This document shows positions 1 to 64,000 of a stretch of DNA of 64,000 bases, piece by piece. The position numbers were made by a program, and so were the translations under genes. Every line of letters begins with the position of its first letter. The stretch's first letter is position 1. The notes under the pieces were generated by a model. That model searched no databases. It worked only from the letters and a program-made list of their open reading frames with translations, and was not told the origin of the DNA. The DNA is from Cetobacterium sp. 8H (GTDB lineage: Bacteria; Fusobacteriota; Fusobacteriia; Fusobacteriales; Fusobacteriaceae). The stretch is from NCBI RefSeq assembly GCF_014250675.1, contig NZ_JACHTG010000003.1, positions 62,001 through 126,000 of the forward strand, written 5' to 3'.

Positions 1-740
1 TCAGCAAGTCTTGGATTTTTTTTACCTGTTCTTCCCATTATAGAAAGTCTATAGTACTTTTTCTCGTCTCTTACCCAAGCTGATGTAGGACAATTTATAA
101 CACACTCTCCACAACCTATGCATTTAGAGTGCTCTCTTATAACTGTGTAATTTTCAGCTCTCAGAGCTCCTGTTGACAATCCTTTACATTTTTTAACACA
201 TGCTCCACATGAAACACATCTCTCTTTTTCATATATAGGATGAGCCATTCCAATTATTCCAAAATCATGCATTCTTGCTTTTATACAATCATTAGGGCAA
301 CCTGTTAAAGCTACTTTAAAGTGGAAATCATTTGGGAAAATTTCCTTTTCTATTTTCTTTGCAAACTCAGTTGTATTATATTGAGCTTTTGGACAAACAC
401 CATTTCCTATACAAGCAGTGATGTTTCTCGTTCCTGCTGCTGGATAACCATTTCCCTCTCCATTTGGCTGATTAATTCCAAAACCATCAATTAGAATTTG
501 AATCTCCTTATTAACTTCAGATATTTTCTCTATATCAATTCCCTTTATTTCAAATCCTTGACGAGTTGTTATGTGAACTTTTCCATTTCCATATTTTGAA
601 GCTATTTCAGATATTTTTAGAAGCAGTTCAGCAGTTATTTCTCCTCCTGGAACTCTAACTCTAAGAGCTGTTTTTTTTCTCTCTTTTGTTATTCTATATG
701 CATTTTTTGTAAAACTTTTTCTATTCAATTCTAAAGCCAT
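1..740 (-). CDS. asrC: Anaerobic sulfite reductase subunit C (partial)
   Basis: Siroheme/iron-sulfur catalytic subunit of the anaerobic sulfite reductase, which reduces sulfite to sulfide in the cytoplasm. The frame starts at ATG 740 after a GGAGG site and runs off the left edge: 246 complete codons are visible, against roughly 320-340 for the family. Visible motifs are the siroheme/4Fe-4S cysteines CIGNGVC and CPNDC, then a ferredoxin-type insert with CVSCGACVKKCK and CIGCGECVINCP. It lies 8 bp after asrB on the same strand, so it is the last of asrA-asrB-asrC. The missing part is the C-terminal end. Confidence 0.93.
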   Translation of the reverse strand, partial: MALELNRKSFTKNAYRITKERKKTALRVRVPGGEITAELLLKISEIASKYGNGKVHITTRQGFEIKGIDIEKISEVNKEIQILIDGFGINQPNGEGNGYPAAGTRNITACIGNGVCPKAQYNTTEFAKKIEKEIFPNDFHFKVALTGCPNDCIKARMHDFGIIGMAHPIYEKERCVSCGACVKKCKGLSTGALRAENYTVIREHSKCIGCGECVINCPTSAWVRDEKKYYRLSIMGRTGKKNPRLA

Positions 741-748
741 TTTTCCTC

Positions 749-1543
749 CTAATCTAAAAGCTTTTTAGCTTTCACATAATTAAATATAGGTCCTTCTAAA
801 CAAACATATGTTTCATCAATTTTACAATGTCCACATTTACCTACAGCACAAGACATATTTCTTTCAAAAGATACCCAAATTTTTTCTTCAGGAATTCCTA
901 ATTTTAAAAATTCTAGTGCAGAAAATTTCATCATTAAAGGAGGCCCAACTATAATAATCTCTAAATTATCAAATTTATCTTGTAATTTTAAATGAGGAAT
1001 ATATTCTGTTACAAGTCCTGTACATTCTCCATCAATTCCACAGCCTTTATCAACAGTCAAAATCATAGGAACTTTTTTTCTCCACTCGTCTATCTCTTTT
1101 TTAAATAAAATTGAATTTTGATCTTTAAATCCAAAAATTAGCTCAACATTTGTATCTTTATTATCTATAAACTTTTTAATTAGAGGTCTTACAGGTGCGA
1201 CTCCACTTCCACCAGCAACTATAATAAGATTTTTCCCTAAATATTTTTCAAGTGGAAAACTATTTCCATAAGCTCCTCTTAAAAAAATTGAGTCTCCTAC
1301 TTTTAAATCAAATATTGAATCCGTAACTTTTCCGACTCTTCTTATTAAAAACTCTATCCAACCCTCTTCATGATTGTAATTAGCAACTGATATAGGAGCT
1401 TCACCAACCATTGGAATAGACAACTGAATAAACTGTCCAGGCTCTGGTTTTATATTTGTTTTTACTTTAAATAACCACTCAATTGAACTTTCTTGAACTA
1501 TTGATAAAATTTTACCAACTTCTGGCATGTATATATTATTCAT
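749..1543 (-). CDS. asrB: Anaerobic sulfite reductase subunit B
   Basis: Flavin/NAD(P)H-binding electron-transfer subunit of the asrABC enzyme, of the ferredoxin-NADP reductase type. An FAD-binding beta-barrel comes first, then a nucleotide-binding segment with GGSGVAPVRPL, and a C-terminal 2Fe-2S cysteine cluster (SCAVGKCGHCK then a later Cys). A GTG at 1552 is in frame, but it is itself part of the GGGTG ribosome site. ATG 1543 sits 6 nt downstream of that site and is the better start. The start overlaps the end of asrA by 8 bp, indicating translational coupling. Confidence 0.93.
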   Translation of the reverse strand: MNNIYMPEVGKILSIVQESSIEWLFKVKTNIKPEPGQFIQLSIPMVGEAPISVANYNHEEGWIEFLIRRVGKVTDSIFDLKVGDSIFLRGAYGNSFPLEKYLGKNLIIVAGGSGVAPVRPLIKKFIDNKDTNVELIFGFKDQNSILFKKEIDEWRKKVPMILTVDKGCGIDGECTGLVTEYIPHLKLQDKFDNLEIIIVGPPLMMKFSALEFLKLGIPEEKIWVSFERNMSCAVGKCGHCKIDETYVCLEGPIFNYVKAKKLLD

Positions 1544-2543
1544 TATTATCACCCAATTTTTTAGATAATTTATTTATACAGTTTATATAAGAAATGTACT
1601 CAGGACAAGCATCATCACATCTTCCACAACCTATACACATATGAGTTCCAAATCTTTTTTTATAATCTGAAATTTTATGCATAACCTTAAATCTCATTCT
1701 ATCTCCTGATTTTTGTCTAAACTCATGGCCACCAGCCATAGTTGTAAATCCGTCCACATGACAAGATGCCCAAACTCTTCTTCTTTCTCCCGTTTTTGAA
1801 TTATCTCTATTAAATATATCCTGTGTTGTAAAACATGTGCAAGTTGGACATACAAAATTACATCTTCCACACTTTATACATCTATCATAATCTCTCCATA
1901 ATTCATCATTTATGATATCATCTAACTCTATATTTTCAGGAATAGTTACTTTTTCTATATTTTCAGTTACAAACTCCATTTCGAACTCTTTATTTTCACC
2001 TTCATTAAAGAATTCTTCTAGTTCTTCATCTTTTATATCCGTATAGATTTCTCCATTTTTAAATGTTAAACCTATGTTGTATTTATCTGTTTTATTTGTT
2101 CCCATAGAAGTACAGAAGCAAGTCTCCCATCCCTTACCAGAACAACCAATTACAGCAAATTTAACCATTTTTTTTACATCTGAATAATACTCATCTGCAA
2201 ACTTATTATTTAAATAGATGTTGTCTACTCTATCTATTGCATGCAAATCACAACTTCTAAGTAAAATTAATACTTTTTTAGTTCTTCCTTCTGGCTTTTT
2301 AAATTCACTCTCATTAAAGTAGAACAAAGTTTGTCTTATAGGTAATAAAATCTCTTTGGCAGAATAATAACTTTTATCTTTTAGATTAATTTCCTCTAAT
2401 TTTGTTATTTTTTCATACTTAACCAAATCCGTATCCGAAAAATTCCCCTTAAAAGCAAGGGTTACAGGAGCATATATGTCATACTCTTTAGATAAATTCA
2501 ATAAGATATTATTAAATTCATCATGCTTAAATATTTTTTTCAT
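1536..2543 (-). CDS. asrA: Anaerobic sulfite reductase subunit A
   Basis: Iron-sulfur electron-transfer subunit of anaerobic sulfite reductase, about 335 residues. It carries two 4Fe-4S ferredoxin motifs near the C-terminus, CIKCGRCNFVCP and CIGCGRCDDACP, plus the CFCTSMG and SCHVDG segments typical of AsrA/hydrogenase beta-like proteins. It is first in the operon; the ATG follows a GAGGTG site. Together with asrB and asrC it makes a dissimilatory-type, NADH-linked sulfite reductase. The TGTGA-N6-TCACA hairpin upstream may matter for regulation. Confidence 0.93.
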   Translation of the reverse strand: MKKIFKHDEFNNILLNLSKEYDIYAPVTLAFKGNFSDTDLVKYEKITKLEEINLKDKSYYSAKEILLPIRQTLFYFNESEFKKPEGRTKKVLILLRSCDLHAIDRVDNIYLNNKFADEYYSDVKKMVKFAVIGCSGKGWETCFCTSMGTNKTDKYNIGLTFKNGEIYTDIKDEELEEFFNEGENKEFEMEFVTENIEKVTIPENIELDDIINDELWRDYDRCIKCGRCNFVCPTCTCFTTQDIFNRDNSKTGERRRVWASCHVDGFTTMAGGHEFRQKSGDRMRFKVMHKISDYKKRFGTHMCIGCGRCDDACPEYISYINCINKLSKKLGDNNE

Positions 2544-2596
2544 TTTTCACCTCATATACAAGTATTTTTATCAATAACTAATTCTAATATTTTTAT

Positions 2597-2630
2597 AAAA
2601 AAAAGTGTGTGACTAAAGTCACACACTTTT
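2597..2630 (-). terminator. Hairpin terminator after the DUF1456 gene, containing a CRP-type palindrome
   Basis: A perfect 13-bp stem with a TAAA loop (2601-2630) is followed on the minus strand by eight T. It lies 50 bp after the DUF1456 stop and about 60 bp before asrA. The stem core TGTGACTAAAGTCACA (2608-2623) also matches the TGTGA-N6-TCACA architecture of Crp/Fnr-family sites. Confidence 0.75.
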
Positions 2631-2680
2631 CTTATTGATAAAAAATAACTATTTTTTAGATCAAAATATAATCCAAATGA

Positions 2681-3166
2681 TTATCTTTCGCCTCTAAATA
2701 ATTCAGTTATCCCTTTTATAAATACTCTCACATATTTATCCCCAGCTTCTCTATAGTTCTTATGATCTGGTCTTCTGAAAATAGCACTTAATTCTGATTC
2801 AGACATATTTACTCCACCAGTTTTAAATGCATCTATCATGTCTTCACTTCTGAAAGCTAGAGCAATTTTTAATTTTCTTAATATAAGATTATTTAAATTT
2901 TTTGCACTATTAGAAACTTCTTCTGCAGGTTTTGCTCCTGGAGTTGGCTTTTGAGGACCTCTTTTATAAGTTATAAGACCTGTTAAAAAAGCATCTAAAG
3001 TTTTGTTGTTACAATTTTTGAATGCCTCATCTTCAGGTTTACTTAATAAACCAACTAACTCTTCTAAAGTTACTTGCATTCCTCCTAATTTGAAAATTTC
3101 TAACATAGCTTTATCATTAATTCTTAAAGCATATCTAACTCTTCTAAGAACATCATTATTTGTCAT
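2681..3166 (-). CDS. DUF1456 family protein (YehS-like)
   Basis: Cytoplasmic protein of about 161 residues with two copies of the DUF1456 repeat. Each begins with an N-N-x-x-LRR/LRK segment (TNNDVLRRVRYALRIND and later NNLILRKLKIALAF) and ends with a L-S/F-R-R/K-P-D/E motif. The biochemical function of the family is not established. The frame can be extended upstream, but ATG 3166 is preceded by AGGAGG at good spacing and matches the family's conserved start. It lies about 70 bp after the Crp/Fnr gene on the same strand and may be the last gene of the deo unit. Confidence 0.85.
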   Translation of the reverse strand: MTNNDVLRRVRYALRINDKAMLEIFKLGGMQVTLEELVGLLSKPEDEAFKNCNNKTLDAFLTGLITYKRGPQKPTPGAKPAEEVSNSAKNLNNLILRKLKIALAFRSEDMIDAFKTGGVNMSESELSAIFRRPDHKNYREAGDKYVRVFIKGITELFRGER

Positions 3167-3234
3167 TTTGTTCCTCCTAATTTTTAATTTACTCATAATT
3201 ATACCATAATTTTAAGACTATTCCTATTTTTATT

Positions 3235-3906
3235 TTATCTTCTATAGAACTCTTTAATTTTATTTTTCAATATAAACAGTTGCCCATTTTGAATTTTTAA
3301 AAGATCTAAATCCTTTAGTTTTTTGATCCCTCTTGACACAGTTTCTCTATTCGTTCCTAGCATATCAGCTAAATAAGTATTTGTAACCTTTATACTAAAA
3401 CCATGATATTCCTTACATTCATATCCATAGTCTTTTGAAAGTTTCCACAATTTTGCAGCAATCTTTTTATCCATCGATATAGTTGATGTATTTTTAAGTT
3501 GACGATACAATCTCTTTGACTTTTTAGCTAATGATTGTATTATAAGCATTCCTAACTCAGGATATTTAAAAATTAAAGTCTTAAAATTCTCTAAAGAAAT
3601 AACAAGTACTTTTGTATTATCAAAAGCGTCACAACTAACACTAGTTTTTGTATATCCTGAAGAAAATAAAGTATCGTTTAAAAAACTATCTTTTCCTAGT
3701 AAATATATTATTTTTCTTCGTCCATCTGAGTTATCTTTATATATTGTTACATTTCCAGATATTATAAAATAAATATTATTACAAATAGAGTGCTCTAAAA
3801 AAAGAGTTTCTCCTTGCTTAAACTCTTCGCAATAAGAAACTCTTAAAAAATCATCTAAGCACTCTTTTGATAAAGAATTGATTAAATAATCATAGTTAGT
3901 ATTCAT
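3235..3906 (-). CDS. Crp/Fnr-family transcriptional regulator
   Basis: DNA-binding regulator of 223 residues. A cyclic-nucleotide-binding-like beta-roll covers about residues 15-120, and a C-terminal winged helix carries the recognition helix TNTYLADMLGTNRETVSRGI at about 175-195. The cAMP-contacting Arg/Glu pair of E. coli Crp is not evident, and there is no N-terminal cysteine cluster like Fnr, so the ligand is unknown. The start ATG overlaps the deoC stop (TAATG), so it is translated with the deoxynucleoside operon and may regulate it. Confidence 0.88.
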   Translation of the reverse strand: MNTNYDYLINSLSKECLDDFLRVSYCEEFKQGETLFLEHSICNNIYFIISGNVTIYKDNSDGRRKIIYLLGKDSFLNDTLFSSGYTKTSVSCDAFDNTKVLVISLENFKTLIFKYPELGMLIIQSLAKKSKRLYRQLKNTSTISMDKKIAAKLWKLSKDYGYECKEYHGFSIKVTNTYLADMLGTNRETVSRGIKKLKDLDLLKIQNGQLFILKNKIKEFYRR

Positions 3907-4571
3907 TAATATTTATTTGGATCTGCTGTTCCAGTTGTAACTAATTCTACTCCTGAACTTGTCCCTAATCTAGTAACTCCTAAAGCTATAAATTTTTCAG
4001 CTGTAGCTAAATCTCTAACTCCACCAGCAGCTTTTAATTCAGCTTTATCCCCTACAATAGCTTTCATTAATTGTATATCCTCAAATGTAGCTCCACCTGT
4101 TCCAAATCCTGTTGAAGTTTTAACAAAATCTGCCTTTGCATCTAAACAAAGTTGAGTAACAATCTTTTTTTCTTCGTTTGTTAAATAACAATTCTCTATA
4201 ATAACTTTTAATACGTTTGTACCTATTGCCTCTTTTATAGCGGCGATTTCATCTCTAACATAATCAGTTTCTCCTGCTTTTAACATTCCTACGTTAATAA
4301 CCATATCAATTTCAGAAGCTCCATCTTCAATACATGTCTTAGCTTCAAAAACTTTAGATGCAGTTGACATAGCTCCTAATGGGAACCCTATAACAGCACA
4401 AACTTTAACATTTGATCCCTCTAACTCTTTTTTAGCAAGTTTTACATAACAACCGTTAACACAAACTGAAAAGAAATCATACTCTTTAGCTTCTGAGCAA
4501 AGTTTCACTATATCCTTTGGCTCTGTTGTAGCTTTTAATACTGTGTGATCGATATATTTGCTTAAATTCAT
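3906..4571 (-). CDS. deoC: Deoxyribose-phosphate aldolase
   Basis: Cleaves 2-deoxyribose-5-phosphate to acetaldehyde and glyceraldehyde-3-phosphate, the last step of deoxynucleoside use. It is 221 residues, normal for the short bacterial DeoC. The Schiff-base lysine is K151 in VKTSTGFGTGGAT. A second conserved lysine lies in AELKAAGGVRD, and the family segment EIDMVINVG is present. The ATG follows AGGAGG. It stands 31 bp after deoA and overlaps the regulator that follows. Confidence 0.95.
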   Translation of the reverse strand: MNLSKYIDHTVLKATTEPKDIVKLCSEAKEYDFFSVCVNGCYVKLAKKELEGSNVKVCAVIGFPLGAMSTASKVFEAKTCIEDGASEIDMVINVGMLKAGETDYVRDEIAAIKEAIGTNVLKVIIENCYLTNEEKKIVTQLCLDAKADFVKTSTGFGTGGATFEDIQLMKAIVGDKAELKAAGGVRDLATAEKFIALGVTRLGTSSGVELVTTGTADPNKY

Positions 4572-4602
4572 TTATATTTCCTCCTAATATTTATATACTC
4601 TA

Positions 4603-5916
4603 TTATAACTTAATATTTGATAAAATTTCTAGAATAATTTTATTTTTTTCAATTTTTTCATTTGAAATAGTATAAGCACTCTCTAAAAACTTGATTGATG
4701 ACTCTAAATTTTTATCATTGTACTGAACAATAGCTAAAGTTTCTCCTGCTTCTACATGATCTCCAACTTTTTTTGTTAAAAGAATTCCAACAGAATGATC
4801 AATTACATCATCTTTAGCAGCTCTTCCAGCACCTAAAACCATAGCAGCTTTACCTATTTCTTCTGCTTCAATTTTTGAAATCCATCCAGCTTTCTTCGCC
4901 TTAAATTCCAATTCAAATTTATGTTTTGGTAATAATGAATAATCATCTACAAGATTTGGATTTCCACCTGCAGCTTCAATAAAATCCTTTAAATGTTGAA
5001 TAGCTTTTCCTGTTTCAATAGCTTCAGCAACCTTTACCTTTCCTTCTTCTAAAGTTTTTACATCTCCCTTAATTTGAAGTGCTACCGCTACAATTGTTTC
5101 AACTAACTCTGTAAAATCTTTAGGTCCTCTTCCTTTTAATGTCTCAATAGCTTCAATAATTTCATTTGAATTTCCAACTGCAAACCCTAAAGGTTGATCC
5201 ATATCTGTAAGTAGTGTTACTACTTTTCTATCAAAAGAATCTCCTATATCTATCATTGTTTTAGCTAATTCTCTAGCTGTATCAAGGTTTTTCATAAATG
5301 CTCCTGATCCAACTTTAACATCTAAAATAATTCCATCAGCATATACTGCTAGTTTTTTACTCATTATTGAGCTTGCGATCAATGGTATGCTTGAAACTGT
5401 AGCAGTTACGTCTCTAAGAGAGTATAGCTTTTTATCTAATGGAACAATTGTATCTGAGTAACCCATAATTCCTGTTCCAACTTTATTCACCATATTTACT
5501 AACTCATCTCTTGTTTCTGGAAACACAAATCCTGGGATAGCCTCAAACTTGTCTATTGTCCCTCCTGTATGTCCTAACCCTCTTCCTGATAATTTAGCCG
5601 TTCCTATATCAAAAGCTGCAAATAGGCCTGCTAAAGCTATTGTAGTTTTATCTCCAACTCCACCAGTAGAATGTTTATCTATTAAAAATTTTTTAATTCC
5701 ATCAAATTTAATTACTTCTCCGCTATTCATCATAAGTTCTGTAAATGTTTTTAGCTCTTGTTTAGACATCCCATTAAAGTATACTGCCATTAAGAATGAT
5801 GATACTTGATAATCTGGAATTCTATTTGCAAGATATTCATTTAAAAAGAAACTCATCTCTTCAGATGTTAACTCTATTCTATCTCTCTTTTTTTGAATAA
5901 TATCTACTGCTCTCAT
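4603..5916 (-). CDS. deoA: Pyrimidine-nucleoside (thymidine) phosphorylase
   Basis: Phosphorolyses thymidine, deoxyuridine or uridine to base plus (deoxy)ribose-1-phosphate. It is 437 residues. The phosphate-binding signature KHSTGGVGDKTT is at about 81-92 and SGRGLGHTGGT at about 109-119, followed by the C-terminal biotinyl/lipoyl-like domain of family-3 phosphorylases. It is the first gene of the deoA-deoC-regulator unit; the ATG follows GAGGTGG. Whether it is Pdp-type (uridine-accepting) or strict thymidine phosphorylase cannot be read from sequence alone. Confidence 0.93.
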   Translation of the reverse strand: MRAVDIIQKKRDRIELTSEEMSFFLNEYLANRIPDYQVSSFLMAVYFNGMSKQELKTFTELMMNSGEVIKFDGIKKFLIDKHSTGGVGDKTTIALAGLFAAFDIGTAKLSGRGLGHTGGTIDKFEAIPGFVFPETRDELVNMVNKVGTGIMGYSDTIVPLDKKLYSLRDVTATVSSIPLIASSIMSKKLAVYADGIILDVKVGSGAFMKNLDTARELAKTMIDIGDSFDRKVVTLLTDMDQPLGFAVGNSNEIIEAIETLKGRGPKDFTELVETIVAVALQIKGDVKTLEEGKVKVAEAIETGKAIQHLKDFIEAAGGNPNLVDDYSLLPKHKFELEFKAKKAGWISKIEAEEIGKAAMVLGAGRAAKDDVIDHSVGILLTKKVGDHVEAGETLAIVQYNDKNLESSIKFLESAYTISNEKIEKNKIILEILSNIKL

Positions 5917-6003
5917 AATCCACCTCTTCGAATTTTTTTGATTTTGAAATGTTTTTCTAGCTTTTTCTATAATTTTATGATATATAAATTCTTATATAAT
6001 AGA

Positions 6004-6019
6004 TAGGACAATTGTCCTA
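6004..6019. promoter_or_regulatory. Perfect palindrome between divergent deoA and Crp/Fnr-ADH operons
   Basis: TAGGACAATTGTCCTA is a perfect 16-bp inverted repeat. On the plus strand it starts 4 bp after a TATAAT (5995-6000) and so spans the likely transcription start of the 6034 regulator. On the minus strand its TTGTCC half falls where a -35 for deoA could lie. This is the expected geometry of an operator shared by two divergent units. Which protein binds is unknown. Confidence 0.55.
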
Positions 6020-6033
6020 ATGGGGTGAATTTT

Positions 6034-6657
6034 ATGAGTTTAATAAAAAAATTTATTGATATGTATAATCTGAATGAAATTTTAATAAAAGATATTCAAG
6101 AAAAGATTTTAATAAAACATTATCGAAAAGGAGAGTACATTTTAGAAGCACACAAAGGATCTAACAGTATTTATTTTATTGTCCAAGGAACTGTTGAAGT
6201 CTCTTGTATTTTAGACAATGGTAATCAAGTTTGTTTAAATGTTTTAAAACCTCTTGAAATTTTTGGTGATATTGAGTATATAAATAAGGAGGAAGTTCTA
6301 TTTGATGTTATCGCTAAAAGTGATGTTGTTGTTATTCTTTTACCTTTCCAAATAGCGAATGAATATTTAATTAACAATATTAATTTCTGGAAGTTTTTAG
6401 CTCTTGAAGGAAATAAAAAACTTTTAAATACCAATCGAGCTATATTTTATAAAAGTACTTTAAAAGCAAAAGATATATTTTCAAAATATATCGAAGATAA
6501 CGGTGGAGAAATAACTTTTAAATCTTTAGATGAACTCTCTAGCAGATTGAATATTAGCTATCGAAACTTAACTAGAATTATTGCACAATACGTAAAAAGT
6601 AATACCATTGAAAAAAATAGAAATTCTATTAGGCTTTTAAAAGGAGGAAGAAAATGA
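6034..6657 (+). CDS. Crp/Fnr-family transcriptional regulator (YeiL-like)
   Basis: Second cyclic-nucleotide-fold regulator, about 207 residues. The N-terminal beta-roll includes RKGEYILEAHKGSNSIYFIV, and the C-terminal helix-turn-helix includes LDELSSRLNISYRNLTRII. A GTG at 6025 is in frame but belongs to the GGGGTG ribosome site, so ATG 6034 is preferred. The stop overlaps the ATG of the alcohol dehydrogenase by 4 bp. It therefore leads a four-gene anaerobic redox operon that it probably controls through the palindrome just upstream. Confidence 0.85.
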   Translation: MSLIKKFIDMYNLNEILIKDIQEKILIKHYRKGEYILEAHKGSNSIYFIVQGTVEVSCILDNGNQVCLNVLKPLEIFGDIEYINKEEVLFDVIAKSDVVVILLPFQIANEYLINNINFWKFLALEGNKKLLNTNRAIFYKSTLKAKDIFSKYIEDNGGEITFKSLDELSSRLNISYRNLTRIIAQYVKSNTIEKNRNSIRLLKGGRK

Positions 6658-7826
6658 AAAATTTTATTTATGACATTCCCACTAGAGTTTTATTTGGAAA
6701 TAACCAGGTTCCAAATGTAGGCATTGAGGTAAAAAAACACGCTTCAAAAATTTTACTTCTTTATGGTAAAAATAGTATTAAAAAAAGTGGGTTATATGAC
6801 GAAGTTATTAAGTATTTGAATAAAGAAAATATTGAGGTTGTTGAACTATCTGGAGTCGATCCAAATCCTAGAATAGAAACTGTTAGAACTGGAGCCGACC
6901 TTTGTAGAAAACACAACTTAGAACTTGTTCTTGCAGTTGGTGGTGGAAGTACTATAGATTGTGCTAAAGCTATTGCTGCTCAAGCTAAATATCATGGAGA
7001 TATTTGGAAAGATATCTATGTAGAAAAAAAATATGAAAATTTAAAAGAAGCTCTTCCTGTTGCTTCAATTTTAACTCTTGCTGCTACTGGTAGTGAAATG
7101 AATGGAAGCAGTGTTATTTCAAATATGAGTGAGAATTTAAAATTAGGTATGGGGAACTATATCTTAAGACCTGTTTTTTCTATATTGGATCCTACATATA
7201 CATTTTCAGTTAATAAATATCAAACTGCTGCTGGAGTTGTTGACATTATGAGTCATATTTTTGAACAATATTTTTCTCCAGATAAGAAGGGATTTCTTCA
7301 GTCAAGAATCATGGAAGGTCTTTTAAAAACAGTTATTCATTATGGTCCAATAGCATTTGAAAATCCAAACGATTACGAAGCTAGAGCTAATATAATGTGG
7401 GCAAGTTCATTGGCATTAAATGGGCTAACATCATTAGGAAAAGAGTCTACCGATTGGGCCACTCATCAAATGGAGCATGAATTAAGTGCTAAATATGATA
7501 TCACTCATGGAATTGGACTTGGAATTTTAACTCCTTATTGGATGGAATATGTTTTAGATAAAGAAAATGTTCATAGGTTCGTTGATTATGCTAATAATGT
7601 ATGGGGAATTTTTGGAGAAGATGATTTAAAAGTAGCTCAAAAAGTTATAGCAAAAACCAGAGAATTTTTTAACTCTTTAGAAGTTCCATCAACTTTAGTA
7701 GAAGTTGGAATAGATAGTTCTAAGTTTGAAGAAATGGCACTAGGAGCAGTAAAGAATGGGGCTATCGGATGTATGAAAAAATTAGGATATAAAGATGTTT
7801 TAGAAATATATACTATGGCATTATAA
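6654..7826 (+). CDS. Iron-containing alcohol dehydrogenase (YqhD/butanol dehydrogenase type)
   Basis: NAD(P)H-dependent group III alcohol/aldehyde oxidoreductase, 390 residues. The N-terminal nucleotide-binding domain has GGGSTIDCAKAIAA at about 96-109. The metal-binding C-terminal half has the ligand-bearing stretches VVDIMSHIFEQYF, ATHQMEHELSAKYDITHG and HGIGLGILTPYWM. Translation is coupled to the upstream regulator (ATGA overlap). In this context it probably disposes of reducing equivalents by reducing an aldehyde. The exact substrate is not readable. Confidence 0.9.
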   Translation: MKNFIYDIPTRVLFGNNQVPNVGIEVKKHASKILLLYGKNSIKKSGLYDEVIKYLNKENIEVVELSGVDPNPRIETVRTGADLCRKHNLELVLAVGGGSTIDCAKAIAAQAKYHGDIWKDIYVEKKYENLKEALPVASILTLAATGSEMNGSSVISNMSENLKLGMGNYILRPVFSILDPTYTFSVNKYQTAAGVVDIMSHIFEQYFSPDKKGFLQSRIMEGLLKTVIHYGPIAFENPNDYEARANIMWASSLALNGLTSLGKESTDWATHQMEHELSAKYDITHGIGLGILTPYWMEYVLDKENVHRFVDYANNVWGIFGEDDLKVAQKVIAKTREFFNSLEVPSTLVEVGIDSSKFEEMALGAVKNGAIGCMKKLGYKDVLEIYTMAL

Positions 7827-7874
7827 GAATAGAGATCAATCAGTGAACTTTAACTTTTTTTATAGGAGGTAACA

Positions 7875-10532
7875 ATGATAAATTTAACAATAAATAATCA
7901 AAAATATTTATTTGATCATGAGATTACAGTCTTTGAAGCATTAAACTCTCTTTCAATAGAACTTCCAACCTTTTGTTATGATGAGCGCTTCAAAAACAAG
8001 CTAGGAATTTGTGGACTATGTGCTGTGCTTATAAATGGAACTATAACTAAAAGTTGTAAAACACCTATTTCTGATGGAATGGTCATTCTCACTGATGATC
8101 CTCAAGTCTTTAAACATCGACAAGAACTTCTACAAAAATATATTGATAATCATTATGTAAATTGTTTAGTGTGCGAAAAATCTGGAGTCTGTAAACTTCA
8201 AAAGTATTGCTTTGAATATGGGGTTGACAAAACAATTCCCAATGCTCCTGCTTCAGTATTAGAAGATCGATCAAATCCATTTTACTATATAAATCCAAAT
8301 AAATGTGTTGCATGTGGAAAATGCGCTCAAATTTGTCGTGAGCTTCAATGTAACCATGCTTTAAAATTAAAAAGTACTGATGGAAAAATATATAGCTGTG
8401 CTAATAATGCTGCAGATATAAATACTTCCACTTGTGTATCTTGTGGTAATTGTGTAAGTTTTTGTCCGGTTGGAGCTCTTCTTCCTAAATACAAATATAA
8501 ATTTAGGAATTGGGAAACTAAAAAAGTCAAAACTACCTGTGCTTATTGTGGAGTTGGATGCCAAATAACTTTTGAAGTCAAAGATAATAAAATTGTTCAG
8601 GCTCATCCTGAATTATGTGAGCCTAACAAAGGTCTTTTATGTGTTAAAGGGAAATTTGGGTTTGAATATGTTAATAGTCCTGAAAGACTTACTACTCCTC
8701 TTATAAAGACAGACTTAGGATTTAGAAAGGCATCTTGGGATGAAGCTTTAGATTTAATTATAAATAAGCTTAAATCTACTATTGAACAATATACACCACT
8801 AGGTGTTGGTGCTCTTTCATCTGGGAAATGTACCAATGAAGAAAATTACTTGTTTCAAAAATTTTTTAAAGGAGTGGTGAAAACAAATAATTTAGATCAC
8901 TGTTCACGACTGTGTCATAGCTCTTCTTCTACAGCTTTAGATGAAACTTTAGGGATTGGTGCCATGTCTAACGGTGTTGATGAAAGTGTAAATTCTAAAG
9001 TTATCTTGATCAGTGGTGAAAACATTAGAGAAAACCATCCCGTTCTTGGAGCTAAGGTAAAGCATGCTGTTCAAAACGGAGCTAAACTAATTATAATTGA
9101 TGTCAGAGATATCGATTTATCGGAAAAAGCTGATGTATTTTTAAAAATAAATCCCGGTACAGATATAGCTCTTATTAATGCTATGGCAAATGTTATTATT
9201 TCTGAAAATTTATATAATAGTGACTTTTTACTTGAAAAGGTAACTGGATATGAGGAGTTCAAAAACTGTGTTTTACAATTTACTCCTGAAATTTCTGCTA
9301 AAATTTGTGGAGTATCGCCTGATGATATAATAAAAGCTGCTCGTATATATGCAAGCGATATTGCAGCAATCTATATTGGCATGGGTAATACTCAACATAG
9401 AAATGGAACTGATAATGTTATTGCACTTTCTAACTTAGCATTAATATGTGGAAATATTGGAAAATTAAATGGCGGAATCAATCCTTTAAGAGGACAAAAC
9501 AATGCTCAAGGAGCTTGTGATATGGGGGCTTTTCCAGATATATTTTCTGGATATCAAAAAATTCATGATATTGAAAATAGACAAAAAATGGAAAAGTATT
9601 GGGGCATAAAAGGAATATCTCCTTTTGAAGGTTTAAGTGTTATTGAAATGGTTAATAAAATGGCCTCAGGAGAGTTAAAATACCTGTATGTTATGGGAGA
9701 AAATCCACTTATTTCAGATCCCAATCTAAATCATACTATTGAAGCTTTTAAAAAACTTGACTTCTTAGTTGTCCAGGATATCTTTTTAACTGAAACTGCT
9801 CAAATTGCAGATGTTGTTCTTCCAGCAACAAGTTTTGTAGAAAAAGAGGGAACATTTACAAATACAGGGAGACGTGTCCAAAGAGTAAGGAAGGTAATAG
9901 ATCCTCCTGGAGAAGCCAAAATGGATTTAGATATTATACTAGCTTTAATGCAAAAAATGGGATATGAACAAAAAAATAAAACTCCTGAAAGTATAATGTC
10001 TGAAATTGAAAAAATAACTCCTCTTTACAAAGGGTATAATTATGATTTAATTGAATCCGAAGGCGTTCAATGGCCCATTAAAGATGGAAAAGGCACACCT
10101 TTCCTATATGAAAATGAACCTATAAATAAAAAATTTAAACTTATTGCGGTAGAACCTATAAATCCATTAGAAATTATCGATGTAGAATATCCATATTACT
10201 TGACCACTGGTAGAGTATTATATCAATATCATACTAGAACAATGAGCGGAAAAGTTGATTCTTTAAATGAAAAATATCCCGAAGCTTTAGCTGAAATGAA
10301 TTCTAAACTTATGAAAGAGATTAATAAAAATGATGGCGATTTCGTAACTATTCAATCTAGAAGAGGAGAGATTAATGTAAAAATAAAACTTCGAGAAGGA
10401 ATAAAAGATAATGTTATTTTTGTTCCATTTCACTTTTCAAATGTTCTAGTTAATAAATTGATTGATAGTAAATTTATTGAACCAAAATCTAAAACACCTG
10501 AATATAAAATATGTCCAGTTAGAATTTTTTAA
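7875..10532 (+). CDS. Molybdenum formate dehydrogenase alpha subunit, cysteine type
   Basis: Large cytoplasmic oxidoreductase of 885 residues that probably oxidises formate to CO2. Domains in order: N-terminal 2Fe-2S ferredoxin (Cys34, 46, 49, 61); NuoG-type His/Cys cluster (His93, Cys97, 100, 106); two 4Fe-4S motifs (about 144-154 and 187-197); then the molybdopterin domain with its own cluster CAYCGVGC (222-229). The active-site position aligned with selenocysteine in FdhF (motif HCSRLCHSS) is Cys347, so no selenium is needed. ATG follows TAGGAGGT. No separate FdhB-like subunit lies nearby, so its electron acceptor is open. MoeA and MobA/MobB are encoded at 40404-42711. Confidence 0.9.
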   Translation: MINLTINNQKYLFDHEITVFEALNSLSIELPTFCYDERFKNKLGICGLCAVLINGTITKSCKTPISDGMVILTDDPQVFKHRQELLQKYIDNHYVNCLVCEKSGVCKLQKYCFEYGVDKTIPNAPASVLEDRSNPFYYINPNKCVACGKCAQICRELQCNHALKLKSTDGKIYSCANNAADINTSTCVSCGNCVSFCPVGALLPKYKYKFRNWETKKVKTTCAYCGVGCQITFEVKDNKIVQAHPELCEPNKGLLCVKGKFGFEYVNSPERLTTPLIKTDLGFRKASWDEALDLIINKLKSTIEQYTPLGVGALSSGKCTNEENYLFQKFFKGVVKTNNLDHCSRLCHSSSSTALDETLGIGAMSNGVDESVNSKVILISGENIRENHPVLGAKVKHAVQNGAKLIIIDVRDIDLSEKADVFLKINPGTDIALINAMANVIISENLYNSDFLLEKVTGYEEFKNCVLQFTPEISAKICGVSPDDIIKAARIYASDIAAIYIGMGNTQHRNGTDNVIALSNLALICGNIGKLNGGINPLRGQNNAQGACDMGAFPDIFSGYQKIHDIENRQKMEKYWGIKGISPFEGLSVIEMVNKMASGELKYLYVMGENPLISDPNLNHTIEAFKKLDFLVVQDIFLTETAQIADVVLPATSFVEKEGTFTNTGRRVQRVRKVIDPPGEAKMDLDIILALMQKMGYEQKNKTPESIMSEIEKITPLYKGYNYDLIESEGVQWPIKDGKGTPFLYENEPINKKFKLIAVEPINPLEIIDVEYPYYLTTGRVLYQYHTRTMSGKVDSLNEKYPEALAEMNSKLMKEINKNDGDFVTIQSRRGEINVKIKLREGIKDNVIFVPFHFSNVLVNKLIDSKFIEPKSKTPEYKICPVRIF

Positions 10533-10568
10533 CTTTTAAAGTTTGCTATATAATAAGGAGGTTTTTTA

Positions 10569-11156
10569 ATGGAAATATTGAATTTAATAAAAAATGCTCG
10601 TTCACATAGAAGTTTTAAAAATATAGTTGTTCCTATGGAGGACTTAATGAAAATTATTGAAGGAGCTCATTTTTCATCTGCTGGTGCCAACAAACAGTTT
10701 CTAAGATATTTTTTAGTAAATGATAAGGAGATTTGCTCTAATCTTTTTAAAGACATTATTTGGGCCAGTCAAATAGAATGGAAACCATCGGAAGATGAAG
10801 CTCCTAGGGCATACATTATAATTTTAACAGATAACCCTCCTAAATTGCCATTAAATTTTATTTATACCGATTGTGGTATAGCATTGCAAAATATGAAGCT
10901 TGTTGCAACATCTTTGGGTTATGGAGTCAATTTTATGGAACCAGTTAAAAAAGATGATATTTTATCACTATTAAATATTTCAAAAGAATATATTCCTCTT
11001 TTTGTTATGCCTATAGGTGTTCCAACAGATGATGTTATTATAACAGAAGCTATAGATAATGACATTAAATATTCTAGAGAAAATTTAGGTAATCATTTTT
11101 ATAAACACTATGTTCCTAAGTTATCTTTAGAAGAACTTATCATTGGAAAGAAATAA
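10569..11156 (+). CDS. Nitroreductase-family protein
   Basis: FMN-dependent NAD(P)H oxidoreductase-like protein of 195 residues. The N-terminal NARSHRSFKN motif contacts FMN phosphate in this family, SSAGANKQ is typical, and YTDCGIALQNMKLVATSLGYG is close to the classical nitroreductase dimer helix. ATG follows AAGGAGG. It is the last gene before a strong terminator, in the same transcript as the alcohol and formate dehydrogenases. The natural substrate is unknown; these proteins range from quinone and nitro reductases to flavin-using accessory enzymes. Confidence 0.85.
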   Translation: MEILNLIKNARSHRSFKNIVVPMEDLMKIIEGAHFSSAGANKQFLRYFLVNDKEICSNLFKDIIWASQIEWKPSEDEAPRAYIIILTDNPPKLPLNFIYTDCGIALQNMKLVATSLGYGVNFMEPVKKDDILSLLNISKEYIPLFVMPIGVPTDDVIITEAIDNDIKYSRENLGNHFYKHYVPKLSLEELIIGKK

Positions 11157-11158
11157 AA

Positions 11159-11194
11159 ATAGTGCCCCGATTTATTTTTCGGGGCACTATTTTT
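11159..11194 (+). terminator. Intrinsic terminator of the ADH-FDH operon
   Basis: A 12-bp GC-rich stem ATAGTGCCCCGA / TCGGGGCACTAT with a TTTATTTT loop is followed by T5. It begins 3 bp after the nitroreductase stop. Confidence 0.92.
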
Positions 11195-11234
11195 ATATAT
11201 TTATAAATTATAGGACTTTTGTGTTGATAGGTAT

Positions 11235-11257
11235 AAAAAAAGACTTCATTGAAGTCT
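11235..11257 (-). terminator. Terminator of the GIY-YIG gene
   Basis: Stem AGACTTC-ATT-GAAGTCT (11241-11257) is followed on the minus strand by a T run, 9 bp past the stop at 11267. Confidence 0.7.
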
Positions 11258-11266
11258 ATTTTAAAT

Positions 11267-11722
11267 CTATCTAGTTTCCGCTCTAAACGTTGTCATTAAT
11301 AAAGCATTTTTTCCTTTTGTTGCAACTGAAATTGTCTCAAAAGGGAAATCTCTTTTATAATTACCATTTAATATTGGCTTATGTTTGTATATTAATGCTG
11401 CCTCTATTCTTTTTCTAAGTCCCTCTTCTACAGCAACATAAGAGTAACATAGCTCTTCTCCATTTTTTAAATGTTTTTTCCAAACTTCTAACATTTCGTT
11501 ATTAACTATTGCATCTCTTACATTTTCACCTTCGCCAATATATATTATTTCACGAAGTTTTACACTATTTCTTTCAGAATTATAAGCCGCTCTATAAACA
11601 CAAAAGACACCTGACGTATCTAAAGGAGTCTTTTCCTTAGCCATCTCTCTACGATATCCTTTAAATTCTAATTCTACTACATCTCTCACAGCAATACCTC
11701 CAAGATTTATTTTAAACTGCAT
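11267..11722 (-). CDS. GIY-YIG fold protein, putative nuclease
   Basis: A 151-residue protein that fits the GIY-YIG nuclease pattern: GVFCVY at 38-43 (GIY position), IYIGEGENVRD at 60-70 with the conserved Arg69, and RIEAALIYKHKPILN with catalytic-type Glu107 and Asn119. The first 35 residues and the last 30 are not recognised. It has its own terminator and an 8-bp inverted repeat (11735-11742/11773-11780) in its 5' region, and no clear functional partner. It is not UvrC or a homing endonuclease; its role is unknown. The start ATG has an AAAGG site. Confidence 0.7.
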   Translation of the reverse strand: MQFKINLGGIAVRDVVELEFKGYRREMAKEKTPLDTSGVFCVYRAAYNSERNSVKLREIIYIGEGENVRDAIVNNEMLEVWKKHLKNGEELCYSYVAVEEGLRKRIEAALIYKHKPILNGNYKRDFPFETISVATKGKNALLMTTFRAETR

Positions 11723-11872
11723 TTGTTACCTTTTCTCAATAGAAAGTAAAAAAGAGAATTTAAAATAAAGCACTATTGAGTTGCCTTACATACAGAATAT
11801 ATTATTTCTCTACTTAAATAATACCACAGAAAGCTATAAATTACAAAGGTTTTAGATATCTGACTTAACTTT

Positions 11873-13141
11873 TTAAAGATCCTTTTTTAATAATTCTTCA
11901 TATTGATTTAGTAAATCCCTTATCAGCGCTTCTCTATTTACACCATTAGTATTTTTTTCAATTATCAACAATAAGTTTTTTAAACTAATTATTTTATTTT
12001 TTTCTTTCTCAACTCTATTTATAATTTCTTGAGAAATATAATATATCTCTTTTTCACTAAGTTTCTCAGGCAAATTATTTTCTTTCAAACAATACTCCTC
12101 TACTAAATTATAAATTTTTTCTTTTTCCCCAACACTTCCTAAACTAAAATTATTTCTTAACCTATAAATTGCTGGAATTAAGTAATTAATCAAACTTTCT
12201 CTCAATTCTTCGTAGTCAATCTCTTCTAAAATATTATTTTTCATTTTCTTTATCAAACCATCAACAAATTTTTCTACATTTTCTTTTAGTTCTTTAATAT
12301 TCTCTTTTACTCCACCACTTATAAAATATTCGGTTAAATGAACGAGCTCATATTCTAAATTTTTAGGTATAACTTCTTTCAGTTTTTCTGAAACAATTTT
12401 ATAATATGGAGTTTCTATTAAAAATTTATAGTTAGCCTTTCTATAAATAATTTTTCCATCTCCAATTCTTTCTAAAGATACAACTAAAAATATAAAAATA
12501 AGTTCTTTAAATTCCTTTGTAAAAGATACCTTAAACATTGTTTCTATCTCTTCTATATATTTTTTTATACTTTGATTTTCTGATAACTTCAAACTTTTTA
12601 ATAGCATTTCTTTATCTATCCATTTTCTTTCATAAGTCTCATCACCAATCAACTTTATAAGTTTCAGTGCTTTTAAATGTCTATACTTCTTTTCGTTTCC
12701 TGCTATTGAAAACTTATTTTTTACAGATTCCAACTTTAAAGTATATTTTTCTAAGTTTGCATTGAGTATATTAATATCTTTTTTAAGAGTAGCTCTTGTT
12801 ATTCCAAGTTTTTTTTCTATAAAACTCAAATTTATTCCCTTCAAAAATAAAAACATTAGAAGTATATATTCAACTCTCTCCTCTTGGTCCAAAGTATAAT
12901 ATTTTTTATAAATCACATCAAAAAAACTATCACTTTCCTTATTATCTAAAGGAAGTGATAGTTTCTTTTTATCTTTTTCTATCTCTTTATTCAAAATTTT
13001 TTTTAAATAAAAATTTAAATTCGCAATTATATATCTTAAATTTCTGTCGCTAGTACCTATTTCTAAAAAAATTTCATCCATAACTTTTGAATTATTTTTT
13101 AATAAAAATAAGACTTCTAAATCTTTTTTCTTTAAACTCAT
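11873..13141 (-). CDS. BglG/PRD-type transcriptional regulator
   Basis: A 422-residue regulator with two N-terminal helix-turn-helix segments (about 5-45 and FIEKKLGITRATLKKDINILN at about 108-128), followed by helical regions of the kind found as PRD domains in PTS-controlled activators. No RNA-binding CAT domain and no fused EIIA/EIIB domain were seen, so it is more like a DNA-binding MtlR/LicR-type activator than an antiterminator. It lies 30 bp after the MalY-like gene in the same operon as a PTS permease, so it probably controls that PTS through phosphorylation. Confidence 0.72.
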   Translation of the reverse strand: MSLKKKDLEVLFLLKNNSKVMDEIFLEIGTSDRNLRYIIANLNFYLKKILNKEIEKDKKKLSLPLDNKESDSFFDVIYKKYYTLDQEERVEYILLMFLFLKGINLSFIEKKLGITRATLKKDINILNANLEKYTLKLESVKNKFSIAGNEKKYRHLKALKLIKLIGDETYERKWIDKEMLLKSLKLSENQSIKKYIEEIETMFKVSFTKEFKELIFIFLVVSLERIGDGKIIYRKANYKFLIETPYYKIVSEKLKEVIPKNLEYELVHLTEYFISGGVKENIKELKENVEKFVDGLIKKMKNNILEEIDYEELRESLINYLIPAIYRLRNNFSLGSVGEKEKIYNLVEEYCLKENNLPEKLSEKEIYYISQEIINRVEKEKNKIISLKNLLLIIEKNTNGVNREALIRDLLNQYEELLKKDL

Positions 13142-13170
13142 ATTTCATATCACCTAAGTTTATTATAACT

Positions 13171-14328
13171 TTACTTAGATAATTTTTCAACAGCTCTTTT
13201 AACTCCCTCCACCCCTATTTTAACTTTTTCTAAAGGACAGCCAACGTTTAATCTAAGCTTGTAAGGATCACCATAATTTTCTCCTGACATAATCGCTACT
13301 TTTCCAACTTCAACCAGTGCTTTTTTTAAATCTTCCAACTTTATATTAGTTCCTTTAAAATCTATCCACATCAGATATGTAGCTTCTGGAATTCTAACTT
13401 TTAATCCTTTATAACCATCAAGTTCTTTAACCACGTATTCACAATTTTTTGTTAAATATTCATTTAATTCATCTACCCATTTTTCACAATGATTATATCC
13501 TGCAATTGTTGACACTACTCCAAAGATTGTCGGGGATGATACTGAATCTCTTTCTTTAATATGTTCTATAAATTCATTTCTTAGCTTTGCCATAGGAATA
13601 AGCACATATGATCCTCCTAAAGCTGGTGTATTGAATGTTTTTGAAGCTGATGATACTATTATACATCTCTTAGAATCTATTTTAAGAACTGGCGTCACCT
13701 CTTTTCTTGCGATATCCATATGAATATCATCAGATAATAAAATAACATCATATTTCTCACATAAAGATATTAATTTTTCTAATTCTGTCAGGCCCCATAC
13801 TTTTCCTGTTGGATTTTCTGGATTACAAAGTAAAAAAACTTTGACTCCATCCTTAAATCCTTTTTCTATTTGAATAAAATCAGTCCTATATATCCCATCT
13901 TTATCCTCTTTTAATTGTGCTTCATAAAGATTATACGGCTTTAAAATTTTACTAAATCCATCATATCTTGGTGTATGAGTCATCACTTTTCCATCAAGTC
14001 CCACCAAATGCTCTAGCAATACAGAAATACTGTAAATGACTGTAGGACTATAAACTATCCAATCTTTTTCTATATCCGTCTTATATCGGTTTTTATACCA
14101 CTTTTGGATTGAATTTTTATATTCATCATGATTCCAACGCGAATATCCAAATATTCCGTGTTTTGTTCTCTCTAAAATAGTATCTAATATCGGTTGTGGA
14201 GATTTAAAATCTGTATCTGAAATTGAAAACGGAGTTAAATCTTTTGTTCCTTCTCCAAATCTATCCTCTATATAATCCCATTGTGTAGAATAGGTTCCTC
14301 TCCTATTTATAACTTCATCAAATTTCAT
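13171..14328 (-). CDS. MalY/PatB-family PLP-dependent cystathionine beta-lyase/aminotransferase
   Basis: Fold-type I PLP enzyme of 385 residues. The PLP-lysine segment is SSASKTFNTPALGG at about 229-242, the substrate/PLP motif LCNPENPTGKVWG at about 167-179, and LRLNVGCPLEKV lies near the end. Members cleave C-S bonds of cystathionine or cysteine, and E. coli MalY additionally modulates the maltose regulator. Location between a MalX-like PTS permease and a PRD regulator mirrors malX-malY of enterobacteria. Confidence 0.87.
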   Translation of the reverse strand: MKFDEVINRRGTYSTQWDYIEDRFGEGTKDLTPFSISDTDFKSPQPILDTILERTKHGIFGYSRWNHDEYKNSIQKWYKNRYKTDIEKDWIVYSPTVIYSISVLLEHLVGLDGKVMTHTPRYDGFSKILKPYNLYEAQLKEDKDGIYRTDFIQIEKGFKDGVKVFLLCNPENPTGKVWGLTELEKLISLCEKYDVILLSDDIHMDIARKEVTPVLKIDSKRCIIVSSASKTFNTPALGGSYVLIPMAKLRNEFIEHIKERDSVSSPTIFGVVSTIAGYNHCEKWVDELNEYLTKNCEYVVKELDGYKGLKVRIPEATYLMWIDFKGTNIKLEDLKKALVEVGKVAIMSGENYGDPYKLRLNVGCPLEKVKIGVEGVKRAVEKLSK

Positions 14329-14385
14329 TTTTCCTCCTCATATTTATAAAAAATGGAGAGAATTTTTTCTCCCCATAAATTTCTA

Positions 14386-15924
14386 TTACACTAATTTTTG
14401 TAATTGCTTTTTTAGCACTTGAACTTTTGGTCCAATAATCACTTGTACATTTGTATTGTTCAGCTTAATAACATTTACTGCCCCTGCTGATTTAACTGCT
14501 TCAGCATCTACTAAATCTGCATCTTTAACAACTAATCTTAATCTTGTGATACAGTTATCTAAATTTACTATGTTATCTTTTCCACCCAGTGCTTCTAACA
14601 TTATTTTTGCAGTATAACCTGAGATATCTCCACTATCAACTGCTTCTTGTGCTTGAACTGAATTATCTCTTCCTGGTGTAGGAATATCATATTTTTCAAT
14701 ATACCACTTGAATACAAAATAATAAATTGCAAACCAAACTAATCCTACAGGTATAACATAGAACCATTTTGTCCAAAATCCTTGAAATACTCCAAATATA
14801 AAGAAATCTATTATATTTCCATCAGTATTTCCTATTATAACTTTTAAAATTCCCATCATCATAAACCCTAGTCCAGTCATAAAAGCATGGAATACATATA
14901 AAACCGGTGCAATAAATAAGAAAATAAACTCAATAGGTTCAGTTATTCCTCCCACCGCTGATGCCACTACGGCTGATACCAATAATCCTTTTATTTTAGT
15001 TCTGTTCTCTAAAAAAGCAGATTTATATATAGCTAACGCTGCCCCTGATAAACCAAATATAAATGTTGGCATTTTTCCTTGTGATAAAAACTTAGTTACG
15101 TCCGGCGAAACATATTCTGATCCCATTGCAAACTGATTGTAAAATATATTTAAAGCTCCGTGAACTGAATTCCCTGCTTCAGTAATATATGTTCCACCAG
15201 CTTCAGTGAATCTTATTGTAGCTACTAAAATATGATGCAATCCAAAAGGCAATAATAATCTTTCTCCTGCACCAAAAAGGAATGGCCCAAATACTCCTGC
15301 ACCTTGAATTGCAAGACCTACTTTATTTATCCCTGCCGCAAAGAAAGGCCAAATCATAGGAACTGTTAACCCAACTACTGACATTATTAATACTGTAGCT
15401 ATTGCAACAAATCTAGTTCCTCCAAAGAATGAAAACGCATCAGGTAATTCTATATTTTGAAACTTTTCATGAATAAAAAAAACTAAAATTCCACATATCA
15501 AAGCTCCTAGCGCTCCAGTATCAATACTTTGAATCCCCATTATCATTTTTGTATCTGCAATTTTTAATAATCCTTTTTCAGTTAAGTAAAAGTTAGTTCC
15601 TAATTGCATAGATATATATCCAATTAGACCTGAAAATGCAGCTATTTCTTTATTTTCTCTTGCCATTCCTAAAGGAATTGCTACCGCAAACATAAGTGGT
15701 AAGAATGAAAATGCTACCAAACTTATTTTTATCATAAAATTAAACATCATTTGTAAAACTAAATTGCCCAAGAAAGGAAACATCTCAATCGTTGTTCCAC
15801 CTGTAAATGCTGCTCCTATACCTAACAATATCCCCATTGCAGCCAATAATGCTACTGGCAACATAAAGGTTTTACCTAAACTCTGAAAAAATTCCCATGC
15901 ACTAATTTTGTTCTTAATAGTCAT
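14386..15924 (-). CDS. PTS glucose/maltose-type transporter, EIICB (MalX-like)
   Basis: Membrane sugar permease plus phosphotransfer domain, 512 residues. An EIIC domain of many hydrophobic helices includes GGITEPIEFIFLFIAPVLY, diagnostic of the glucose superfamily. The C-terminal EIIB domain (about 425-512) has the phosphorylated cysteine in LDNCITRLRLVVKDAD. No EIIA domain is fused, so it must use an EIIA encoded elsewhere. First gene of its operon, with the MalY-like enzyme and PRD regulator behind it. Sugar specificity cannot be assigned from sequence. Confidence 0.9.
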   Translation of the reverse strand: MTIKNKISAWEFFQSLGKTFMLPVALLAAMGILLGIGAAFTGGTTIEMFPFLGNLVLQMMFNFMIKISLVAFSFLPLMFAVAIPLGMARENKEIAAFSGLIGYISMQLGTNFYLTEKGLLKIADTKMIMGIQSIDTGALGALICGILVFFIHEKFQNIELPDAFSFFGGTRFVAIATVLIMSVVGLTVPMIWPFFAAGINKVGLAIQGAGVFGPFLFGAGERLLLPFGLHHILVATIRFTEAGGTYITEAGNSVHGALNIFYNQFAMGSEYVSPDVTKFLSQGKMPTFIFGLSGAALAIYKSAFLENRTKIKGLLVSAVVASAVGGITEPIEFIFLFIAPVLYVFHAFMTGLGFMMMGILKVIIGNTDGNIIDFFIFGVFQGFWTKWFYVIPVGLVWFAIYYFVFKWYIEKYDIPTPGRDNSVQAQEAVDSGDISGYTAKIMLEALGGKDNIVNLDNCITRLRLVVKDADLVDAEAVKSAGAVNVIKLNNTNVQVIIGPKVQVLKKQLQKLV

Positions 15925-15982
15925 ACTATCCCCCTTGTTATTTTTTTATATTTTATTGTATTCTTAAAATCTGAATTGTTCA

Positions 15983-16011
15983 ATTATAATTCTGTTTCAT
16001 TTTTTTTCGAA
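15983..16011 (-). promoter_or_regulatory. Candidate promoter of the MalX-like operon
   Basis: On the minus strand TTCGAA (16011-16006), 17 nt, TATAAT (15988-15983), about 60 bp before the start codon. The -35 is imperfect. Confidence 0.45.
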
Positions 16012-16150
16012 AAGAATTCACAGTATAATTTTTGCAAATTAGTTTCCATTTTTTAAAATAACAAAAATTTATTTGATTTTTTGCCTATTTTAATGTAAAA
16101 TATATCAATATATAAGTGAAATAAATAACTTAAAAAGGAGTACTAATTAT

Positions 16151-17581
16151 ATGGAATCGAAAAAATTAAACTGGCGTATGCTAGCAATGATGGGATTCAC
16201 TGTAGTTTGGGGATTTGGAAATGTTGTTAATAATTACGCTAACCAAGGTCTTACAGTTGTAGTTTCATGGATTTTAATTCTGTCTTTATATTTTTTACCA
16301 TACACTTTAATGGTTGGTGAGATGGGATCAGTTTTTGATCATAAATCAGGTGGTGTTTCAAGTTGGATTAACTCAACTTATGGCCCTATGATTGCTTATT
16401 TAGCAGGATGGACTTATTGGGTTGTTCACATCCCTTACCTTGCACAAAAACCACAAAGTGCACTTGTTGCTCTGAGCTGGGTTATATTCCAAGATGGAAG
16501 TGTTATAAAAACAATAAATCCTTTATTTTTACAAAGTATTGTATTAGGAATATTTATATTCTTTCTTTGGCTTTCTTCAAAAGGAGTTAACTCTTTAAAA
16601 AGAATTGGAGCCGTTGCTGGAACTTCAATGTTCTTCATGGGTATTTTATATATTCTACTAACTGTTGCTGCTCCATCTATTGTAGGAGCAAGATCTGCAA
16701 CTGAAGTATGGAACTTTAAAACTTTTATGCCTAAATTTGATTTTGCTTACTTTACGACAATTTCAATGCTAGTTTTTGCTGTTGGTGGTTGTGAAAAAAT
16801 ATCACCTTATGTTAAAGACATTGAAAACCCTTCAAAGAATTTCCCTAAAGGTATGCTAGCTCTTGCTATTATGGTTGGAATGTCAGCACTTCTTGGATCT
16901 TTTGCTATGGGTATTATGTTTAACAGTGGAAATCTTCCTCCAGATCTTAAAATGAATGGACAATACTACGCATTTAAGCTTTTAGGAGAATACTACGGAG
17001 TTGGAAATCTTCTTATGATTTTATATGCTATTGCCAATACATTAGGACAAATATCTAGTTTAATGTTCTCTATTGATGCTCCACTTAAAATATTGATTGG
17101 AGAAGGAGATAAAAACTATATCCCAAAATCATTCACTAAGACAAATGAATTTGGTGCACCAATAAACGGTTACAAGTTAACTGCAGTTCTTGTAGGTATA
17201 TTAATTATAATTCCTGCTCTTGGAATTGGAGATATGAACAATCTTTACAACTGGCTTTTAGATTTAAATTCTATTGTTATGCCTTTGAGATATCTATGGG
17301 TTTTCCTTGCATATATTGGACTTAGAGGACTTGTTAAAAATAAATCTCTTAGTAGCGCATCTTCATTTAAATTTATAAAGAATGATAAAATTGCAACTTT
17401 AGTAGGTGTTTGGTGTTTTGGATTTACAGCTTTTGCTTGTCTAATGGGAATCTTCCCTAAAAACATTCAGTTATTTAGTTCTGAGTGGTTCTTCCAAATA
17501 ACATTAAATATTTTAACTCCAATAGTTTTAGTTGGATTAGGACTTATTTTCCCTAAGATTGCAAAAAAAACTAACTTTTAA
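16151..17581 (+). CDS. Amino-acid permease, APC superfamily
   Basis: Integral membrane transporter of 476 residues with about 12 hydrophobic helices. The first helix contains the glycine-rich WGFGNVVNNYANQGL substrate-cavity region typical of APC-family antiporters. ATG is preceded by AAAAGGAG 10 nt upstream. It is a single-gene unit ending in a strong terminator and is divergent from the MalX-like operon. The substrate is not assignable; relatives exchange amino acids such as glutamate/GABA. Confidence 0.85.
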   Translation: MESKKLNWRMLAMMGFTVVWGFGNVVNNYANQGLTVVVSWILILSLYFLPYTLMVGEMGSVFDHKSGGVSSWINSTYGPMIAYLAGWTYWVVHIPYLAQKPQSALVALSWVIFQDGSVIKTINPLFLQSIVLGIFIFFLWLSSKGVNSLKRIGAVAGTSMFFMGILYILLTVAAPSIVGARSATEVWNFKTFMPKFDFAYFTTISMLVFAVGGCEKISPYVKDIENPSKNFPKGMLALAIMVGMSALLGSFAMGIMFNSGNLPPDLKMNGQYYAFKLLGEYYGVGNLLMILYAIANTLGQISSLMFSIDAPLKILIGEGDKNYIPKSFTKTNEFGAPINGYKLTAVLVGILIIIPALGIGDMNNLYNWLLDLNSIVMPLRYLWVFLAYIGLRGLVKNKSLSSASSFKFIKNDKIATLVGVWCFGFTAFACLMGIFPKNIQLFSSEWFFQITLNILTPIVLVGLGLIFPKIAKKTNF

Positions 17582-17590
17582 GACAATCTA

Positions 17591-17633
17591 AAAAAATAAA
17601 AAATGCGAGAATATCTCGCATTTTTTATTTTTT
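17591..17633. terminator. Bidirectional terminator between permease and NlpC/P60 gene
   Basis: Stem TGCGAGA-ATA-TCTCGCA (17604-17620) is extended by A-rich and T-rich arms on either side, giving a T tract on both strands between convergent genes. Confidence 0.88.
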
Positions 17634-17637
17634 AACT

Positions 17638-18144
17638 CTATATAAATCTTCTTGTTTGCCAATATCTTCTAGACCAATAATTGTCATATTCTGAGATAGT
17701 AACCCCTGTTGTTCTGCCTGCATGAACAAATTTATTATTTCCAACATAAACTCCAACATGATTTATTCTCTTATTCATTTTAAAGAAAATCAAATCTCCA
17801 ACTTTCCATTCAGATTTTGATGAAATCCTTTCACCTATTCTAGCTTGAGTTAAAGTAGTTCTAGGTAATTCTAAAGCAAATTTATCTCTATATAAATTCT
17901 GAACTAATGCAGAACAATCAACACCATTTTTACTTGTTCCTCCATATCTATATCTAATTCCTTCCCAGGCAGAATAAAAATTCATTATTTTCTGACTTTT
18001 TATATACTCTGGGGCTACCTTATTTTTTGTTAGTTCAACATTTTTAATCGTTTTTGTTTTAATTTTTTCTGCAAATATCTTAGTTGTTGTAAAACACGAT
18101 ACAAATATTAATACGCTAAAAATTTTTAAAAATTTTTTTCCCAT
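17638..18144 (-). CDS. Secreted NlpC/P60-family peptidoglycan endopeptidase
   Basis: Exported cell-wall hydrolase of 168 residues. A signal peptide covers about 1-25 (KK, hydrophobic core, cleavage near IFA). The catalytic domain has Cys77 in GVDCSALVQ, His129 in INHVGVYVG and a third polar residue around His141 (FVHAG). This family usually cuts gamma-D-Glu-diaminopimelate bonds. It has no additional cell-wall-binding domain. Single gene, convergent with the upstream permease. Confidence 0.9.
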   Translation of the reverse strand: MGKKFLKIFSVLIFVSCFTTTKIFAEKIKTKTIKNVELTKNKVAPEYIKSQKIMNFYSAWEGIRYRYGGTSKNGVDCSALVQNLYRDKFALELPRTTLTQARIGERISSKSEWKVGDLIFFKMNKRINHVGVYVGNNKFVHAGRTTGVTISEYDNYWSRRYWQTRRFI

Positions 18145-18260
18145 AATCTACTTGCACTCCTTATTCCAATATTTGACATTGTTATTTTTTTAACAAGTTT
18201 CACTATTATTATACTACACCTTTCGAACTTTTGCAAATTTTTGAAATTTGTAGGATTTAA

Positions 18261-18278
18261 AGTATTCTATAGAATACT
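18261..18278. promoter_or_regulatory. Perfect 18-bp palindrome upstream of the 18322 gene
   Basis: AGTATTCTATAGAATACT is a perfect inverted repeat in the intergenic region between divergent NlpC/P60 and aromatic-acid-exporter-like genes, about 45 bp before the second one. It is not followed by a T tract, so it is more likely an operator than a terminator. No dedicated regulator is adjacent. Confidence 0.5.
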
Positions 18279-18321
18279 ATAGTACATTGAAAATAAATTT
18301 ATATTCCACGGAGGGAATTTT

Positions 18322-19284
18322 ATGATCTTTAATAGATTAAGTACTTATGATAAACATAAAGTCTTTAAAAATATGCTTGCTCCATACACAGCTGTTCTTA
18401 TCGCACAATACCTTTCTCTAGAGTATCAATATTCTGCAGCAACTATCTGTATCCTCAGTTTAGAAAGTACCAGAAAAGCTTCTTTACGAAGTTCTTTTGA
18501 ACGAGTACTTGCCGCTTCTTTTGGATTGATTTTATCTGCCACTATAATTAAAATCTTTCAATTCAATCCGATTTCTTTAGTCGTGTTTACAGCTATTTTT
18601 ATGCCTATTTGTATCCGCTTTAATCTAATGCAAGGATTTTTCACAAATATTGTTTTAGCTACCCACTTCTTGCTTGATAAAAATATTTCTATTATGTTTG
18701 TCTTCGATCAATATCTTCTTTTGCTTGTAGGAGTTATCTGTGCCATTATTTTTAATTTATATATGCCTAGTCAAAATAATGAAATTATTTCACAGCTAGA
18801 AAAAATCGATTCAATAATGAAAGATATAATTTTTGATTTTGCTAAAGCTTTAAAGTATAAAGCTATTTCATTAAAGCAAGATGAGTTGTTTGAAGAATTA
18901 AAAATTAATCTAGATGAATGTAAAAATTTAGTAGAAATGGAAAAAGATAATAATTTATTTTTTAAAAAAGTCGATGTCTCTAAAAACTATTCTTTAAAAT
19001 TTTCAGAATATCTAATTCTTTTAAAAATCAGAGAATGCTTTGATAACATTTCCACAGATATTTCTATAACTTTAGAGTTAGCAGCAATTCTAAAAGATTT
19101 AGCTACCTTAACTTCTAACAATTACACATATAATATGTTTCTAAAAAGAATTAAACATTCAGAACAAAAGTTTAGAAATGAAATAGATAAAAAAAATTTA
19201 AATATTGAAAATAAAGCAACTTATTTTTTGCTTATAGAAAACATTAAAGAACTTATAAAATTGAGAATAAAAAACATTTTTTAA
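18322..19284 (+). CDS. Aromatic acid exporter family membrane protein (ArAE_1/FUSC-like)
   Basis: A 320-residue protein with about four hydrophobic helices in the first 150 residues (segments around 15-35, 60-85, 95-110 and 130-150), then a long soluble helical C-terminal domain rich in Lys/Glu/Leu. This layout and the motif AATICILSLESTRKASLRSSFERVLAASFG match the ArAE_1 family (YgaE-like). Function in export is a family prediction. ATG is preceded by GGAGGG. A palindrome lies upstream. Confidence 0.78.
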   Translation: MIFNRLSTYDKHKVFKNMLAPYTAVLIAQYLSLEYQYSAATICILSLESTRKASLRSSFERVLAASFGLILSATIIKIFQFNPISLVVFTAIFMPICIRFNLMQGFFTNIVLATHFLLDKNISIMFVFDQYLLLLVGVICAIIFNLYMPSQNNEIISQLEKIDSIMKDIIFDFAKALKYKAISLKQDELFEELKINLDECKNLVEMEKDNNLFFKKVDVSKNYSLKFSEYLILLKIRECFDNISTDISITLELAAILKDLATLTSNNYTYNMFLKRIKHSEQKFRNEIDKKNLNIENKATYFLLIENIKELIKLRIKNIF

Positions 19285-19286
19285 AT

Positions 19287-19312
19287 AAAAAAAACTAGGA
19301 ATTTTTCCTAGT
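19287..19312 (-). terminator. Terminator of the initiator tRNA gene
   Basis: Stem ACTAGGA / TCCTAGT with an AAAAT loop, followed on the minus strand by a long T tract, 14 bp beyond the tRNA 3' end. Confidence 0.8.
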
Positions 19313-19325
19313 CTTGAATGCTTTT

Positions 19326-19401
19326 TGGTGGCGGGGGCTGGATTCGAACCAACGACCTTCGGGTTATGAGCCCGACGAGCTGCCAACTGCTCTACCCCGC
19401 G
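19326..19401 (-). tRNA. tRNA-fMet (initiator), anticodon CAT
   Basis: A 76-nt cloverleaf with encoded CCA end. The anticodon loop is CTCATAA. Two initiator hallmarks are visible: position 1 (C) does not pair with position 72 (C) in the acceptor stem CGCGGGG/CCCCGCC, and three consecutive G-C pairs (GGG/CCC) close the anticodon loop. It therefore reads the start codon rather than internal Met. Confidence 0.96.
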
Positions 19402-19539
19402 ACTTGTTTATATAGTTATTGTAAACTATTTCACATGTTTTGTCAACATTTATTTTTTATTATTTTAAAATTTTAATTTGGATAGACTAAAATCTAAAAA
19501 AATGATAGAATCTAAAGAATTTCAATTACAGGAGGATTT

Positions 19540-20889
19540 ATGTTAAGTGCTACATTTTTTAATCGCTCGAAAGAAATTATAAAGCTAGCTATTCCAGCTG
19601 TTGGAGAAATGATTCTCTATATGCTTATCTGGGTTTTTGATACCCTTATGGTTGGAAAATATGGTGGACAAGTTTCTGTTTCTGCTGTTGGATTTAGTTC
19701 TGAAATCATGTATACTTTTATTAACATACTTATAGCGATGGGCTTTTCTATCTCTATAACATCTATTATCGCCCGTTATATGGGAGCTCAAAATTTAAAA
19801 AAAGCTAATGATCTTGCAAACCAAGGATTAAAATTTGGATTTTTTATTGCACTGGGTGTTTTCTTAATATTTTTTATATTTTCTAAACAAATTCTTTCTA
19901 TGGCAGGTGCCAAAGGTGATGTATTAACTTTAGGATATCAATACATGAAAATTTGCTCTGTTGGTCTTTTTTTCAATATGCTATCTAATTTAATAAATGG
20001 TGTATTTAGAGGATGTAAAAATACAAAAACTCCTTTGTATGGAGCCCTAGTATTAAATATTGTAAACCTTTCTTTAGATTATGTTTTAATTTTTGGAAAA
20101 TTTGGTTTTCCTGAATTAGGTATTTCTGGAGCAGCCTATGCTACAACAATTGGAAATATTTTTTGTTTCATACTTCTTTTAACTCAAATAAAAAAATTAC
20201 CTTTTAAACTTAATATGAATGTTAAACTTGATAAGGAAAATTTAAAAGAACTTATAACCCTTGCAATTCCATCGAGTCTTCAAGAGGGTGCTTTTAGTAT
20301 CGTTAGGCTCTTAAGTGTTGTGATGGTTATGAAATTGGGAAGTTTAGCTTTTTCTGCAAATCAAATTGCTGTTACTATTGAAAGCATTTCATTTATGCCT
20401 GGATGGGGATTTGCTATATCTTGTGTTTCCTTGGTTGGTTATAGTATTGGTAAAAAAGATCTTAAAGAAGCAAGAGAATATGCAAATACATCGTTACTTT
20501 TAGCTTGTATTGTTATGGGATTCTTTTCTATTATATTTTTATTTTTTTCAAAAAATCTTGTTGGATTATTTATTAAAAAAGATGAAATAGAAGTTATTAC
20601 TCTTGGAGCAACTTGTTTAATGATTGGTTCTATTCAACAAATTCCTACTGCTATTGATATGGTTTTATCCGGAGCACTTAAGGGGATGGGAGATACCAAA
20701 ACTCCATTTAAAGTTGTATTATTTTGTAACTGGGTAATAAGACTTCCTCTTATGTACTACTTTATTTATTTAAAGAGAATGCCTGTTACTTATTTTTGGT
20801 GGATTACTTCTCTCCAATGGACAATTGAAGCAGCAATATTTATAAAGATATACAAAGATAAGTTTTATAAAATAAAAGAGATTGTATAG
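19540..20889 (+). CDS. MATE-family efflux transporter
   Basis: Multidrug/cation antiporter of 449 residues with twelve hydrophobic helices and the two-fold repeat of MATE proteins. FRGCKNTKTPLYGALVLNIVNLSLDYVL in the first half corresponds to GALKGMGDTKTPFKVVLF in the second. ATG follows AGGAGG. Stand-alone gene after the tRNA. Sodium- or proton-coupling and drug range are not predictable. Confidence 0.9.
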   Translation: MLSATFFNRSKEIIKLAIPAVGEMILYMLIWVFDTLMVGKYGGQVSVSAVGFSSEIMYTFINILIAMGFSISITSIIARYMGAQNLKKANDLANQGLKFGFFIALGVFLIFFIFSKQILSMAGAKGDVLTLGYQYMKICSVGLFFNMLSNLINGVFRGCKNTKTPLYGALVLNIVNLSLDYVLIFGKFGFPELGISGAAYATTIGNIFCFILLLTQIKKLPFKLNMNVKLDKENLKELITLAIPSSLQEGAFSIVRLLSVVMVMKLGSLAFSANQIAVTIESISFMPGWGFAISCVSLVGYSIGKKDLKEAREYANTSLLLACIVMGFFSIIFLFFSKNLVGLFIKKDEIEVITLGATCLMIGSIQQIPTAIDMVLSGALKGMGDTKTPFKVVLFCNWVIRLPLMYYFIYLKRMPVTYFWWITSLQWTIEAAIFIKIYKDKFYKIKEIV

Positions 20890-20987
20890 TAAAATGCACC
20901 TTATGTCAACCTAACTAAAAAAGACTAAATTTCTAAGATATACTAAGTTTGATATAAAAATTTGAAAAATTTTAATAGGAGGGGTAG

Positions 20988-21491
20988 ATGTTAGATCAAA
21001 AACAAGAATTTAAAATTAGAATCGCAAAGGAAGAGGACACGAGCTTAATTTTAAAATTTATAAAAGAATTAGCTGATTATGAAAAATTACTTCCTGAAGT
21101 AGTAGCAACAGAAGAAATTTTGAGAGAGTCTCTTTTTAAAAGAAATATGGCTGAAGTTATAATAGGAGAATTAAATGGAAAGCCTATAGGGTTTGCTCTA
21201 TTTTTTCATAACTTTTCTACATTTTTAGGGAAACCAGGGATATATTTAGAGGATTTGTATGTAAAGACAGCTTTTAGAGGAAGAGACTTTGGAAAACAGA
21301 TGTTAGGATATTTGGCTACTTTATGCGTGGAAAGAGATTGTGGAAGATTAGAGTGGTGGTGTCTTGATTGGAATAAGTCGTCTATTGAGTTCTATAAAAA
21401 CTTAGGAGCAGAACCGATGGACGAGTGGACCACATTTAGAGTGACCGGTAAAAATTTGAAAAAATTATCTGAAAATTATAAAAAGATTTAA
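20988..21491 (+). CDS. GNAT N-acetyltransferase (diamine acetyltransferase-like)
   Basis: A 167-residue single-domain acetyltransferase. The acetyl-CoA loop is in LYVKTAFRGRDFGKQMLGYLA (R-G-x-x-x-G-K), followed by GRLEWWCLDWNKSSIEFYKNLGAEP, which is characteristic of the spermidine/diamine and thialysine acetyltransferase branch. ATG follows GGAGGGG. The substrate is inferred only from this resemblance. Confidence 0.85.
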   Translation: MLDQKQEFKIRIAKEEDTSLILKFIKELADYEKLLPEVVATEEILRESLFKRNMAEVIIGELNGKPIGFALFFHNFSTFLGKPGIYLEDLYVKTAFRGRDFGKQMLGYLATLCVERDCGRLEWWCLDWNKSSIEFYKNLGAEPMDEWTTFRVTGKNLKKLSENYKKI

Positions 21492-21526
21492 AATCTAATA
21501 GATTCTATTTAGAAAGGAGAAGCTAT

Positions 21527-21640
21527 ATGGATGAGAAAAGATTTAAAGAACTTTTGAATAAGGAAACATTGACTCTTGAAGAAAAAAAAGAGTTAGAGAC
21601 TTTTTTAAGCGAAATGAAAAAGTGTAGTTTCAAGGGATGA
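21527..21640 (+). CDS. Small charged ORF (37 codons)
   Basis: ATG at 21527, stop TGA at 21638, preceded by AAAGGAG at good spacing and 35 bp behind the GNAT gene on the same strand. The product is highly charged and probably helical (RFKELLNKETLTLEEKKELE). No family recognised. The ribosome site is the main support for it being translated; it could also be a remnant of a longer gene. Confidence 0.45.
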   Translation: MDEKRFKELLNKETLTLEEKKELETFLSEMKKCSFKG

Positions 21641-21705
21641 AGTAATTGATGAAAGGGTCTTTCAAAATAATAGTAAAACGCTGAGTGTAGTGTTAAATTT
21701 TTATA

Positions 21706-21741
21706 AATAAAAGAGCCTCTTCATGAAGAGGCTCTTTTATT
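21706..21741. terminator. Strong bidirectional terminator
   Basis: Two 18-nt arms (21706-21723 and 21724-21741) are perfectly complementary around AGAGCCTCTTCA, flanked by A and T runs. Serves the GNAT/small ORF unit and the convergent NSS transporter. Confidence 0.92.
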
Positions 21742-23055
21742 TTATCCTATTCCTCCGTAAAGAACTCCTAGAATTAAAATTATTAAAACTCCTGGAACAA
21801 AGATATATCTACCTACTTGAACAATTATTTTTCCTATTTTATAGTTAGAACCCATATCAATCTCTTTTATAACCAATTTTGAATCAATACAGTAAAAATA
21901 AAATCCTAAAATTATTATTGCACCTAATGGAATTAAGTATATTGTCATCAGATCAGCAAATTTACCAAAAAGTTCCATATTCAAATCTAATGGTATTCCT
22001 AATAAAAATAGAGCTGATCCTACTAACAAACTAGCTTTTTTTCTAGAGATATCAAATTTCTCCATAAATGCTTCCACTGGAACTTCTAACTGATTTATTG
22101 CAGAGGAGATTGCTGCAAATATAACACTCAAGAAAAATATAATTCCTAAAAATTTTCCACCTGCTATATTCCCAAATACCGCTGGTAAAGTTATAAAAAG
22201 TAAACTTGGTCCTGCACTTGGATTAAATCCAAAAGCAAATGCTGCTGGTATAATTATAAAACCTGCCATTAAAGCTGCTAAAGTATCTAATATACATGTT
22301 TGCACAACACTTGTAGATATATTTACATCCTTATCTAAATAGCTTCCATAAACTAATAGTGCAGATCCACTAACTCCTACCGTAAAGAAAGCTTGCCCTA
22401 AAGCCATTACCCAAGTTGTTGGGTTCAATAATAGTTCCCACTTAGGGTACAATAAAAACTTTACACCCTCGTACGCTCCAGGTAATGTTAATGATTTTAT
22501 CATAAGTCCCAAGAAAATAGCGAACATTAAAGGCATAACTATTTTATTTATTTTTTCTATACCTTTTATTACTCCTAAAGATATTACTAAAATACTTATA
22601 AACGCTGCTATAAAGTGCCAAAATATAGAATCTGCACTTCCTGCAAAAGAATTAAAGTACTGTTCATAGTTTATATTTCTCATATCTATCATTAAATATG
22701 CCACAAAATATTTCAATATCCATCCAAAAACAACTACATAAAATGTGAATATTCCAGCAACTGAAATAACAGGAATAAATGGCAATATTTTAGCCAATGG
22801 AAACTTCTTTTTCTCCATAAGTTCTCCTACACCTAGAACTCCTTTTTTCATCATTCTTCCAAAAGATATTTCCGCAACTAAACCCACATATGCAAATAAT
22901 GCCATAAAAATAAAGTAAGGAATTAAAAACGCTCCCCCTCCATATGTTCCTAGTTTCCAAGAAAAAAGCCAGATATTTCCAAGTCCTATTGCTGCTCCTA
23001 CACATGATAAAATAAATCCAATTTTGTTACTAAACTTTTCTCTTTTGTTTTTCAC
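21742..23055 (-). CDS. Sodium-dependent amino-acid transporter, NSS family (probable tryptophan)
   Basis: Neurotransmitter:sodium-symporter family, 437 residues, about 11 membrane helices as in the short bacterial members. The first helix carries the unwound substrate/sodium site AAIGLGNIWLF, followed by GTYGGGAFLIPYF. The frame begins at GTG 23055, 7 nt after AGGAGG; an ATG two bases upstream is followed at once by TGA. It sits directly behind an intrinsic terminator and a leader peptide containing three Trp codons. On that basis tryptophan is the likely cargo, which is an inference from context, not from the protein. Confidence 0.9.
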   Translation of the reverse strand: MKNKREKFSNKIGFILSCVGAAIGLGNIWLFSWKLGTYGGGAFLIPYFIFMALFAYVGLVAEISFGRMMKKGVLGVGELMEKKKFPLAKILPFIPVISVAGIFTFYVVVFGWILKYFVAYLMIDMRNINYEQYFNSFAGSADSIFWHFIAAFISILVISLGVIKGIEKINKIVMPLMFAIFLGLMIKSLTLPGAYEGVKFLLYPKWELLLNPTTWVMALGQAFFTVGVSGSALLVYGSYLDKDVNISTSVVQTCILDTLAALMAGFIIIPAAFAFGFNPSAGPSLLFITLPAVFGNIAGGKFLGIIFFLSVIFAAISSAINQLEVPVEAFMEKFDISRKKASLLVGSALFLLGIPLDLNMELFGKFADLMTIYLIPLGAIIILGFYFYCIDSKLVIKEIDMGSNYKIGKIIVQVGRYIFVPGVLIILILGVLYGGIG

Positions 23056-23075
23056 ATTTACACCTCCTAATTTAT

Positions 23076-23108
23076 AAAAAAAAATTCCACAGAATATATC
23101 TGTGGAAT
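23076..23108 (-). terminator. Attenuator terminator before the NSS transporter
   Basis: On the minus strand a 10-bp stem ATTCCACAGA / TCTGTGGAAT with a TATAT loop is followed by nine T. The T tract ends only a few bases before the AGGAGG of the transporter, so RNA polymerase must read through it to express the gene. It is placed as a regulated terminator, not as the end of another gene. Confidence 0.85.
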
Positions 23109-23138
23109 AAATAATTTTTCTATTTAATCTATAGATAC

Positions 23139-23205
23139 AGTCTTATTTTAAATTTTTAGCCACACTAAAATAAGTTTGTATCATCTCATAAGACTCTACA
23201 AACCT
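23139..23205 (-). promoter_or_regulatory. Alternative pairing segments of the leader RNA
   Basis: Just after the leader stop codon several complementary segments overlap and so exclude one another: 23205-23197 with 23180-23172 (9 bp, one G-U); 23195-23188 with 23146-23139 (8 bp); 23174-23166 with 23150-23142 (9 bp). In addition TGTGG at 23164-23160 can pair with CCACA in the 5' arm of the terminator (23105-23101), a weak 5-bp antiterminator. Read from sequence; energies not computed. Confidence 0.6.
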
Positions 23206-23283
23206 CTAAGGCCACCACCAAAATAAAACTGAATTACTTAAAGTTAGTGTATTTTTTGATATATTTAATTTAAAATTTTTCAT
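23206..23283 (-). CDS. Tryptophan-rich leader peptide (25 codons), candidate attenuator ORF
   Basis: ATG 23283 follows AGGAGG at normal spacing. The 25-codon frame ends with TTT TGG TGG TGG CCT TAG, that is Phe-Trp-Trp-Trp-Pro-stop, and the rest is unremarkable. Tandem Trp codons are the signature of ribosome-mediated trp attenuators (compare TrpL). A terminal Pro-stop is also the arrest site in TnaC, the tryptophan-induced tna leader. It lies between a well-formed promoter and a terminator preceding an NSS transporter. It is too short and too specialised to be an ordinary gene, and I infer that it senses tryptophan or charged tRNA-Trp. Confidence 0.85.
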   Translation of the reverse strand: MKNFKLNISKNTLTLSNSVLFWWWP

Positions 23284-23314
23284 AATACAACCTCCTAATT
23301 TAAGTATTTCAATT

Positions 23315-23343
23315 ATTTTAGCACTAAGTTTTATAAAAAACAA
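23315..23343 (-). promoter_or_regulatory. Promoter of the Trp leader-NSS transporter unit
   Basis: On the minus strand TTGTTT (23343-23338), 17-nt spacer, TAAAAT (23320-23315) with an extended -10 TG. The predicted start near 23308 gives a leader RNA of roughly 230 nt to the terminator. Confidence 0.65.
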
Positions 23344-23426
23344 GTTTTTTTATAAAAAAAAAGATTTTTATTTTTTTTTAATATAATATATAATATCGGT
23401 AATAACTATTTTAAGGGTGTGATTTT

Positions 23427-24338
23427 ATGGCTAATAATAATAATCTAATACAACTACAACTTATAAATTATTATAAAAAAAATAGAGAAAACTATAGAAA
23501 AATGGGTAAGCGTTTGGAACGATTTCTTAAACAAGTTTTTGAAAAAGAAAAAATAACCTATCAATCTATATCAAGTAGAGCTAAAACTAGGGAAAGTTTT
23601 CAAAAAAAACTTGAAAGAAAGGGATACCCCTCTTTAGAATATGCTACTGATTTATGTGGAATCAGAGTAATTACATTCCTTGAAAGTGAAACTAAAATTG
23701 TTGAAACTTTTCTACGAAACACTTTCATTATTGATGAAAGTAAAAGTGAAGATAAAAGTGATAATTTAGGTGAAGATAAAGTTGGATATAAATCTATCCA
23801 CTTAGTTGCAACTCTTCCAGAAACACTATTAGCTCTACCTGAGTTTGAAAGATTTCGTGATTTGAAATTTGAAATACAAGTGAGAACAATCTTACAGCAT
23901 GCATGGGCTGAAGTTGAACATGATAAAAATTATAAATTTAGTGGACAACTTCCTCCAGATATAAAAAGAAGATTTAAACTTTTAGCTGGGTTTTTAGAAA
24001 TTGCTGACAGAGAGTTCGAAAGTATTTCAAAAGAGATAAATGAATATGAGAAAAAAGTCGCTACCACAATTGCTGATAATAATCTAGAAGAGATAGAAAT
24101 AAATTCAACATCTTTAAGGAAATATTTAAATAATAAATTTAACGTCACCTTTTCTCAAGCTATTAGTCCTAAAATTATTACACTTCTTCATGATAGTGAT
24201 ATCAAAAACTTAAAAGAGTTTTCTGAAATTGAAAACGTTGATGTCATGAAGAAATACTTAGGAAACGGAAATAAAAAATTTCCAGCTCGATATGATTTAA
24301 TGATTAAACATCTTATAGATTTAAAAAAAGAAAAATAA
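23427..24338 (+). CDS. RelA/SpoT-domain (p)ppGpp synthetase-like protein
   Basis: A 303-residue protein with a (p)ppGpp synthetase domain in about residues 25-190. Visible motifs: SSRAKTRESFQKKLERKGY (ATP-binding basic motif), DLCGIRVITF, GYKSIHLVA, and EIQVRTILQHAWAEVEHDKNYK with the catalytic-type Glu/Gln. No HD hydrolase domain is present, so it is synthetase-only like small alarmone synthetases. It carries an extra C-terminal helical domain of about 100 residues (RKYLNNKFNVTFS onward) of unknown role. No antitoxin-like partner is adjacent. It is divergent from the Trp-leader unit. Confidence 0.87.
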   Translation: MANNNNLIQLQLINYYKKNRENYRKMGKRLERFLKQVFEKEKITYQSISSRAKTRESFQKKLERKGYPSLEYATDLCGIRVITFLESETKIVETFLRNTFIIDESKSEDKSDNLGEDKVGYKSIHLVATLPETLLALPEFERFRDLKFEIQVRTILQHAWAEVEHDKNYKFSGQLPPDIKRRFKLLAGFLEIADREFESISKEINEYEKKVATTIADNNLEEIEINSTSLRKYLNNKFNVTFSQAISPKIITLLHDSDIKNLKEFSEIENVDVMKKYLGNGNKKFPARYDLMIKHLIDLKKEK

Positions 24339-24344
24339 CTTTGT

Positions 24345-24383
24345 AAGGTATGAATTTAAATATTATTCATACCTTTTATTTTG
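24345..24383 (+). terminator. Terminator after the RelA/SpoT gene
   Basis: Stem AAGGTATGAAT / ATTCATACCTT (24345-24355/24365-24375) followed by TTTATTTT. It overlaps the stop codon of the convergent small zinc protein. Confidence 0.8.
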
Positions 24384-24609
24384 AAGCTCTTTCCATTGCT
24401 TTTATAAAAATCTTATTACAATATAAACATCTGCTGTTTAACTTATCCTCATCTTCAAACTGAATTTCAAAATTATTATTTGGTACACTTCTCCCACAAA
24501 TTTTACAAAATTCATTTCTTCCTTGTTTTTGCTCAAACAATAACTCAATATGCTCAGATATACCTTGGAAAATTTTTTGTATTTTTTTAAAAGTTAATAA
24601 GCTTAACAT
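24376..24609 (-). CDS. Small protein with two CXXC motifs (putative zinc ribbon)
   Basis: About 77 residues. CKICGRS at about 35-41 and CLYCNK at about 62-67 form a four-cysteine site fit for zinc. The N-terminal half is basic/hydrophobic. An upstream extension is open, but ATG 24609 follows GAGGTGG at good spacing and is preferred. No family recognised and function unknown. It converges with the RelA/SpoT gene. Confidence 0.6.
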   Translation of the reverse strand: MLSLLTFKKIQKIFQGISEHIELLFEQKQGRNEFCKICGRSVPNNNFEIQFEDEDKLNSRCLYCNKIFIKAMERASK

Positions 24610-24750
24610 TTTATACCACCTCATCTTTATATGAATATATCTTACACCCAAATGTTTAAATTCCTTTAAAGAAATTTTATTTAATAAAGGATATTTAAGA
24701 TTTTGAATGAATAATCTTGTAATATTATTTTTTTATTGGAGGGATTACGT

Positions 24751-25512
24751 ATGAAAAAAGTTCTTGTATTATTCAAAAATAATGCAGATTTGGATTTAAT
24801 TATGAAAAGTTATCTGTGTTTGAAAAAAAATTTTGGTTTTGATATTGTTCCTCTTTACATAAGGGATATTACATACCGAACACCTATTAGAGAGACCTTA
24901 GTTAATTCAGGAAGTGCTACAGAACTTCTAAATGAAATCGAAGATGAATCTATCTTAAAAGTAAAAAAAGTATTACAGACATACAATATCAACAAAGAAC
25001 TTTTAGTTCAATCTGAAGTTAGTGCTGAAACTATCAAAACCTTATTAAAAACAGCTGATTTAATAATGTTAGAGCAAGGTTTATCTCTCAATGAATTATT
25101 TTTAGAACTTTTAAAAATTCTATATAGACCAGTTATAATTCTTAGAAACAAACCTCTTTCTTTTGATAATATATCGATCGTTTCAAATGATGGAGTTAAA
25201 ATTAACAAAAGTGTTTATAATTTTATTAATCTTTTTACAAGTTCAACTATTGAAAATGTACATGTACTGACTTGGAATTGTGACTATGAAAAACATTATC
25301 TATTAGAGCTTCTTAAAAATAAAGGAATCAATGGTGAGTTAATAAATTTCAACTCAAAAGATGACACAATTAAAAACTTTTATTTTGCTTTAGGTAAATC
25401 TAGCTTAGTTATCATGGGAAATTTAAGTCGATCATTTTTCTTTGAAAAAATTACTAATAGAACTGGTTTAAATATATTAGAAAATATTAATACACCAATA
25501 TTTATAGGTTAA
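24751..25512 (+). CDS. Universal stress protein-like protein
   Basis: A 253-residue cytoplasmic protein resembling a tandem UspA fold. It begins KKVLVLFKNNADLDLIMKSYL, with a second Usp-like half containing NVHVLTWNCDYEKHYLLELLKNKG and ending NINTPIFIG. A clear G-x2-G-x9-G-S/T ATP motif is not intact. ATG 24751 is 5 nt after GGAGGG; a TTG further upstream is in frame but has no ribosome site. It ends 4 bp before the MprF-like gene, so the two are cotranscribed and probably form an envelope-stress unit. Confidence 0.6.
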   Translation: MKKVLVLFKNNADLDLIMKSYLCLKKNFGFDIVPLYIRDITYRTPIRETLVNSGSATELLNEIEDESILKVKKVLQTYNINKELLVQSEVSAETIKTLLKTADLIMLEQGLSLNELFLELLKILYRPVIILRNKPLSFDNISIVSNDGVKINKSVYNFINLFTSSTIENVHVLTWNCDYEKHYLLELLKNKGINGELINFNSKDDTIKNFYFALGKSSLVIMGNLSRSFFFEKITNRTGLNILENINTPIFIG

Positions 25513-25516
25513 TTTT

Positions 25517-27460
25517 ATGAAAATAGATGCCTCAAAATTTCAATTAAAAAAAATTTTAACTCCCATAAAAATTATAGTCGAACTTATAATTTTTTTTGCT
25601 GCTATGTTCTTTATTCGCGAGGAGATAAAAAATTATACTCTTACTGAGTTAAAAGCCTCTATTGTTGCAATTCCATATTGGGCAATATTTTTAATTATAT
25701 TTTTTGTTTGTTTAGACTATTTTATTTTAACTCGATTTGATATTTTAGCTTTAAAAAATGAAAAATATTCTTTTTCATATAAAAAAACAACCTTTATTTC
25801 CTTTATAAGTTTTGCTTTTGCTAACTCAGTAGGATTATCTGGTCTGACTGCTTCTGGAATAAGAATCAACCTATATTCTATTTGGGGAGTTCCTTATAAA
25901 ACTATTATGAACATTGTAATCTTTTGTTACATAACTTTTTGGTTGGGGCTATTTTGGATAGGTGGATTTTTTTTAACTTTTTTTCCAGTTTCTTTGTCCC
26001 ATTTAAAATTACCCATAAAAATTCCATTTGATTCTACTTTTTTTATTGGGATTATTCTTTTAATTGGAGCATCTATTTTTACTGGTATAATTATAAAAAA
26101 ACAAGGCTATAATAAAGATATTTTTATTCATAGAATTTTATTAGCTCTGGGAGACTGGATCACCTTGAGTTTAGTTCTTTATTTTGCTTTGCCTCCACAC
26201 AATAGAATTGATTTTTTACATTTTTTATCAATTTTTATAATAGCTCAGATTTTAGGTTTTATTAGTAATATACCTGGTGGTATCGGTGTTTTTGATTTGA
26301 CTTTCTTAACTCTTTTATCGAATGTTTATACTTCTGATAAAATTATTGGTGCATTACTTATATATAGAATCTCATATTTCTTTATACCTTTACTTGTTGC
26401 ATTTATTTTATTTGTTATGTTCCGTATAACTTCTAAAAGAAAAAAACAATTGTCAGAAATTTTGAACAATTTTAACTCTGACGATGACGCTATAAAAAAT
26501 TGTATTGCGCTATCTAATACTACAGACTCCTATTTGGCTTTACTGGGTGATAAAGAGATTTTGTTCGATGATTCAAAAAAATCTTTTATTATGTTCGCAA
26601 AAAGTGGAAGATCATTTATTTCTATGGGAGAGCCCATTGGAGATAGTTCTACTTTCAAAGATTGTATTTGGAAATTTCATAACTATTGTAGAGAAAATAA
26701 AAAAGAAACTGTTTTTTACGAAATTAGCAAAGATTTTCTTAATTACTTTCTGGATATTGGATTAAGCTTTTTAAAAATTGGTGAATATGCAAGGGTCAAT
26801 CTTAATAAATTTACACTAGATGGACATGAAGGAAAAGATTTTAGGCACGCTTTTAATAAATTAGATAATCTAGGATATTCTTTTGAAGTTATTCCTATCG
26901 AAAATGTTCCACAGATTATAGATGAGTTAAAAAATATTTCTGATGAGTGGCTACTAGATAAAAATGCTAAAGAAAAGGGGTTTTCTTTAGGAAAATTTAC
27001 CAAAGAATACATCTCACTTTTTCCGATTGGCATTATAAAAAAAGATGAAAAAATTATTGCTTTTGGGAATATATTAACAACTAACAATAATGAAGAGATT
27101 TCTCTAGATTTAATGAGATATCGAAATGAATCTCCAAATGGTACCATGGATTATTTTTTTATTTGTACTATGAAATACGGTAAGGATTTGGGATTTAAGT
27201 ATTTTAGATTAGGGATGTCTCCGCTTGCAGGTATTGAAGATAATACTGCTTCGTTTTGGAATAAAATTGAGAATGTTATTTTTTCTCATGGAGAACATTT
27301 TTACAATTTTAAAGGTCTTAGAGCATTTAAAGATAAGTTTAATCCTGAATGGGAAGCTCGATATATAGCTTACTCTGGCCCTTTTAATCTCCCAAATATT
27401 TTAAAAGATATTACACTTTTAATTTCTGGTGGAGTAAAAGGTCTGATTTCAAAAAAATAA
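25517..27460 (+). CDS. MprF-like phosphatidylglycerol lysyltransferase/flippase
   Basis: Membrane protein of 647 residues. The first ~315 residues are an UPF0104-type flippase core of about 8 helices (LSGLTASGIRINLYS, NIPGGIGVFDLTFLTLL). Residues ~340-640 are a DUF2156 GNAT-like aminoacyl transferase domain (SFISMGEPIGDSSTFKDC, KYFRLGMSPLAGIEDN, GLRAFKDKFNPEWEARY). MprF transfers lysine or alanine from aminoacyl-tRNA to phosphatidylglycerol, giving resistance to cationic peptides. It is shorter than Staphylococcus MprF (about 840), as some flippase helices are absent. Confidence 0.85.
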   Translation: MKIDASKFQLKKILTPIKIIVELIIFFAAMFFIREEIKNYTLTELKASIVAIPYWAIFLIIFFVCLDYFILTRFDILALKNEKYSFSYKKTTFISFISFAFANSVGLSGLTASGIRINLYSIWGVPYKTIMNIVIFCYITFWLGLFWIGGFFLTFFPVSLSHLKLPIKIPFDSTFFIGIILLIGASIFTGIIIKKQGYNKDIFIHRILLALGDWITLSLVLYFALPPHNRIDFLHFLSIFIIAQILGFISNIPGGIGVFDLTFLTLLSNVYTSDKIIGALLIYRISYFFIPLLVAFILFVMFRITSKRKKQLSEILNNFNSDDDAIKNCIALSNTTDSYLALLGDKEILFDDSKKSFIMFAKSGRSFISMGEPIGDSSTFKDCIWKFHNYCRENKKETVFYEISKDFLNYFLDIGLSFLKIGEYARVNLNKFTLDGHEGKDFRHAFNKLDNLGYSFEVIPIENVPQIIDELKNISDEWLLDKNAKEKGFSLGKFTKEYISLFPIGIIKKDEKIIAFGNILTTNNNEEISLDLMRYRNESPNGTMDYFFICTMKYGKDLGFKYFRLGMSPLAGIEDNTASFWNKIENVIFSHGEHFYNFKGLRAFKDKFNPEWEARYIAYSGPFNLPNILKDITLLISGGVKGLISKK

Positions 27461-27480
27461 TTGAATTTGGAGGTTCAAAT

Positions 27481-27933
27481 ATGAAGAAAAAAAATTTAAG
27501 TTTATGTTTTCTTTTTTTTCTATCAATTTTTATAGGAACTGGTAATACTGTATTTGCACAAAATATTAACGATAAAGTTCAAAAAACATTATATCTATCT
27601 CTTAATGACATCGAAGGAGATTATGAAACTATCCCTCTTTCTGAAGTAAAACAAATCTTAGATGAAAATAAAGCTATTTTAATTGATGTTAGAAATCCTG
27701 ATGAGATACAAAAGACAGGAATGATAAAAGGGGCTAAAAATATTCCTCTTCCAGAATTAGAAGGAAGATTAAATGAACTAGATAAAAATCAGCCTTATAT
27801 AACATTTTGTGCGGTAGGTGGTCGTTCTAAAAAAGCAGCAGCTATTCTTTCTAAAAATGGATTTAAAAAAATCTATAATGCCCAAGAAGGAATGAACACT
27901 TGGCCTTATCCTAAAATGATTGAGAAAAAATAG
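27481..27933 (+). CDS. Exported rhodanese-like sulfurtransferase
   Basis: A 150-residue protein with a signal peptide (KKKN, hydrophobic core, cleavage near VFAQ at about 27) and one rhodanese domain. IDVRNPDE at about 71-78 and the active-site loop FCAVGGRSKKAA at about 101-112, with the persulfide-forming Cys102, are visible. It acts outside the cytoplasm and may handle sulfane sulfur or redox tasks. It follows the MprF-like gene by 20 bp with its own GGAGG site. Confidence 0.88.
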   Translation: MKKKNLSLCFLFFLSIFIGTGNTVFAQNINDKVQKTLYLSLNDIEGDYETIPLSEVKQILDENKAILIDVRNPDEIQKTGMIKGAKNIPLPELEGRLNELDKNQPYITFCAVGGRSKKAAAILSKNGFKKIYNAQEGMNTWPYPKMIEKK

Positions 27934-27947
27934 AATGTTTTAATAAG

Positions 27948-27981
27948 ATAAAGCAGCAGAGTAAAATCTCTGCTGCTTTAT
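27948..27981. terminator. Bidirectional terminator after the rhodanese gene
   Basis: A 14-bp stem around AAAGCAGCAGAG / CTCTGCTGCTTT with a TAAAAT loop and T-rich flank, between convergent genes. Confidence 0.9.
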
Positions 27982-27987
27982 TTATTT

Positions 27988-28596
27988 TTATCTTTTCCAA
28001 ACCAACCCGTTTTCTGGAGATTTACCTTGCTTTCTTACCATCTCTATCCAAATCATAGCTAAAGGCTCTAAATATCTTGAAAAATGAATATCTCCAACAA
28101 GCATTGGATCAAATCCCATCTCCGATAAAAGTTCTTCTACCTTTTTATTAGCATTCTTATTATTTCCTGCCAATAACATTGTCAACTTCTCTTCTCTTAT
28201 TGAAGGATGTTTAATTTTTTCAATTCCCAGAGTATTTAATGTCTTTACGATATGTGAATCCTTTAAAATTTCTTGAGCCAATTCTCCATTTGATGTATAT
28301 CTACCTCTTAATAACATATAATCTGGCCCAATAGGATTAGTCAAATCTATAAATATCTTTCCTTCAGGATTTTTTATTTTTAATAAAACACTCTCTAACT
28401 TATCTCCTGGAATTGCCAATATTATAACTTCGTTATCTTTAGTGATATCTTCCATTTGAACATATTCTATATGAGATTTTTTTTCAAATTCTTCTTTTAA
28501 ATTTCTAACTCCAATTTCTATTGGATGTCCTAATTTATGAAATATATCAGCTAAAGTATTTCCTACTACCCCATTTCCTACTATTCCTATATTCAT
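27988..28596 (-). CDS. NADPH-dependent F420 reductase-like oxidoreductase
   Basis: A 202-residue Rossmann-fold protein. The N-terminal nucleotide-binding motif is MNIGIVGNGVVGNTLADIF, followed by VIILAIPGDKLESVL and FIDLTNPIGPDY. This is the F420H2:NADP+ oxidoreductase family, but Fusobacteria are not known to make F420, so another electron partner is likely. Single gene; ATG follows AGGAGG. Substrate unknown. Confidence 0.75.
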   Translation of the reverse strand: MNIGIVGNGVVGNTLADIFHKLGHPIEIGVRNLKEEFEKKSHIEYVQMEDITKDNEVIILAIPGDKLESVLLKIKNPEGKIFIDLTNPIGPDYMLLRGRYTSNGELAQEILKDSHIVKTLNTLGIEKIKHPSIREEKLTMLLAGNNKNANKKVEELLSEMGFDPMLVGDIHFSRYLEPLAMIWIEMVRKQGKSPENGLVWKR

Positions 28597-28725
28597 AATA
28601 AACCTCCTAAAATCTTTATCTTGATTTTCTTTTCAAAAAAAACTTTATAATTCCTTTTATCTATTTTCACAAAGGATTTCAACTATTTTTTTTGAAGATA
28701 ATATTAATAATTAGGAGGTGCCTTT

Positions 28726-29505
28726 ATGTTTAAAATCGAAAATCACTACAATTTAAAAGGAATGGTTGCTATTATTACTGGAGCTGGTAATGGAATCGGT
28801 AAGGCTTCTGCACTTATGTTAGCACGTGCCGGTGCAAATGTCATATGTGCGGATTTGAATAAATTAGATGCTGACAACACAGCTATCGAAGCTAGAGGAG
28901 AAGGAGTAAAAGCTTTAGGTATACAGTGTGATGTCACTTCAGAAAAAGATCTTGAAGAACTAGTTAGAGAAACTTTAAAAGAAATGGGAAAAATAAATAT
29001 TTTAGTAAATAACGCCGGTGGTGGCGGTGGTGGAAAAGAGAACTTCTTAGAACTCTCAAGAAACTATATCCAAAAGATATATACGTTAAATCTTTTTAGT
29101 ATCTTTACTTTATCTAAGCTTTGTGTTCCACATATGGTAGCAGGTGAATATGGTTCTATTATTAATATAAGTTCTATGTCAAGTATGATGCAAACTCATA
29201 ATATGAGTGTTTATGGTAGTTCAAAAGCGGCAGTCAATCAATTAACAAAGTATATGTCTGTTGATTTAGGACCATCTATAAGAGTTAATGCTATTGCTCC
29301 TGGTGCTATCAAAACCAATGCTTTAGCATCTGTTTTAACTCCAGAATTAGAAGAAAAAATGTTGAAAAAGACTCCTTTAAAAGTTTTAGGTGAGCCCGAA
29401 GATATTGCCTTAACTGTATTATTTCTTGCTAGTCCAATGTCTAAATGGATTACAGGTCAAATTATTTCAGTTAATGGTGGTGGAGAGCAAGATTTAGAAA
29501 ATTAA
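28726..29505 (+). CDS. hdhA: 7-alpha-hydroxysteroid dehydrogenase-like short-chain dehydrogenase
   Basis: Classical SDR of 259 residues. Cofactor motif TGAGNGIGK (20-28), NNAGGGGGG (about 91-99), and the catalytic Ser-Tyr-Lys in SSMSSMMQTHNMSVYGSSK. The close is IAPGAIKTNALASVLTPELE and VNGGGEQDLEN, which follows the distinctive E. coli HdhA C-terminus (GGGVQELN) closely. An Asp after the second strand (CADLNK) favours NAD(H) over NADP(H). The enzyme would oxidise the 7-alpha hydroxyl of bile acids to the 7-oxo form, consistent with a gut habitat. Substrate assignment is by resemblance. Confidence 0.78.
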   Translation: MFKIENHYNLKGMVAIITGAGNGIGKASALMLARAGANVICADLNKLDADNTAIEARGEGVKALGIQCDVTSEKDLEELVRETLKEMGKINILVNNAGGGGGGKENFLELSRNYIQKIYTLNLFSIFTLSKLCVPHMVAGEYGSIINISSMSSMMQTHNMSVYGSSKAAVNQLTKYMSVDLGPSIRVNAIAPGAIKTNALASVLTPELEEKMLKKTPLKVLGEPEDIALTVLFLASPMSKWITGQIISVNGGGEQDLEN

Positions 29506-29525
29506 TCTTTTTATATTATTAAATA

Positions 29526-29577
29526 GGGAGGTGAATACCATTATCAACTATTCTAATTTGGTAATGGGATATTATTG
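29526..29577 (+). promoter_or_regulatory. Shine-Dalgarno separated from a TTG start by a hairpin
   Basis: GGGAGGTG (29526-29533) is followed by a 10-bp stem CCATTATCAA (29538-29547) / TTGGTAATGG (29558-29567, one G-U), then TTG 29575. Linear spacing is about 42 nt, but if the hairpin is looped out it falls to about 12 nt. See findings. Confidence 0.4.
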
Positions 29578-29901
29578 ATAACATTTCAGCATGAATTAAT
29601 GGATATTTTCAATATTTTTCTCCATTGGTTGGCATTTTTTTTCACCACTTTATCTATAGGAGTTATTCTTTTTGGTTTTTTAAAAAGTTTAAAATCACTT
29701 TTTTTTAATTCAAACAATATTCCAATAGAAACTCTTATGAGAGAAGGATTTGATAAATATATTCTTGTGGGATTACAGTTTTTAATTGTAGCTGATATTA
29801 TTGATACAATTATTCTTCGAGATTTTCAGAATATTATTCTAGTTTTATTAATTGTTATAATCAGAACTATTATGAGTTGGGAAATTGAAAAACATAAGTA
29901 G
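29575..29901 (+). CDS. DUF1622 family membrane protein
   Basis: Small membrane protein of 108 residues with about three hydrophobic helices. The DUF1622 pattern of a Glu/Lys-rich loop (PIETLMREGFDKYILVGLQFLIVADIIDTII) followed by IIRTIMSWEIEK is clear. Function unknown. An in-frame stop lies at 29554, so the start must be downstream of it; TTG 29575 is the best candidate, with only GGGA close by and a stronger site beyond a hairpin. It follows the SDR gene by 70 bp. Confidence 0.75.
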   Translation: MITFQHELMDIFNIFLHWLAFFFTTLSIGVILFGFLKSLKSLFFNSNNIPIETLMREGFDKYILVGLQFLIVADIIDTIILRDFQNIILVLLIVIIRTIMSWEIEKHK

Positions 29902-29925
29902 CTCTAATTCATCTTGTTTTTTTAA

Positions 29926-29971
29926 AAAAAATATAGTATATAGATATTGATGTCTATATACTATATTTTTA
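29926..29971 (+). terminator. Terminator after the DUF1622 gene
   Basis: A 14-bp stem ATATAGTATATAGA / TCTATATACTATAT with a TATTGATG loop and T5. Confidence 0.8.
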
Positions 29972-29989
29972 TTAGGGGGAGTGAATAAT

Positions 29990-30718
29990 ATGTTAAAAAA
30001 GATTTTACCGATATCTTTACTTGCTATGGCAATTTTTAGTTCTTCAGCTTTAGCTAATGAGATGAAAGTTTATCAAGGTTTAGGAAAAGCAACAAATTTT
30101 AGAGTTGGTCCTGGAAAAGATAGTGAAGGAACTCCAGTTTATAGTTTTAACTATGTTGATGCCGCAGTTCTATTTGATTCTGAAGGAAAGATTATAAATG
30201 CCGTTGTAGATACTTTAGAAGTAAGTACCCCAAATTACGATGGTGAAAGTATGCCGCACTTCTCTGGATGGCCAGGAACTGAAGGCTATAATGTTTCTGA
30301 TCATAAAACAAAAAAAGTTTCAGAAAAATCAGAGAATACTCCTGAAAATTTAACTAAAGAAGTTAAAGAGTGGAAAACTAAAAGAGAACGTGGAGCTAGC
30401 TATGGAATGAATCCTAAAAATGAATGGGATGAACAAATGGACTTTTTCCAAGAAAAATTCAAAGGTAAAACAGTTGATGAGTTAGAGTTAATTTTTACAA
30501 AGATGTACTCTGATGTAAATGGAAGACCACTTAAAGAAAATTCTAAAAATGAAAAAGATAAAGAAAAATATAGCAAATTAACTGAAGCTGAGAAAAAAGA
30601 GGTTGCTGATATCACTGCTGGAGCAACTATGAGTATTAGAGACAGCCATGGAGACATTCTAGGCGCTATCAAAAATGCTTATGACAATCGTGTTGAAGTA
30701 ATAATCCCTACAAAATAA
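29990..30718 (+). CDS. Secreted FMN-binding-domain protein with flavinylation motif
   Basis: About 242 residues, with a signal peptide (LKK, hydrophobic stretch, cleavage near ALA-NE). The body resembles an FMN_bind domain: FNYVDAAVLFDSEGKIINAVVDTLEV, a central Lys/Glu-rich linker, and near the C-terminus DITAGATMS. This fits the D-x-x-[AS]-G-A-[ST]-x-[ST] site at which ApbE attaches FMN covalently to Thr. The protein would be an extracytoplasmic flavoprotein in electron transfer. GTG 29981 is in frame but part of the GGGGGAGTG ribosome site; ATG 29990 is preferred. Confidence 0.75.
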   Translation: MLKKILPISLLAMAIFSSSALANEMKVYQGLGKATNFRVGPGKDSEGTPVYSFNYVDAAVLFDSEGKIINAVVDTLEVSTPNYDGESMPHFSGWPGTEGYNVSDHKTKKVSEKSENTPENLTKEVKEWKTKRERGASYGMNPKNEWDEQMDFFQEKFKGKTVDELELIFTKMYSDVNGRPLKENSKNEKDKEKYSKLTEAEKKEVADITAGATMSIRDSHGDILGAIKNAYDNRVEVIIPTK

Positions 30719-30736
30719 ATATTTTTTATAAAATTT

Positions 30737-30765
30737 AGAGCTAGATAAAATCTAGTTCTTTTTTT
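30737..30765 (+). terminator. Terminator after the FMN-binding protein
   Basis: Stem AGAGCTAGAT / ATCTAGTTCT (one G-U) with an AAA loop and a T tract. Confidence 0.75.
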
Positions 30766-30782
30766 AAATTTCTTTTATTTTA

Positions 30783-30857
30783 TTGACATTGTTTTTTGTG
30801 TATGTTAAATTAAAAGTAAGAATATTTTAGTTAATTGTGTACACTATTTAATCACAA
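30783..30857 (+). promoter_or_regulatory. Promoter and candidate operator of the rbs operon
   Basis: TTGACA (30783-30788), 17-nt spacer, TAAATT. Downstream is a split palindrome TTGTG (30835-30839) and CACAA (30853-30857), with GTGTACAC inside it. It lies between the likely transcription start and rbsK, as expected for a repressor site. No RbsR gene is in the window. Confidence 0.5.
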
Positions 30858-30878
30858 TAAACTTTTTAAGGAGAGTAT

Positions 30879-31790
30879 ATGAAAAAAATTGTTGTTGTTG
30901 GAAGTATTAACATGGATTTAGTGACTATTTGTGAAAGAGCTCCTCGTGGGGGAGAAACTCTTCTAGGAAAAAAATTCATGCAAATTCCTGGAGGTAAAGG
31001 AGCTAACCAAGCCGTTGCTATCGGTAAAATGCATAGCGATGTTACAATGCTTGGAAAAGTTGGAAAGGAAGGAATGGGAGATATCCTTTTAAATTCTATG
31101 AAGAATGATGGAGTAGATATTTCTAATATTGAGTACTCTGACGAATCAACTGGAATAGCTAAAATTATTGTTGAAGAAAATGGGCAAAATAGAATTTTAG
31201 TTGTCCCTGGTGCAAACTATTCCGTTGACAACAACTATATAGATAGACATATGGATGCTATTAAAAATAGTGACATAGTTGTCGCTCAATTAGAAATACC
31301 ATTGGAAACTGTTAAATATGTTTTTAAAAAGGCTAAAGAACTTGGAAAAATAACTATACTTAACCCTGCACCTGCAGTTAAATTAGATGATGAAATTATT
31401 GCTAACTCTGACTATATTATTCCAAACGAAACTGAACTTGAACTACTTTCTGGAATTTCTACTATAGATGATGAAGGCGTTGAAAAAGCAGCACAAGCCC
31501 TTTTAGATAAAGGTGTTAAAGGACTAATCGTTACATTAGGAAGCAAAGGATGTATGTTTATTGATAAGAACAACAAACATAAGTTTGATGCTTATAAAGT
31601 TAAAGCTATTGACACTACCGCAGCTGGAGATAGTTTTATTGGTGGTTTTGTAAACGGAATTGCTTCTGGATTAACTTTTGAAGAATCTATTGATAGAGGA
31701 ACTAAAGTTGCTGCAATATCTGTTACTAGAATAGGTGCTCAAACATCTATCCCTACACTTGAAGAAGTATTAAATTTTAAAGGAGAATAG
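30879..31790 (+). CDS. rbsK: Ribokinase
   Basis: Phosphorylates D-ribose to ribose-5-phosphate with ATP. PfkB-family sugar kinase of 303 residues. Motifs: GSINMDLVT at the start, GGKGANQAVAIGKM at about 38-51, and the ATP/anion-hole motif AIDTTAAGDSFIGGFVNG with the catalytic-base Asp in AAGDSF. First gene of rbsK-rbsD-rbsA-rbsC-rbsB; ATG follows AAGGAGAG. Confidence 0.95.
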   Translation: MKKIVVVGSINMDLVTICERAPRGGETLLGKKFMQIPGGKGANQAVAIGKMHSDVTMLGKVGKEGMGDILLNSMKNDGVDISNIEYSDESTGIAKIIVEENGQNRILVVPGANYSVDNNYIDRHMDAIKNSDIVVAQLEIPLETVKYVFKKAKELGKITILNPAPAVKLDDEIIANSDYIIPNETELELLSGISTIDDEGVEKAAQALLDKGVKGLIVTLGSKGCMFIDKNNKHKFDAYKVKAIDTTAAGDSFIGGFVNGIASGLTFEESIDRGTKVAAISVTRIGAQTSIPTLEEVLNFKGE

Positions 31791-31793
31791 ATT

Positions 31794-32201
31794 ATGAAAA
31801 AAGGTAGATTATTAAATAGTGAGCTTTCTTACGAAATTTCAAAGATTGGCCATACATCACACATAACTCTTTGTGACGCTGGTCTTCCTATTCCAAAAGA
31901 AGTTAAAAGAATAGATTTAGCTATTGAAGCTGGATTTCCTAGTTTTATAAAAACTTTAGATGCTATTTTAAGTGAGATGATGGTTGAAGAGATTATCCTT
32001 GCCTCTGAAATAAAATCTATAAATCCAAAAGTTTATAATGAAATTTTAGATACTTTTAAGAAAAACGGAATGAATCCAAAAATTACTGAAGTATCACATG
32101 AAAACTTTAAATTAATTACAAAGGAAAGTGAAGCTATAGTTAGAACTGGAGAGTGTTCACCATATGCTAATATCATTTTAAAATCAGGAGTAGTATTTTA
32201 A
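31794..32201 (+). CDS. rbsD: D-ribose pyranase
   Basis: Interconverts the pyranose and furanose forms of ribose, feeding ribokinase. It is 135 residues, standard length. The N-terminus MKKGRLLNSELSYEISKIGH with the active-site His20, CDAGLPIP, and the C-terminal VRTGECSPYANIIL are typical. Three bp after rbsK and directly joined to rbsA. Confidence 0.95.
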   Translation: MKKGRLLNSELSYEISKIGHTSHITLCDAGLPIPKEVKRIDLAIEAGFPSFIKTLDAILSEMMVEEIILASEIKSINPKVYNEILDTFKKNGMNPKITEVSHENFKLITKESEAIVRTGECSPYANIILKSGVVF

Positions 32202-33692
32202 ATGGATAAAGAGATAATTTTGCAAATGACTGACATCTGTAAAAATTTTCCAGGAGTAAAAGCTTTAGATAAAGCTTGTTTAAATGTTTATAAAGGAAGA
32301 GTTATGGCTCTTATGGGAGAAAATGGAGCGGGGAAATCGACCCTTATGAAAATAATGACTGGTATTTATTCCAAAGATTCTGGAAAAATTACATATCATG
32401 GACATGAGATTTCTTTTAATAAAACAAAAGATTCTCAAGATGCTGGAATAGCAATTATACATCAAGAATTAAATCTTATTCAATACATGAGTATAACGGA
32501 AAACATTTTTTTAGGTAGAGAGATCACTAATGAATTTGGAAAAATAGACTGGAATACGATGCACAAAGAAGCAAGAGATATACTTGATCTTTTAAATGTA
32601 AATGATAGTGAAAAGACTTTAGTTAAAGATTTAACTATTGGAAAAATGCAGATGATTGAAATTGCAAAGGCATTATCTCAAAATGCAAAACTTATAGTTA
32701 TGGATGAACCTACTGACGCACTTACAGATAAAGAAACTGAAAGCCTTTTTAAAGTTATTAGAGATCTGACTTCTGAAGGTAAAAGTATTATCTATATATC
32801 TCACAGATTAAAAGAGATTCCTGAAATTTGTGATGATATAACTATTTTAAGAGATGGAAAATTTATTGCTGAAGCTGAAGTTAAAAATATAAATGAAGAT
32901 TATATCATTCAAAAAATGGTTGGTAGAACTTTGACAGAACAGTTTCCTAATATTACTATAATTCCTGGTGATGAAGTCTTAAAAGTTGAAAACCTTTGTG
33001 GGGAATATGTAAATAATGCTAATTTTTCATTAAAAAAAGGTGAAATACTTGGAATTTCAGGACTTATGGGAGCCGGAAGAAGTGAACTTGCAAAAACTAT
33101 ATATGGTTATTATAAAAAATCTTCAGGTAAAGTTTTTATTGAAGGATGCGAAATGGATATCACCTCTCCAGAAGAAGGAGTTAAAGCTGGGATTGCGTAT
33201 GTCTCTGAAGATAGAAAGAGAGATGGATTAGTTTTAGAATTAAGTGTTAAAGAAAATATGACTCTTTCATCGTTAAAATATTTTACAGATATGTTCGGTT
33301 TGAATAAAAATTTAGAAAACAAATCTGTTCAAGAGTATATTGAAAAATTTGGAATTAAAACTCCTTCTCCTGAACAAATTATTAAAAATTTGAGTGGTGG
33401 AAACCAACAAAAAGTTGCAATTGCTAAAGCTTTATTGACAAATCCAAAAATTTTAATTTTGGATGAGCCTACTAGAGGTGTTGATGTGGGAGCTAAAAAA
33501 GAGATTTATGATGTTATAAATGAACTTAAAGAAAAAGGACTAAGTATTATTATGATTTCATCTGAAATGCCAGAAGTTATGGGATTAAGTGATAAAATAA
33601 TGGTTATACACGAACATAGAATCAGTGGAATTCTTTCTAAAAATGAATTTTCTCAAGAAAAAATAATGAGATATGCAGTGGGAGTTGAATAA
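32202..33692 (+). CDS. rbsA: Ribose ABC transporter ATP-binding protein
   Basis: Double ATPase of 496 residues energising ribose import. First half: Walker [25 protein letters not shown] as the signature position, and Walker [12 protein letters not shown]. Second half: degenerate Walker A LMGAGRSE, signature [16 protein letters not shown], and Walker [14 protein letters not shown]. This asymmetric arrangement is normal for RbsA/MglA proteins. ATG directly follows the rbsD stop. Confidence 0.95.
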
Positions 33693-33695
33693 ATA

Positions 33696-34622
33696 ATGTT
33701 AAAAAAAATTTATAGCAATAAACCTTTAATTGGCTTAATTATTTTTGCAATAATTGTTTCTATTTTAAATCCTAGATTTTTATCACTAAATAATGTTCTA
33801 AATGTTTTAAGACAAACATCTATCAATTCAGTCATAGCTATAGGGATGACCTTAGTTATATTAACAGGTGGAATTGACCTTTCTGTAGGCTCTATTTTAT
33901 CTTTAACTGGAGCTTTCGGAGCTAGCATGATATCTGGTGGTGTAAATCCTATTTTAGCTGTTATCGCCTCTGTCATCGTAGGATGCTTATTTGGACTATT
34001 CAACGGATTCTTAATTTCATATGCTAAACTACAGCCATTCATTGTTACTTTGGTTACAATGACCCTTTTAAGAGGAGCTACACTTGTATTTACAGATGGA
34101 AAGCCTATTCCAGTAAGAAATGGTGGTGACTTCTTTGACAATATTGGTGGTGGCTATTTTTTTGATATCCCTATTCCTATATATATAATGATCATATTAT
34201 TTATTGGTGCATTTTATATTTTAAATAATTTAAAATTTGGTAGATATATTTATGCAATAGGTGGAAATGAAGAGGCAACTAAACTTTCTGGTGTCAATAC
34301 ATCTAAATATAAAACTTTAGTTTATGGTGCTTGTGGAGCTCTTTCTGCTCTTGCAGGTATTATTGTGACTTCAAGACTTGGTTCAGCTCAACCGACTGCA
34401 GGTTCAGGTTATGAACTTGATGCTATCGCTGCTGTTGTTCTTGGCGGAACTTCTCTTGCAGGTGGAATAGGAACTATTACAGGAACTGCATTAGGAGCAG
34501 TTATAATTGGGGTTTTAGGAAATGCATTAAATCTTTTAAATGTATCATCATATTATCAGATGATGATTAAAGCCATAGTTATTCTTATCGCGGTTTTAAT
34601 AGACAAAAAGTCTTCAAAATAA
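33696..34622 (+). CDS. rbsC: Ribose ABC transporter permease
   Basis: Inner-membrane permease of 308 residues with about 8-10 hydrophobic helices. Family motifs GMTLVILTGGIDLSVGS (about 48-64), GLFNGFLI, and AIAAVVLGGTSLAGGIG (about 242-258) are visible. Three bp after rbsA. Confidence 0.95.
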   Translation: MLKKIYSNKPLIGLIIFAIIVSILNPRFLSLNNVLNVLRQTSINSVIAIGMTLVILTGGIDLSVGSILSLTGAFGASMISGGVNPILAVIASVIVGCLFGLFNGFLISYAKLQPFIVTLVTMTLLRGATLVFTDGKPIPVRNGGDFFDNIGGGYFFDIPIPIYIMIILFIGAFYILNNLKFGRYIYAIGGNEEATKLSGVNTSKYKTLVYGACGALSALAGIIVTSRLGSAQPTAGSGYELDAIAAVVLGGTSLAGGIGTITGTALGAVIIGVLGNALNLLNVSSYYQMMIKAIVILIAVLIDKKSSK

Positions 34623-34647
34623 AAAAGATTAAAATGGGTGGTGTAAA

Positions 34648-35523
34648 ATGAAAAATAATTTAAGATTTTTAAGTTTTGCTGTTTTAGCTTTGGGTATGCT
34701 CTCTGTAGCAGAAGCTGCTAAAATTGGTCTTGTAGTTTCAACTCAAGACAATCCCTTCTTTGTTACTTTAAAAGATGGTGCTGTTAATAAAGCTAAAGAA
34801 ATGGGACATGAAATAGTTGTTTTAGATTCTCAAAATGACCCTTCAAAAGAGTTAGCAAATGTTGAAGATTTACTTGTAAAAGGAATTGATGTTCTTCTAA
34901 TTAACCCTACAGATTCTGATGCTGTTGTTTCAGCTGTTAAAGCTGCTAATCGTAGTAAAATTCCCGTAGTTACTCTTGATAGAGCTTCTAATGGTGGCAA
35001 GATTGCATCTCACATATCTTCAGATAATGTGGCTGGTGGAGTTATGGCTGGAGAATTTATTCTAAAAAAATTGAATGGAAAAGGCAAAGTTGTTGAACTT
35101 GAAGGTATTCCTGGGACTACTGCTGCTCGTGATAGAGGAAATGGATTTAATAAAGCTGTTGGTGGAAAACTTAATATTGTTGCTAAACAAGCTGCTGATT
35201 TTGACAGAACAAAAGGGTTAAATGTAATGGAGAATATTCTTCAAGCACAACCTGAAATAAATGCTGTTTTTGCACATAATGATGAAATGGCATTAGGTGC
35301 TTTAAGAGCTATTGAATCTTCTGGAAGAGGTGAAATCATGGTTGTTGGTTTTGATGCTACTGATGATGCTGTAAAAGCTGTTAAAGAAGGAAAATTAGCT
35401 GCTACAGTTGCTCAAAAACCTACACTTATAGGAGCTAAAGGTGTTGAAACTGCCGATATGATTTCAAAAAAGCAAACAGTACCTATATATACACCTGTAG
35501 AGTTAGAATTAATAACTCAATAA
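34648..35523 (+). CDS. rbsB: Ribose-binding protein
   Basis: Extracytoplasmic ribose-binding component of 291 residues, with a signal peptide ([22 protein letters not shown]). The mature protein shows [52 protein letters not shown] and [10 protein letters not shown], which in RbsB line the ribose site. Last gene of the operon. Confidence 0.95.
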
Positions 35524-35541
35524 AAAATTATACAAATATAA

Positions 35542-35580
35542 AAATCTGGGATATTAAAATAATATCCCAGATTTCTATTT
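35542..35580. terminator. Bidirectional terminator after rbsB
   Basis: A 14-bp stem AAATCTGGGATATT / AATATCCCAGATTT with an AAAAT loop. T-rich on the plus side, A-rich on the other, so it also serves the convergent ywbE. Confidence 0.88.
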
Positions 35581-35772
35581 TTAAATAATCTCTTTAATTC
35601 TTCCTACAGTTCCATCAGCTAATCTAACTTTTATACCATGTGGATGATTTTGAGAGTTAGTTAAGATATCTTTTACAATCCCTTCTGTCAGCTCTCCAGT
35701 TCTTTGATGTTCCTTTTTTACCACTTTAACTTTAATTCCTACTTTTACATTCTTTCTATTTGATCCTGGCAT
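35581..35772 (-). CDS. ywbE: YwbE family small protein
   Basis: A 63-residue protein: MPGSNRKNVKVGIKVKVVKK, TGELTEGIVKDILTNS and HPHGIKVRLADGTVGR match the DUF2196/YwbE family throughout. It is probably a single small beta domain; function unknown. GTG 35781 is in frame but overlaps GGGAGTG; ATG 35772 with spacing 7 is the family start. Confidence 0.88.
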   Translation of the reverse strand: MPGSNRKNVKVGIKVKVVKKEHQRTGELTEGIVKDILTNSQNHPHGIKVRLADGTVGRIKEII

Positions 35773-35822
35773 TTTATACACTCCCTTAAAACTTTCTTAA
35801 TAGAAGTATTATACCACATTTT

Positions 35823-36782
35823 CTAATAGTTACCAGTTGCTACAATTAAAGCTGCTAAATCTCCTATATTTTCATTTAATTTAGCTGGAAGAATTTTACA
35901 TTCTCTCAAAGAGATATCTAGAGCTTCTTTTTGTATCTCTCTTTTTAATCTTTTATTGAAAAGATTTTCACATCTTGTGTATATACTTCCAATTATTATA
36001 GCTTCTGGATTAAGTATATCGATTAATATTGATAGTCCTTGTCCTAGACGTCTAGCACTTTCATTTATTATCTTTAGCGATAATTCTTCTCCATCTTGCG
36101 CCAAATCTAGTATTTCTTTTGCCTCAATTCTATTTCTATATAGTTCCACAAGTCTTCCATTATAACCTTCTTTTATGGCTTTATTTAAAAATATTTCACC
36201 TAATTTTACTATTCCACCACCACTACAAAACCCTTCAAATGATCCCTTTTTTCCAAATCCTAAGGGTCCTGTATTCGAAAGTCTTATGTGTCCAACCTCT
36301 CCAGCAGTATCTTGCTTTCCTGTATAAAGTTTATTATTTAGTATTAAACCCGCACCCATACCTGTTCCAAAAGTTAAAAATATTAAATTTTCATAACCTA
36401 TTCCTGCTCCTAGCTTCCACTCTGCTAAAGCACATGCATTGGCATCATTTTGAATAAATACTGGTTTTTTATAAATTTCTTTAAACTTTTCTACTATTCT
36501 AACATTATCCCAACCAGGAAGATTAGGTGGAGAAAGGATAACTCCTTCTTTGCTGTTTAATGGTCCGCCACAACTTATTCCAATACTTTTAATATAAGTT
36601 TCATCTAGATTTAACTTTTGAAGTTGTTTTCCAATATTTTCTACTATTTTATCCATAGTTTTTTCAGGTGTAATTGTTTCTTTTGTTAAAAATCTTTCCT
36701 TACTCTTTATATTAAAATTTTCATCGGCAATTATTGTTGCTATTTTAGTTCCACCTATATCTATCCCAATATAAATTTTCAT
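35823..36782 (-). CDS. ROK-family sugar kinase
   Basis: Sugar kinase of 319 residues in the ROK family: ATP motif GIDIGGTKIATI (5-16), sugar site NDANACALAEWKLG, LTFGTGMGAGLI, and GEVGHIRLS. The zinc-site cysteines usually found as CxCGxxGC are replaced (GPLGFGKKGSFEGFCSGGG), as in one branch of the family. Its ATG abuts the stop of the sugar-binding protein gene, so it phosphorylates the sugar imported by that ABC system. Which sugar (fructose, allose or another) is not certain. Confidence 0.88.
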   Translation of the reverse strand: MKIYIGIDIGGTKIATIIADENFNIKSKERFLTKETITPEKTMDKIVENIGKQLQKLNLDETYIKSIGISCGGPLNSKEGVILSPPNLPGWDNVRIVEKFKEIYKKPVFIQNDANACALAEWKLGAGIGYENLIFLTFGTGMGAGLILNNKLYTGKQDTAGEVGHIRLSNTGPLGFGKKGSFEGFCSGGGIVKLGEIFLNKAIKEGYNGRLVELYRNRIEAKEILDLAQDGEELSLKIINESARRLGQGLSILIDILNPEAIIIGSIYTRCENLFNKRLKREIQKEALDISLRECKILPAKLNENIGDLAALIVATGNY

Positions 36783-37694
36783 TTATTTTAAATCTCCAGC
36801 AGTTACAACTTTTACACCTGTATCTATATGTTTTGATACTTTTTTACCTTGAATTGAATCATATGCAGAACCTACTCCTTCATAACCCATCATTTCTGGA
36901 TTCTGAACCATTGATGCTTGAATAGTTCCATTTTTTAATCCCGTTATTGTATCTTTTGAAAAATCAAATCCTACTAATTTTACTGTTCCACCTTTCCCAG
37001 CTTCTTCTAAAGCTCTAGAAATTCCGACAGTTGACCCTTCGTTTGAACCATAAAATCCTGCTAAATCTGGATTTGCAGTCATTATATCAGTAGCTTGATT
37101 TAACGCTACCGCTTTATCTCCATTTGAATACTGTACTGCTACTACTTTCATATTTGGATATTTTTCTTTAACTCTATCTTCAAAACCTGAAGATCTTGCT
37201 ATGGCTGTTCCTGCTCCTGGTTGAGCATTAATTATTCCAATCTTCCCCTTTTCATCTACAAGTTTTGCCAGAGTATCTGCTGCTAAAGCTCCTGCTGCAT
37301 AGTTATCTGTTGAAAGGAATGTAACATATCCTTCTGTATCAATTGGTGAATCTATTATTACTACTGGTATTTTCTCATCTATAGCTCTCTCTACAACCGG
37401 TGCTAAAGCTGACTTATCAGATGGAGCTAGTAATATTGCATCTACTTTTTGATTTATTGCATCTTCAACCATTCTCGTTTGTTCATTTGGATCTACTTTT
37501 CCTGCTGGAGCTCTAAATAAAATTTCTACATCTCCTAACTCTTTTGCTTTTGTCTCTGCTCCCTTTTTAACTGATAACCAGTGCTCATCCATTGAGTCCA
37601 TTGTAATTAAAACAAACTTTTTTTGAGCAAAAGCACCTGTTGCTAATCCTAAAAATAATGATGATAAAAGTAATAATTTTGAAGTTTTTTTCAT
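36783..37694 (-). CDS. Sugar ABC transporter substrate-binding protein
   Basis: Periplasmic-binding-protein family 4 (ribose/allose/fructose type), 303 residues, with a signal peptide ending near GAFAQ. DSMDEHWLSVKKGAE, LLAPSDKSALAPVVERAI, IIDSPIDT and NEGSTVGISRALEEAG are typical ligand-contact regions. It is much less like RbsB than its own family branch, so it is not a second ribose receptor by simple duplication. It is third in the ATPase-permease-receptor-kinase operon. Confidence 0.88.
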   Translation of the reverse strand: MKKTSKLLLLSSLFLGLATGAFAQKKFVLITMDSMDEHWLSVKKGAETKAKELGDVEILFRAPAGKVDPNEQTRMVEDAINQKVDAILLAPSDKSALAPVVERAIDEKIPVVIIDSPIDTEGYVTFLSTDNYAAGALAADTLAKLVDEKGKIGIINAQPGAGTAIARSSGFEDRVKEKYPNMKVVAVQYSNGDKAVALNQATDIMTANPDLAGFYGSNEGSTVGISRALEEAGKGGTVKLVGFDFSKDTITGLKNGTIQASMVQNPEMMGYEGVGSAYDSIQGKKVSKHIDTGVKVVTAGDLK

Positions 37695-37708
37695 TTTTTC
37701 CTCCTATT

Positions 37709-38674
37709 TTATCTTCTTTTTATTCTATCAGCGAAAACTGCTAGTATAATAACCACACCAATTAATATCTCTTGCAAAAATGCAGATACTCCCATTAAAT
37801 TTAAACCATTTCTTAAAACACCTATAACTAAAGCTCCTATAAGTGTTCCTGTTATTATTCCCTCTCCTCCTGCTAAACTTGTTCCTCCTATTACTGCTGA
37901 TGCAACTGCAAAAAGTTCATATCCAATTCCAGCACTCGGCTGTCCTGACGCTATTCTTGACGCTAGAACTATCCCAGAACACGCTGCTAAAAATCCAGAA
38001 AATACATATACTTGTATCAATGTTTTTTTTGTATTTATCCCTGAAAGTCTTGCCGCTTCTATATTACTACCACATGCATATATATGTGTTCCCAATTTTG
38101 TTTTTGAAAGAATAAATCCAAAAATTCCAGTTAATAAAAACATTATAATTACAGAAAATGGTATATCAAATACCTTACCATTTCCAATATATCTGAATGC
38201 TTTTGGTAGTCCACTAACAGGAATACCTTTTGTTATAACAAGGGCTAATCCTCTAACAATACTCATAGTTCCCAAAGTCACAACAAATGGTGGTAAATCC
38301 CCTAAAACAATCAAAAGTCCATTTATTAATCCTGCAATTATTCCAGATAAAAGCCCCAGTAAAATAGCTATTATCATTGGAACTCCATTTACTAAACAAA
38401 GAGATGTAACTATACCGGCTATCGCCATATTTGAACCTATTGACAAATCTATTCCTGTTGTAATCAAAACAAATGTTTGTCCTATAGCTATTATTGCAAT
38501 TATCGATGTCTGAAGTGCCACAGTCATCATATTATTCATTGTAAAAAAATATGGAGATGCCATTGAAAAAAATATCATCATGGCTACTAATCCACTTAAT
38601 ACTGAAAGTATTTGAAAATTTTCCTCTCCCACTTTCTTTCTAATATCTTTTAAAACACCTATATTCGAACTCAC
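37709..38674 (-). CDS. Sugar ABC transporter permease (RbsC family)
   Basis: Permease of 321 residues with about 10 helices. AIGQTFVLITTGIDLSIGSNMAI, GLINGLLIVLGDLPPFVVTLGT and AVASAVIGGTSLAGGEGIITG are the family signatures. It lies between the ATPase and the binding-protein gene in the second sugar uptake operon. Confidence 0.9.
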   Translation of the reverse strand: MSSNIGVLKDIRKKVGEENFQILSVLSGLVAMMIFFSMASPYFFTMNNMMTVALQTSIIAIIAIGQTFVLITTGIDLSIGSNMAIAGIVTSLCLVNGVPMIIAILLGLLSGIIAGLINGLLIVLGDLPPFVVTLGTMSIVRGLALVITKGIPVSGLPKAFRYIGNGKVFDIPFSVIIMFLLTGIFGFILSKTKLGTHIYACGSNIEAARLSGINTKKTLIQVYVFSGFLAACSGIVLASRIASGQPSAGIGYELFAVASAVIGGTSLAGGEGIITGTLIGALVIGVLRNGLNLMGVSAFLQEILIGVVIILAVFADRIKRR

Positions 38675-38683
38675 TTTTCCTCC

Positions 38684-40183
38684 TTAATCATTAAATTTTG
38701 TAGCGAAATTCATAATTTCTTCTTGATTTGTCTTTCTTGTCTCTAAGTTTGCTCTAATTCCTTTATTACACATAACCAACATCCTATCAGTTATTCCCAA
38801 TATTTCAGGAAGTTCTGAGGATATAACAATAACCCCTATCCCACTAGCTTTTAATTCATTTATTATCTTATAAATCTCTATTTTTGCATTTACATCTATC
38901 CCTCTTGTGGGCTCATCAAATATTACCACTTTTGGATTTTTCAAAATCCATTTTCCAATAACTATCTTCTGTTGATTTCCACCACTCAAATTCTTAACTT
39001 TTTGAGATATTGATGGTGTTTTTATTGATAATTTTTCTATCATACTATTACTTTTTTCAGCTAATTTATCTCTATTAATATAGCCAATAATTTTGGAACT
39101 AATCATATCAAGAATAGGAAAACTCATATTTTGTGAAACACTCATATTTATGGCTAATCCTTCTTTTTTTCTATCCTCAGCTATATAAGAAATCCCATTT
39201 TTTATAGCATCTATTGGAGATTTTATTTCAACTTTTTGACCATCTATCAAGATTTCTCCACTACATTTGCCATAAGCTCCAAAAATACCTTTACATAGTT
39301 CCGTTCTTCCTGCTCCAACAAGGCCTGCCACTCCTAATGCCTCTCCTTCAAAAAGTTCTAAGTTTATATTTTTAAAATATTCTCCCTTTGAAAAATTTTT
39401 TAATTCTAAAATCTTTCTAGTTTTTATTGTAGTATCTAATCTTGGAAACTTTTCATCGATACTTCTTCCTACCATATATGATATTATTTCATCTAAAGTC
39501 AGTTCATTAAACATTGCAGTTTTTATCCATTTCCCATCTCTAAAAATTGTTACCCTATCCACTATTTCTTTTAATTCATCCAACTTATGTGAAATATATA
39601 TAATTCCTTTACCTCTTTTTTTAAGTTCTTTTATAACTTCAAATAACTGAGCTACCTCTCGTTCACTTAAAGATGAGGTCGGCTCATCCATTATTATTAT
39701 ATCTGCATTTTGTGACAATGCCTTTGCTATTTCTACAATCTGTTGTTTTGATATCGAAAGATTTTTAACTTTTTCCTTAGGATCAATATCAGAATGTAGT
39801 ACTGACAATATCTTTAATGATTCACTCTCCATTTTTTCTCTATCTAACCTAACACCATTTGAAAACTCTCTACTTAAAAATATATTTTCGGCTACTGAAA
39901 GATGAGGACACAAATTTAATTCTTGGTATATAATTCCTATTCCTAATTCTGCAGCTTGGATTGGCGACGTTATTTTTGTCGCTTTTCCTTTTAAAAAAAT
40001 TTCACCGCCATCTTTTTGATAAACACCAGAAAAAATTTTCATCATGGTAGATTTTCCAGCTCCATTCTCTCCTAAAAGAGCATGCACTTCTCCAGGCTTT
40101 AAATCAAAGGATACTCCAGCTAATGCAATAACACCAGGGAATTCTTTTCGTATATTTTTAGCCTCTAAAAGATAGTCCTTCAT
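38684..40183 (-). CDS. Sugar ABC transporter ATP-binding protein (RbsA family)
   Basis: Double ATPase of 499 residues: Walker [10 protein letters not shown] (about 38-46), NLSISKQQIVEIAKAL, IIMDEPTSSL, then a second half with [25 protein letters not shown] and VIFDEPTRGIDVN. First gene of its operon, divergent from moeA. The order ATPase-permease-receptor-ROK kinase resembles fructose (frc) or allose uptake clusters. Confidence 0.9.
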   Translation of the reverse strand: MKDYLLEAKNIRKEFPGVIALAGVSFDLKPGEVHALLGENGAGKSTMMKIFSGVYQKDGGEIFLKGKATKITSPIQAAELGIGIIYQELNLCPHLSVAENIFLSREFSNGVRLDREKMESESLKILSVLHSDIDPKEKVKNLSISKQQIVEIAKALSQNADIIIMDEPTSSLSEREVAQLFEVIKELKKRGKGIIYISHKLDELKEIVDRVTIFRDGKWIKTAMFNELTLDEIISYMVGRSIDEKFPRLDTTIKTRKILELKNFSKGEYFKNINLELFEGEALGVAGLVGAGRTELCKGIFGAYGKCSGEILIDGQKVEIKSPIDAIKNGISYIAEDRKKEGLAINMSVSQNMSFPILDMISSKIIGYINRDKLAEKSNSMIEKLSIKTPSISQKVKNLSGGNQQKIVIGKWILKNPKVVIFDEPTRGIDVNAKIEIYKIINELKASGIGVIVISSELPEILGITDRMLVMCNKGIRANLETRKTNQEEIMNFATKFND

Positions 40184-40214
40184 AAAACACCCCTCTTTTT
40201 TTTATTCCTTATTT

Positions 40215-40243
40215 TATATACCCCATAATATTAGCTTTGTAAA
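40215..40243 (-). promoter_or_regulatory. Promoter of the second sugar ABC operon
   Basis: On the minus strand TTTACA (40243-40238), 17 nt, TATATA (40220-40215), about 30 bp before the ATPase start codon. Confidence 0.6.
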
Positions 40244-40403
40244 GAGCAATTAAGATATATAAAATATATTAATTCACGTATATTTCTAATCTTATCAAAG
40301 TATGTTTTTACTTTTTTATTTTCTATGATATATTGTTATGAAAAGGATTATTTAGAAATTTTAGAATAAATATTTAACATGTAAAATATAAGGGGGACAA
40401 AAA

Positions 40404-41618
40404 GTGGAATTAATAACTTTAGAACACGCTGTAAAGATCTTATTAGAAAAGGTATTGCCTATCAAAAAATATGAAGAAAAAACAATTTTGAATAGTTTGG
40501 GATTTATTTTAAATGAAACTATCTATTCTCCTTTAAATAATCCTCCTTTCAATAGATCGCCTTTAGATGGATTTTCATTTAATAGTCATTTATCATTTGG
40601 AGCTTCAAAAACTTCCCCTAAAACATTAGAAGTTTTTACCGAAATTTTTGCTGGAGATTACTTTAATGAAGAAATTCCTAATAATATGGCCGTTAGAATC
40701 ATGACTGGAGCACCTATTCCGAAAGGTTGTGATTGCGTTATAAAACAAGAAGATGTTTTATTCGACGAAAAAAATAAAACTTTTACACTTTTTAAAGAAG
40801 TGAAAAAATTTGAAAATTTCTGTTTTTTAGGAGAAGATTTATCTGTCGGAGATTTAGTTATGGAGAAAGGTGAACTTATAACTTATAATCATATTGGTGT
40901 TCTCGCTTCAATTGGAATTAAAAATATTCAAGTTTTAAAAAAACCTAAAATTGGAATTTTAAGTCTAGGAAGTGAGCTTGTTATGCCTGGATCTACTTTA
41001 GAAGAAGGGAAAATTTATAACAGTAATCTTTTTACAATAGCAAGTAAATTAACTTATCTTGGAGTCGAAACAATCTTATATCCACCTTTAAGAGATGATG
41101 TAGATGAAGTTTCAAACTTTATAGAAAATCATCTTGATGAAATCGATCTTCTTATAACTACTGGTGGTGTTTCTGTAGGAAAAAAAGATATTATGCATGA
41201 CGTTTTAAAAAAGATGCACGCAGAAAGATTGTTCTGGAAAGTAGATATACAGCCGGGCACACCTGTCTTAGCTTCTTTAAAAAATGAAAAGTTAATTCTT
41301 TCTCTTTCAGGAAATCCTTTTGCTTCTTTAGTTAATTTTGAGCTTTTAGGTAGACCTATTTTAGATAAACTAAGTTCGGGCGCTATAAGAAAAACCACTA
41401 CAATTTCTGCTGAAGTTGTCGGTGAGTTTAGTAAAAAAAGTGTTAAAAGACGTTTTATTAGAGGATATTATTCAGAAGGAAAGGTTTATATAAACAGTGA
41501 TAAACATTCTTCAGGTACAATCTCTTCTCTTTTAGGAAAAAACTCAATTGTTGAGATACTACCAGGAACTCCTTTTTTAAAAGATGGTGACAAGGTTAAG
41601 GTGATTTTAATTGATTAA
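40404..41618 (+). CDS. moeA: Molybdopterin molybdenumtransferase
   Basis: Inserts molybdate into adenylylated molybdopterin, 404 residues. MoeA motifs: NRSPLDGFSFN (usually R-S-x-x-D-G-Y/F), RIMTGAPIPKGCDCVIKQED, GILSLGSELV, TTGGVSVGKKD and LSGNPFASLVNFELL. The start is GTG 40404, 8 nt after GGGGGA. Translation runs into mobA-mobB with an 8-bp overlap. The only evident client in the window is the formate dehydrogenase at 7875. Confidence 0.93.
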   Translation: MELITLEHAVKILLEKVLPIKKYEEKTILNSLGFILNETIYSPLNNPPFNRSPLDGFSFNSHLSFGASKTSPKTLEVFTEIFAGDYFNEEIPNNMAVRIMTGAPIPKGCDCVIKQEDVLFDEKNKTFTLFKEVKKFENFCFLGEDLSVGDLVMEKGELITYNHIGVLASIGIKNIQVLKKPKIGILSLGSELVMPGSTLEEGKIYNSNLFTIASKLTYLGVETILYPPLRDDVDEVSNFIENHLDEIDLLITTGGVSVGKKDIMHDVLKKMHAERLFWKVDIQPGTPVLASLKNEKLILSLSGNPFASLVNFELLGRPILDKLSSGAIRKTTTISAEVVGEFSKKSVKRRFIRGYYSEGKVYINSDKHSSGTISSLLGKNSIVEILPGTPFLKDGDKVKVILID

Positions 41619-42711
41619 AATTTTTGATATCAATGCACTCATATTAGCTGGTGGAAAAGGTAAACGATTAAACTTTTGCAACAAAGCTCTTTTAAAATAT
41701 AAGAATCAAACATTTTTAGATAAAATTGTTGATGTTTTTTCAAACTTCAACAATATATATATATCTTTAAACTCTTCTCAAGATCTAATTACTGATAAAT
41801 TGATAAGAGTTGATGATAACTTTGAAGATATTGGGCCTATTTCTGGCTTATATGAAGGATTAAAAGAAAGTACACTAGATTATGTTTTTGTTGTTCCTTG
41901 TGACACTCCAAATATAACTAAAGAATTTGTTGAGTATATAGCACAGTTTGTATCTGATGAATATGATGCTTTTTTAATTAAGGATAAAGATGGATTTGTT
42001 CATCCTTTAATGGGCATTTATAATACAAGAGTTTGCTCTACAATAAAGGAGTCTATTGAAAATAATGATTATAAAGTTTTAAATATTTTAGATAAAATCA
42101 ATGTTAAGTATATTGATCTTGCCTATACAATATTTGATGATAAATTTTTATTAGCAAATATTAACACTGAAAATGACTATAAATCTTTATTTTTGACTAA
42201 AAAGTCTTCTCCACCTTTTATTGCAATTTCAGGAGTTAAAAACTCCGGAAAAACAACTTTAATAACAAAACTACTAAAGAAGTTTAAAGAGCAAGGATAC
42301 AAAGTTGGAACTATTAAGCATGATGGACATGACTTTCAAATGGATAACCTAGAAAGTGATACTGATAAACACATTAAGTCTGGAGCTTTTGGAACGTTAA
42401 TTTTTTCAAAATCACAATTCATGTATCTGGAAAAATCCACTGAAGATTCTTTAGAAAAATATTTAGATTTTTTTAAGAATTATGATTTTGTTATTTTAGA
42501 GGGATTTAAATATACTTCATATCCAAAAATAGAAATTATTCGAAAAGACATTTCAAATAAACCTATTGCTAATCCCAACAACCTTATTTTCTATGCTACT
42601 GATATAGAGAATATTTTAAACGATAACTCAAATGTGAGCATTAATTTAAATCATATAGACTCTATTTTTAATCAAATTTTAAACTATTTAAATGAAAAAA
42701 GGAGAGCTTAA
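41611..42711 (+). CDS. MobA-MobB fusion: molybdenum cofactor guanylyltransferase plus GTPase
   Basis: A 366-residue fusion. Residues 1-~190 are MobA: nucleotide motif NALILAGGKGKRLNF, FVVPCDTPN and HPLMGIYN; it attaches GMP to Mo-molybdopterin. Residues ~205-366 are MobB: P-loop ISGVKNSGKTTLITKLLKKF, GTIKHDGHDFQMDN and SDTDKHIKSGA; it binds GTP and assists. Starts at TTG 41611 inside the moeA end, after AAGGTG. The fusion points to bis-MGD cofactor production, as formate dehydrogenase needs. Confidence 0.92.
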   Translation: MIKIFDINALILAGGKGKRLNFCNKALLKYKNQTFLDKIVDVFSNFNNIYISLNSSQDLITDKLIRVDDNFEDIGPISGLYEGLKESTLDYVFVVPCDTPNITKEFVEYIAQFVSDEYDAFLIKDKDGFVHPLMGIYNTRVCSTIKESIENNDYKVLNILDKINVKYIDLAYTIFDDKFLLANINTENDYKSLFLTKKSSPPFIAISGVKNSGKTTLITKLLKKFKEQGYKVGTIKHDGHDFQMDNLESDTDKHIKSGAFGTLIFSKSQFMYLEKSTEDSLEKYLDFFKNYDFVILEGFKYTSYPKIEIIRKDISNKPIANPNNLIFYATDIENILNDNSNVSINLNHIDSIFNQILNYLNEKRRA

Positions 42712-42725
42712 AAACTCTCCTTTTT
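42695..42725. terminator. Terminator overlapping the mobA-mobB stop codon
   Basis: Stem AAAAAAGGAGAG / CTCTCCTTTTT with a CTTAAAAA loop. The stop codon (42709-42711) lies in the loop. Its symmetry also serves the convergent PepD gene. Confidence 0.82.
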
Positions 42726-42735
42726 ATGATTATAG

Positions 42736-44166
42736 CTAAAGCTCTTTTAACAATTCTACCAAATAATTATAAACTCTTTCCGTTGAAAAAATATCTAAGC
42801 ACTCTCTCGTAGTATGGACGTTTTTCATATTCGGTCCAATGCTTATAAAATCTATATTTGGATATTTTTGTGATATAGCTCCACATTCAAGTCCTGCATG
42901 TATAACCTCTACCTTCATATCTTTATTATACATATCTTTATATACTTTTAAAGCTACTTCTCTCAAATATGACTCTTTTTTGAATTTCCATTCGGGATAT
43001 CCATTAGACAGTTCATAGTTTGCATTATTTTCCTCTAAAATTGCAAAAATTTTATTTTTTAACTCCTCTAAAATTGCTCTATCAGAACTTCTTAATGAAA
43101 CTATTATTTTTACATCTAATTTTTCTGTTTTTACTATAGCTAAATTATCAGATGATTCAACAACATCTTTATATTCTTTCATCCAAGTGTATACACCAGT
43201 AGGAATTTTTTTTATAACTTTTAAATATCTTAGAAAGCTCTTTTCAGAAAAAGACTCATTAAATTTTGTCTCCACAATCTCTGGTATAACTTCTAAGGTC
43301 GATTCGATTTTAGCATATCTTTCCTTTATTTCAGAAACTACTTCTTTTATCTTTTCATCTATATTTTCTTCTGAAAAAATTATGGCTTCTGAACTTACAG
43401 GAATTGCATTGTCTTTTGATCCTCCAGATATATCAACAAGTTTTATTAAAGTCTTCTCCTTAAGTATCTCTAAAAATTCACCTAATATCTTATTTGCATT
43501 TCCTCTATTTTTATCAATTTCAATACCTGAATGCCCACCTAAAAGATTCAATATTTTAATTTTATAATTTTTTCCAGCTATTAAAGGCTCTTTTTTAATA
43601 GGTAATGATATATCAATTTCGATACCTCCTGCTGATCCAACTGTTATTACTCCCTCATCTTCTGAATCTAAATTTATTAATAAATCTCCTTTTAGAATTC
43701 CTTCTTTTAGAAATAATGCGCCTCCTAAATCAGTTTCTTCAGATGTTGTTGCTAAAAATTCAAGAGGTCCGTGCTGCAAACTTTTATCCTCTAGTATTGC
43801 CATAGCCATCGCTAGAGCTATCCCGTTATCTGCACCCAATGTTGTATCTTTAGCCTTTAAATAGTTTCCTTCAACTTTTAATTCAATTGGATCCTTTCCA
43901 AAATCATGTAAACTTTCTTCAGTTTTTTCACATACCATATCCATATGACCTTGTAAAATTACCCCTCTATGGCCTTCATAGCCCTCAAAAGGTTTTTTTC
44001 TTAAAACCACATTATTTTTTTCATCTTGATATACTTCTAAATTATTTATTTTTCCAAACGATACCAAATAATCACTAATTTGTTTTTCTTTATAAGATTC
44101 CCTTGGTATTTTAGAAATCTCTTCAAAATAATAGAATACTCTTTCTGGTTTCAATATTAATTCCAT
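42736..44166 (-). CDS. pepD: Aminoacyl-histidine dipeptidase (PepD/M20C)
   Basis: Zinc-dependent cytosolic dipeptidase of 476 residues. LQGHMDMVCEK (first zinc His/Asp), TLGADNGIALAMAMAI (bridging Asp), ATTSEETDLGGALFL (catalytic Glu pair), GGHSGIEIDKNRGNA, and HAGLECGAISQKYP near the end. It cuts Xaa-His and other dipeptides. It lies 12 bp after the YfcC-type transporter, suggesting uptake of a peptide or amino acid followed by cleavage or use. ATG follows AAAGGAG. Confidence 0.92.
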   Translation of the reverse strand: MELILKPERVFYYFEEISKIPRESYKEKQISDYLVSFGKINNLEVYQDEKNNVVLRKKPFEGYEGHRGVILQGHMDMVCEKTEESLHDFGKDPIELKVEGNYLKAKDTTLGADNGIALAMAMAILEDKSLQHGPLEFLATTSEETDLGGALFLKEGILKGDLLINLDSEDEGVITVGSAGGIEIDISLPIKKEPLIAGKNYKIKILNLLGGHSGIEIDKNRGNANKILGEFLEILKEKTLIKLVDISGGSKDNAIPVSSEAIIFSEENIDEKIKEVVSEIKERYAKIESTLEVIPEIVETKFNESFSEKSFLRYLKVIKKIPTGVYTWMKEYKDVVESSDNLAIVKTEKLDVKIIVSLRSSDRAILEELKNKIFAILEENNANYELSNGYPEWKFKKESYLREVALKVYKDMYNKDMKVEVIHAGLECGAISQKYPNIDFISIGPNMKNVHTTRECLDIFSTERVYNYLVELLKEL

Positions 44167-44178
44167 AGCCGTTCTCCT

Positions 44179-45690
44179 TTATATAAAAGTACTTATAACT
44201 AACATAATTATAGCGTATACTCCCATTATTCCCATCAATGGAAGAATATATTTCAGCCATTTATCAAATGTTGTTTCAGCCATTTCTAGTGTTACTAGAA
44301 TCAATCCTGTTGGTGTTATAAACGACATTAATCCTTGTCCCCAGTTATAAGCATTAATCACCACTTCTCTTGACAATCCAACACTATCAGCTAAAGGAGC
44401 CATTATAGGCATTGTTAAAACTGCCAATCCTGAAGATGACGGAATAAAGAAGCCCAAGAAAGAGAATACCAAAAGCTGAGTTATCGCAAAAACACTTCCA
44501 CTCATTCCAGATATTAAGTTAATAGAATAATGTAATAAAGTATCTGAAATAAATCCATTATCCATAACTATATTAATAGATCTTGCTAATCCTATTGTTA
44601 AAACAACTCCTACCAAATCTGCAGCTCCAGATATAAAGGTATTAACTGCATCTTTTTCTGTCAATCCCGATAAAAACATTATAATTAAAGAAACCGCTAA
44701 AAATAAAGCTGACATCTCTTCAAACCACCATCCACCTCGTGAAACTCCCCAGATCATAATTATAAATGCTAATGAAAATACCAATAATATGAGCTTTCTT
44801 CTGATAGTAAATTCAACAGTTGAGTCTTTTTCATAATTTCCTAAAAATCTTGAATGAATAGCTTTTTCATCCTCATATACCAAAGAGGCTTGTGGATTTT
44901 TGCTTACTTTTTTTACATACCAATACATATAACTTAAAGTTATTAAAAATCCAATTGATAAAACTATAATTCTATATATTAATCCTGACGTAAAACTTAT
45001 TCCTGCAGCATTTGATGCTATAACTACAGAGAAAGGGTTAACTGTTGAAAACATAGTTCCTATTGAAGACCCCATATAAATCGCAGCTATACAAGTAATT
45101 GCATCAAATCCACTCACTAAAAATATTGGCATTAAAATGGGATAAAATGCGATAGTTTCTTCTGCAAGACCAAATGTAGTTCCTCCTAATGTAGTTAAAA
45201 AGAATACTAAAGTAACTAGTAAAAACTCTTTTCCTTTAGTTTTTTTAGAAAGAGCTGCTATTCCAGCATCAAATGCTCCAACTTTATTTACTAATCCTAT
45301 TATTCCACCTAATATTAAAACAAAAATCATAATATCCACTGTATCTGTAACTCCTACAATTGGAGCTTTTAATATTTCCATTATCCCTTGAGGGTGTTGC
45401 TCTATTTGAGTATATGTTCCTGGAATTGCAATCGGTTTTTTTATTACTCCATCCTGAAATTTATCCAACTTTAAATGAATATTTAGTTTATCTAAAGTTT
45501 CTTGTGTGGCTGGTTCACTTATTACTTCATCATTATAATTTGTTATATTAAATTCATTCGTCTGGCTATCATAATCCAATCTTGAAAATTTCCCAGAGGG
45601 TACCAAATAAGTAAGACCTGATGCTAAAATTAAAATAATAAAAAGTACTGTAAATGCTGTTGGAAAACTACGTTTTTTCTTCTCTTTCAT
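44179..45690 (-). CDS. YfcC-family membrane transporter
   Basis: A 503-residue permease with about 12 hydrophobic helices of the YfcC/ArcD-like branch of the ion transporter superfamily. FPTAFTVLFIILILASGLTYLVPSG, SAISTVNPF-like GTMFSTVNPFSVVIASNAAG and FFIPSSSGLAVLTMPIMAPLADS are typical. Substrates in this family include arginine, ornithine and short peptides or dicarboxylates; not decided here. Its only strong ribosome site (GGAGGAGG at 45733-45726) is separated from the start by a hairpin. It is between glgP and pepD. Confidence 0.86.
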   Translation of the reverse strand: MKEKKKRSFPTAFTVLFIILILASGLTYLVPSGKFSRLDYDSQTNEFNITNYNDEVISEPATQETLDKLNIHLKLDKFQDGVIKKPIAIPGTYTQIEQHPQGIMEILKAPIVGVTDTVDIMIFVLILGGIIGLVNKVGAFDAGIAALSKKTKGKEFLLVTLVFFLTTLGGTTFGLAEETIAFYPILMPIFLVSGFDAITCIAAIYMGSSIGTMFSTVNPFSVVIASNAAGISFTSGLIYRIIVLSIGFLITLSYMYWYVKKVSKNPQASLVYEDEKAIHSRFLGNYEKDSTVEFTIRRKLILLVFSLAFIIMIWGVSRGGWWFEEMSALFLAVSLIIMFLSGLTEKDAVNTFISGAADLVGVVLTIGLARSINIVMDNGFISDTLLHYSINLISGMSGSVFAITQLLVFSFLGFFIPSSSGLAVLTMPIMAPLADSVGLSREVVINAYNWGQGLMSFITPTGLILVTLEMAETTFDKWLKYILPLMGIMGVYAIIMLVISTFI

Positions 45691-45733
45691 TTCATTTTTG
45701 TATATAGTTCAAATTACTCTATATACCTCCTCC
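45688..45733 (-). promoter_or_regulatory. Shine-Dalgarno, hairpin and overlapping mini-ORF at the YfcC start
   Basis: Minus strand: GGAGGAGG (45733-45726), then directly TATATAG / CTATATA (45725-45719 / 45707-45701) with an 11-nt loop, then CAAAAATGAAATG. The first ATG (45695) reads ATG AAA TGA and stops over the second ATG (45690), which starts the transporter. Confidence 0.4.
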
Positions 45734-45735
45734 TT

Positions 45736-48093
45736 TTAATCTATTTTGTGTTTTTCTACTTTCCAAATATCTTTTGCATATTCTTTTATTGTTCTATCAG
45801 ATGAAAATTTTCCTGCATTTGATATATTTATCCACGCTTTTCTTCCCCAAGATTTTTTATCTAAAAAATCATTATTTACTCTTTCTTGAGTTTTTTTATA
45901 CTCTAAAAAGTCCTCCAATACAAAATATTGATCTGGTAAATGCCATGATGTCCCTTCCAATAAAGAGCTATATAACTCTTTATATAATCCCGTTCCTTTA
46001 TCATCAAATGTTCCATCGATTAAAGAATTAACTACTCTTTTTAACCCTGGAACTTCATTGTATGGTATATATGGATTGTATCCATCTTTCTTAAGCTTTT
46101 CTATATCTTGAACTTTTAATCCAAAAATATAGTTATTCTCCATCCCAGCTTCTTCTACGATTTCAACATTAGCTCCATCTAATGTCCCCAATGTTAATGC
46201 TCCATTTAACATAAACTTCATATTCCCAGTTCCAGAAGCTTCTTTTCCAGCTGTTGATATCTGCTCAGAAATATCTGCGGCAGGAAATAGTAATTCTGCT
46301 AAAGATACATTATAATTTTCTATAAATACAACTTTTATTTGATTACCAATATCCTCATCATTATTTATCATATCTGCAACTTCATTGATAAATTTAATTA
46401 TTCCCTTAGCTATTCTATATCCTGGAGCTGCTTTTGCCCCGAAAATATATGTCACTGGATTGATTATAAAATCTGGATTTTCTTTTAACTTGTTATATAA
46501 ATCAATAATCTGAAAAACATTTAATATCTGTCTTTTATATTCATGAAGTCTTTTTATTTGAATATCAAAAATAGAGTTTGGATCTACTTTTATTCCTTTT
46601 GTTATATATATATATTCTGCTAATTGTAACTTTTTTTTATATTTTATATCTAAAAATCTCTGTATAATTTCATTGTTATCACTATACTTTTCTAATTTTT
46701 TTAATTCGGATAGATCTGTTATCCATTTCTCTCCTATTAATTCTTTTATTAGTTCTGATAGCTCAGGATTTGAATGTAACAACCATCTTCTTTGAGTTAT
46801 TCCATTCGTCTTATTTTGAAATCTATCTGGATATAGTTCATACCACTCTTTTAACTCTATTTGTTTTAAAATATCCGTATGTAAAGCTGCTACTCCATTT
46901 ATACTTGAAGATCCATATATTGCTAACCAAGCCATATGAATTAAATCATTTTGAATGATTGCCATTCGCTCTCTTTTTTCTCTATCGTCTGGATATTTTT
47001 CTTCTAATACCTCTAAAAATTGTATATGTATCCTTTGAGTAATCTCAAATATTCTTGGTACAACCTCTTTATACAAGCCTACCCACCATTTTTCTAAAGC
47101 TTCAGATAAAATTGTATGATTGGTATATGCAAATGTCTTTTGAACTATCTCCCAAGCATCCTTCCATAAAATGCCCTCAACATCACATAGAAGTCTCATA
47201 AGTTCTGGTATTGCAATAACTGGATGAGTATCATTTAACTGAATCACTACAAACTCTGAAAATTTGGAAAAATCTTTTCCGTGAATTTTTTTAAATTTTT
47301 TTAATATATCTTGCAAAGATGCAGAAACAAAAAAATATTGTTGTTTTAATCTCAATTTTTTCCCCTCATCAGTTGAATCATTAGGATACAATATCCTCGA
47401 AATATCCTCCGCTTTATTTTTTTCATAAACAGCTTTTGCATAATTTTGTTTATTAAATTCCTCTAAATTTAGGTCTTCAAAAGCTTTTGCCTCCCAAAGT
47501 CTAAGAGTGTTTATATTTTTTGTTCCATATCCAAGTATAGGCATATCATAAGGAATAGCTCTCACTTTTTGATCCGCAAATTCAACAATACATGTTTCCA
47601 TAGGCCTTTCAATAGTCCATACATCCCCATATTTCAACCATGTTTCGGGGTATTCAATTTGAAATCCATCTATAATTTTTTGTTTAAAAATACCATTTTT
47701 ATATTTAATTCCATATCCTTGTCCAGGAATATTCAATGTTGCCATGGAATCCATAAAACATGCTGCTAATCTTCCTAATCCGCCATTTCCTAGCCCCGCA
47801 TCCTCTTCAACTTCTTCAATATAGTTATAATTAAAGCCCATTTTTTTTAATTCCTCTCTAACCTCATCCTCTATTTGAAGATTCATTAGATTATTTCCCA
47901 GTGATCTGCCTATAAGAAACTCTGCCGAAAAGTAAAAAACTTGTTTTAATTCTTCATGTTCCTTTTTTGTTCTAAACCAATTTTCTGAAATTTTTTCAAT
48001 AATAATTTTACTTAAAGCTTGATAAATCTCTATATCACTAGCTTCTTTTGTATCTTTATTAAATAAAACTTTCAACTTCTTTTCAACTAACAT
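45736..48093 (-). CDS. glgP: Glycogen/maltodextrin phosphorylase
   Basis: Releases glucose-1-phosphate from alpha-1,4-glucans, 785 residues, GT35 family. DAGLGNGGLGRLAACFMDS, VIQLNDTHPVIAIPELMR, QIKRLHEYKRQILN and the PLP-lysine signature EASGTGNMKFMLNGALTLG are all present. ATG follows AGGAGGAG. Its divergent neighbour malQ supplies or trims the dextrins it degrades. Confidence 0.95.
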   Translation of the reverse strand: MLVEKKLKVLFNKDTKEASDIEIYQALSKIIIEKISENWFRTKKEHEELKQVFYFSAEFLIGRSLGNNLMNLQIEDEVREELKKMGFNYNYIEEVEEDAGLGNGGLGRLAACFMDSMATLNIPGQGYGIKYKNGIFKQKIIDGFQIEYPETWLKYGDVWTIERPMETCIVEFADQKVRAIPYDMPILGYGTKNINTLRLWEAKAFEDLNLEEFNKQNYAKAVYEKNKAEDISRILYPNDSTDEGKKLRLKQQYFFVSASLQDILKKFKKIHGKDFSKFSEFVVIQLNDTHPVIAIPELMRLLCDVEGILWKDAWEIVQKTFAYTNHTILSEALEKWWVGLYKEVVPRIFEITQRIHIQFLEVLEEKYPDDREKRERMAIIQNDLIHMAWLAIYGSSSINGVAALHTDILKQIELKEWYELYPDRFQNKTNGITQRRWLLHSNPELSELIKELIGEKWITDLSELKKLEKYSDNNEIIQRFLDIKYKKKLQLAEYIYITKGIKVDPNSIFDIQIKRLHEYKRQILNVFQIIDLYNKLKENPDFIINPVTYIFGAKAAPGYRIAKGIIKFINEVADMINNDEDIGNQIKVVFIENYNVSLAELLFPAADISEQISTAGKEASGTGNMKFMLNGALTLGTLDGANVEIVEEAGMENNYIFGLKVQDIEKLKKDGYNPYIPYNEVPGLKRVVNSLIDGTFDDKGTGLYKELYSSLLEGTSWHLPDQYFVLEDFLEYKKTQERVNNDFLDKKSWGRKAWINISNAGKFSSDRTIKEYAKDIWKVEKHKID

Positions 48094-48269
48094 TTTGAGT
48101 CTCCTCCTTAAATATAGATAAATTTTTGTTAATATTTATATATATTTATCAACGTTTACTACTTACTTCAACTTTTCTTAATTCCTTTTTTCAATTTTTT
48201 CAAGGATTTAAACAGTCAAATCAGTAAAGCCATTTGTAACTAAATCTTAATAAAAAGTGAGGTCATTCT

Positions 48270-49769
48270 ATGATAGAAAGATCAAGTGGCATACTTATGC
48301 ATATAACTTCATTACCTGGAAAATATGGTATTGGAGATTTTGGAAAAGAAGCTTTTAGTTTTATAGATTTTTTAAAACAATCCAAGCAAAAATATTGGCA
48401 AATTCTTCCCTTAGGAGTAACTGGTTATGGTGACTCACCTTATCAATGCTTTTCTGCATTTGCTGGTAATCCATATTTTCTAGATTTAGATTATTTTATC
48501 GAAAATGGACTTTTAGAACTAAGTGATTTAGAAGCCTTTAAAATTTTAAATCAAGAAAAAATTGAATATGATAAACTTTATATTGAAAAATATCGAGTTT
48601 TAAGAATTGCTTACAACCGTTTCAAACAAATTGGAAATTTGAAGGAATTAGAAATTTATAAAAATAAAAATATTGATTGGATTGACAATTATGCCCTTTA
48701 TATGGCCATAAAAACTAATTTTAATGGAATTTCTTGGATTGATTGGCCTTTAAAATATCGAATAAAAGATAAAATTACTATAAAAACTGCTAAAATTAAA
48801 TTTCAAGATGATATTTTATACCATATATTTTTACAGTATTTCTTTTCTAAACAATGGAAAAGACTTAAAAAATATGCAAATGAAAATGGAATAAAAATTA
48901 TTGGGGATATTCCTATATTTGTTGCCACTGATAGTGCTGATACATGGGAAAGTCCTAAAATGTTTCAATTTGATAAAAAAAATAAACCAAGAAGAGTAGC
49001 TGGATGTCCTCCAGATGCTTTTAGTGATAATGGACAACTTTGGGGAAATGTACTCTATAATTGGAAAATTTTAAAAAAAGATAACTATAATTGGTGGATA
49101 AAAAGAGTTAAAAGTTGTTTTACTCTTTATGATGTGGTTAGAATTGATCATTTTAGAGGATTTGAATCATATTGGTCTATTCCTTTTACAAATAAAACCG
49201 CTAGACAAGGGAAATGGGAGAAAGGTCCTGGTATTGATTTATTTAATAATATCAAAAGGAAATTAGGAAATCTTGATATCATTGCAGAAGATCTCGGATT
49301 TTTAACTCCAAAAGTTCATAAACTTCTTAAAATTTCTGGATACCCTGGAATGAAAATATTAGAATTTGCATTCAATTCAAAAGAAGATAGTGACTATCTT
49401 CCACACAAATATAAAAAAAATAGTGTCGCATATACGGGAACTCATGATAATCAAACTGTTACCGGATGGTACAACGCTCTAAATATAGATGATAAAATAT
49501 TCTGTGATCAATATATCAATGAGTACTTAAAATCTATTAATTCAAATTTAAACCAAGAAATAAATTGGAAGTTGATAGAAATTTTATGGGCTTCAAATTC
49601 CAATTTGGTTTTAGCACCACTACAAGATTTTTTAGGACTAGACGATCATTCTAGAATGAATACTCCTTCAACTCTTGGTAAGAATTGGGAATGGCGAATT
49701 AAAAAAGACACTCTCACAGATGAACTCGCAACAAAAATAAGCCTATTAACTATAAAATACAAAAGATAA
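48270..49769 (+). CDS. malQ: 4-alpha-glucanotransferase (amylomaltase)
   Basis: GH77 enzyme of 499 residues that transfers alpha-1,4-glucan segments. N-terminal SLPGKYGIGDFGKEAFSFID and YGDSPYQCFSAFAGNPYFLD; catalytic nucleophile Asp in VVRIDHFRGFESYW; acid/base Glu in IIAEDLGFLT; third Asp in YTGTHDNQTV. Divergent from glgP across a 176-bp gap, the two forming a maltodextrin/glycogen breakdown pair. Confidence 0.95.
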   Translation: MIERSSGILMHITSLPGKYGIGDFGKEAFSFIDFLKQSKQKYWQILPLGVTGYGDSPYQCFSAFAGNPYFLDLDYFIENGLLELSDLEAFKILNQEKIEYDKLYIEKYRVLRIAYNRFKQIGNLKELEIYKNKNIDWIDNYALYMAIKTNFNGISWIDWPLKYRIKDKITIKTAKIKFQDDILYHIFLQYFFSKQWKRLKKYANENGIKIIGDIPIFVATDSADTWESPKMFQFDKKNKPRRVAGCPPDAFSDNGQLWGNVLYNWKILKKDNYNWWIKRVKSCFTLYDVVRIDHFRGFESYWSIPFTNKTARQGKWEKGPGIDLFNNIKRKLGNLDIIAEDLGFLTPKVHKLLKISGYPGMKILEFAFNSKEDSDYLPHKYKKNSVAYTGTHDNQTVTGWYNALNIDDKIFCDQYINEYLKSINSNLNQEINWKLIEILWASNSNLVLAPLQDFLGLDDHSRMNTPSTLGKNWEWRIKKDTLTDELATKISLLTIKYKR

Positions 49770-49866
49770 TCTAACAAATGCTTAAATCAATTACCAAATC
49801 TATTATTAACATTATAAGTAATGCAACATAACGACTAAAGATTTTTTTTAGAATTCCTATATGAGA

Positions 49867-49906
49867 TACCTCAATAAATTCATTTTTTATTGAGGTACCT
49901 TTTTTA
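49867..49906 (+). terminator. Terminator after malQ
   Basis: A 12-bp stem TACCTCAATAAA / TTTATTGAGGTA followed by CC and seven T. Confidence 0.85.
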
Positions 49907-49909
49907 TTA

Positions 49910-50566
49910 CTACTTTTCAGAATACTCTAGCTCATCAAGTTGCGCACAAGCTTTTTCATACTCTTCTTGACTTTCTTGAACTTTTTTCTCTTTATGTGGA
50001 AATATTTTATCAAATTCATCAACTTCTTCAGGACTAACTTCAAAGCAATCACTAAATTCTGCATATCCTAAAATTCCATCTAAAGCATCTTCATAAAGAG
50101 GTAAAACTAGAAGCCCAGTATAATAATTCATATCAGGCATAGATATTCCATACTTCTTTCCACCTAAAAACCCATATGGTTTATAGTGATATGGATATCC
50201 TAAAGTCGTAATTATAGAATATCCCAATTTTTTAGCTTCGTCTATTGAATAAGTTATCAGTTTTCTTCCAAAACCTTTTCTATGATACTCTGGAGAGATA
50301 AAAACTGGACCAAAAGATATTGTTTTATATTCCTTTTTATTTTTTCCAATAATTTTAGAATGAGTATAAAAAATAGCTCCTTCAATTTTACCATCAATCT
50401 CTATTACAAAAGTTAACTCTTTTATAATATCTTTATGTTCACGCATTTTATGAATAACATAGTGTTCATGAGCTCCTGGAAAATATAAATTCCAAAACGC
50501 ATCTCTCGCAATTTCTTCAACTCTTCTATAATCTTTTTGTTCTTCATTTCTAATTAATATATTCAT
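49910..50566 (-). CDS. GNAT N-acetyltransferase (YhbS-like)
   Basis: A 218-residue acetyltransferase. Acetyl-CoA loop in FGPVFISPEYHRKGFGRKLITYSI (R-K-G-F-G-R-K), then TTLGYPYHYKPYGFLGGKKYGI, the YhbS-type substrate region, and an acidic C-terminal tail (ESQEEYEKACAQLDELEY). Substrate unknown. Single gene, ATG with weak GGAGATG context. Confidence 0.82.
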   Translation of the reverse strand: MNILIRNEEQKDYRRVEEIARDAFWNLYFPGAHEHYVIHKMREHKDIIKELTFVIEIDGKIEGAIFYTHSKIIGKNKKEYKTISFGPVFISPEYHRKGFGRKLITYSIDEAKKLGYSIITTLGYPYHYKPYGFLGGKKYGISMPDMNYYTGLLVLPLYEDALDGILGYAEFSDCFEVSPEEVDEFDKIFPHKEKKVQESQEEYEKACAQLDELEYSEK

Positions 50567-50685
50567 AACATCTCCTATTATTTTCTTTTTTGTTTATCTT
50601 TTATATATATTTTTAAAAATTTTTGACTTAATTTTTCATTAATAATATATTATCATACAAAATAGTATTATTCATTAAAATAATT

Positions 50686-51834
50686 TTACAAGTTTAGGAT
50701 GGAAATCGCTTTTAAAACAACTCTATAATATTTCTCTAAATCTTCTTCAGTTAGATAAGGAATTATACTTTCAACAATATATTTTTTTGAAACTCCAAGG
50801 CTAAGAACAGCTCCTGTTTTTTTTACTAGCCCTACTCCACCAATATCATCATGAATATGATTTGACATAAAAGTTACACCACCACAATCTTGGCTAATTA
50901 AGATTGCTAATTCTGCAACAATTTCAACTTTTTTTTCTGAAGAATTGGTTAAAGATAATTGATTTCCCAATTTTTCAATTTTTTGTCCTATTTCAATAGT
51001 TTTTAGTTTAAGAGAATCAGCTTTTCTTTTCATACTTCCTGAATCATAATATAAAGCTGGATAACCTAAGATATCACAAGCCTTAATTAAGGCCTTCACA
51101 ACATTTAGATTATCATCTTCTTCATCTCCTCTTATAATAAAAGTTTCTGTATTTAAATTTCCTAAAGCATTGTTAAAAAATTTAGATTCTAAAACAATGG
51201 TTGGAATTGTATCTAATCTAAAGTTTTCAACAATAGTTTTTTTAGAAAAATAATTAGAATTACCTTCTAAATCCTCATTGGGACCAATGCCACCTAAAGT
51301 GCAATTAACTGTGGCTAAAAATGATACTGGAATATCTTCTATATCTAGAACACTCCCTAAAATATATCCATAATTGTCTCCAACATCTTCCTTTGTTATT
51401 TTAAAATTATTAGGGAAATTTTTATAAAAACCATCTAGAGCGGCATTAGAAATTGCTGATTGCAAGGCTACAGGAACCTCTAAAACTCCTTGCCCATAAA
51501 TTCTACCAAACTCTTCTAGAATAATAGTATGTGTCATTAATGCTTCTTTCCCAATTATTTTTTTTATAATTTTTTTTTCAAATGGAGTTATTCCCCTTCG
51601 TGAAATACCATAACCCATACCTCCATTTTTTAAGTTTACTACAATTTTATTTTCATCAAAAGTTATATCGGATATTTCTAAAGATAATCCTGTGGCTTTT
51701 TGAAAAAAATATAATACAACTGCTAAACCAACTGAGTCATCTTGTACTTGCCCATTAACACTATGACAATGTCCACATCCTACATGACCAGCTACTCCAA
51801 TTAAACCACATTTTTTTCTACTAAAACTAATCAT
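50686..51834 (-). CDS. Unknown protein with an N-terminal CXXCH motif, divergent from the MurNAc operon
   Basis: A 382-residue protein I do not recognise. The N-terminus reads GLIGVAGHVGCGHCHS, which includes a formal CXXCH (CGHCH, about 20-24) plus another His and Cys nearby. There is no signal peptide, so covalent heme attachment is unlikely; a metal or iron-sulfur site is more plausible. Further conserved-looking stretches are NGGMGYGISRRGITP, TVNCTLGGIGPNEDLEGN, SQDCGGVTFMSNHIHDDIGG (Cys plus three His) and PALYYDSGSMKRKAD. It may be a metal-dependent enzyme. It is divergent from murR-like/murQ/murP-like genes over a 220-bp gap, which may be a functional hint. Confidence 0.8.
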   Translation of the reverse strand: MISFSRKKCGLIGVAGHVGCGHCHSVNGQVQDDSVGLAVVLYFFQKATGLSLEISDITFDENKIVVNLKNGGMGYGISRRGITPFEKKIIKKIIGKEALMTHTIILEEFGRIYGQGVLEVPVALQSAISNAALDGFYKNFPNNFKITKEDVGDNYGYILGSVLDIEDIPVSFLATVNCTLGGIGPNEDLEGNSNYFSKKTIVENFRLDTIPTIVLESKFFNNALGNLNTETFIIRGDEEDDNLNVVKALIKACDILGYPALYYDSGSMKRKADSLKLKTIEIGQKIEKLGNQLSLTNSSEKKVEIVAELAILISQDCGGVTFMSNHIHDDIGGVGLVKKTGAVLSLGVSKKYIVESIIPYLTEEDLEKYYRVVLKAISILNL

Positions 51835-52006
51835 CTAAAAACTCCTTAATTGTTATATTTATAATGAGATTATTATATCATATTTGCAAAGATATTTATG
51901 TGAAAATTGATTTTCTTTTGAATCCGAAAATTATTCACCTATGATTCTCATAATAATTAAGAATAATTTATTCCAATTTATTGTGAAAAATAAAAATAAA
52001 AAATTC

Positions 52007-52035
52007 TTGATTTTCCTAAAGAAATATTATATTAT
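52007..52035 (+). promoter_or_regulatory. Promoter of the murR-like/murQ/murP-like operon
   Basis: TTGATT (52007-52012), 17 nt, TATTAT (52030-52035). Upstream lie a small palindrome GAATAATTTATTC (51961-51973) and the related GAAAATTATTC (51928-51938), possible regulator sites. Confidence 0.55.
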
Positions 52036-52054
52036 ATTTTATAAAGGAGATGTT

Positions 52055-52900
52055 ATGATCGAAAAAAGAATAGAAAGTTTATTTAAAAGTCTATCTAGTA
52101 ATGAAAAAATGATAGCAGAATATATAATTAAAAATAAAAATAAAATAGGTGAAATAACTTCAACTAAATTAGCAGAAGAAATTGGTGTTGGACAATCATC
52201 AGTAATAAAATTTATAAAAAAAATAGGTTTTGTAGGTTACGTTGCATTCAAATTGCAACTAGAAAGAGACTTAGAAAACGAAAAAAAAGTGGAAAAAAAT
52301 AAAATCCACAGTGACATCTGCTTAGAAGATACATTAAAAGAGCTGACTCAGAAGACGCTATTAGAAACTGTTCAAGCCTTAGAAGATACAATTGGAATGA
52401 TAGATTATAAAAATTTTGAAACAATTATTGAAAAAATAAAAATGAGTGAGCAAATTTTAATAATTGGTTCAGGAATGTCTTCAATCGTAGCAAGAGATTT
52501 AGAATTAAAGTTGATGAAAATTAAAAAAAATTCGATGCATTATGATAGTAAACAGATGCAGCTTATGAAATTGGCAACAATGAATGAAAAAGATTTGGTA
52601 ATAGCTATTTCACACAGAGGAGAAACACAAGAAGTCATAGATGTGATAAAAGAAGCAAAAAAGATAAACATTGAAATCATATCTATAACATCTGTAGGAA
52701 AAAATACAGTTTCAACATTGAGTGATTATAATTTAGGTGTTGTATCAAAAGAGGGAGTATTTAGAAGTTCAGCAATATCTTCTAGAATGGCTCAAATGAT
52801 ATTATTAGATAGCATTTTCTTAAGATTGGTACAAAAAGATTATAAAAGAATAAAAAACTATATAGATAAAAGTAAAAAAATAGTAGGATGGGTGAAATAG
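52055..52900 (+). CDS. RpiR/MurR-family transcriptional regulator
   Basis: A 281-residue regulator with an N-terminal RpiR helix-turn-helix (TSTKLAEEIGVGQSSVIKFIKKIGFVGYVAFK) and a C-terminal SIS sugar-phosphate domain (ILIIGSGMSSIVARDLELKL, AISHRGETQEVIDVIKEAK). The frame is open further upstream, but ATG 52055 follows AAAGGAG and matches the family. Placed directly before murQ, so it is the likely MurNAc-6-phosphate-responsive regulator. Confidence 0.9.
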   Translation: MIEKRIESLFKSLSSNEKMIAEYIIKNKNKIGEITSTKLAEEIGVGQSSVIKFIKKIGFVGYVAFKLQLERDLENEKKVEKNKIHSDICLEDTLKELTQKTLLETVQALEDTIGMIDYKNFETIIEKIKMSEQILIIGSGMSSIVARDLELKLMKIKKNSMHYDSKQMQLMKLATMNEKDLVIAISHRGETQEVIDVIKEAKKINIEIISITSVGKNTVSTLSDYNLGVVSKEGVFRSSAISSRMAQMILLDSIFLRLVQKDYKRIKNYIDKSKKIVGWVK

Positions 52901-52903
52901 TAA

Positions 52904-53800
52904 GTGGAAAAAATATTAGAAGGAAAAGCAACAGAAACAAGAAATTTAAAGAGTATAAATATGGATACAATGAGCATAAAGCAGGTCTTAGAACTAATAA
53001 ATGAAGAGGATAAAAAAGTTCCGCAAAGTGTTCAAGAGGTTATTCCAGAGATCGAAAAAGCTGTTCAATTTATAATAGAAACTTTTAATAATAACGGAAG
53101 ATTAATTTATATGGGAGCAGGAACAAGTGGAAGATTAGGAGTTTTAGATGCAGTTGAATGCCCACCAACATTTGGAGTAGATAAAACAAAAGTTGTGGGT
53201 CTTATAGCTGGTGGAGAAAAGGCCTTTGTAGAAGCTCAAGAAGGAGCAGAGGATTCAAAAGAGTTAGCCATAGAAGAGCTTAAAAATATCAAATTAAATT
53301 CAAATGATATTGTATGTGCAATAGCAGCTTCAGGCAGAACACCTTATGCAATTGGGGGATTAGAGCACGCAAAATCTCTAGGGTGTAAAACAATAGCTAT
53401 AGCTTGCAACAAAGGAAGCAAAATAGGAGAGATCGCTGATGTCGCTATTGAGGTTGAAGTTGGACCAGAGGTTTTAACAGGATCGACTAGAATGAAAGCT
53501 GGAACAGCACAAAAGCTAATATTAAATATGATTAGTACCGTTTCTATGACAGGAATTGGAAAGGTTTATGAAAATTTAATGGTCGATTTAAAAATTACAA
53601 ATATAAAATTGCAAGAAAGAGCTAAAAATAACATTATGCAGATAACAGAATGTTCATATGAAGTTGCTCAAGAAGCTTTAAAAGCATCAGATAATAAAGT
53701 TAAAGTTGCAATTGTGATGGTACTTTTAGGTTGTAATCAGAAAGAAGCACTAGAAAAATTAGATGCCTCAAAAGGATTTATAAGAGAAGCTATAAAATAA
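52904..53800 (+). CDS. murQ: N-acetylmuramic acid 6-phosphate etherase
   Basis: Splits MurNAc-6-phosphate to GlcNAc-6-phosphate and D-lactate during cell-wall sugar recycling or scavenging. It is 298 residues. GAGTSGRLGVLDAVECPPTFG, AGGEKAFVEAQEGAED, IAASGRTPYAIGGLEHA and EVLTGSTRMKAGTAQKLILNMIST are signature segments. Start is GTG 52904, with GGGTG about 9 nt upstream. It lies between its regulator and the PTS permease. Confidence 0.95.
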   Translation: MEKILEGKATETRNLKSINMDTMSIKQVLELINEEDKKVPQSVQEVIPEIEKAVQFIIETFNNNGRLIYMGAGTSGRLGVLDAVECPPTFGVDKTKVVGLIAGGEKAFVEAQEGAEDSKELAIEELKNIKLNSNDIVCAIAASGRTPYAIGGLEHAKSLGCKTIAIACNKGSKIGEIADVAIEVEVGPEVLTGSTRMKAGTAQKLILNMISTVSMTGIGKVYENLMVDLKITNIKLQERAKNNIMQITECSYEVAQEALKASDNKVKVAIVMVLLGCNQKEALEKLDASKGFIREAIK

Positions 53801-53821
53801 CAGAATAGGGGAGTGTGTGTT

Positions 53822-55213
53822 ATGGATAATCAATCGATAGCAAAAGAGATTATTGAAAAATTGGGTACAAAAGAAAATATTGCAGTTATAAATAACTGTA
53901 TGACAAGGGTTAGGGTTTCAGTTAAAGATGAAAGTAAAGTAAACTTTGAAGAATTAGATAATATTTCTGGAATAATAAAAGTTATTAAAGATGATACAAT
54001 CCAAGTTGTTGTAGGCCCTGGAAAAAGTAAAAAAATAGCAGATGAAATGAAAAAACTTTGTGGAGAGATCTCTAATAACAGTCAAGAAGATTGGCAAAAA
54101 ACAAAAGCAACTGTAAAATCTAAACAAAGTAAATTTTCAACAGTTTTAAGAAGACTAGCAAATATATTTATTCCGCTAATTCCAGCAATAATAGGAGCTG
54201 GACTTTTAAATGGAATAGCTGGATATTTCCAAAACGTTTATACAGCAGAGGGCATAAAAGATATGCCTATGTGGATAACATTTTTCCAAACTTTAGGTAG
54301 TGGTTTATTTGCGTATTTTGCAATATTTGTAGGAGTAAATTCAGCTAATGAATTTGGAGCAACACCAGCTTTAGGTGGAGTTATTGGAGCTATAACAATA
54401 AGTGCAAATATAAATATATTTTCAAAAGCATTGGGACTATATAATGCAGATGTTCCTTTAAATAGTATCCTTATTCCAGGAAAAGGTGGAATAATAGGGG
54501 TTATAATAGGGGTTGCAATATTAGCATGGGTGGAAAAGCAACTAAGAAAAGTAATTCCAGATTTCTTAGACACAATACTAACTCCGATGATTTCTCTTTT
54601 AATAGTAGGAACATTAACAATTTTTGCAATAATGCCTTTTGCAGGAGTTCTTTCAGATTTGATAATAAAAGTTTTCTCTTTCTTCATTATGAGTGAAGGA
54701 CCAATGGCAATCATAGGTGGATTTATATTAGCAGCCTCATTCTTACCATTATTAATGGTAGGGTTACATCACGGATTAATTCCGTTTTATATGGTTCAGT
54801 TAACACAATTTGGAAGTATTTCTCTTTTCCCAATCCTATGTATGGCTGGTGGAGGTCAAATAGGTGGGGCAGCAGCAATCTATTTGAAAGCTAAAAATAA
54901 TAAAAAATTAAGAGATATTATTAGATCAGCAATGCCTGTTGCAATTCTAGGTATTGGAGAACCAATGCTTTATGGTGTTACTTTACCACTTGGAAAACCA
55001 TTTATAACAGCATCAATAGCAGGTGGTTTAGGAGGAGCATTCCTAGCAGCAACAAAAGTACAAACAATAGCATTTGGTCCTGCTGGAATAACAGCAATAC
55101 CGTTAGTTATTCCTGGAAAAATAGCTTATTATGCAATAGGACTTGGAATATCTTATATAGCTGGATTTACAATAACATATTTCTTTGGAGTACCAAAAGA
55201 CATAAATGAATAG
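53822..55213 (+). CDS. PTS MurNAc-type transporter, EIIBC (MurP-like)
   Basis: About 463 residues. The N-terminal EIIB domain has its phosphorylated cysteine in INNCMTRVRVSVKDE (about residue 27). The EIIC membrane domain includes FIPLIPAIIGAGLLNGIAG, MVGLHHGLIPFYMVQ and ILGIGEPMLYGVTLPLGKPF. No EIIA domain is fused, as in MurP. GTG 53813 is in frame, but ATG 53822 sits 7 nt after GGGGAG. Its operon with murQ argues for N-acetylmuramic acid as the sugar. Confidence 0.9.
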   Translation: MDNQSIAKEIIEKLGTKENIAVINNCMTRVRVSVKDESKVNFEELDNISGIIKVIKDDTIQVVVGPGKSKKIADEMKKLCGEISNNSQEDWQKTKATVKSKQSKFSTVLRRLANIFIPLIPAIIGAGLLNGIAGYFQNVYTAEGIKDMPMWITFFQTLGSGLFAYFAIFVGVNSANEFGATPALGGVIGAITISANINIFSKALGLYNADVPLNSILIPGKGGIIGVIIGVAILAWVEKQLRKVIPDFLDTILTPMISLLIVGTLTIFAIMPFAGVLSDLIIKVFSFFIMSEGPMAIIGGFILAASFLPLLMVGLHHGLIPFYMVQLTQFGSISLFPILCMAGGGQIGGAAAIYLKAKNNKKLRDIIRSAMPVAILGIGEPMLYGVTLPLGKPFITASIAGGLGGAFLAATKVQTIAFGPAGITAIPLVIPGKIAYYAIGLGISYIAGFTITYFFGVPKDINE

Positions 55214-55225
55214 TTTTTAGATAAG

Positions 55226-55257
55226 AGGATGTTAGGTTTAAAGCTTGACATCCTTTT
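55226..55257 (+). terminator. Terminator after the MurP-like gene
   Basis: Stem AGGATGT / ACATCCT (55226-55232/55248-55254) followed by TTT; modest. Confidence 0.55.
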
Positions 55258-55329
55258 GTATAGTTTCGCATAATTTAGAATACTAATATTATTATTTTAC
55301 AATTAATTGAAATAACACGGGAGAGTTAG

Positions 55330-56133
55330 ATGGAAACTTTATATTTTTTAATTTGCATAGGTGCATCTATTTTAGGTTCAATAAGTGGAACCGGTGGTGG
55401 AGTTATTATAAAACCAGCTTTAGATGCTATGGGGACAATGAATGTTTCAACAATCAGTTTTTTATCAGGATGCACAGTTCTAGGGATGACAAGTATGACT
55501 TTATACAGAAATAGTAAAGCTGGAATGAAGCCAGAAAAAAAAAGGGGAACATACCTAGCTATAGGTGCTTCATTGGGAGGTCTTTTAGGAAAACAAATTT
55601 TTGATTGGGTTAAAATATCAAGTGGAAATCCGCAAATAGCTGGAGCAGTTCAATCTTTTGTTTTAGCATTAGTAACTCTTGGAGTTTTAATATTCACTAT
55701 TCAAAAATCAAAAATTAAACCATATAACATAGAAAATATTGGTTTTTCTTTAATTATAGGTTTCTTTTTAGGGGCGCTCTCATCATTTTTAGGAATAGGT
55801 GGAGGACCAATTAATTTAATGGTTTTATATTTATTCTTTGGTCTTAATTCAAAAGAGGCTGCAATTAATTCAATTTATATTATTTTCTTTTCACAAGGAA
55901 TAAGTATTATCCAAACCATTTTAAAGGGAGTTCCGAATTTTGTTTGGTTGTCTTTTGTAATGATGGTAGCTGGAGGATTGCTTGGTGGAATCGTTGGACC
56001 AATGGTTTCAAAAAGGCTTTCTCTAAAAGGTGTCGATAAAATATATCTGTGCATGATTGTTGGAATTATTTTAATCAGTATTTATAATGGAATTAATTAT
56101 TTAGGCATTTTATCTGTATCGAGCCCAGTATAA
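55330..56133 (+). CDS. TauE/SafE-family membrane permease
   Basis: A 267-residue permease with about eight helices. GSISGTGGGVIIKPALDAMG near the start and FFLGALSSFLGIGGGPINLMVLYLFFG in the second half are the twin G-x-G-G-G motifs of the TauE/SafE family, associated with export of sulfite or sulfonate-related anions. Given asrABC at the far left, a sulfite role is possible but unproven. ATG follows GGGAG. Confidence 0.87.
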   Translation: METLYFLICIGASILGSISGTGGGVIIKPALDAMGTMNVSTISFLSGCTVLGMTSMTLYRNSKAGMKPEKKRGTYLAIGASLGGLLGKQIFDWVKISSGNPQIAGAVQSFVLALVTLGVLIFTIQKSKIKPYNIENIGFSLIIGFFLGALSSFLGIGGGPINLMVLYLFFGLNSKEAAINSIYIIFFSQGISIIQTILKGVPNFVWLSFVMMVAGGLLGGIVGPMVSKRLSLKGVDKIYLCMIVGIILISIYNGINYLGILSVSSPV

Positions 56134-56143
56134 TATAATACCC

Positions 56144-56176
56144 AAAAAAAGGTCCTCACTTTTGAGGACCTTTTTT
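56144..56176. terminator. Terminator after the TauE/SafE gene
   Basis: GGTCCTCA / TGAGGACC (56151-56170) with a CTTT loop, A7 before and T6 after. The same stem core recurs at 57035-57056. Confidence 0.9.
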
Positions 56177-56181
56177 ATTAT

Positions 56182-56304
56182 TTATAAGTTTTCTACTAAG
56201 TGTTTCTCTTCATAACTTTTCCTAAACATTCTTCCTGGTACAACAATAGCCAAATATTGATCGGCCATAGTAAAGTTACAAAATATAGAACTTAATGCCG
56301 TTGT
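56182..56304 (-). pseudogene. Remnant of an NhaC-type Na+/H+ antiporter gene
   Basis: Forty codons read in one frame from about ACA 56304 to TAA 56182. The piece TTALSSIFCNFTMADQYLAI then VVPGRMFRKSYEEKHL resembles the region near the C-terminus of NhaC-family antiporters (M-A-D-Q-Y-L-A-I-V-V-P-G-R-M). It has no ribosome site and an in-frame stop just upstream, so it is a leftover of a deleted gene. Identification is from memory of the family motif. Confidence 0.6.
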
Positions 56305-56339
56305 TCAAAAAGTCAATGATTTTAATATCTTTATACAAC

Positions 56340-56375
56340 AAAAAGTGAGATACTTAAAAAATATCTCACTTTTTT
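56340..56375. terminator. Terminator between the NhaC remnant and the methyltransferase-like frame
   Basis: GTGAGATA / TATCTCAC (56345-56352/56362-56369) with A5 before and T6 after. The stop codon of the 56366 frame lies inside the 3' arm. Confidence 0.75.
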
Positions 56376-56797
56376 AAAATAACTTCTAATTGATTATCTT
56401 TATTAAAAAAGCTTACAATATTAAAATCTGTAAACCCTATCAAGTCTGTAAAATCATTTTCAGTAAAACATGTCTGCCACTCGCCATCCTTTAAACAATC
56501 CTCTTCACCGTAATTAAAAGATAGATAAACAACTCCTCTATCTACAAGAACATTATAGAATCTATTTAAGATATAATATATATCCAATCTATCTAAATGA
56601 AATAAGGCATTTTCAACCCAAATACCTATAAAGCTCTCTTTTGAATATAACGCTTTCATATCTCTTATTACAGTTTCTCTTCCTATATATTCTTTTGTAT
56701 CATCTTTAATGCTCGAAGATAATTTTAAATTTTTAACGATATACCCTTTCTTTGTAAAATATTTATTTGCTTCACTTTTTTCAGATGCTAAATTCAA
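56366..56797 (-). pseudogene. Degenerate SAM methyltransferase-like frame without a proper start
   Basis: The C-terminal two thirds look like a small class I methyltransferase: FIGIWVENALFHLDR, VVYLSFNYGEED, GEWQTCFTENDF. The SAM-binding glycine motif is lost: LLNLASEKSEANKYFTKKGY stands where L-D-x-G-C-G-x-G would be. The frame stays open upstream to a stop at 56921 with no ATG; only TTG 56797 with a poor AGGGAG is available. A strong AAAGGAGG plus GTG (near 56884) opens a different frame that ends after 9 codons; a one-base slip on an A5 run would join it. I read it as a decaying gene, though expression by frameshift is possible. Confidence 0.6.
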
Positions 56798-57024
56798 TAA
56801 TCTCCCTGCTTTTAAAAGATTTTTTTCAAACTCCTTTATTTGTTTTTCTTTAATTAAATCATTTTTCGTCCCATCAACTCCACGATAACCTCCTTTAAAT
56901 TTTAAACTACCCCTATATTCTTATACGTCTTAAACTTCTTTTTTCCTTCATTTTAATCTAATTTTAAACATTTGTTATTAGTTTTATTTTTAAAAAAATT
57001 TAAAGGTTGGCAGGAGGTTCTATT

Positions 57025-57060
57025 AAATAAAAAAGGTCCTCGGGGGGGTGAGGACCTTTT
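57025..57060 (-). terminator. Terminator of the 57175 gene with a poly-G/poly-C loop
   Basis: An 11-bp stem AAAAGGTCCTC / GAGGACCTTTT (57031-57041/57050-57060). The loop is GGGGGGGT. T-rich on the minus strand beyond the stem. Confidence 0.75.
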
Positions 57061-57133
57061 AGGGGGGGATTAAATTTATTACTATTAGCATTATTTATAT
57101 TAGCATTTTCTAATTATAATATTTTGACGTAAG

Positions 57134-57168
57134 AGTTTGTGAAAAAGTTTCACAAACTTTATTTTTTT
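57134..57168 (+). terminator. Orphan plus-strand terminator-like hairpin
   Basis: An 11-bp stem AGTTTGTGAAA / TTTCACAAACT with an AAG loop, followed by TTATTTTTTTT on the plus strand. No plus-strand gene lies upstream within 1 kb, so it may end an unannotated small RNA or block antisense reading of the 57175 gene. Confidence 0.6.
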
Positions 57169-57174
57169 TAAAAT

Positions 57175-57957
57175 TTAAGCTTGTAAATAAGTTTCTAAAG
57201 AGTAAATTTCTTTTTCTTTATTATCTATACGGAAATCTTCTGAATAAAAATATGCAAAACTATTTTTATCAACAATAAAAATAATATCATCCATTTCAGC
57301 AGTATTAGGAACCTTAGAATTAACAATTATAGTTAATCTATCTAAACTAAATGGAACTTTTAATTCATTTAAAATTCTAAAGACCTCATCAACAGTTAAA
57401 TAACCATAAACTTTTGCCATTCCACTTATAAGATTTAGAATAAGATTCTCATTTTCTTTAAACTCAACATTATTCTTTAAAAAATCAAGAAGTGTATTTG
57501 CAATATCTTTATCGATAGCCTCAAAATACTTCTTGTTAAAACTTGTATCTTGAATAAATCCATTTTTTCTAGATACTTCACTTAGCTCCTCATTAGCCTC
57601 TTCCGTTAAAGGAAACTTAATGTTATTCTCAGCTATGTAGTCATTTAGAAAACAAATATTTTCTTCGAATATTTCAGAAATACTCGTATCGGCTAGACCT
57701 AAATTTTCAAATATATGCCAAAAGTCTTCAAAATCATGTTCAAATTTCTTTTCAGAATCCTCCCTTGAAAATGTTTCTAGAAATTCATAGGTCCCCAAAG
57801 GCAAGTGATCATATAATCTTTCAATATCTTTAAAATAAACATTTTTCAAATTAACAATATCCTCATCAACATTCCCAGTGCTTTTAATATTAAAAGCTTT
57901 TAAATTTTGTTCTAACTTATCTTCACCTAAATTTCTTAAATTTTGTAAAATACCCAT
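57175..57957 (-). CDS. Hypothetical acidic protein
   Basis: A 260-residue soluble protein, rich in Glu/Asp/Asn/Phe, with no signal peptide or membrane segment. Start ATG has GGGAGGAT upstream. No motif or family recognised. Segments such as DDIIFIVDKNSFAYFYSEDF and GYLTVDEVFRILNELKVPF suggest an alpha/beta fold possibly containing a small helix-turn-helix-like part, but that is weak. It has its own terminator and is a single-gene unit. Confidence 0.75.
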   Translation of the reverse strand: MGILQNLRNLGEDKLEQNLKAFNIKSTGNVDEDIVNLKNVYFKDIERLYDHLPLGTYEFLETFSREDSEKKFEHDFEDFWHIFENLGLADTSISEIFEENICFLNDYIAENNIKFPLTEEANEELSEVSRKNGFIQDTSFNKKYFEAIDKDIANTLLDFLKNNVEFKENENLILNLISGMAKVYGYLTVDEVFRILNELKVPFSLDRLTIIVNSKVPNTAEMDDIIFIVDKNSFAYFYSEDFRIDNKEKEIYSLETYLQA

Positions 57958-58152
57958 TTTAATCCTCCCGAACTCTTATTTTTTATTTCCCCTGTGTGTT
58001 TAAATAAACTTCTGCTGCTAAATCAATCATAACATCTTTTCCAGATTATGTAAGTTATTTTGACTAGTTTAGAAAATAAAATTTATATAGTTCAAGTTAG
58101 CTTATCAATTTCTTGAATTCCTATTATACCAGGATTAATCTTTTATTTACAA

Positions 58153-58656
58153 TTACTGAAAGTCTTTTAAAAATTCACCGTATCCTTCTTTCTCTAAATC
58201 CTCAACAGGAATAAACTTTAAAGAAGCAGAGTTCATACAATATCTCTTTCCTGTAGGTGCTGGTCCATCATTAAAAACATGACCTAGATGTGAGTCTCCA
58301 TATCTGCTTCTCACTTCAGTTCTTGGCCAAATAAGTTTAAAATCTTTTTTTAAAACTATATTTTCAGGTACCAAAGGTTTAGTAAAGCTTGGCCAACCAG
58401 TTCCTGAATCGTATTTATCTTTTGATGAAAAAAGGGGTTCACCAGAGATAATATCAACATAGATTCCAGCTTTTTTATTACTCTCATACTGATTGTTAAA
58501 AGCTGGTTCTGTAGCATTTTTTTGAGTAACTTCATACTGAATAGATGTGAGTTTTGATTTAAGTTCACTATCAGTAGGTTTTTTGAAGTTTTGCCAATTT
58601 CCAAAAGATAAAGTTCCAATCATAATTCCAACTCCCGTTAAAGTTTTTATTTTCAT
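58153..58656 (-). CDS. msrB: Exported peptide-methionine (R)-S-oxide reductase
   Basis: Repairs methionine-R-sulfoxide in proteins. It is 167 residues with a signal-like N-terminus ([18 protein letters not shown]). MsrB domain: [33 protein letters not shown] and [13 protein letters not shown] with the catalytic Cys. The four zinc cysteines found in many MsrB proteins are absent ([12 protein letters not shown] in place of CxxPLF). The signal indicates action in the envelope. Confidence 0.9.
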
Positions 58657-58851
58657 TATATTCCTTTCTTAAATCTTTATTTAATTTTTTTCTTATATGC
58701 TGATTACTAGAAATATCAATAAAAACCTTTAATAAGTTAAAATATTATTGTTTTAATTAAATTTTTAAAGAGAGCTGTATAAAAGCTTCCAGCTAAAAAA
58801 GAAAATCATTGATGCCACCGAATAAATATATAATAAAAGGAGGTGTCAGTT

Positions 58852-59064
58852 ATGAAAACTTTAGTTATTTTAACTTTAGGTTTATCATTGGTGACATGTT
58901 CTAACTTATCAACAAATAGTTGCAATTCTAAGAGTTCGGAGCATGCACCTAAATATGGTGTATCTAAATCATCAGCTAATATGGGAGATAGTGATCTAAC
59001 AGGTAGTTGTAGTATAGAGAATACCCCTAGCCAAAATAGCGGTGGTCCACAAATAGCGAACTAA
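58852..59064 (+). CDS. Small secreted or lipoprotein, Ser/Asn/Cys-rich
   Basis: A 70-residue product: lysine, hydrophobic core (TLVILTLGLSL) then VTC, a near-lipobox with Cys16. The rest is low-complexity, rich in Ser, Asn and Gly, with three more cysteines. GTG 58843 is in frame but overlaps the AAAGGAGGTG ribosome site; ATG 58852 is preferred. Divergent from msrB. No family recognised. Confidence 0.6.
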   Translation: MKTLVILTLGLSLVTCSNLSTNSCNSKSSEHAPKYGVSKSSANMGDSDLTGSCSIENTPSQNSGGPQIAN

Positions 59065-59094
59065 AAAAAGAGAACTTAAAAGTTCTCTTTTTTT
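59063..59094. terminator. Bidirectional terminator
   Basis: GAGAACT / AGTTCTC (59070-59076/59081-59087) with A7 before and T7 after, between the small lipoprotein gene and convergent tctA. Confidence 0.85.
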
Positions 59095-60571
59095 AGTTTG
59101 TTTTTCTAGAGGATTTAATAATAAGTAAAACTGCTAAAATTAATAGAACTATAAAAAATAAAGATATAGGTCTTTTAATAAAAATAGATAGATCCCCCTG
59201 AGAAATAATAAGAGATCTTCTAAAATTCATCTCTGTTAAATTTCCTAAAACCATTCCTAAAAGAATAGGAATAGTAGAAAATTTTAACTTAATTAAAATA
59301 TAAGCAATAGTCCCAAAAATAATAGAACACTTTAAGTCAAAAATAGAGCTATTAACAGAGTATATTCCTGCAAAACAGAAGATTACAATAAGAGGAACTA
59401 AAATCTCTTTTGGAATTTCAGTAACTTTAGCAAAATACTTTGTCAAAAATCTACCTTGGAAAAACATAAATAGATTTATGAAAATAAGACCAACCATAAT
59501 TGCATAAAGTGTAACACCATGTTCTTTGAAAAGGTTAGGTCCTGGAGTTAATCCATTAACCATAAGAGTTCCTAAAAGTATTGCAACGGCTCCATCCCCA
59601 GGGATTCCTAAAGTTAATAGCGGAATTAGTGTTGCTCCAGTGACTGCATTATTAGCGGCTTCAGCAGCAGCAACACCTTCGATAGATCCTTTTCCGAATT
59701 CGTTAGGAGATTTAGAGGATTTTTTAGCTCGATCATAACTTAAAAATGAAGCCATAGAAGCACCAGTTCCTGGAATAGCACCAATTATAACGCCTATTAT
59801 AGAGGACTTCAAAGTTGGTGAAAACATGCGTTCATATTCGATTTTAGTTATTTTTCCACTTCCCAATTGATCTTTTCCGGTTTCTTTTTCTTTTCCAATT
59901 TTCATATTTGCTTTTAATAGAGTTTCAGATATTGCAAAAAGTCCTATTAATACAACAACTAGTGGAAGACCAGCATATAAATTATAATTATCCATAGTGA
60001 ATCTAAATGTTCCACTAATAATATCCATTCCAATAGTTGATATAAAAAGTCCTAAACAGCCAGATAGAATTCCTTTTAACAAGCTATCTCCACTAACCCC
60101 AGCTATTACAGAGAGTCCAAATACGCAGAGAATAAAGTATTCAGGAGCACCAAATTTTGCAGCTATTTTGGCTACTTGTGGGGCTGTAAAAAGAAGAATT
60201 AAGGCACTAAAAATTCCACCAAAGGTAGAGGCCTCTAAAGCTATTCTTAGGGCTTTTTTAGCCTCTCCTTTTTCTGCTAGAGGATGCCCATCAATCATTG
60301 TGGCTGCAGCGTGAGGTGTTCCAGGTGTTCTGATAAGAATGGCAGAGATAGATCCACCATAGCTTCCAGCACAATATATTCCTAATAAAAACATGAAAGA
60401 TTCAATAGGGCCGATGCTATAGGTAAAGGGTAGAAAAAGAACTAAGCAAAGCATTACACTAAGCCCAGGGATAGCACCAAAAATAACACCTAGAAAGAGC
60501 CCTATATTCATATATAAAAAACTACTAAAGTTAAAAAATTCATTAAATCCATTAATAATATTTTCAAACAT
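59093..60571 (-). CDS. tctA: Tripartite tricarboxylate transporter permease, large subunit
   Basis: Large membrane subunit of a TTT-family transporter, 492 residues with about 12 helices. GVIFGAIPGLSVMLCLVLFLPFTY and GVIIGAIPGTGASMASFLSYD are the two G-A-I-P-G repeats; RTPGTPHAAATMIDGHP and TLGIPGDGAVAILLG are the TctA signatures. Last gene of the sulfatase-tctC-tctB-tctA operon. ATG follows AGGAG. The real substrate need not be citrate. Confidence 0.93.
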   Translation of the reverse strand: MFENIINGFNEFFNFSSFLYMNIGLFLGVIFGAIPGLSVMLCLVLFLPFTYSIGPIESFMFLLGIYCAGSYGGSISAILIRTPGTPHAAATMIDGHPLAEKGEAKKALRIALEASTFGGIFSALILLFTAPQVAKIAAKFGAPEYFILCVFGLSVIAGVSGDSLLKGILSGCLGLFISTIGMDIISGTFRFTMDNYNLYAGLPLVVVLIGLFAISETLLKANMKIGKEKETGKDQLGSGKITKIEYERMFSPTLKSSIIGVIIGAIPGTGASMASFLSYDRAKKSSKSPNEFGKGSIEGVAAAEAANNAVTGATLIPLLTLGIPGDGAVAILLGTLMVNGLTPGPNLFKEHGVTLYAIMVGLIFINLFMFFQGRFLTKYFAKVTEIPKEILVPLIVIFCFAGIYSVNSSIFDLKCSIIFGTIAYILIKLKFSTIPILLGMVLGNLTEMNFRRSLIISQGDLSIFIKRPISLFFIVLLILAVLLIIKSSRKTN

Positions 60572-60579
60572 AATCGCTC

Positions 60580-61026
60580 CTAAGGTAACTGAACTAATAA
60601 AAGATTTTTAAAAATATAGTTTACAACAAAGCAAACTAAAGCAATATAAATATAATATTTAATATTTTTAGATTTATAGTACATCAATGTTAAAAAAGAA
60701 TAGATAATTGATGAGAATAAAAATCCAATATGTTCAAATAAAAATATATATAAAGTAAGAATAATCAGCATAATAATGACTTTAATCTCGTTATTTAAGA
60801 TAATTTCTACCTCTTCCACTGGTTCTTTTTTTATAATTTTTATAATATTTTTTAATATTAAAAGAATACTTGAAACTATTGCTATCCCAACAATGAGTCT
60901 GGGAAAAGTTTGAGAATTAATATTAGTACTTTGTGTTAAAATTATTTGGCTTGGAATTAAGAACCAAACAACAATAGAAACAGATAAAAATAAAGCTCCC
61001 CCTAGCAAGTCAGTTTTTAGTTTCAT
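60580..61026 (-). CDS. tctB: Tripartite tricarboxylate transporter small permease
   Basis: A 148-residue membrane protein with four hydrophobic helices, the size and topology of TctB. The start of the chain (KTDLLGGALFLSVSIVVWFLIPSQI) and NSQTFPRLIVGIAIVSSILLILKN are characteristic. It lies 8 bp before tctA and 10 bp after tctC. Confidence 0.9.
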   Translation of the reverse strand: MKLKTDLLGGALFLSVSIVVWFLIPSQIILTQSTNINSQTFPRLIVGIAIVSSILLILKNIIKIIKKEPVEEVEIILNNEIKVIIMLIILTLYIFLFEHIGFLFSSIIYSFLTLMYYKSKNIKYYIYIALVCFVVNYIFKNLLLVQLP

Positions 61027-61036
61027 ATGAACTCCT

Positions 61037-61984
61037 TTATTTATTTAGTAGTTTATAGAATCTATTAGCCTTTTCAATAGAATCATCAATATGTTTTTTA
61101 GACTCCTCTGGACCTATAGGATCTAAGACTAAACCTAGATTATTAGCAGTTTTTAAAAAGTCAGGATCTTTAAAAATTTCTACAACAGTTTCATACATTT
61201 TGTTGATATTCTCCTTAGAAGTTCCTTTTCTAGCTAATAGAATACATCTATTAACAAAGAAAGTATCATATCCATATTCAGTTACAGCTTTTAAATTATA
61301 TACATCATCTTTTAATGGTTTTTCATCAAAAGCTATTACAGGAACAAGTTTATCAGCTTTAACATACTCTTTAGCTAAAGAGGCATGTGTGATACCAATT
61401 GTCGTATCTCCTGAAATAGTAGCATTCATAGCTTCGTTTGCGCCATCAAATGAAACCCCCTCAAAATCTAATTTCATTTCAGTTAAAAGAGCAGCTAACA
61501 TAAGATATTCAGATGAGTTTAGTCCAGCTACTGCAAAAATGATCTTATTATTTTTTCCATACTCTTTTAATTGCTCTAAAGAAGAGATGTTTAATTTAGG
61601 ATTAGAAACTAAAACAAAAGTTGATTTATAAATATTTACAACAGGTTCAAAATCCTCCCATTTATAAGGAACTTTATTAAATAGAGGTCCTATTGCAAAA
61701 CTTCCTTCACCGCCATAGATTAATTTTGTTGAATTAGGTTTTTCTCTTAAAAATTCAGTTAAAGCAACTACTCCACCAGCACCTGTACGATTAGCAGGAA
61801 CAATAGGTTGCCCTAAATATTTTTGTCCTTGCTGAGCAAGAGCTCTATTAGCCTGGTCAGCAAGTCCGCCAACTGCCCAAGGTACAGTTATAGTAACAGG
61901 CTCTTTAGGCCAGTTACCCGTTTTTGCAAATACTGTTATTGCCATAACTAAAAATAAAATTAAACTTTTTAATATTTTCTTCAT
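61037..61984 (-). CDS. tctC: Tripartite tricarboxylate transporter substrate-binding protein
   Basis: Extracytoplasmic solute receptor (Bug family), about 315 residues, with a signal peptide ending near VFAK. WPKEPVTITVPWAVGGLADQANRAL, GQPIVPANRTGAGGVVALTEF and the C-terminal GLVLDPIGPEESKKHI are family motifs. Of two adjacent ATGs, 61984 has correct spacing (7 nt) to GGGAGG; 61990 is too close. Its gene follows the sulfatase by about 13 bp, so it probably captures a sulfate ester or the desulfated acid. Confidence 0.9.
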   Translation of the reverse strand: MKKILKSLILFLVMAITVFAKTGNWPKEPVTITVPWAVGGLADQANRALAQQGQKYLGQPIVPANRTGAGGVVALTEFLREKPNSTKLIYGGEGSFAIGPLFNKVPYKWEDFEPVVNIYKSTFVLVSNPKLNISSLEQLKEYGKNNKIIFAVAGLNSSEYLMLAALLTEMKLDFEGVSFDGANEAMNATISGDTTIGITHASLAKEYVKADKLVPVIAFDEKPLKDDVYNLKAVTEYGYDTFFVNRCILLARKGTSKENINKMYETVVEIFKDPDFLKTANNLGLVLDPIGPEESKKHIDDSIEKANRFYKLLNK

Positions 61985-61997
61985 ATACATTCCTCCC

Positions 61998-63791
61998 TTA
62001 ATCTCTTTTAGATAATAGATTTAAAAAGTATAAGACCATAGATTTTTTTTCTTCTGAGACATTGTTTTGAATAAAATTTCTAACAAAAGCCTTATGAATT
62101 GTTTTTTCCGCTTTCACCTCCATTTCAAAAATTTTAATTAATTTATCTCGACTTTCTGTACTCATAAGATTAATAAAAGCAAAAAATTCCTCTTTGCTTT
62201 GGTCTTCCCAAACCTTTTTTTCTAGAGTATCACTTAAGGTATAGTAACTTTTTATTTTTTTGTGATGTCTTAGAATATCATCAGTTGTAATCTCCCTATC
62301 TAAAGGAATTCCAACTCTTTCATATTGTTCAATGGGAGCTTCAGACTCAAGCATAATCTTTTTCATCCCTTGGAGCATGTATTTTTCTATCTCATAATCT
62401 TTTAAGATATTAGATTGTTTTGGATCTTTTGAAATGTCATATAATCTAGTTCCAAATCTAAAATGTTGATTGAAGCCTTTAACAGGTATTTTTAAAACAT
62501 TACACCCCTTTGTAAAATTAAATCCTTTAACAAATTCAGCATCTTTCAACTCATCAATAGAGAATCTAGATTTTATATGTGTTGGCATTAGAGTATATTC
62601 AAAAAGTGGACTATTTTCTAAAGTTTCAGGCCCTCTCATATACACATATCGTCCATCAGTACAATTGATTTGATTCCCATGCCATCCAATGAGAGCAAAA
62701 TCTCTAATTTTTTGATCACTTTCCAAAGTATTCTTTAAAACTTTTCCCTGCATATCCTTTGTTGGAGTAATACCAAAGAATTCAAGGATAGTAGGTGCAA
62801 GATCAATAAATTGAACTAAAGAGTCTCTTTGTTCACCTTTTTTTCCTATACGGGGATCCCAGATGAAAAGAGGAGTATTTATTATTTCATTATATGCAGG
62901 CATCATATTTTTAGCCCACCAATTATGTTCCCCAAGTAAGAAGCCATGATCTGTACAAACAATAAGCATAGTATCATTCCACATCTTATGTTTATCCATG
63001 AGATCTAATACTTTTCCTAAACTGTTGTCACATTTAGAGAGAAGAGCAGCATATTTATATTTAAGATTATCTTTATCCACCTCATTTTCTGTAACTGGAT
63101 GATAATCTGGCCAATCTAAATCTCTTTTTTTGATTTTATCTTCATATAATCTATCATACTCTTCAGGAACTAAAAATGGTTCATGGGGATCAAAAGATTC
63201 TATTTGTAAAAACCAATTTTCTTTTTCATGATTATTTTCAATAAATTCAAGCCCCAAATCAAAGGTTTTAGATTGAGGGTAATCTTCCTCTTTTTTGAAA
63301 AGTTGTCTATTTTTCCACTCTTGATCCCATATATCTGAAAGTTTCTCTCTAGAAGGAAGAAAAAGTCTTTGTGGAGCTTTAGCATCCTTTGGTACTTCAA
63401 CTTTTCCAACAAAACCTTTCCAAGGGTCTCCTTCTTGTCCTCTTATAATTTCCCATGTTGAATACCTATTGTGGTATGTTGCTCCGCCATCAGCCCAATA
63501 AAGATGGTGATCGCTAATTAAATGTGTAAAAATTCCATTGTTTTTTAGAAGCTCTGGCATAGAATCATCAAATGGTTCTAATGGTCCCCAACTTCTGTGA
63601 AGAAAATTATAACGTCCAGTGTGTAACTCTCTTCTAGCGGGCATACAAGGTAAGCTTCCAGCGTAACAATTTTGGAACTGAATAGCATGTTCTGCAAGTC
63701 TTGTAAAATTATCTGCCTTAACCCAATCATTACCATATGATGGTAAAAAATTTCGATTTAATGAATCAAACATAAGCATTATTACCTTCAA
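61998..63791 (-). CDS. Cysteine-type sulfatase
   Basis: Alkaline-phosphatase-superfamily sulfatase, 597 residues, no signal peptide, so cytoplasmic. Metal Asp in MLMFDSLNR (Asp9); the formylglycine site CMPARRELHTG with Cys49 fits C-x-P-S/A-R-x3-x-T-G; a second metal site is VCTDHGFLLGEHNWWAKN. Cys49 would need conversion by an anaerobic sulfatase-maturating enzyme, which is not in the window. TTG 63791 is the start (GGGAGG 8 nt upstream). First gene of an operon with tctCBA, so its substrate is imported by that transporter. Confidence 0.9.
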   Translation of the reverse strand: MKVIMLMFDSLNRNFLPSYGNDWVKADNFTRLAEHAIQFQNCYAGSLPCMPARRELHTGRYNFLHRSWGPLEPFDDSMPELLKNNGIFTHLISDHHLYWADGGATYHNRYSTWEIIRGQEGDPWKGFVGKVEVPKDAKAPQRLFLPSREKLSDIWDQEWKNRQLFKKEEDYPQSKTFDLGLEFIENNHEKENWFLQIESFDPHEPFLVPEEYDRLYEDKIKKRDLDWPDYHPVTENEVDKDNLKYKYAALLSKCDNSLGKVLDLMDKHKMWNDTMLIVCTDHGFLLGEHNWWAKNMMPAYNEIINTPLFIWDPRIGKKGEQRDSLVQFIDLAPTILEFFGITPTKDMQGKVLKNTLESDQKIRDFALIGWHGNQINCTDGRYVYMRGPETLENSPLFEYTLMPTHIKSRFSIDELKDAEFVKGFNFTKGCNVLKIPVKGFNQHFRFGTRLYDISKDPKQSNILKDYEIEKYMLQGMKKIMLESEAPIEQYERVGIPLDREITTDDILRHHKKIKSYYTLSDTLEKKVWEDQSKEEFFAFINLMSTESRDKLIKIFEMEVKAEKTIHKAFVRNFIQNNVSEEKKSMVLYFLNLLSKRD

Positions 63792-63807
63792 AATGTTATC
63801 CTCCCGT

Positions 63808-63962
63808 TAATTATTTAATTATTTTAAATAATAATTTATTATAATAAACAATAAATATTATAGGTTTAAACCATTTATTTGTATGAGTATAATTTTTTAT
63901 TTTCAAAAAGTCAAGAGTAATTTAAATAATTATTTAATTTTTTTAAATAATTATGTTATAAT
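63808..63962. promoter_or_regulatory. Divergent promoter region with repeated TTATTTAA boxes
   Basis: A perfect palindrome TTAAATAATTATTTAA (63922-63937), a further half copy TTAAATAATTAT (63943-63954), and related TTATTTAA/TTTAAATAAT copies at 63811-63832 near the sulfatase start. A plus-strand extended -10 TGTTATAAT (63954-63962) overlaps the last copy. Looks like an operator cluster controlling both directions; very AT-rich, so some repetition is expected by chance. Confidence 0.5.
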
Positions 63963-63992
63963 AGATTTAAAAAATAATAAAGGGGTGATTTT

Positions 63993-64000
63993 ATGAAACA
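63993..64000 (+). CDS. Start of a gene cut by the right edge
   Basis: ATG 63993 follows AGGGGTG at 5-7 nt and a strong extended -10 promoter. Only two codons (Met-Lys) and two bases are visible, so the product is unknown. Its divergent position suggests a regulator or transporter of the sulfatase operon. Confidence 0.55.

Follow-up and report, generated by a model that had tools for sequence, protein, structure and literature searches.

A probable tryptophan-codon attenuator upstream of a predicted tryptophan importer in Cetobacterium, and its overlap with the RF04312 motif

Sequence comparison and computed RNA folds indicate that the leader of an NSS-family transporter gene in Cetobacterium sp. 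8H very probably works as a ribosome-mediated transcription attenuator, responding to charged tRNA-Trp and governing a tryptophan importer. It lies in a 64,000-nucleotide stretch of contig NZ_JACHTG010000003.1, here called the window. Leader-peptide attenuation is classical; the system described here would be a complete leader-peptide attenuator with a topology unlike that of the E. coli model, and would provide a concrete switch for tryptophan uptake in the Fusobacteriota, in a genus lacking tryptophan synthase alpha. The initial annotation of this DNA had proposed a tryptophan-sensing transcriptional attenuator. Four observations lend this proposal good support: the Trp codons are conserved, the alternative helices covary, the transporter resembles MhsT, and trpA is absent.

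Organization of the leader locus

The promoter, the AGGAGG sequence, the 25-codon open reading frame (ORF) ending in FWWWP-TAG and the terminator before the NSS ribosome site, all listed in the initial annotation, are present on the minus strand (Table 1). The mutually exclusive pairings that it reported after the ORF are also real, but the description was incomplete: four segments follow the stop codon (A, B, C and D), and a fifth (Z) lies within the coding region. The terminator folds with an energy of −13.7 kcal/mol (z −6.6). Relatives within Cetobacterium keep the promoter as TTGTTT-17-TACAAT, and a sister genus (g5) has a sharper version, TTGACA-17-TAAAAT.

Table 1. Features of the leader and transporter locus, in window coordinates
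Feature	Position	Strand	Description	Basis
Promoter	23315..23343	−	−35 TTGTTT (23343-23338), 17-nt spacer, −10 TAAAAT (23320-23315); inside TGCTAAAAT	Sequence
Leader ORF ribosome-binding site	23291..23296	−	AGGAGG	Sequence
Leader ORF	23206..23283	−	25 codons, MKNFKLNISKNTLTLSNSVLFWWWP-TAG, ends F-W-W-W-P-TAG	Sequence; conserved in 14 genomes
Trp codons	23220-23212	−	In leader ORF	
Pro codon	23211-23209	−	In leader ORF	
Segment Z	23209..23231	−	CAGUUUUAUUUUGGUGGUGGCCU, coding-region stretch spanning the Trp codons; pairs with the 5' part of C if ribosome-free	
Segment A	23197..23205	−	AGGUUUGUA, directly 3' of the stop codon; partner B	
Segment B	23166..23182	−	GAUACAAACUUAUUUUA; partner A or C	
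Segment C	23133..23150	−	UAAAAUAAGACUGUAUCU, antiterminator strand; partner Z, B or D	
Segment D	23095..23101	−	AGAUAUA, inner terminator 5' arm and loop; repeats part of the B motif	
Intrinsic terminator	23076..23108	−	10-bp stem and T9; stem 23108-23084, T9 ends at 23076	
Transporter ribosome site	23068-23063	−	AGGAGG, directly after the terminator	
NSS (SNF) transporter	21742..23055	−	437 aa, predicted Na+/tryptophan symporter	Pfam SNF; MhsT similarity

A divergent gene for a RelA/SpoT-type alarmone synthetase-like protein (23427-24338, plus strand) shares its intergenic region with the Trp attenuator, and upstream sequence in other Cetobacterium suggests the same neighbor there.

Tandem Trp codons are the conserved feature of the leader peptide

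Nine of the 12 Cetobacterium genomes contain the motif TGGTGGTGGCCNTAR, each a single time and always at the transporter locus, and the other 86 Fusobacteriota genomes hold two occurrences only, both in unrelated sequence. Because the motif is locus-specific within the genus and nearly absent elsewhere, its recurrence exceeds chance. The nine genomes keep LFWWWP-TAG and vary in the first 15 residues; the Pro codon varies synonymously (CCT, CCC or CCA), and FWWWP-TAG is invariant.

Five genomes of the sister genus carry leaders that retain tandem Trp and are otherwise very different from those of Cetobacterium, with the ends WWWSF-TAA (two genomes), WWRS-TAG, WWRSF-TAA and WWSS-TAA. Since these leaders end in RS, SS, SF or RSF, tandem Trp rather than the Pro-stop is the conserved feature. 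Of the conserved ORF ending in W(W)(W)P-stop that the initial annotation had anticipated, the ORF and its tandem Trp codons are thus borne out across 14 genomes, and the Pro-stop is confined to Cetobacterium. We also looked for a Trp corresponding to W12 of TnaC, but in all 14 leaders the W run holds the first Trp of the peptide. In genus g4, the transporter (66-68%) lies downstream of an apparent proS and has no such leader.

Two Cetobacterium loci depart from the common arrangement. In the draft genome of Cetobacterium sp. UBA6069 (L010/L034), the leader is lost, the promoter and terminator are kept, and the D motif is gone from the loop, making the region upstream of this transporter a natural leader deletion. 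At a second locus (L014, G004:C47), a complete leader and terminator have no transporter downstream, and the transporter starts on another contig without a leader; this reflects either rearrangement or misassembly.

The downstream gene likely encodes a tryptophan importer

The window transporter matches Pfam SNF with 167.5 bits against a cut-off of 27, and its best match among solved structures is the bacterial NSS amino-acid transporter MhsT (PDB 4us3; E 4e-73), the substrate of the window protein being a prediction. The sister-genus transporters are 71-73% identical to it. The closest non-fusobacterial relative that we found, from Clostridia, is 53% identical and lies behind a T-box whose specifier, read from an alignment, is apparently UGG. 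In a search that covered trpA as the sole trp gene, none of the 12 Cetobacterium genomes gave a match. The five sister-genus genomes with a leader-bearing transporter likewise gave no trpA match above the threshold, and the two genomes of that genus with trpA lack the transporter. MhsT similarity, the Trp leader, the Trp T-box on a relative and the absence of trpA together suggest that the window protein imports tryptophan.

Mutually exclusive helices in the leader RNA

Segments A, B, C and D occur in the same order in all 14 leaders, as the types AGUUUGUA (A), GAUACAAAC (B), UGUAUCU (C) and AGAUACA (D). In every leader, segment A starts within 0-4 nt of the stop codon (0-2 nt in Cetobacterium), which places it 15-22 nt past the start of the first Trp codon. 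A Z:C duplex is present throughout, at −14 to −26 kcal/mol. When partners were permuted among the 14 leaders, none of 5000 permutations equaled the pairing energy of the true partners for Z:C, A:B, B:C or the terminator arms (D:D'); these figures are supportive rather than exact probabilities, since the lineages are few and related. Computation thus confirms the alternative RNA folds that the initial annotation had put forward, with mutually exclusive helices of which Z:C, A:B, B:C and the terminator covary.

The C:D pairing is sequence-invariant instead of covarying. Its energies range from −5.8 to −13.4 kcal/mol (mean −8.7, versus a shuffled mean of −2.2), and because its core is invariant it does not beat permuted partners. 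The D motif AG(A/G)UA(C/U) is kept in 14 of 14 leaders: the terminator stems of Cetobacterium and of most of the sister genus are unrelated, yet an AGAUACA-type D is still retained in the loop. As D repeats part of B, C can pair with either. Within the Z:C helix, the CC of the Pro codon is base-paired, so Z:C alone could possibly explain the conservation of this codon.

The 14 genomes thus share a translatable short ORF with a ribosome site and tandem cognate codons, and comparison supports a mutually exclusive terminator and antiterminator, with C:D resting on invariance.

A three-state model for the switch

We computed folds for three ribosome states, representing a stalled ribosome by covering the RNA to 13 nt from the first Trp codon. 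With the ribosome at this codon, 13 of 14 leaders fold chiefly into A:B and C:D; G035 is the exception, departing from the fold expected for the stalled state (C:D 0.26). Placing the ribosome at the stop codon removes A:B and increases B:C. Without a ribosome, the minimum free energy folds of the species inspected show Z:C enclosing A:B, and the terminator is free. C:D nevertheless stays high with the ribosome at the stop codon in several species (G000 0.67, G030 0.86, G033 0.91), so B:C must be trapped before D is synthesized. At equilibrium the terminator is usually more stable than C:D, and the switch must therefore be kinetic. We infer that the order of synthesis must matter for its operation.

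The model starts from the conserved ORF with its codons and RNA segments, from the covarying helices (Z:C, A:B, B:C and the terminator) and from the computed folds; on this basis we infer where the ribosome sits, the kinetics, how the switch responds to tryptophan and what the protein transports. When Trp-tRNA is scarce, a ribosome stalled on the tandem Trp codons would cover Z and leave A exposed; A:B would form, and the freed C would capture the terminator arm D, giving readthrough and production of the importer. When Trp-tRNA is plentiful, the ribosome would reach the stop codon and mask A, allowing B:C to form; D would then be free, the terminator would form, and transcription would stop. 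On an untranslated leader, Z:C would form around the A:B hairpin and the terminator would again fold. The three-state folds therefore predict readthrough only with a ribosome held at the Trp codons. The initial annotation had left the choice between uptake logic (on when Trp-tRNA is scarce) and catabolic logic (on when tryptophan is plentiful); this anatomy favors uptake.

The proposed switch shares tandem regulatory codons, alternative hairpins, an intrinsic terminator and readthrough upon starvation with the trp, his and other attenuators of E. coli. It differs in that a ribosome at the stop codon would mask the first segment after the ORF, and a stalled ribosome would mask Z and leave A:B intact. 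The window leader would also control a transporter in a genus without trpA, and has no match to the Rfam Trp_leader family.

The role of the Pro-stop

Slow translation termination after a C-terminal Pro is established. It counts in favor of a refinement of the attenuator model, compatible with it, that we hold only tentatively: Trp-codon attenuation would operate as above, and slow termination at the Pro-stop would prolong the masking of A and so deepen shut-off in Cetobacterium. The start of A within 2 nt of the stop codon in this genus fits such tuning, but the pairing of the Pro CC in Z:C accounts for conservation of the codon equally well.

The initial annotation had also suggested a blend with TnaC-type arrest, in which the nascent peptide would stall at the Pro-stop at high free tryptophan and thereby set the switch. 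Invariance of the Pro-stop in nine Cetobacterium genomes with synonymous Pro codons is consistent with this idea, and a ribosome arrested at the stop codon would, in the same model, also mask A and bring about termination. E. coli TnaC and the window leader are alike in length (24-25 residues), terminal Pro-stop and tryptophan theme, but the window leader lacks W12, has a Pro-stop that is restricted to its genus, ends in an intrinsic terminator, and precedes an importer rather than tryptophanase. All five sister-genus leaders carry the same scaffold without a Pro-stop, no Trp stands about 12 residues before the peptide end, and the Pro CC is engaged in Z:C. These observations speak against the blend; we consider TnaC-type arrest improbable and, given the sister-genus leaders, reject it as the main mechanism.

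Nor did the W-P-stop leader that the initial annotation had envisaged upstream of tnaA turn up: no leader ORF of the W...P-stop kind precedes the tryptophanase-like genes inspected. We rejected a tryptophanase link for the window leader, the tnaA-like genes lying elsewhere in the genome and having no W-P-stop leader. Two other NSS genes are found elsewhere in the same genome, one of them directly 3' of a tryptophanase-like gene. As matches of the tryptophanase-like genes to TIGR02617 fall below its cut-off, both tryptophanase and tyrosine phenol-lyase are possible identities.

Directly 5' of such tryptophanase/tyrosine phenol-lyase-like genes, several genera share a conserved structured leader of the type GUCCGCC-hairpin-GACCGGGGUAGAC. 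It is present at L091 (~1405-1490; own genome, C4 near 484,400) and at L076, L078-L082, L084-L086, L090 and L092. The hairpin arms vary in step, and the loci scanned gave no Rfam match at E ≤ 0.5; a possible reading is an unrecognized riboswitch.

The window leader overlaps the RF04312 motif

The trpB motif, RF04312, has more than 900 copies, found in Firmicutes and Fusobacteria. Its authors rate it a strong riboswitch candidate, place an antiterminator in the P1 right shoulder, and leave room for a classic attenuator (PMC11109978, Breaker lab 2024). RF04312 matches the window leader at 23182-23073, beginning at segment B, with 24.8 bits; this lies below the gathering score of 59, and we do not count the leader as a formal member. 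The register nevertheless agrees, with P1 followed by the terminator and the antiterminator in the P1 right shoulder: P1 corresponds to B:C, its right shoulder to C, the proposed antiterminator, and P2 to the terminator. The published description differs in having no upstream leader ORF and no segments Z and A, and in its reading as a riboswitch. In the open-access literature, we found no paper on this Trp leader, the shared scaffold or leader ORFs of RF04312.

Across 98 Fusobacteriota and 196 Clostridia genomes, all RF04312 matches stay under the cut-off (the best reaches 52.5); they occur in 46 and 10 of these genomes, respectively. Short ORFs with a ribosome site precede these matches, and runs of a single codon type occur in them. 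His runs precede hisZ and family-3 amino-acid ABC binding proteins or transporters, Tyr runs precede tyrS and an AGCS symporter, Pro runs putP, and Thr runs thrS; aromatic-codon leaders stand before DAHP synthase, and Trp before trpX. Among the Clostridia copies, Phe and Tyr leaders precede NSS transporters and His leaders precede hisZ-like genes. The window's own genome has two further copies, one His (C4:1524433) and one Pro (C4:297878). Matches without a codon run (e.g., L138, L145 and L170) were taken as chance or unrelated.

These ORFs bear directly on the published reading of the overlapping RF04312 as a ligand-binding riboswitch, on which the ORF would be incidental. The two-hairpin terminator/antiterminator anatomy does fit the trpB motif (PMC11109978). 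Codon runs of at least three, however, are found in 51 of 76 hits (21/1520 in shuffled controls) and of at least four in 40 of 76 (2/1520), in seven or more amino-acid classes the encoded residue agrees with the gene that follows, and no compact invariant aptamer core is seen outside the pairing segments. A riboswitch is accordingly very unlikely. T-box or protein-dependent (TRAP-like) attenuation is highly improbable: a Clostridia relative of the transporter is under T-box control, but the window leader has no T-box match in Rfam even at E ≤ 5 and no repeated GAG/UAG array. An Rfam scan of the window leader returned no T-box, Trp leader or riboswitch; a manA-II hit (E 0.015, far below its cut-off) was set aside as a mere terminator-like match.

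A model of the shared scaffold recovers the Trp leaders

We built a model, R2, from 30 scaffold copies, all sub-threshold RF04312 family members and none of them a Trp-NSS leader; it replaced an earlier model, R1, built on terminator pairs only. On the main measures, P1 and the terminator of R2 covary more strongly than in any of 500 shuffles. In the 64-kb window, R2 scores highest on the Trp leader (23184-23075; 38.5 bits, E 6e-5), and since the next match reaches 34.7 bits, the margin in Cetobacterium itself is modest. R2 matches all 14 Trp-NSS leaders in register (30-56 bits), and genome-wide searches recover four of the sister-genus leaders with E values of 7e-7 to 4e-5. Matches of R2 and RF04312 begin at segment B or at most 2 nt away.

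Further R2 matches include Asn runs before asnA at eight loci in several genera (L207-L210, L212, L217, L224 and L227), additional Thr runs before thrS, many His and Pro copies, and a new WWSW leader before a TrpY-like permease. A WW leader in G002 (L046) has no R2 match.

By sequence, the window leader is the Trp version of this scaffold, a kinship that the initial annotation had not noticed; in other copies, codons for His, Tyr, Thr, Asn, Pro, Leu or aromatic residues stand in front of genes that fit them. We propose that RF04312 probably represents the downstream half of a single mobile attenuator scaffold with swappable codons, rather than a riboswitch. In Fusobacteriota and Clostridia, the residues sensed by this scaffold would include at least His, Tyr, Trp, Thr, Asn, Pro and the aromatic class. 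Duplicates would acquire new targets when the codon run is exchanged together with the matching C arm, and the run would predict the substrate of uncharacterized transporters. For the non-His leaders alone, codon-to-C pairing is not clearly above permutation (469/5000). Reclassifying RF04312 as an attenuator is the broader claim, and a probable one. If true, it resolves an orphan riboswitch candidate, with the upstream codon run naming the sensed amino acid, and opens many motif copies and several transporter families (Tyr-coded AGCS; Leu-, Phe- and Tyr-coded NSS) to direct functional tests.

His-codon leaders with attenuator or terminator hairpins are reported from Firmicutes, namely the Bacillus cereus group, Peptostreptococcaceae and Erysipelotrichales, in passages of two papers (PMC9413887; PMC2965389). 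They share His codons and attenuator hairpins with the present scaffold, whose Clostridia copies precede hisZ-like genes, but these passages concern His only and mention no scaffold common to several amino acids and no link to RF04312.

Several individual copies deserve mention. At L166, L167, L174 and L215 in Cetobacterium, a YYYYY leader precedes an AGCS (Na:alanine) symporter, for which tyrosine transport is therefore predicted; likewise, a VLLLLADLL leader before an NSS paralogue at L160 and L161, also in Cetobacterium, predicts leucine transport. A possible leader MKRFREAMCMS before a metN-like gene (L226), a weak scaffold match, is perhaps a Met version. Finally, a leader with the sequence FTWQSWYFED (L196) combines aromatic codons with an unexpected downstream gene, that of a peptide-binding ABC protein.
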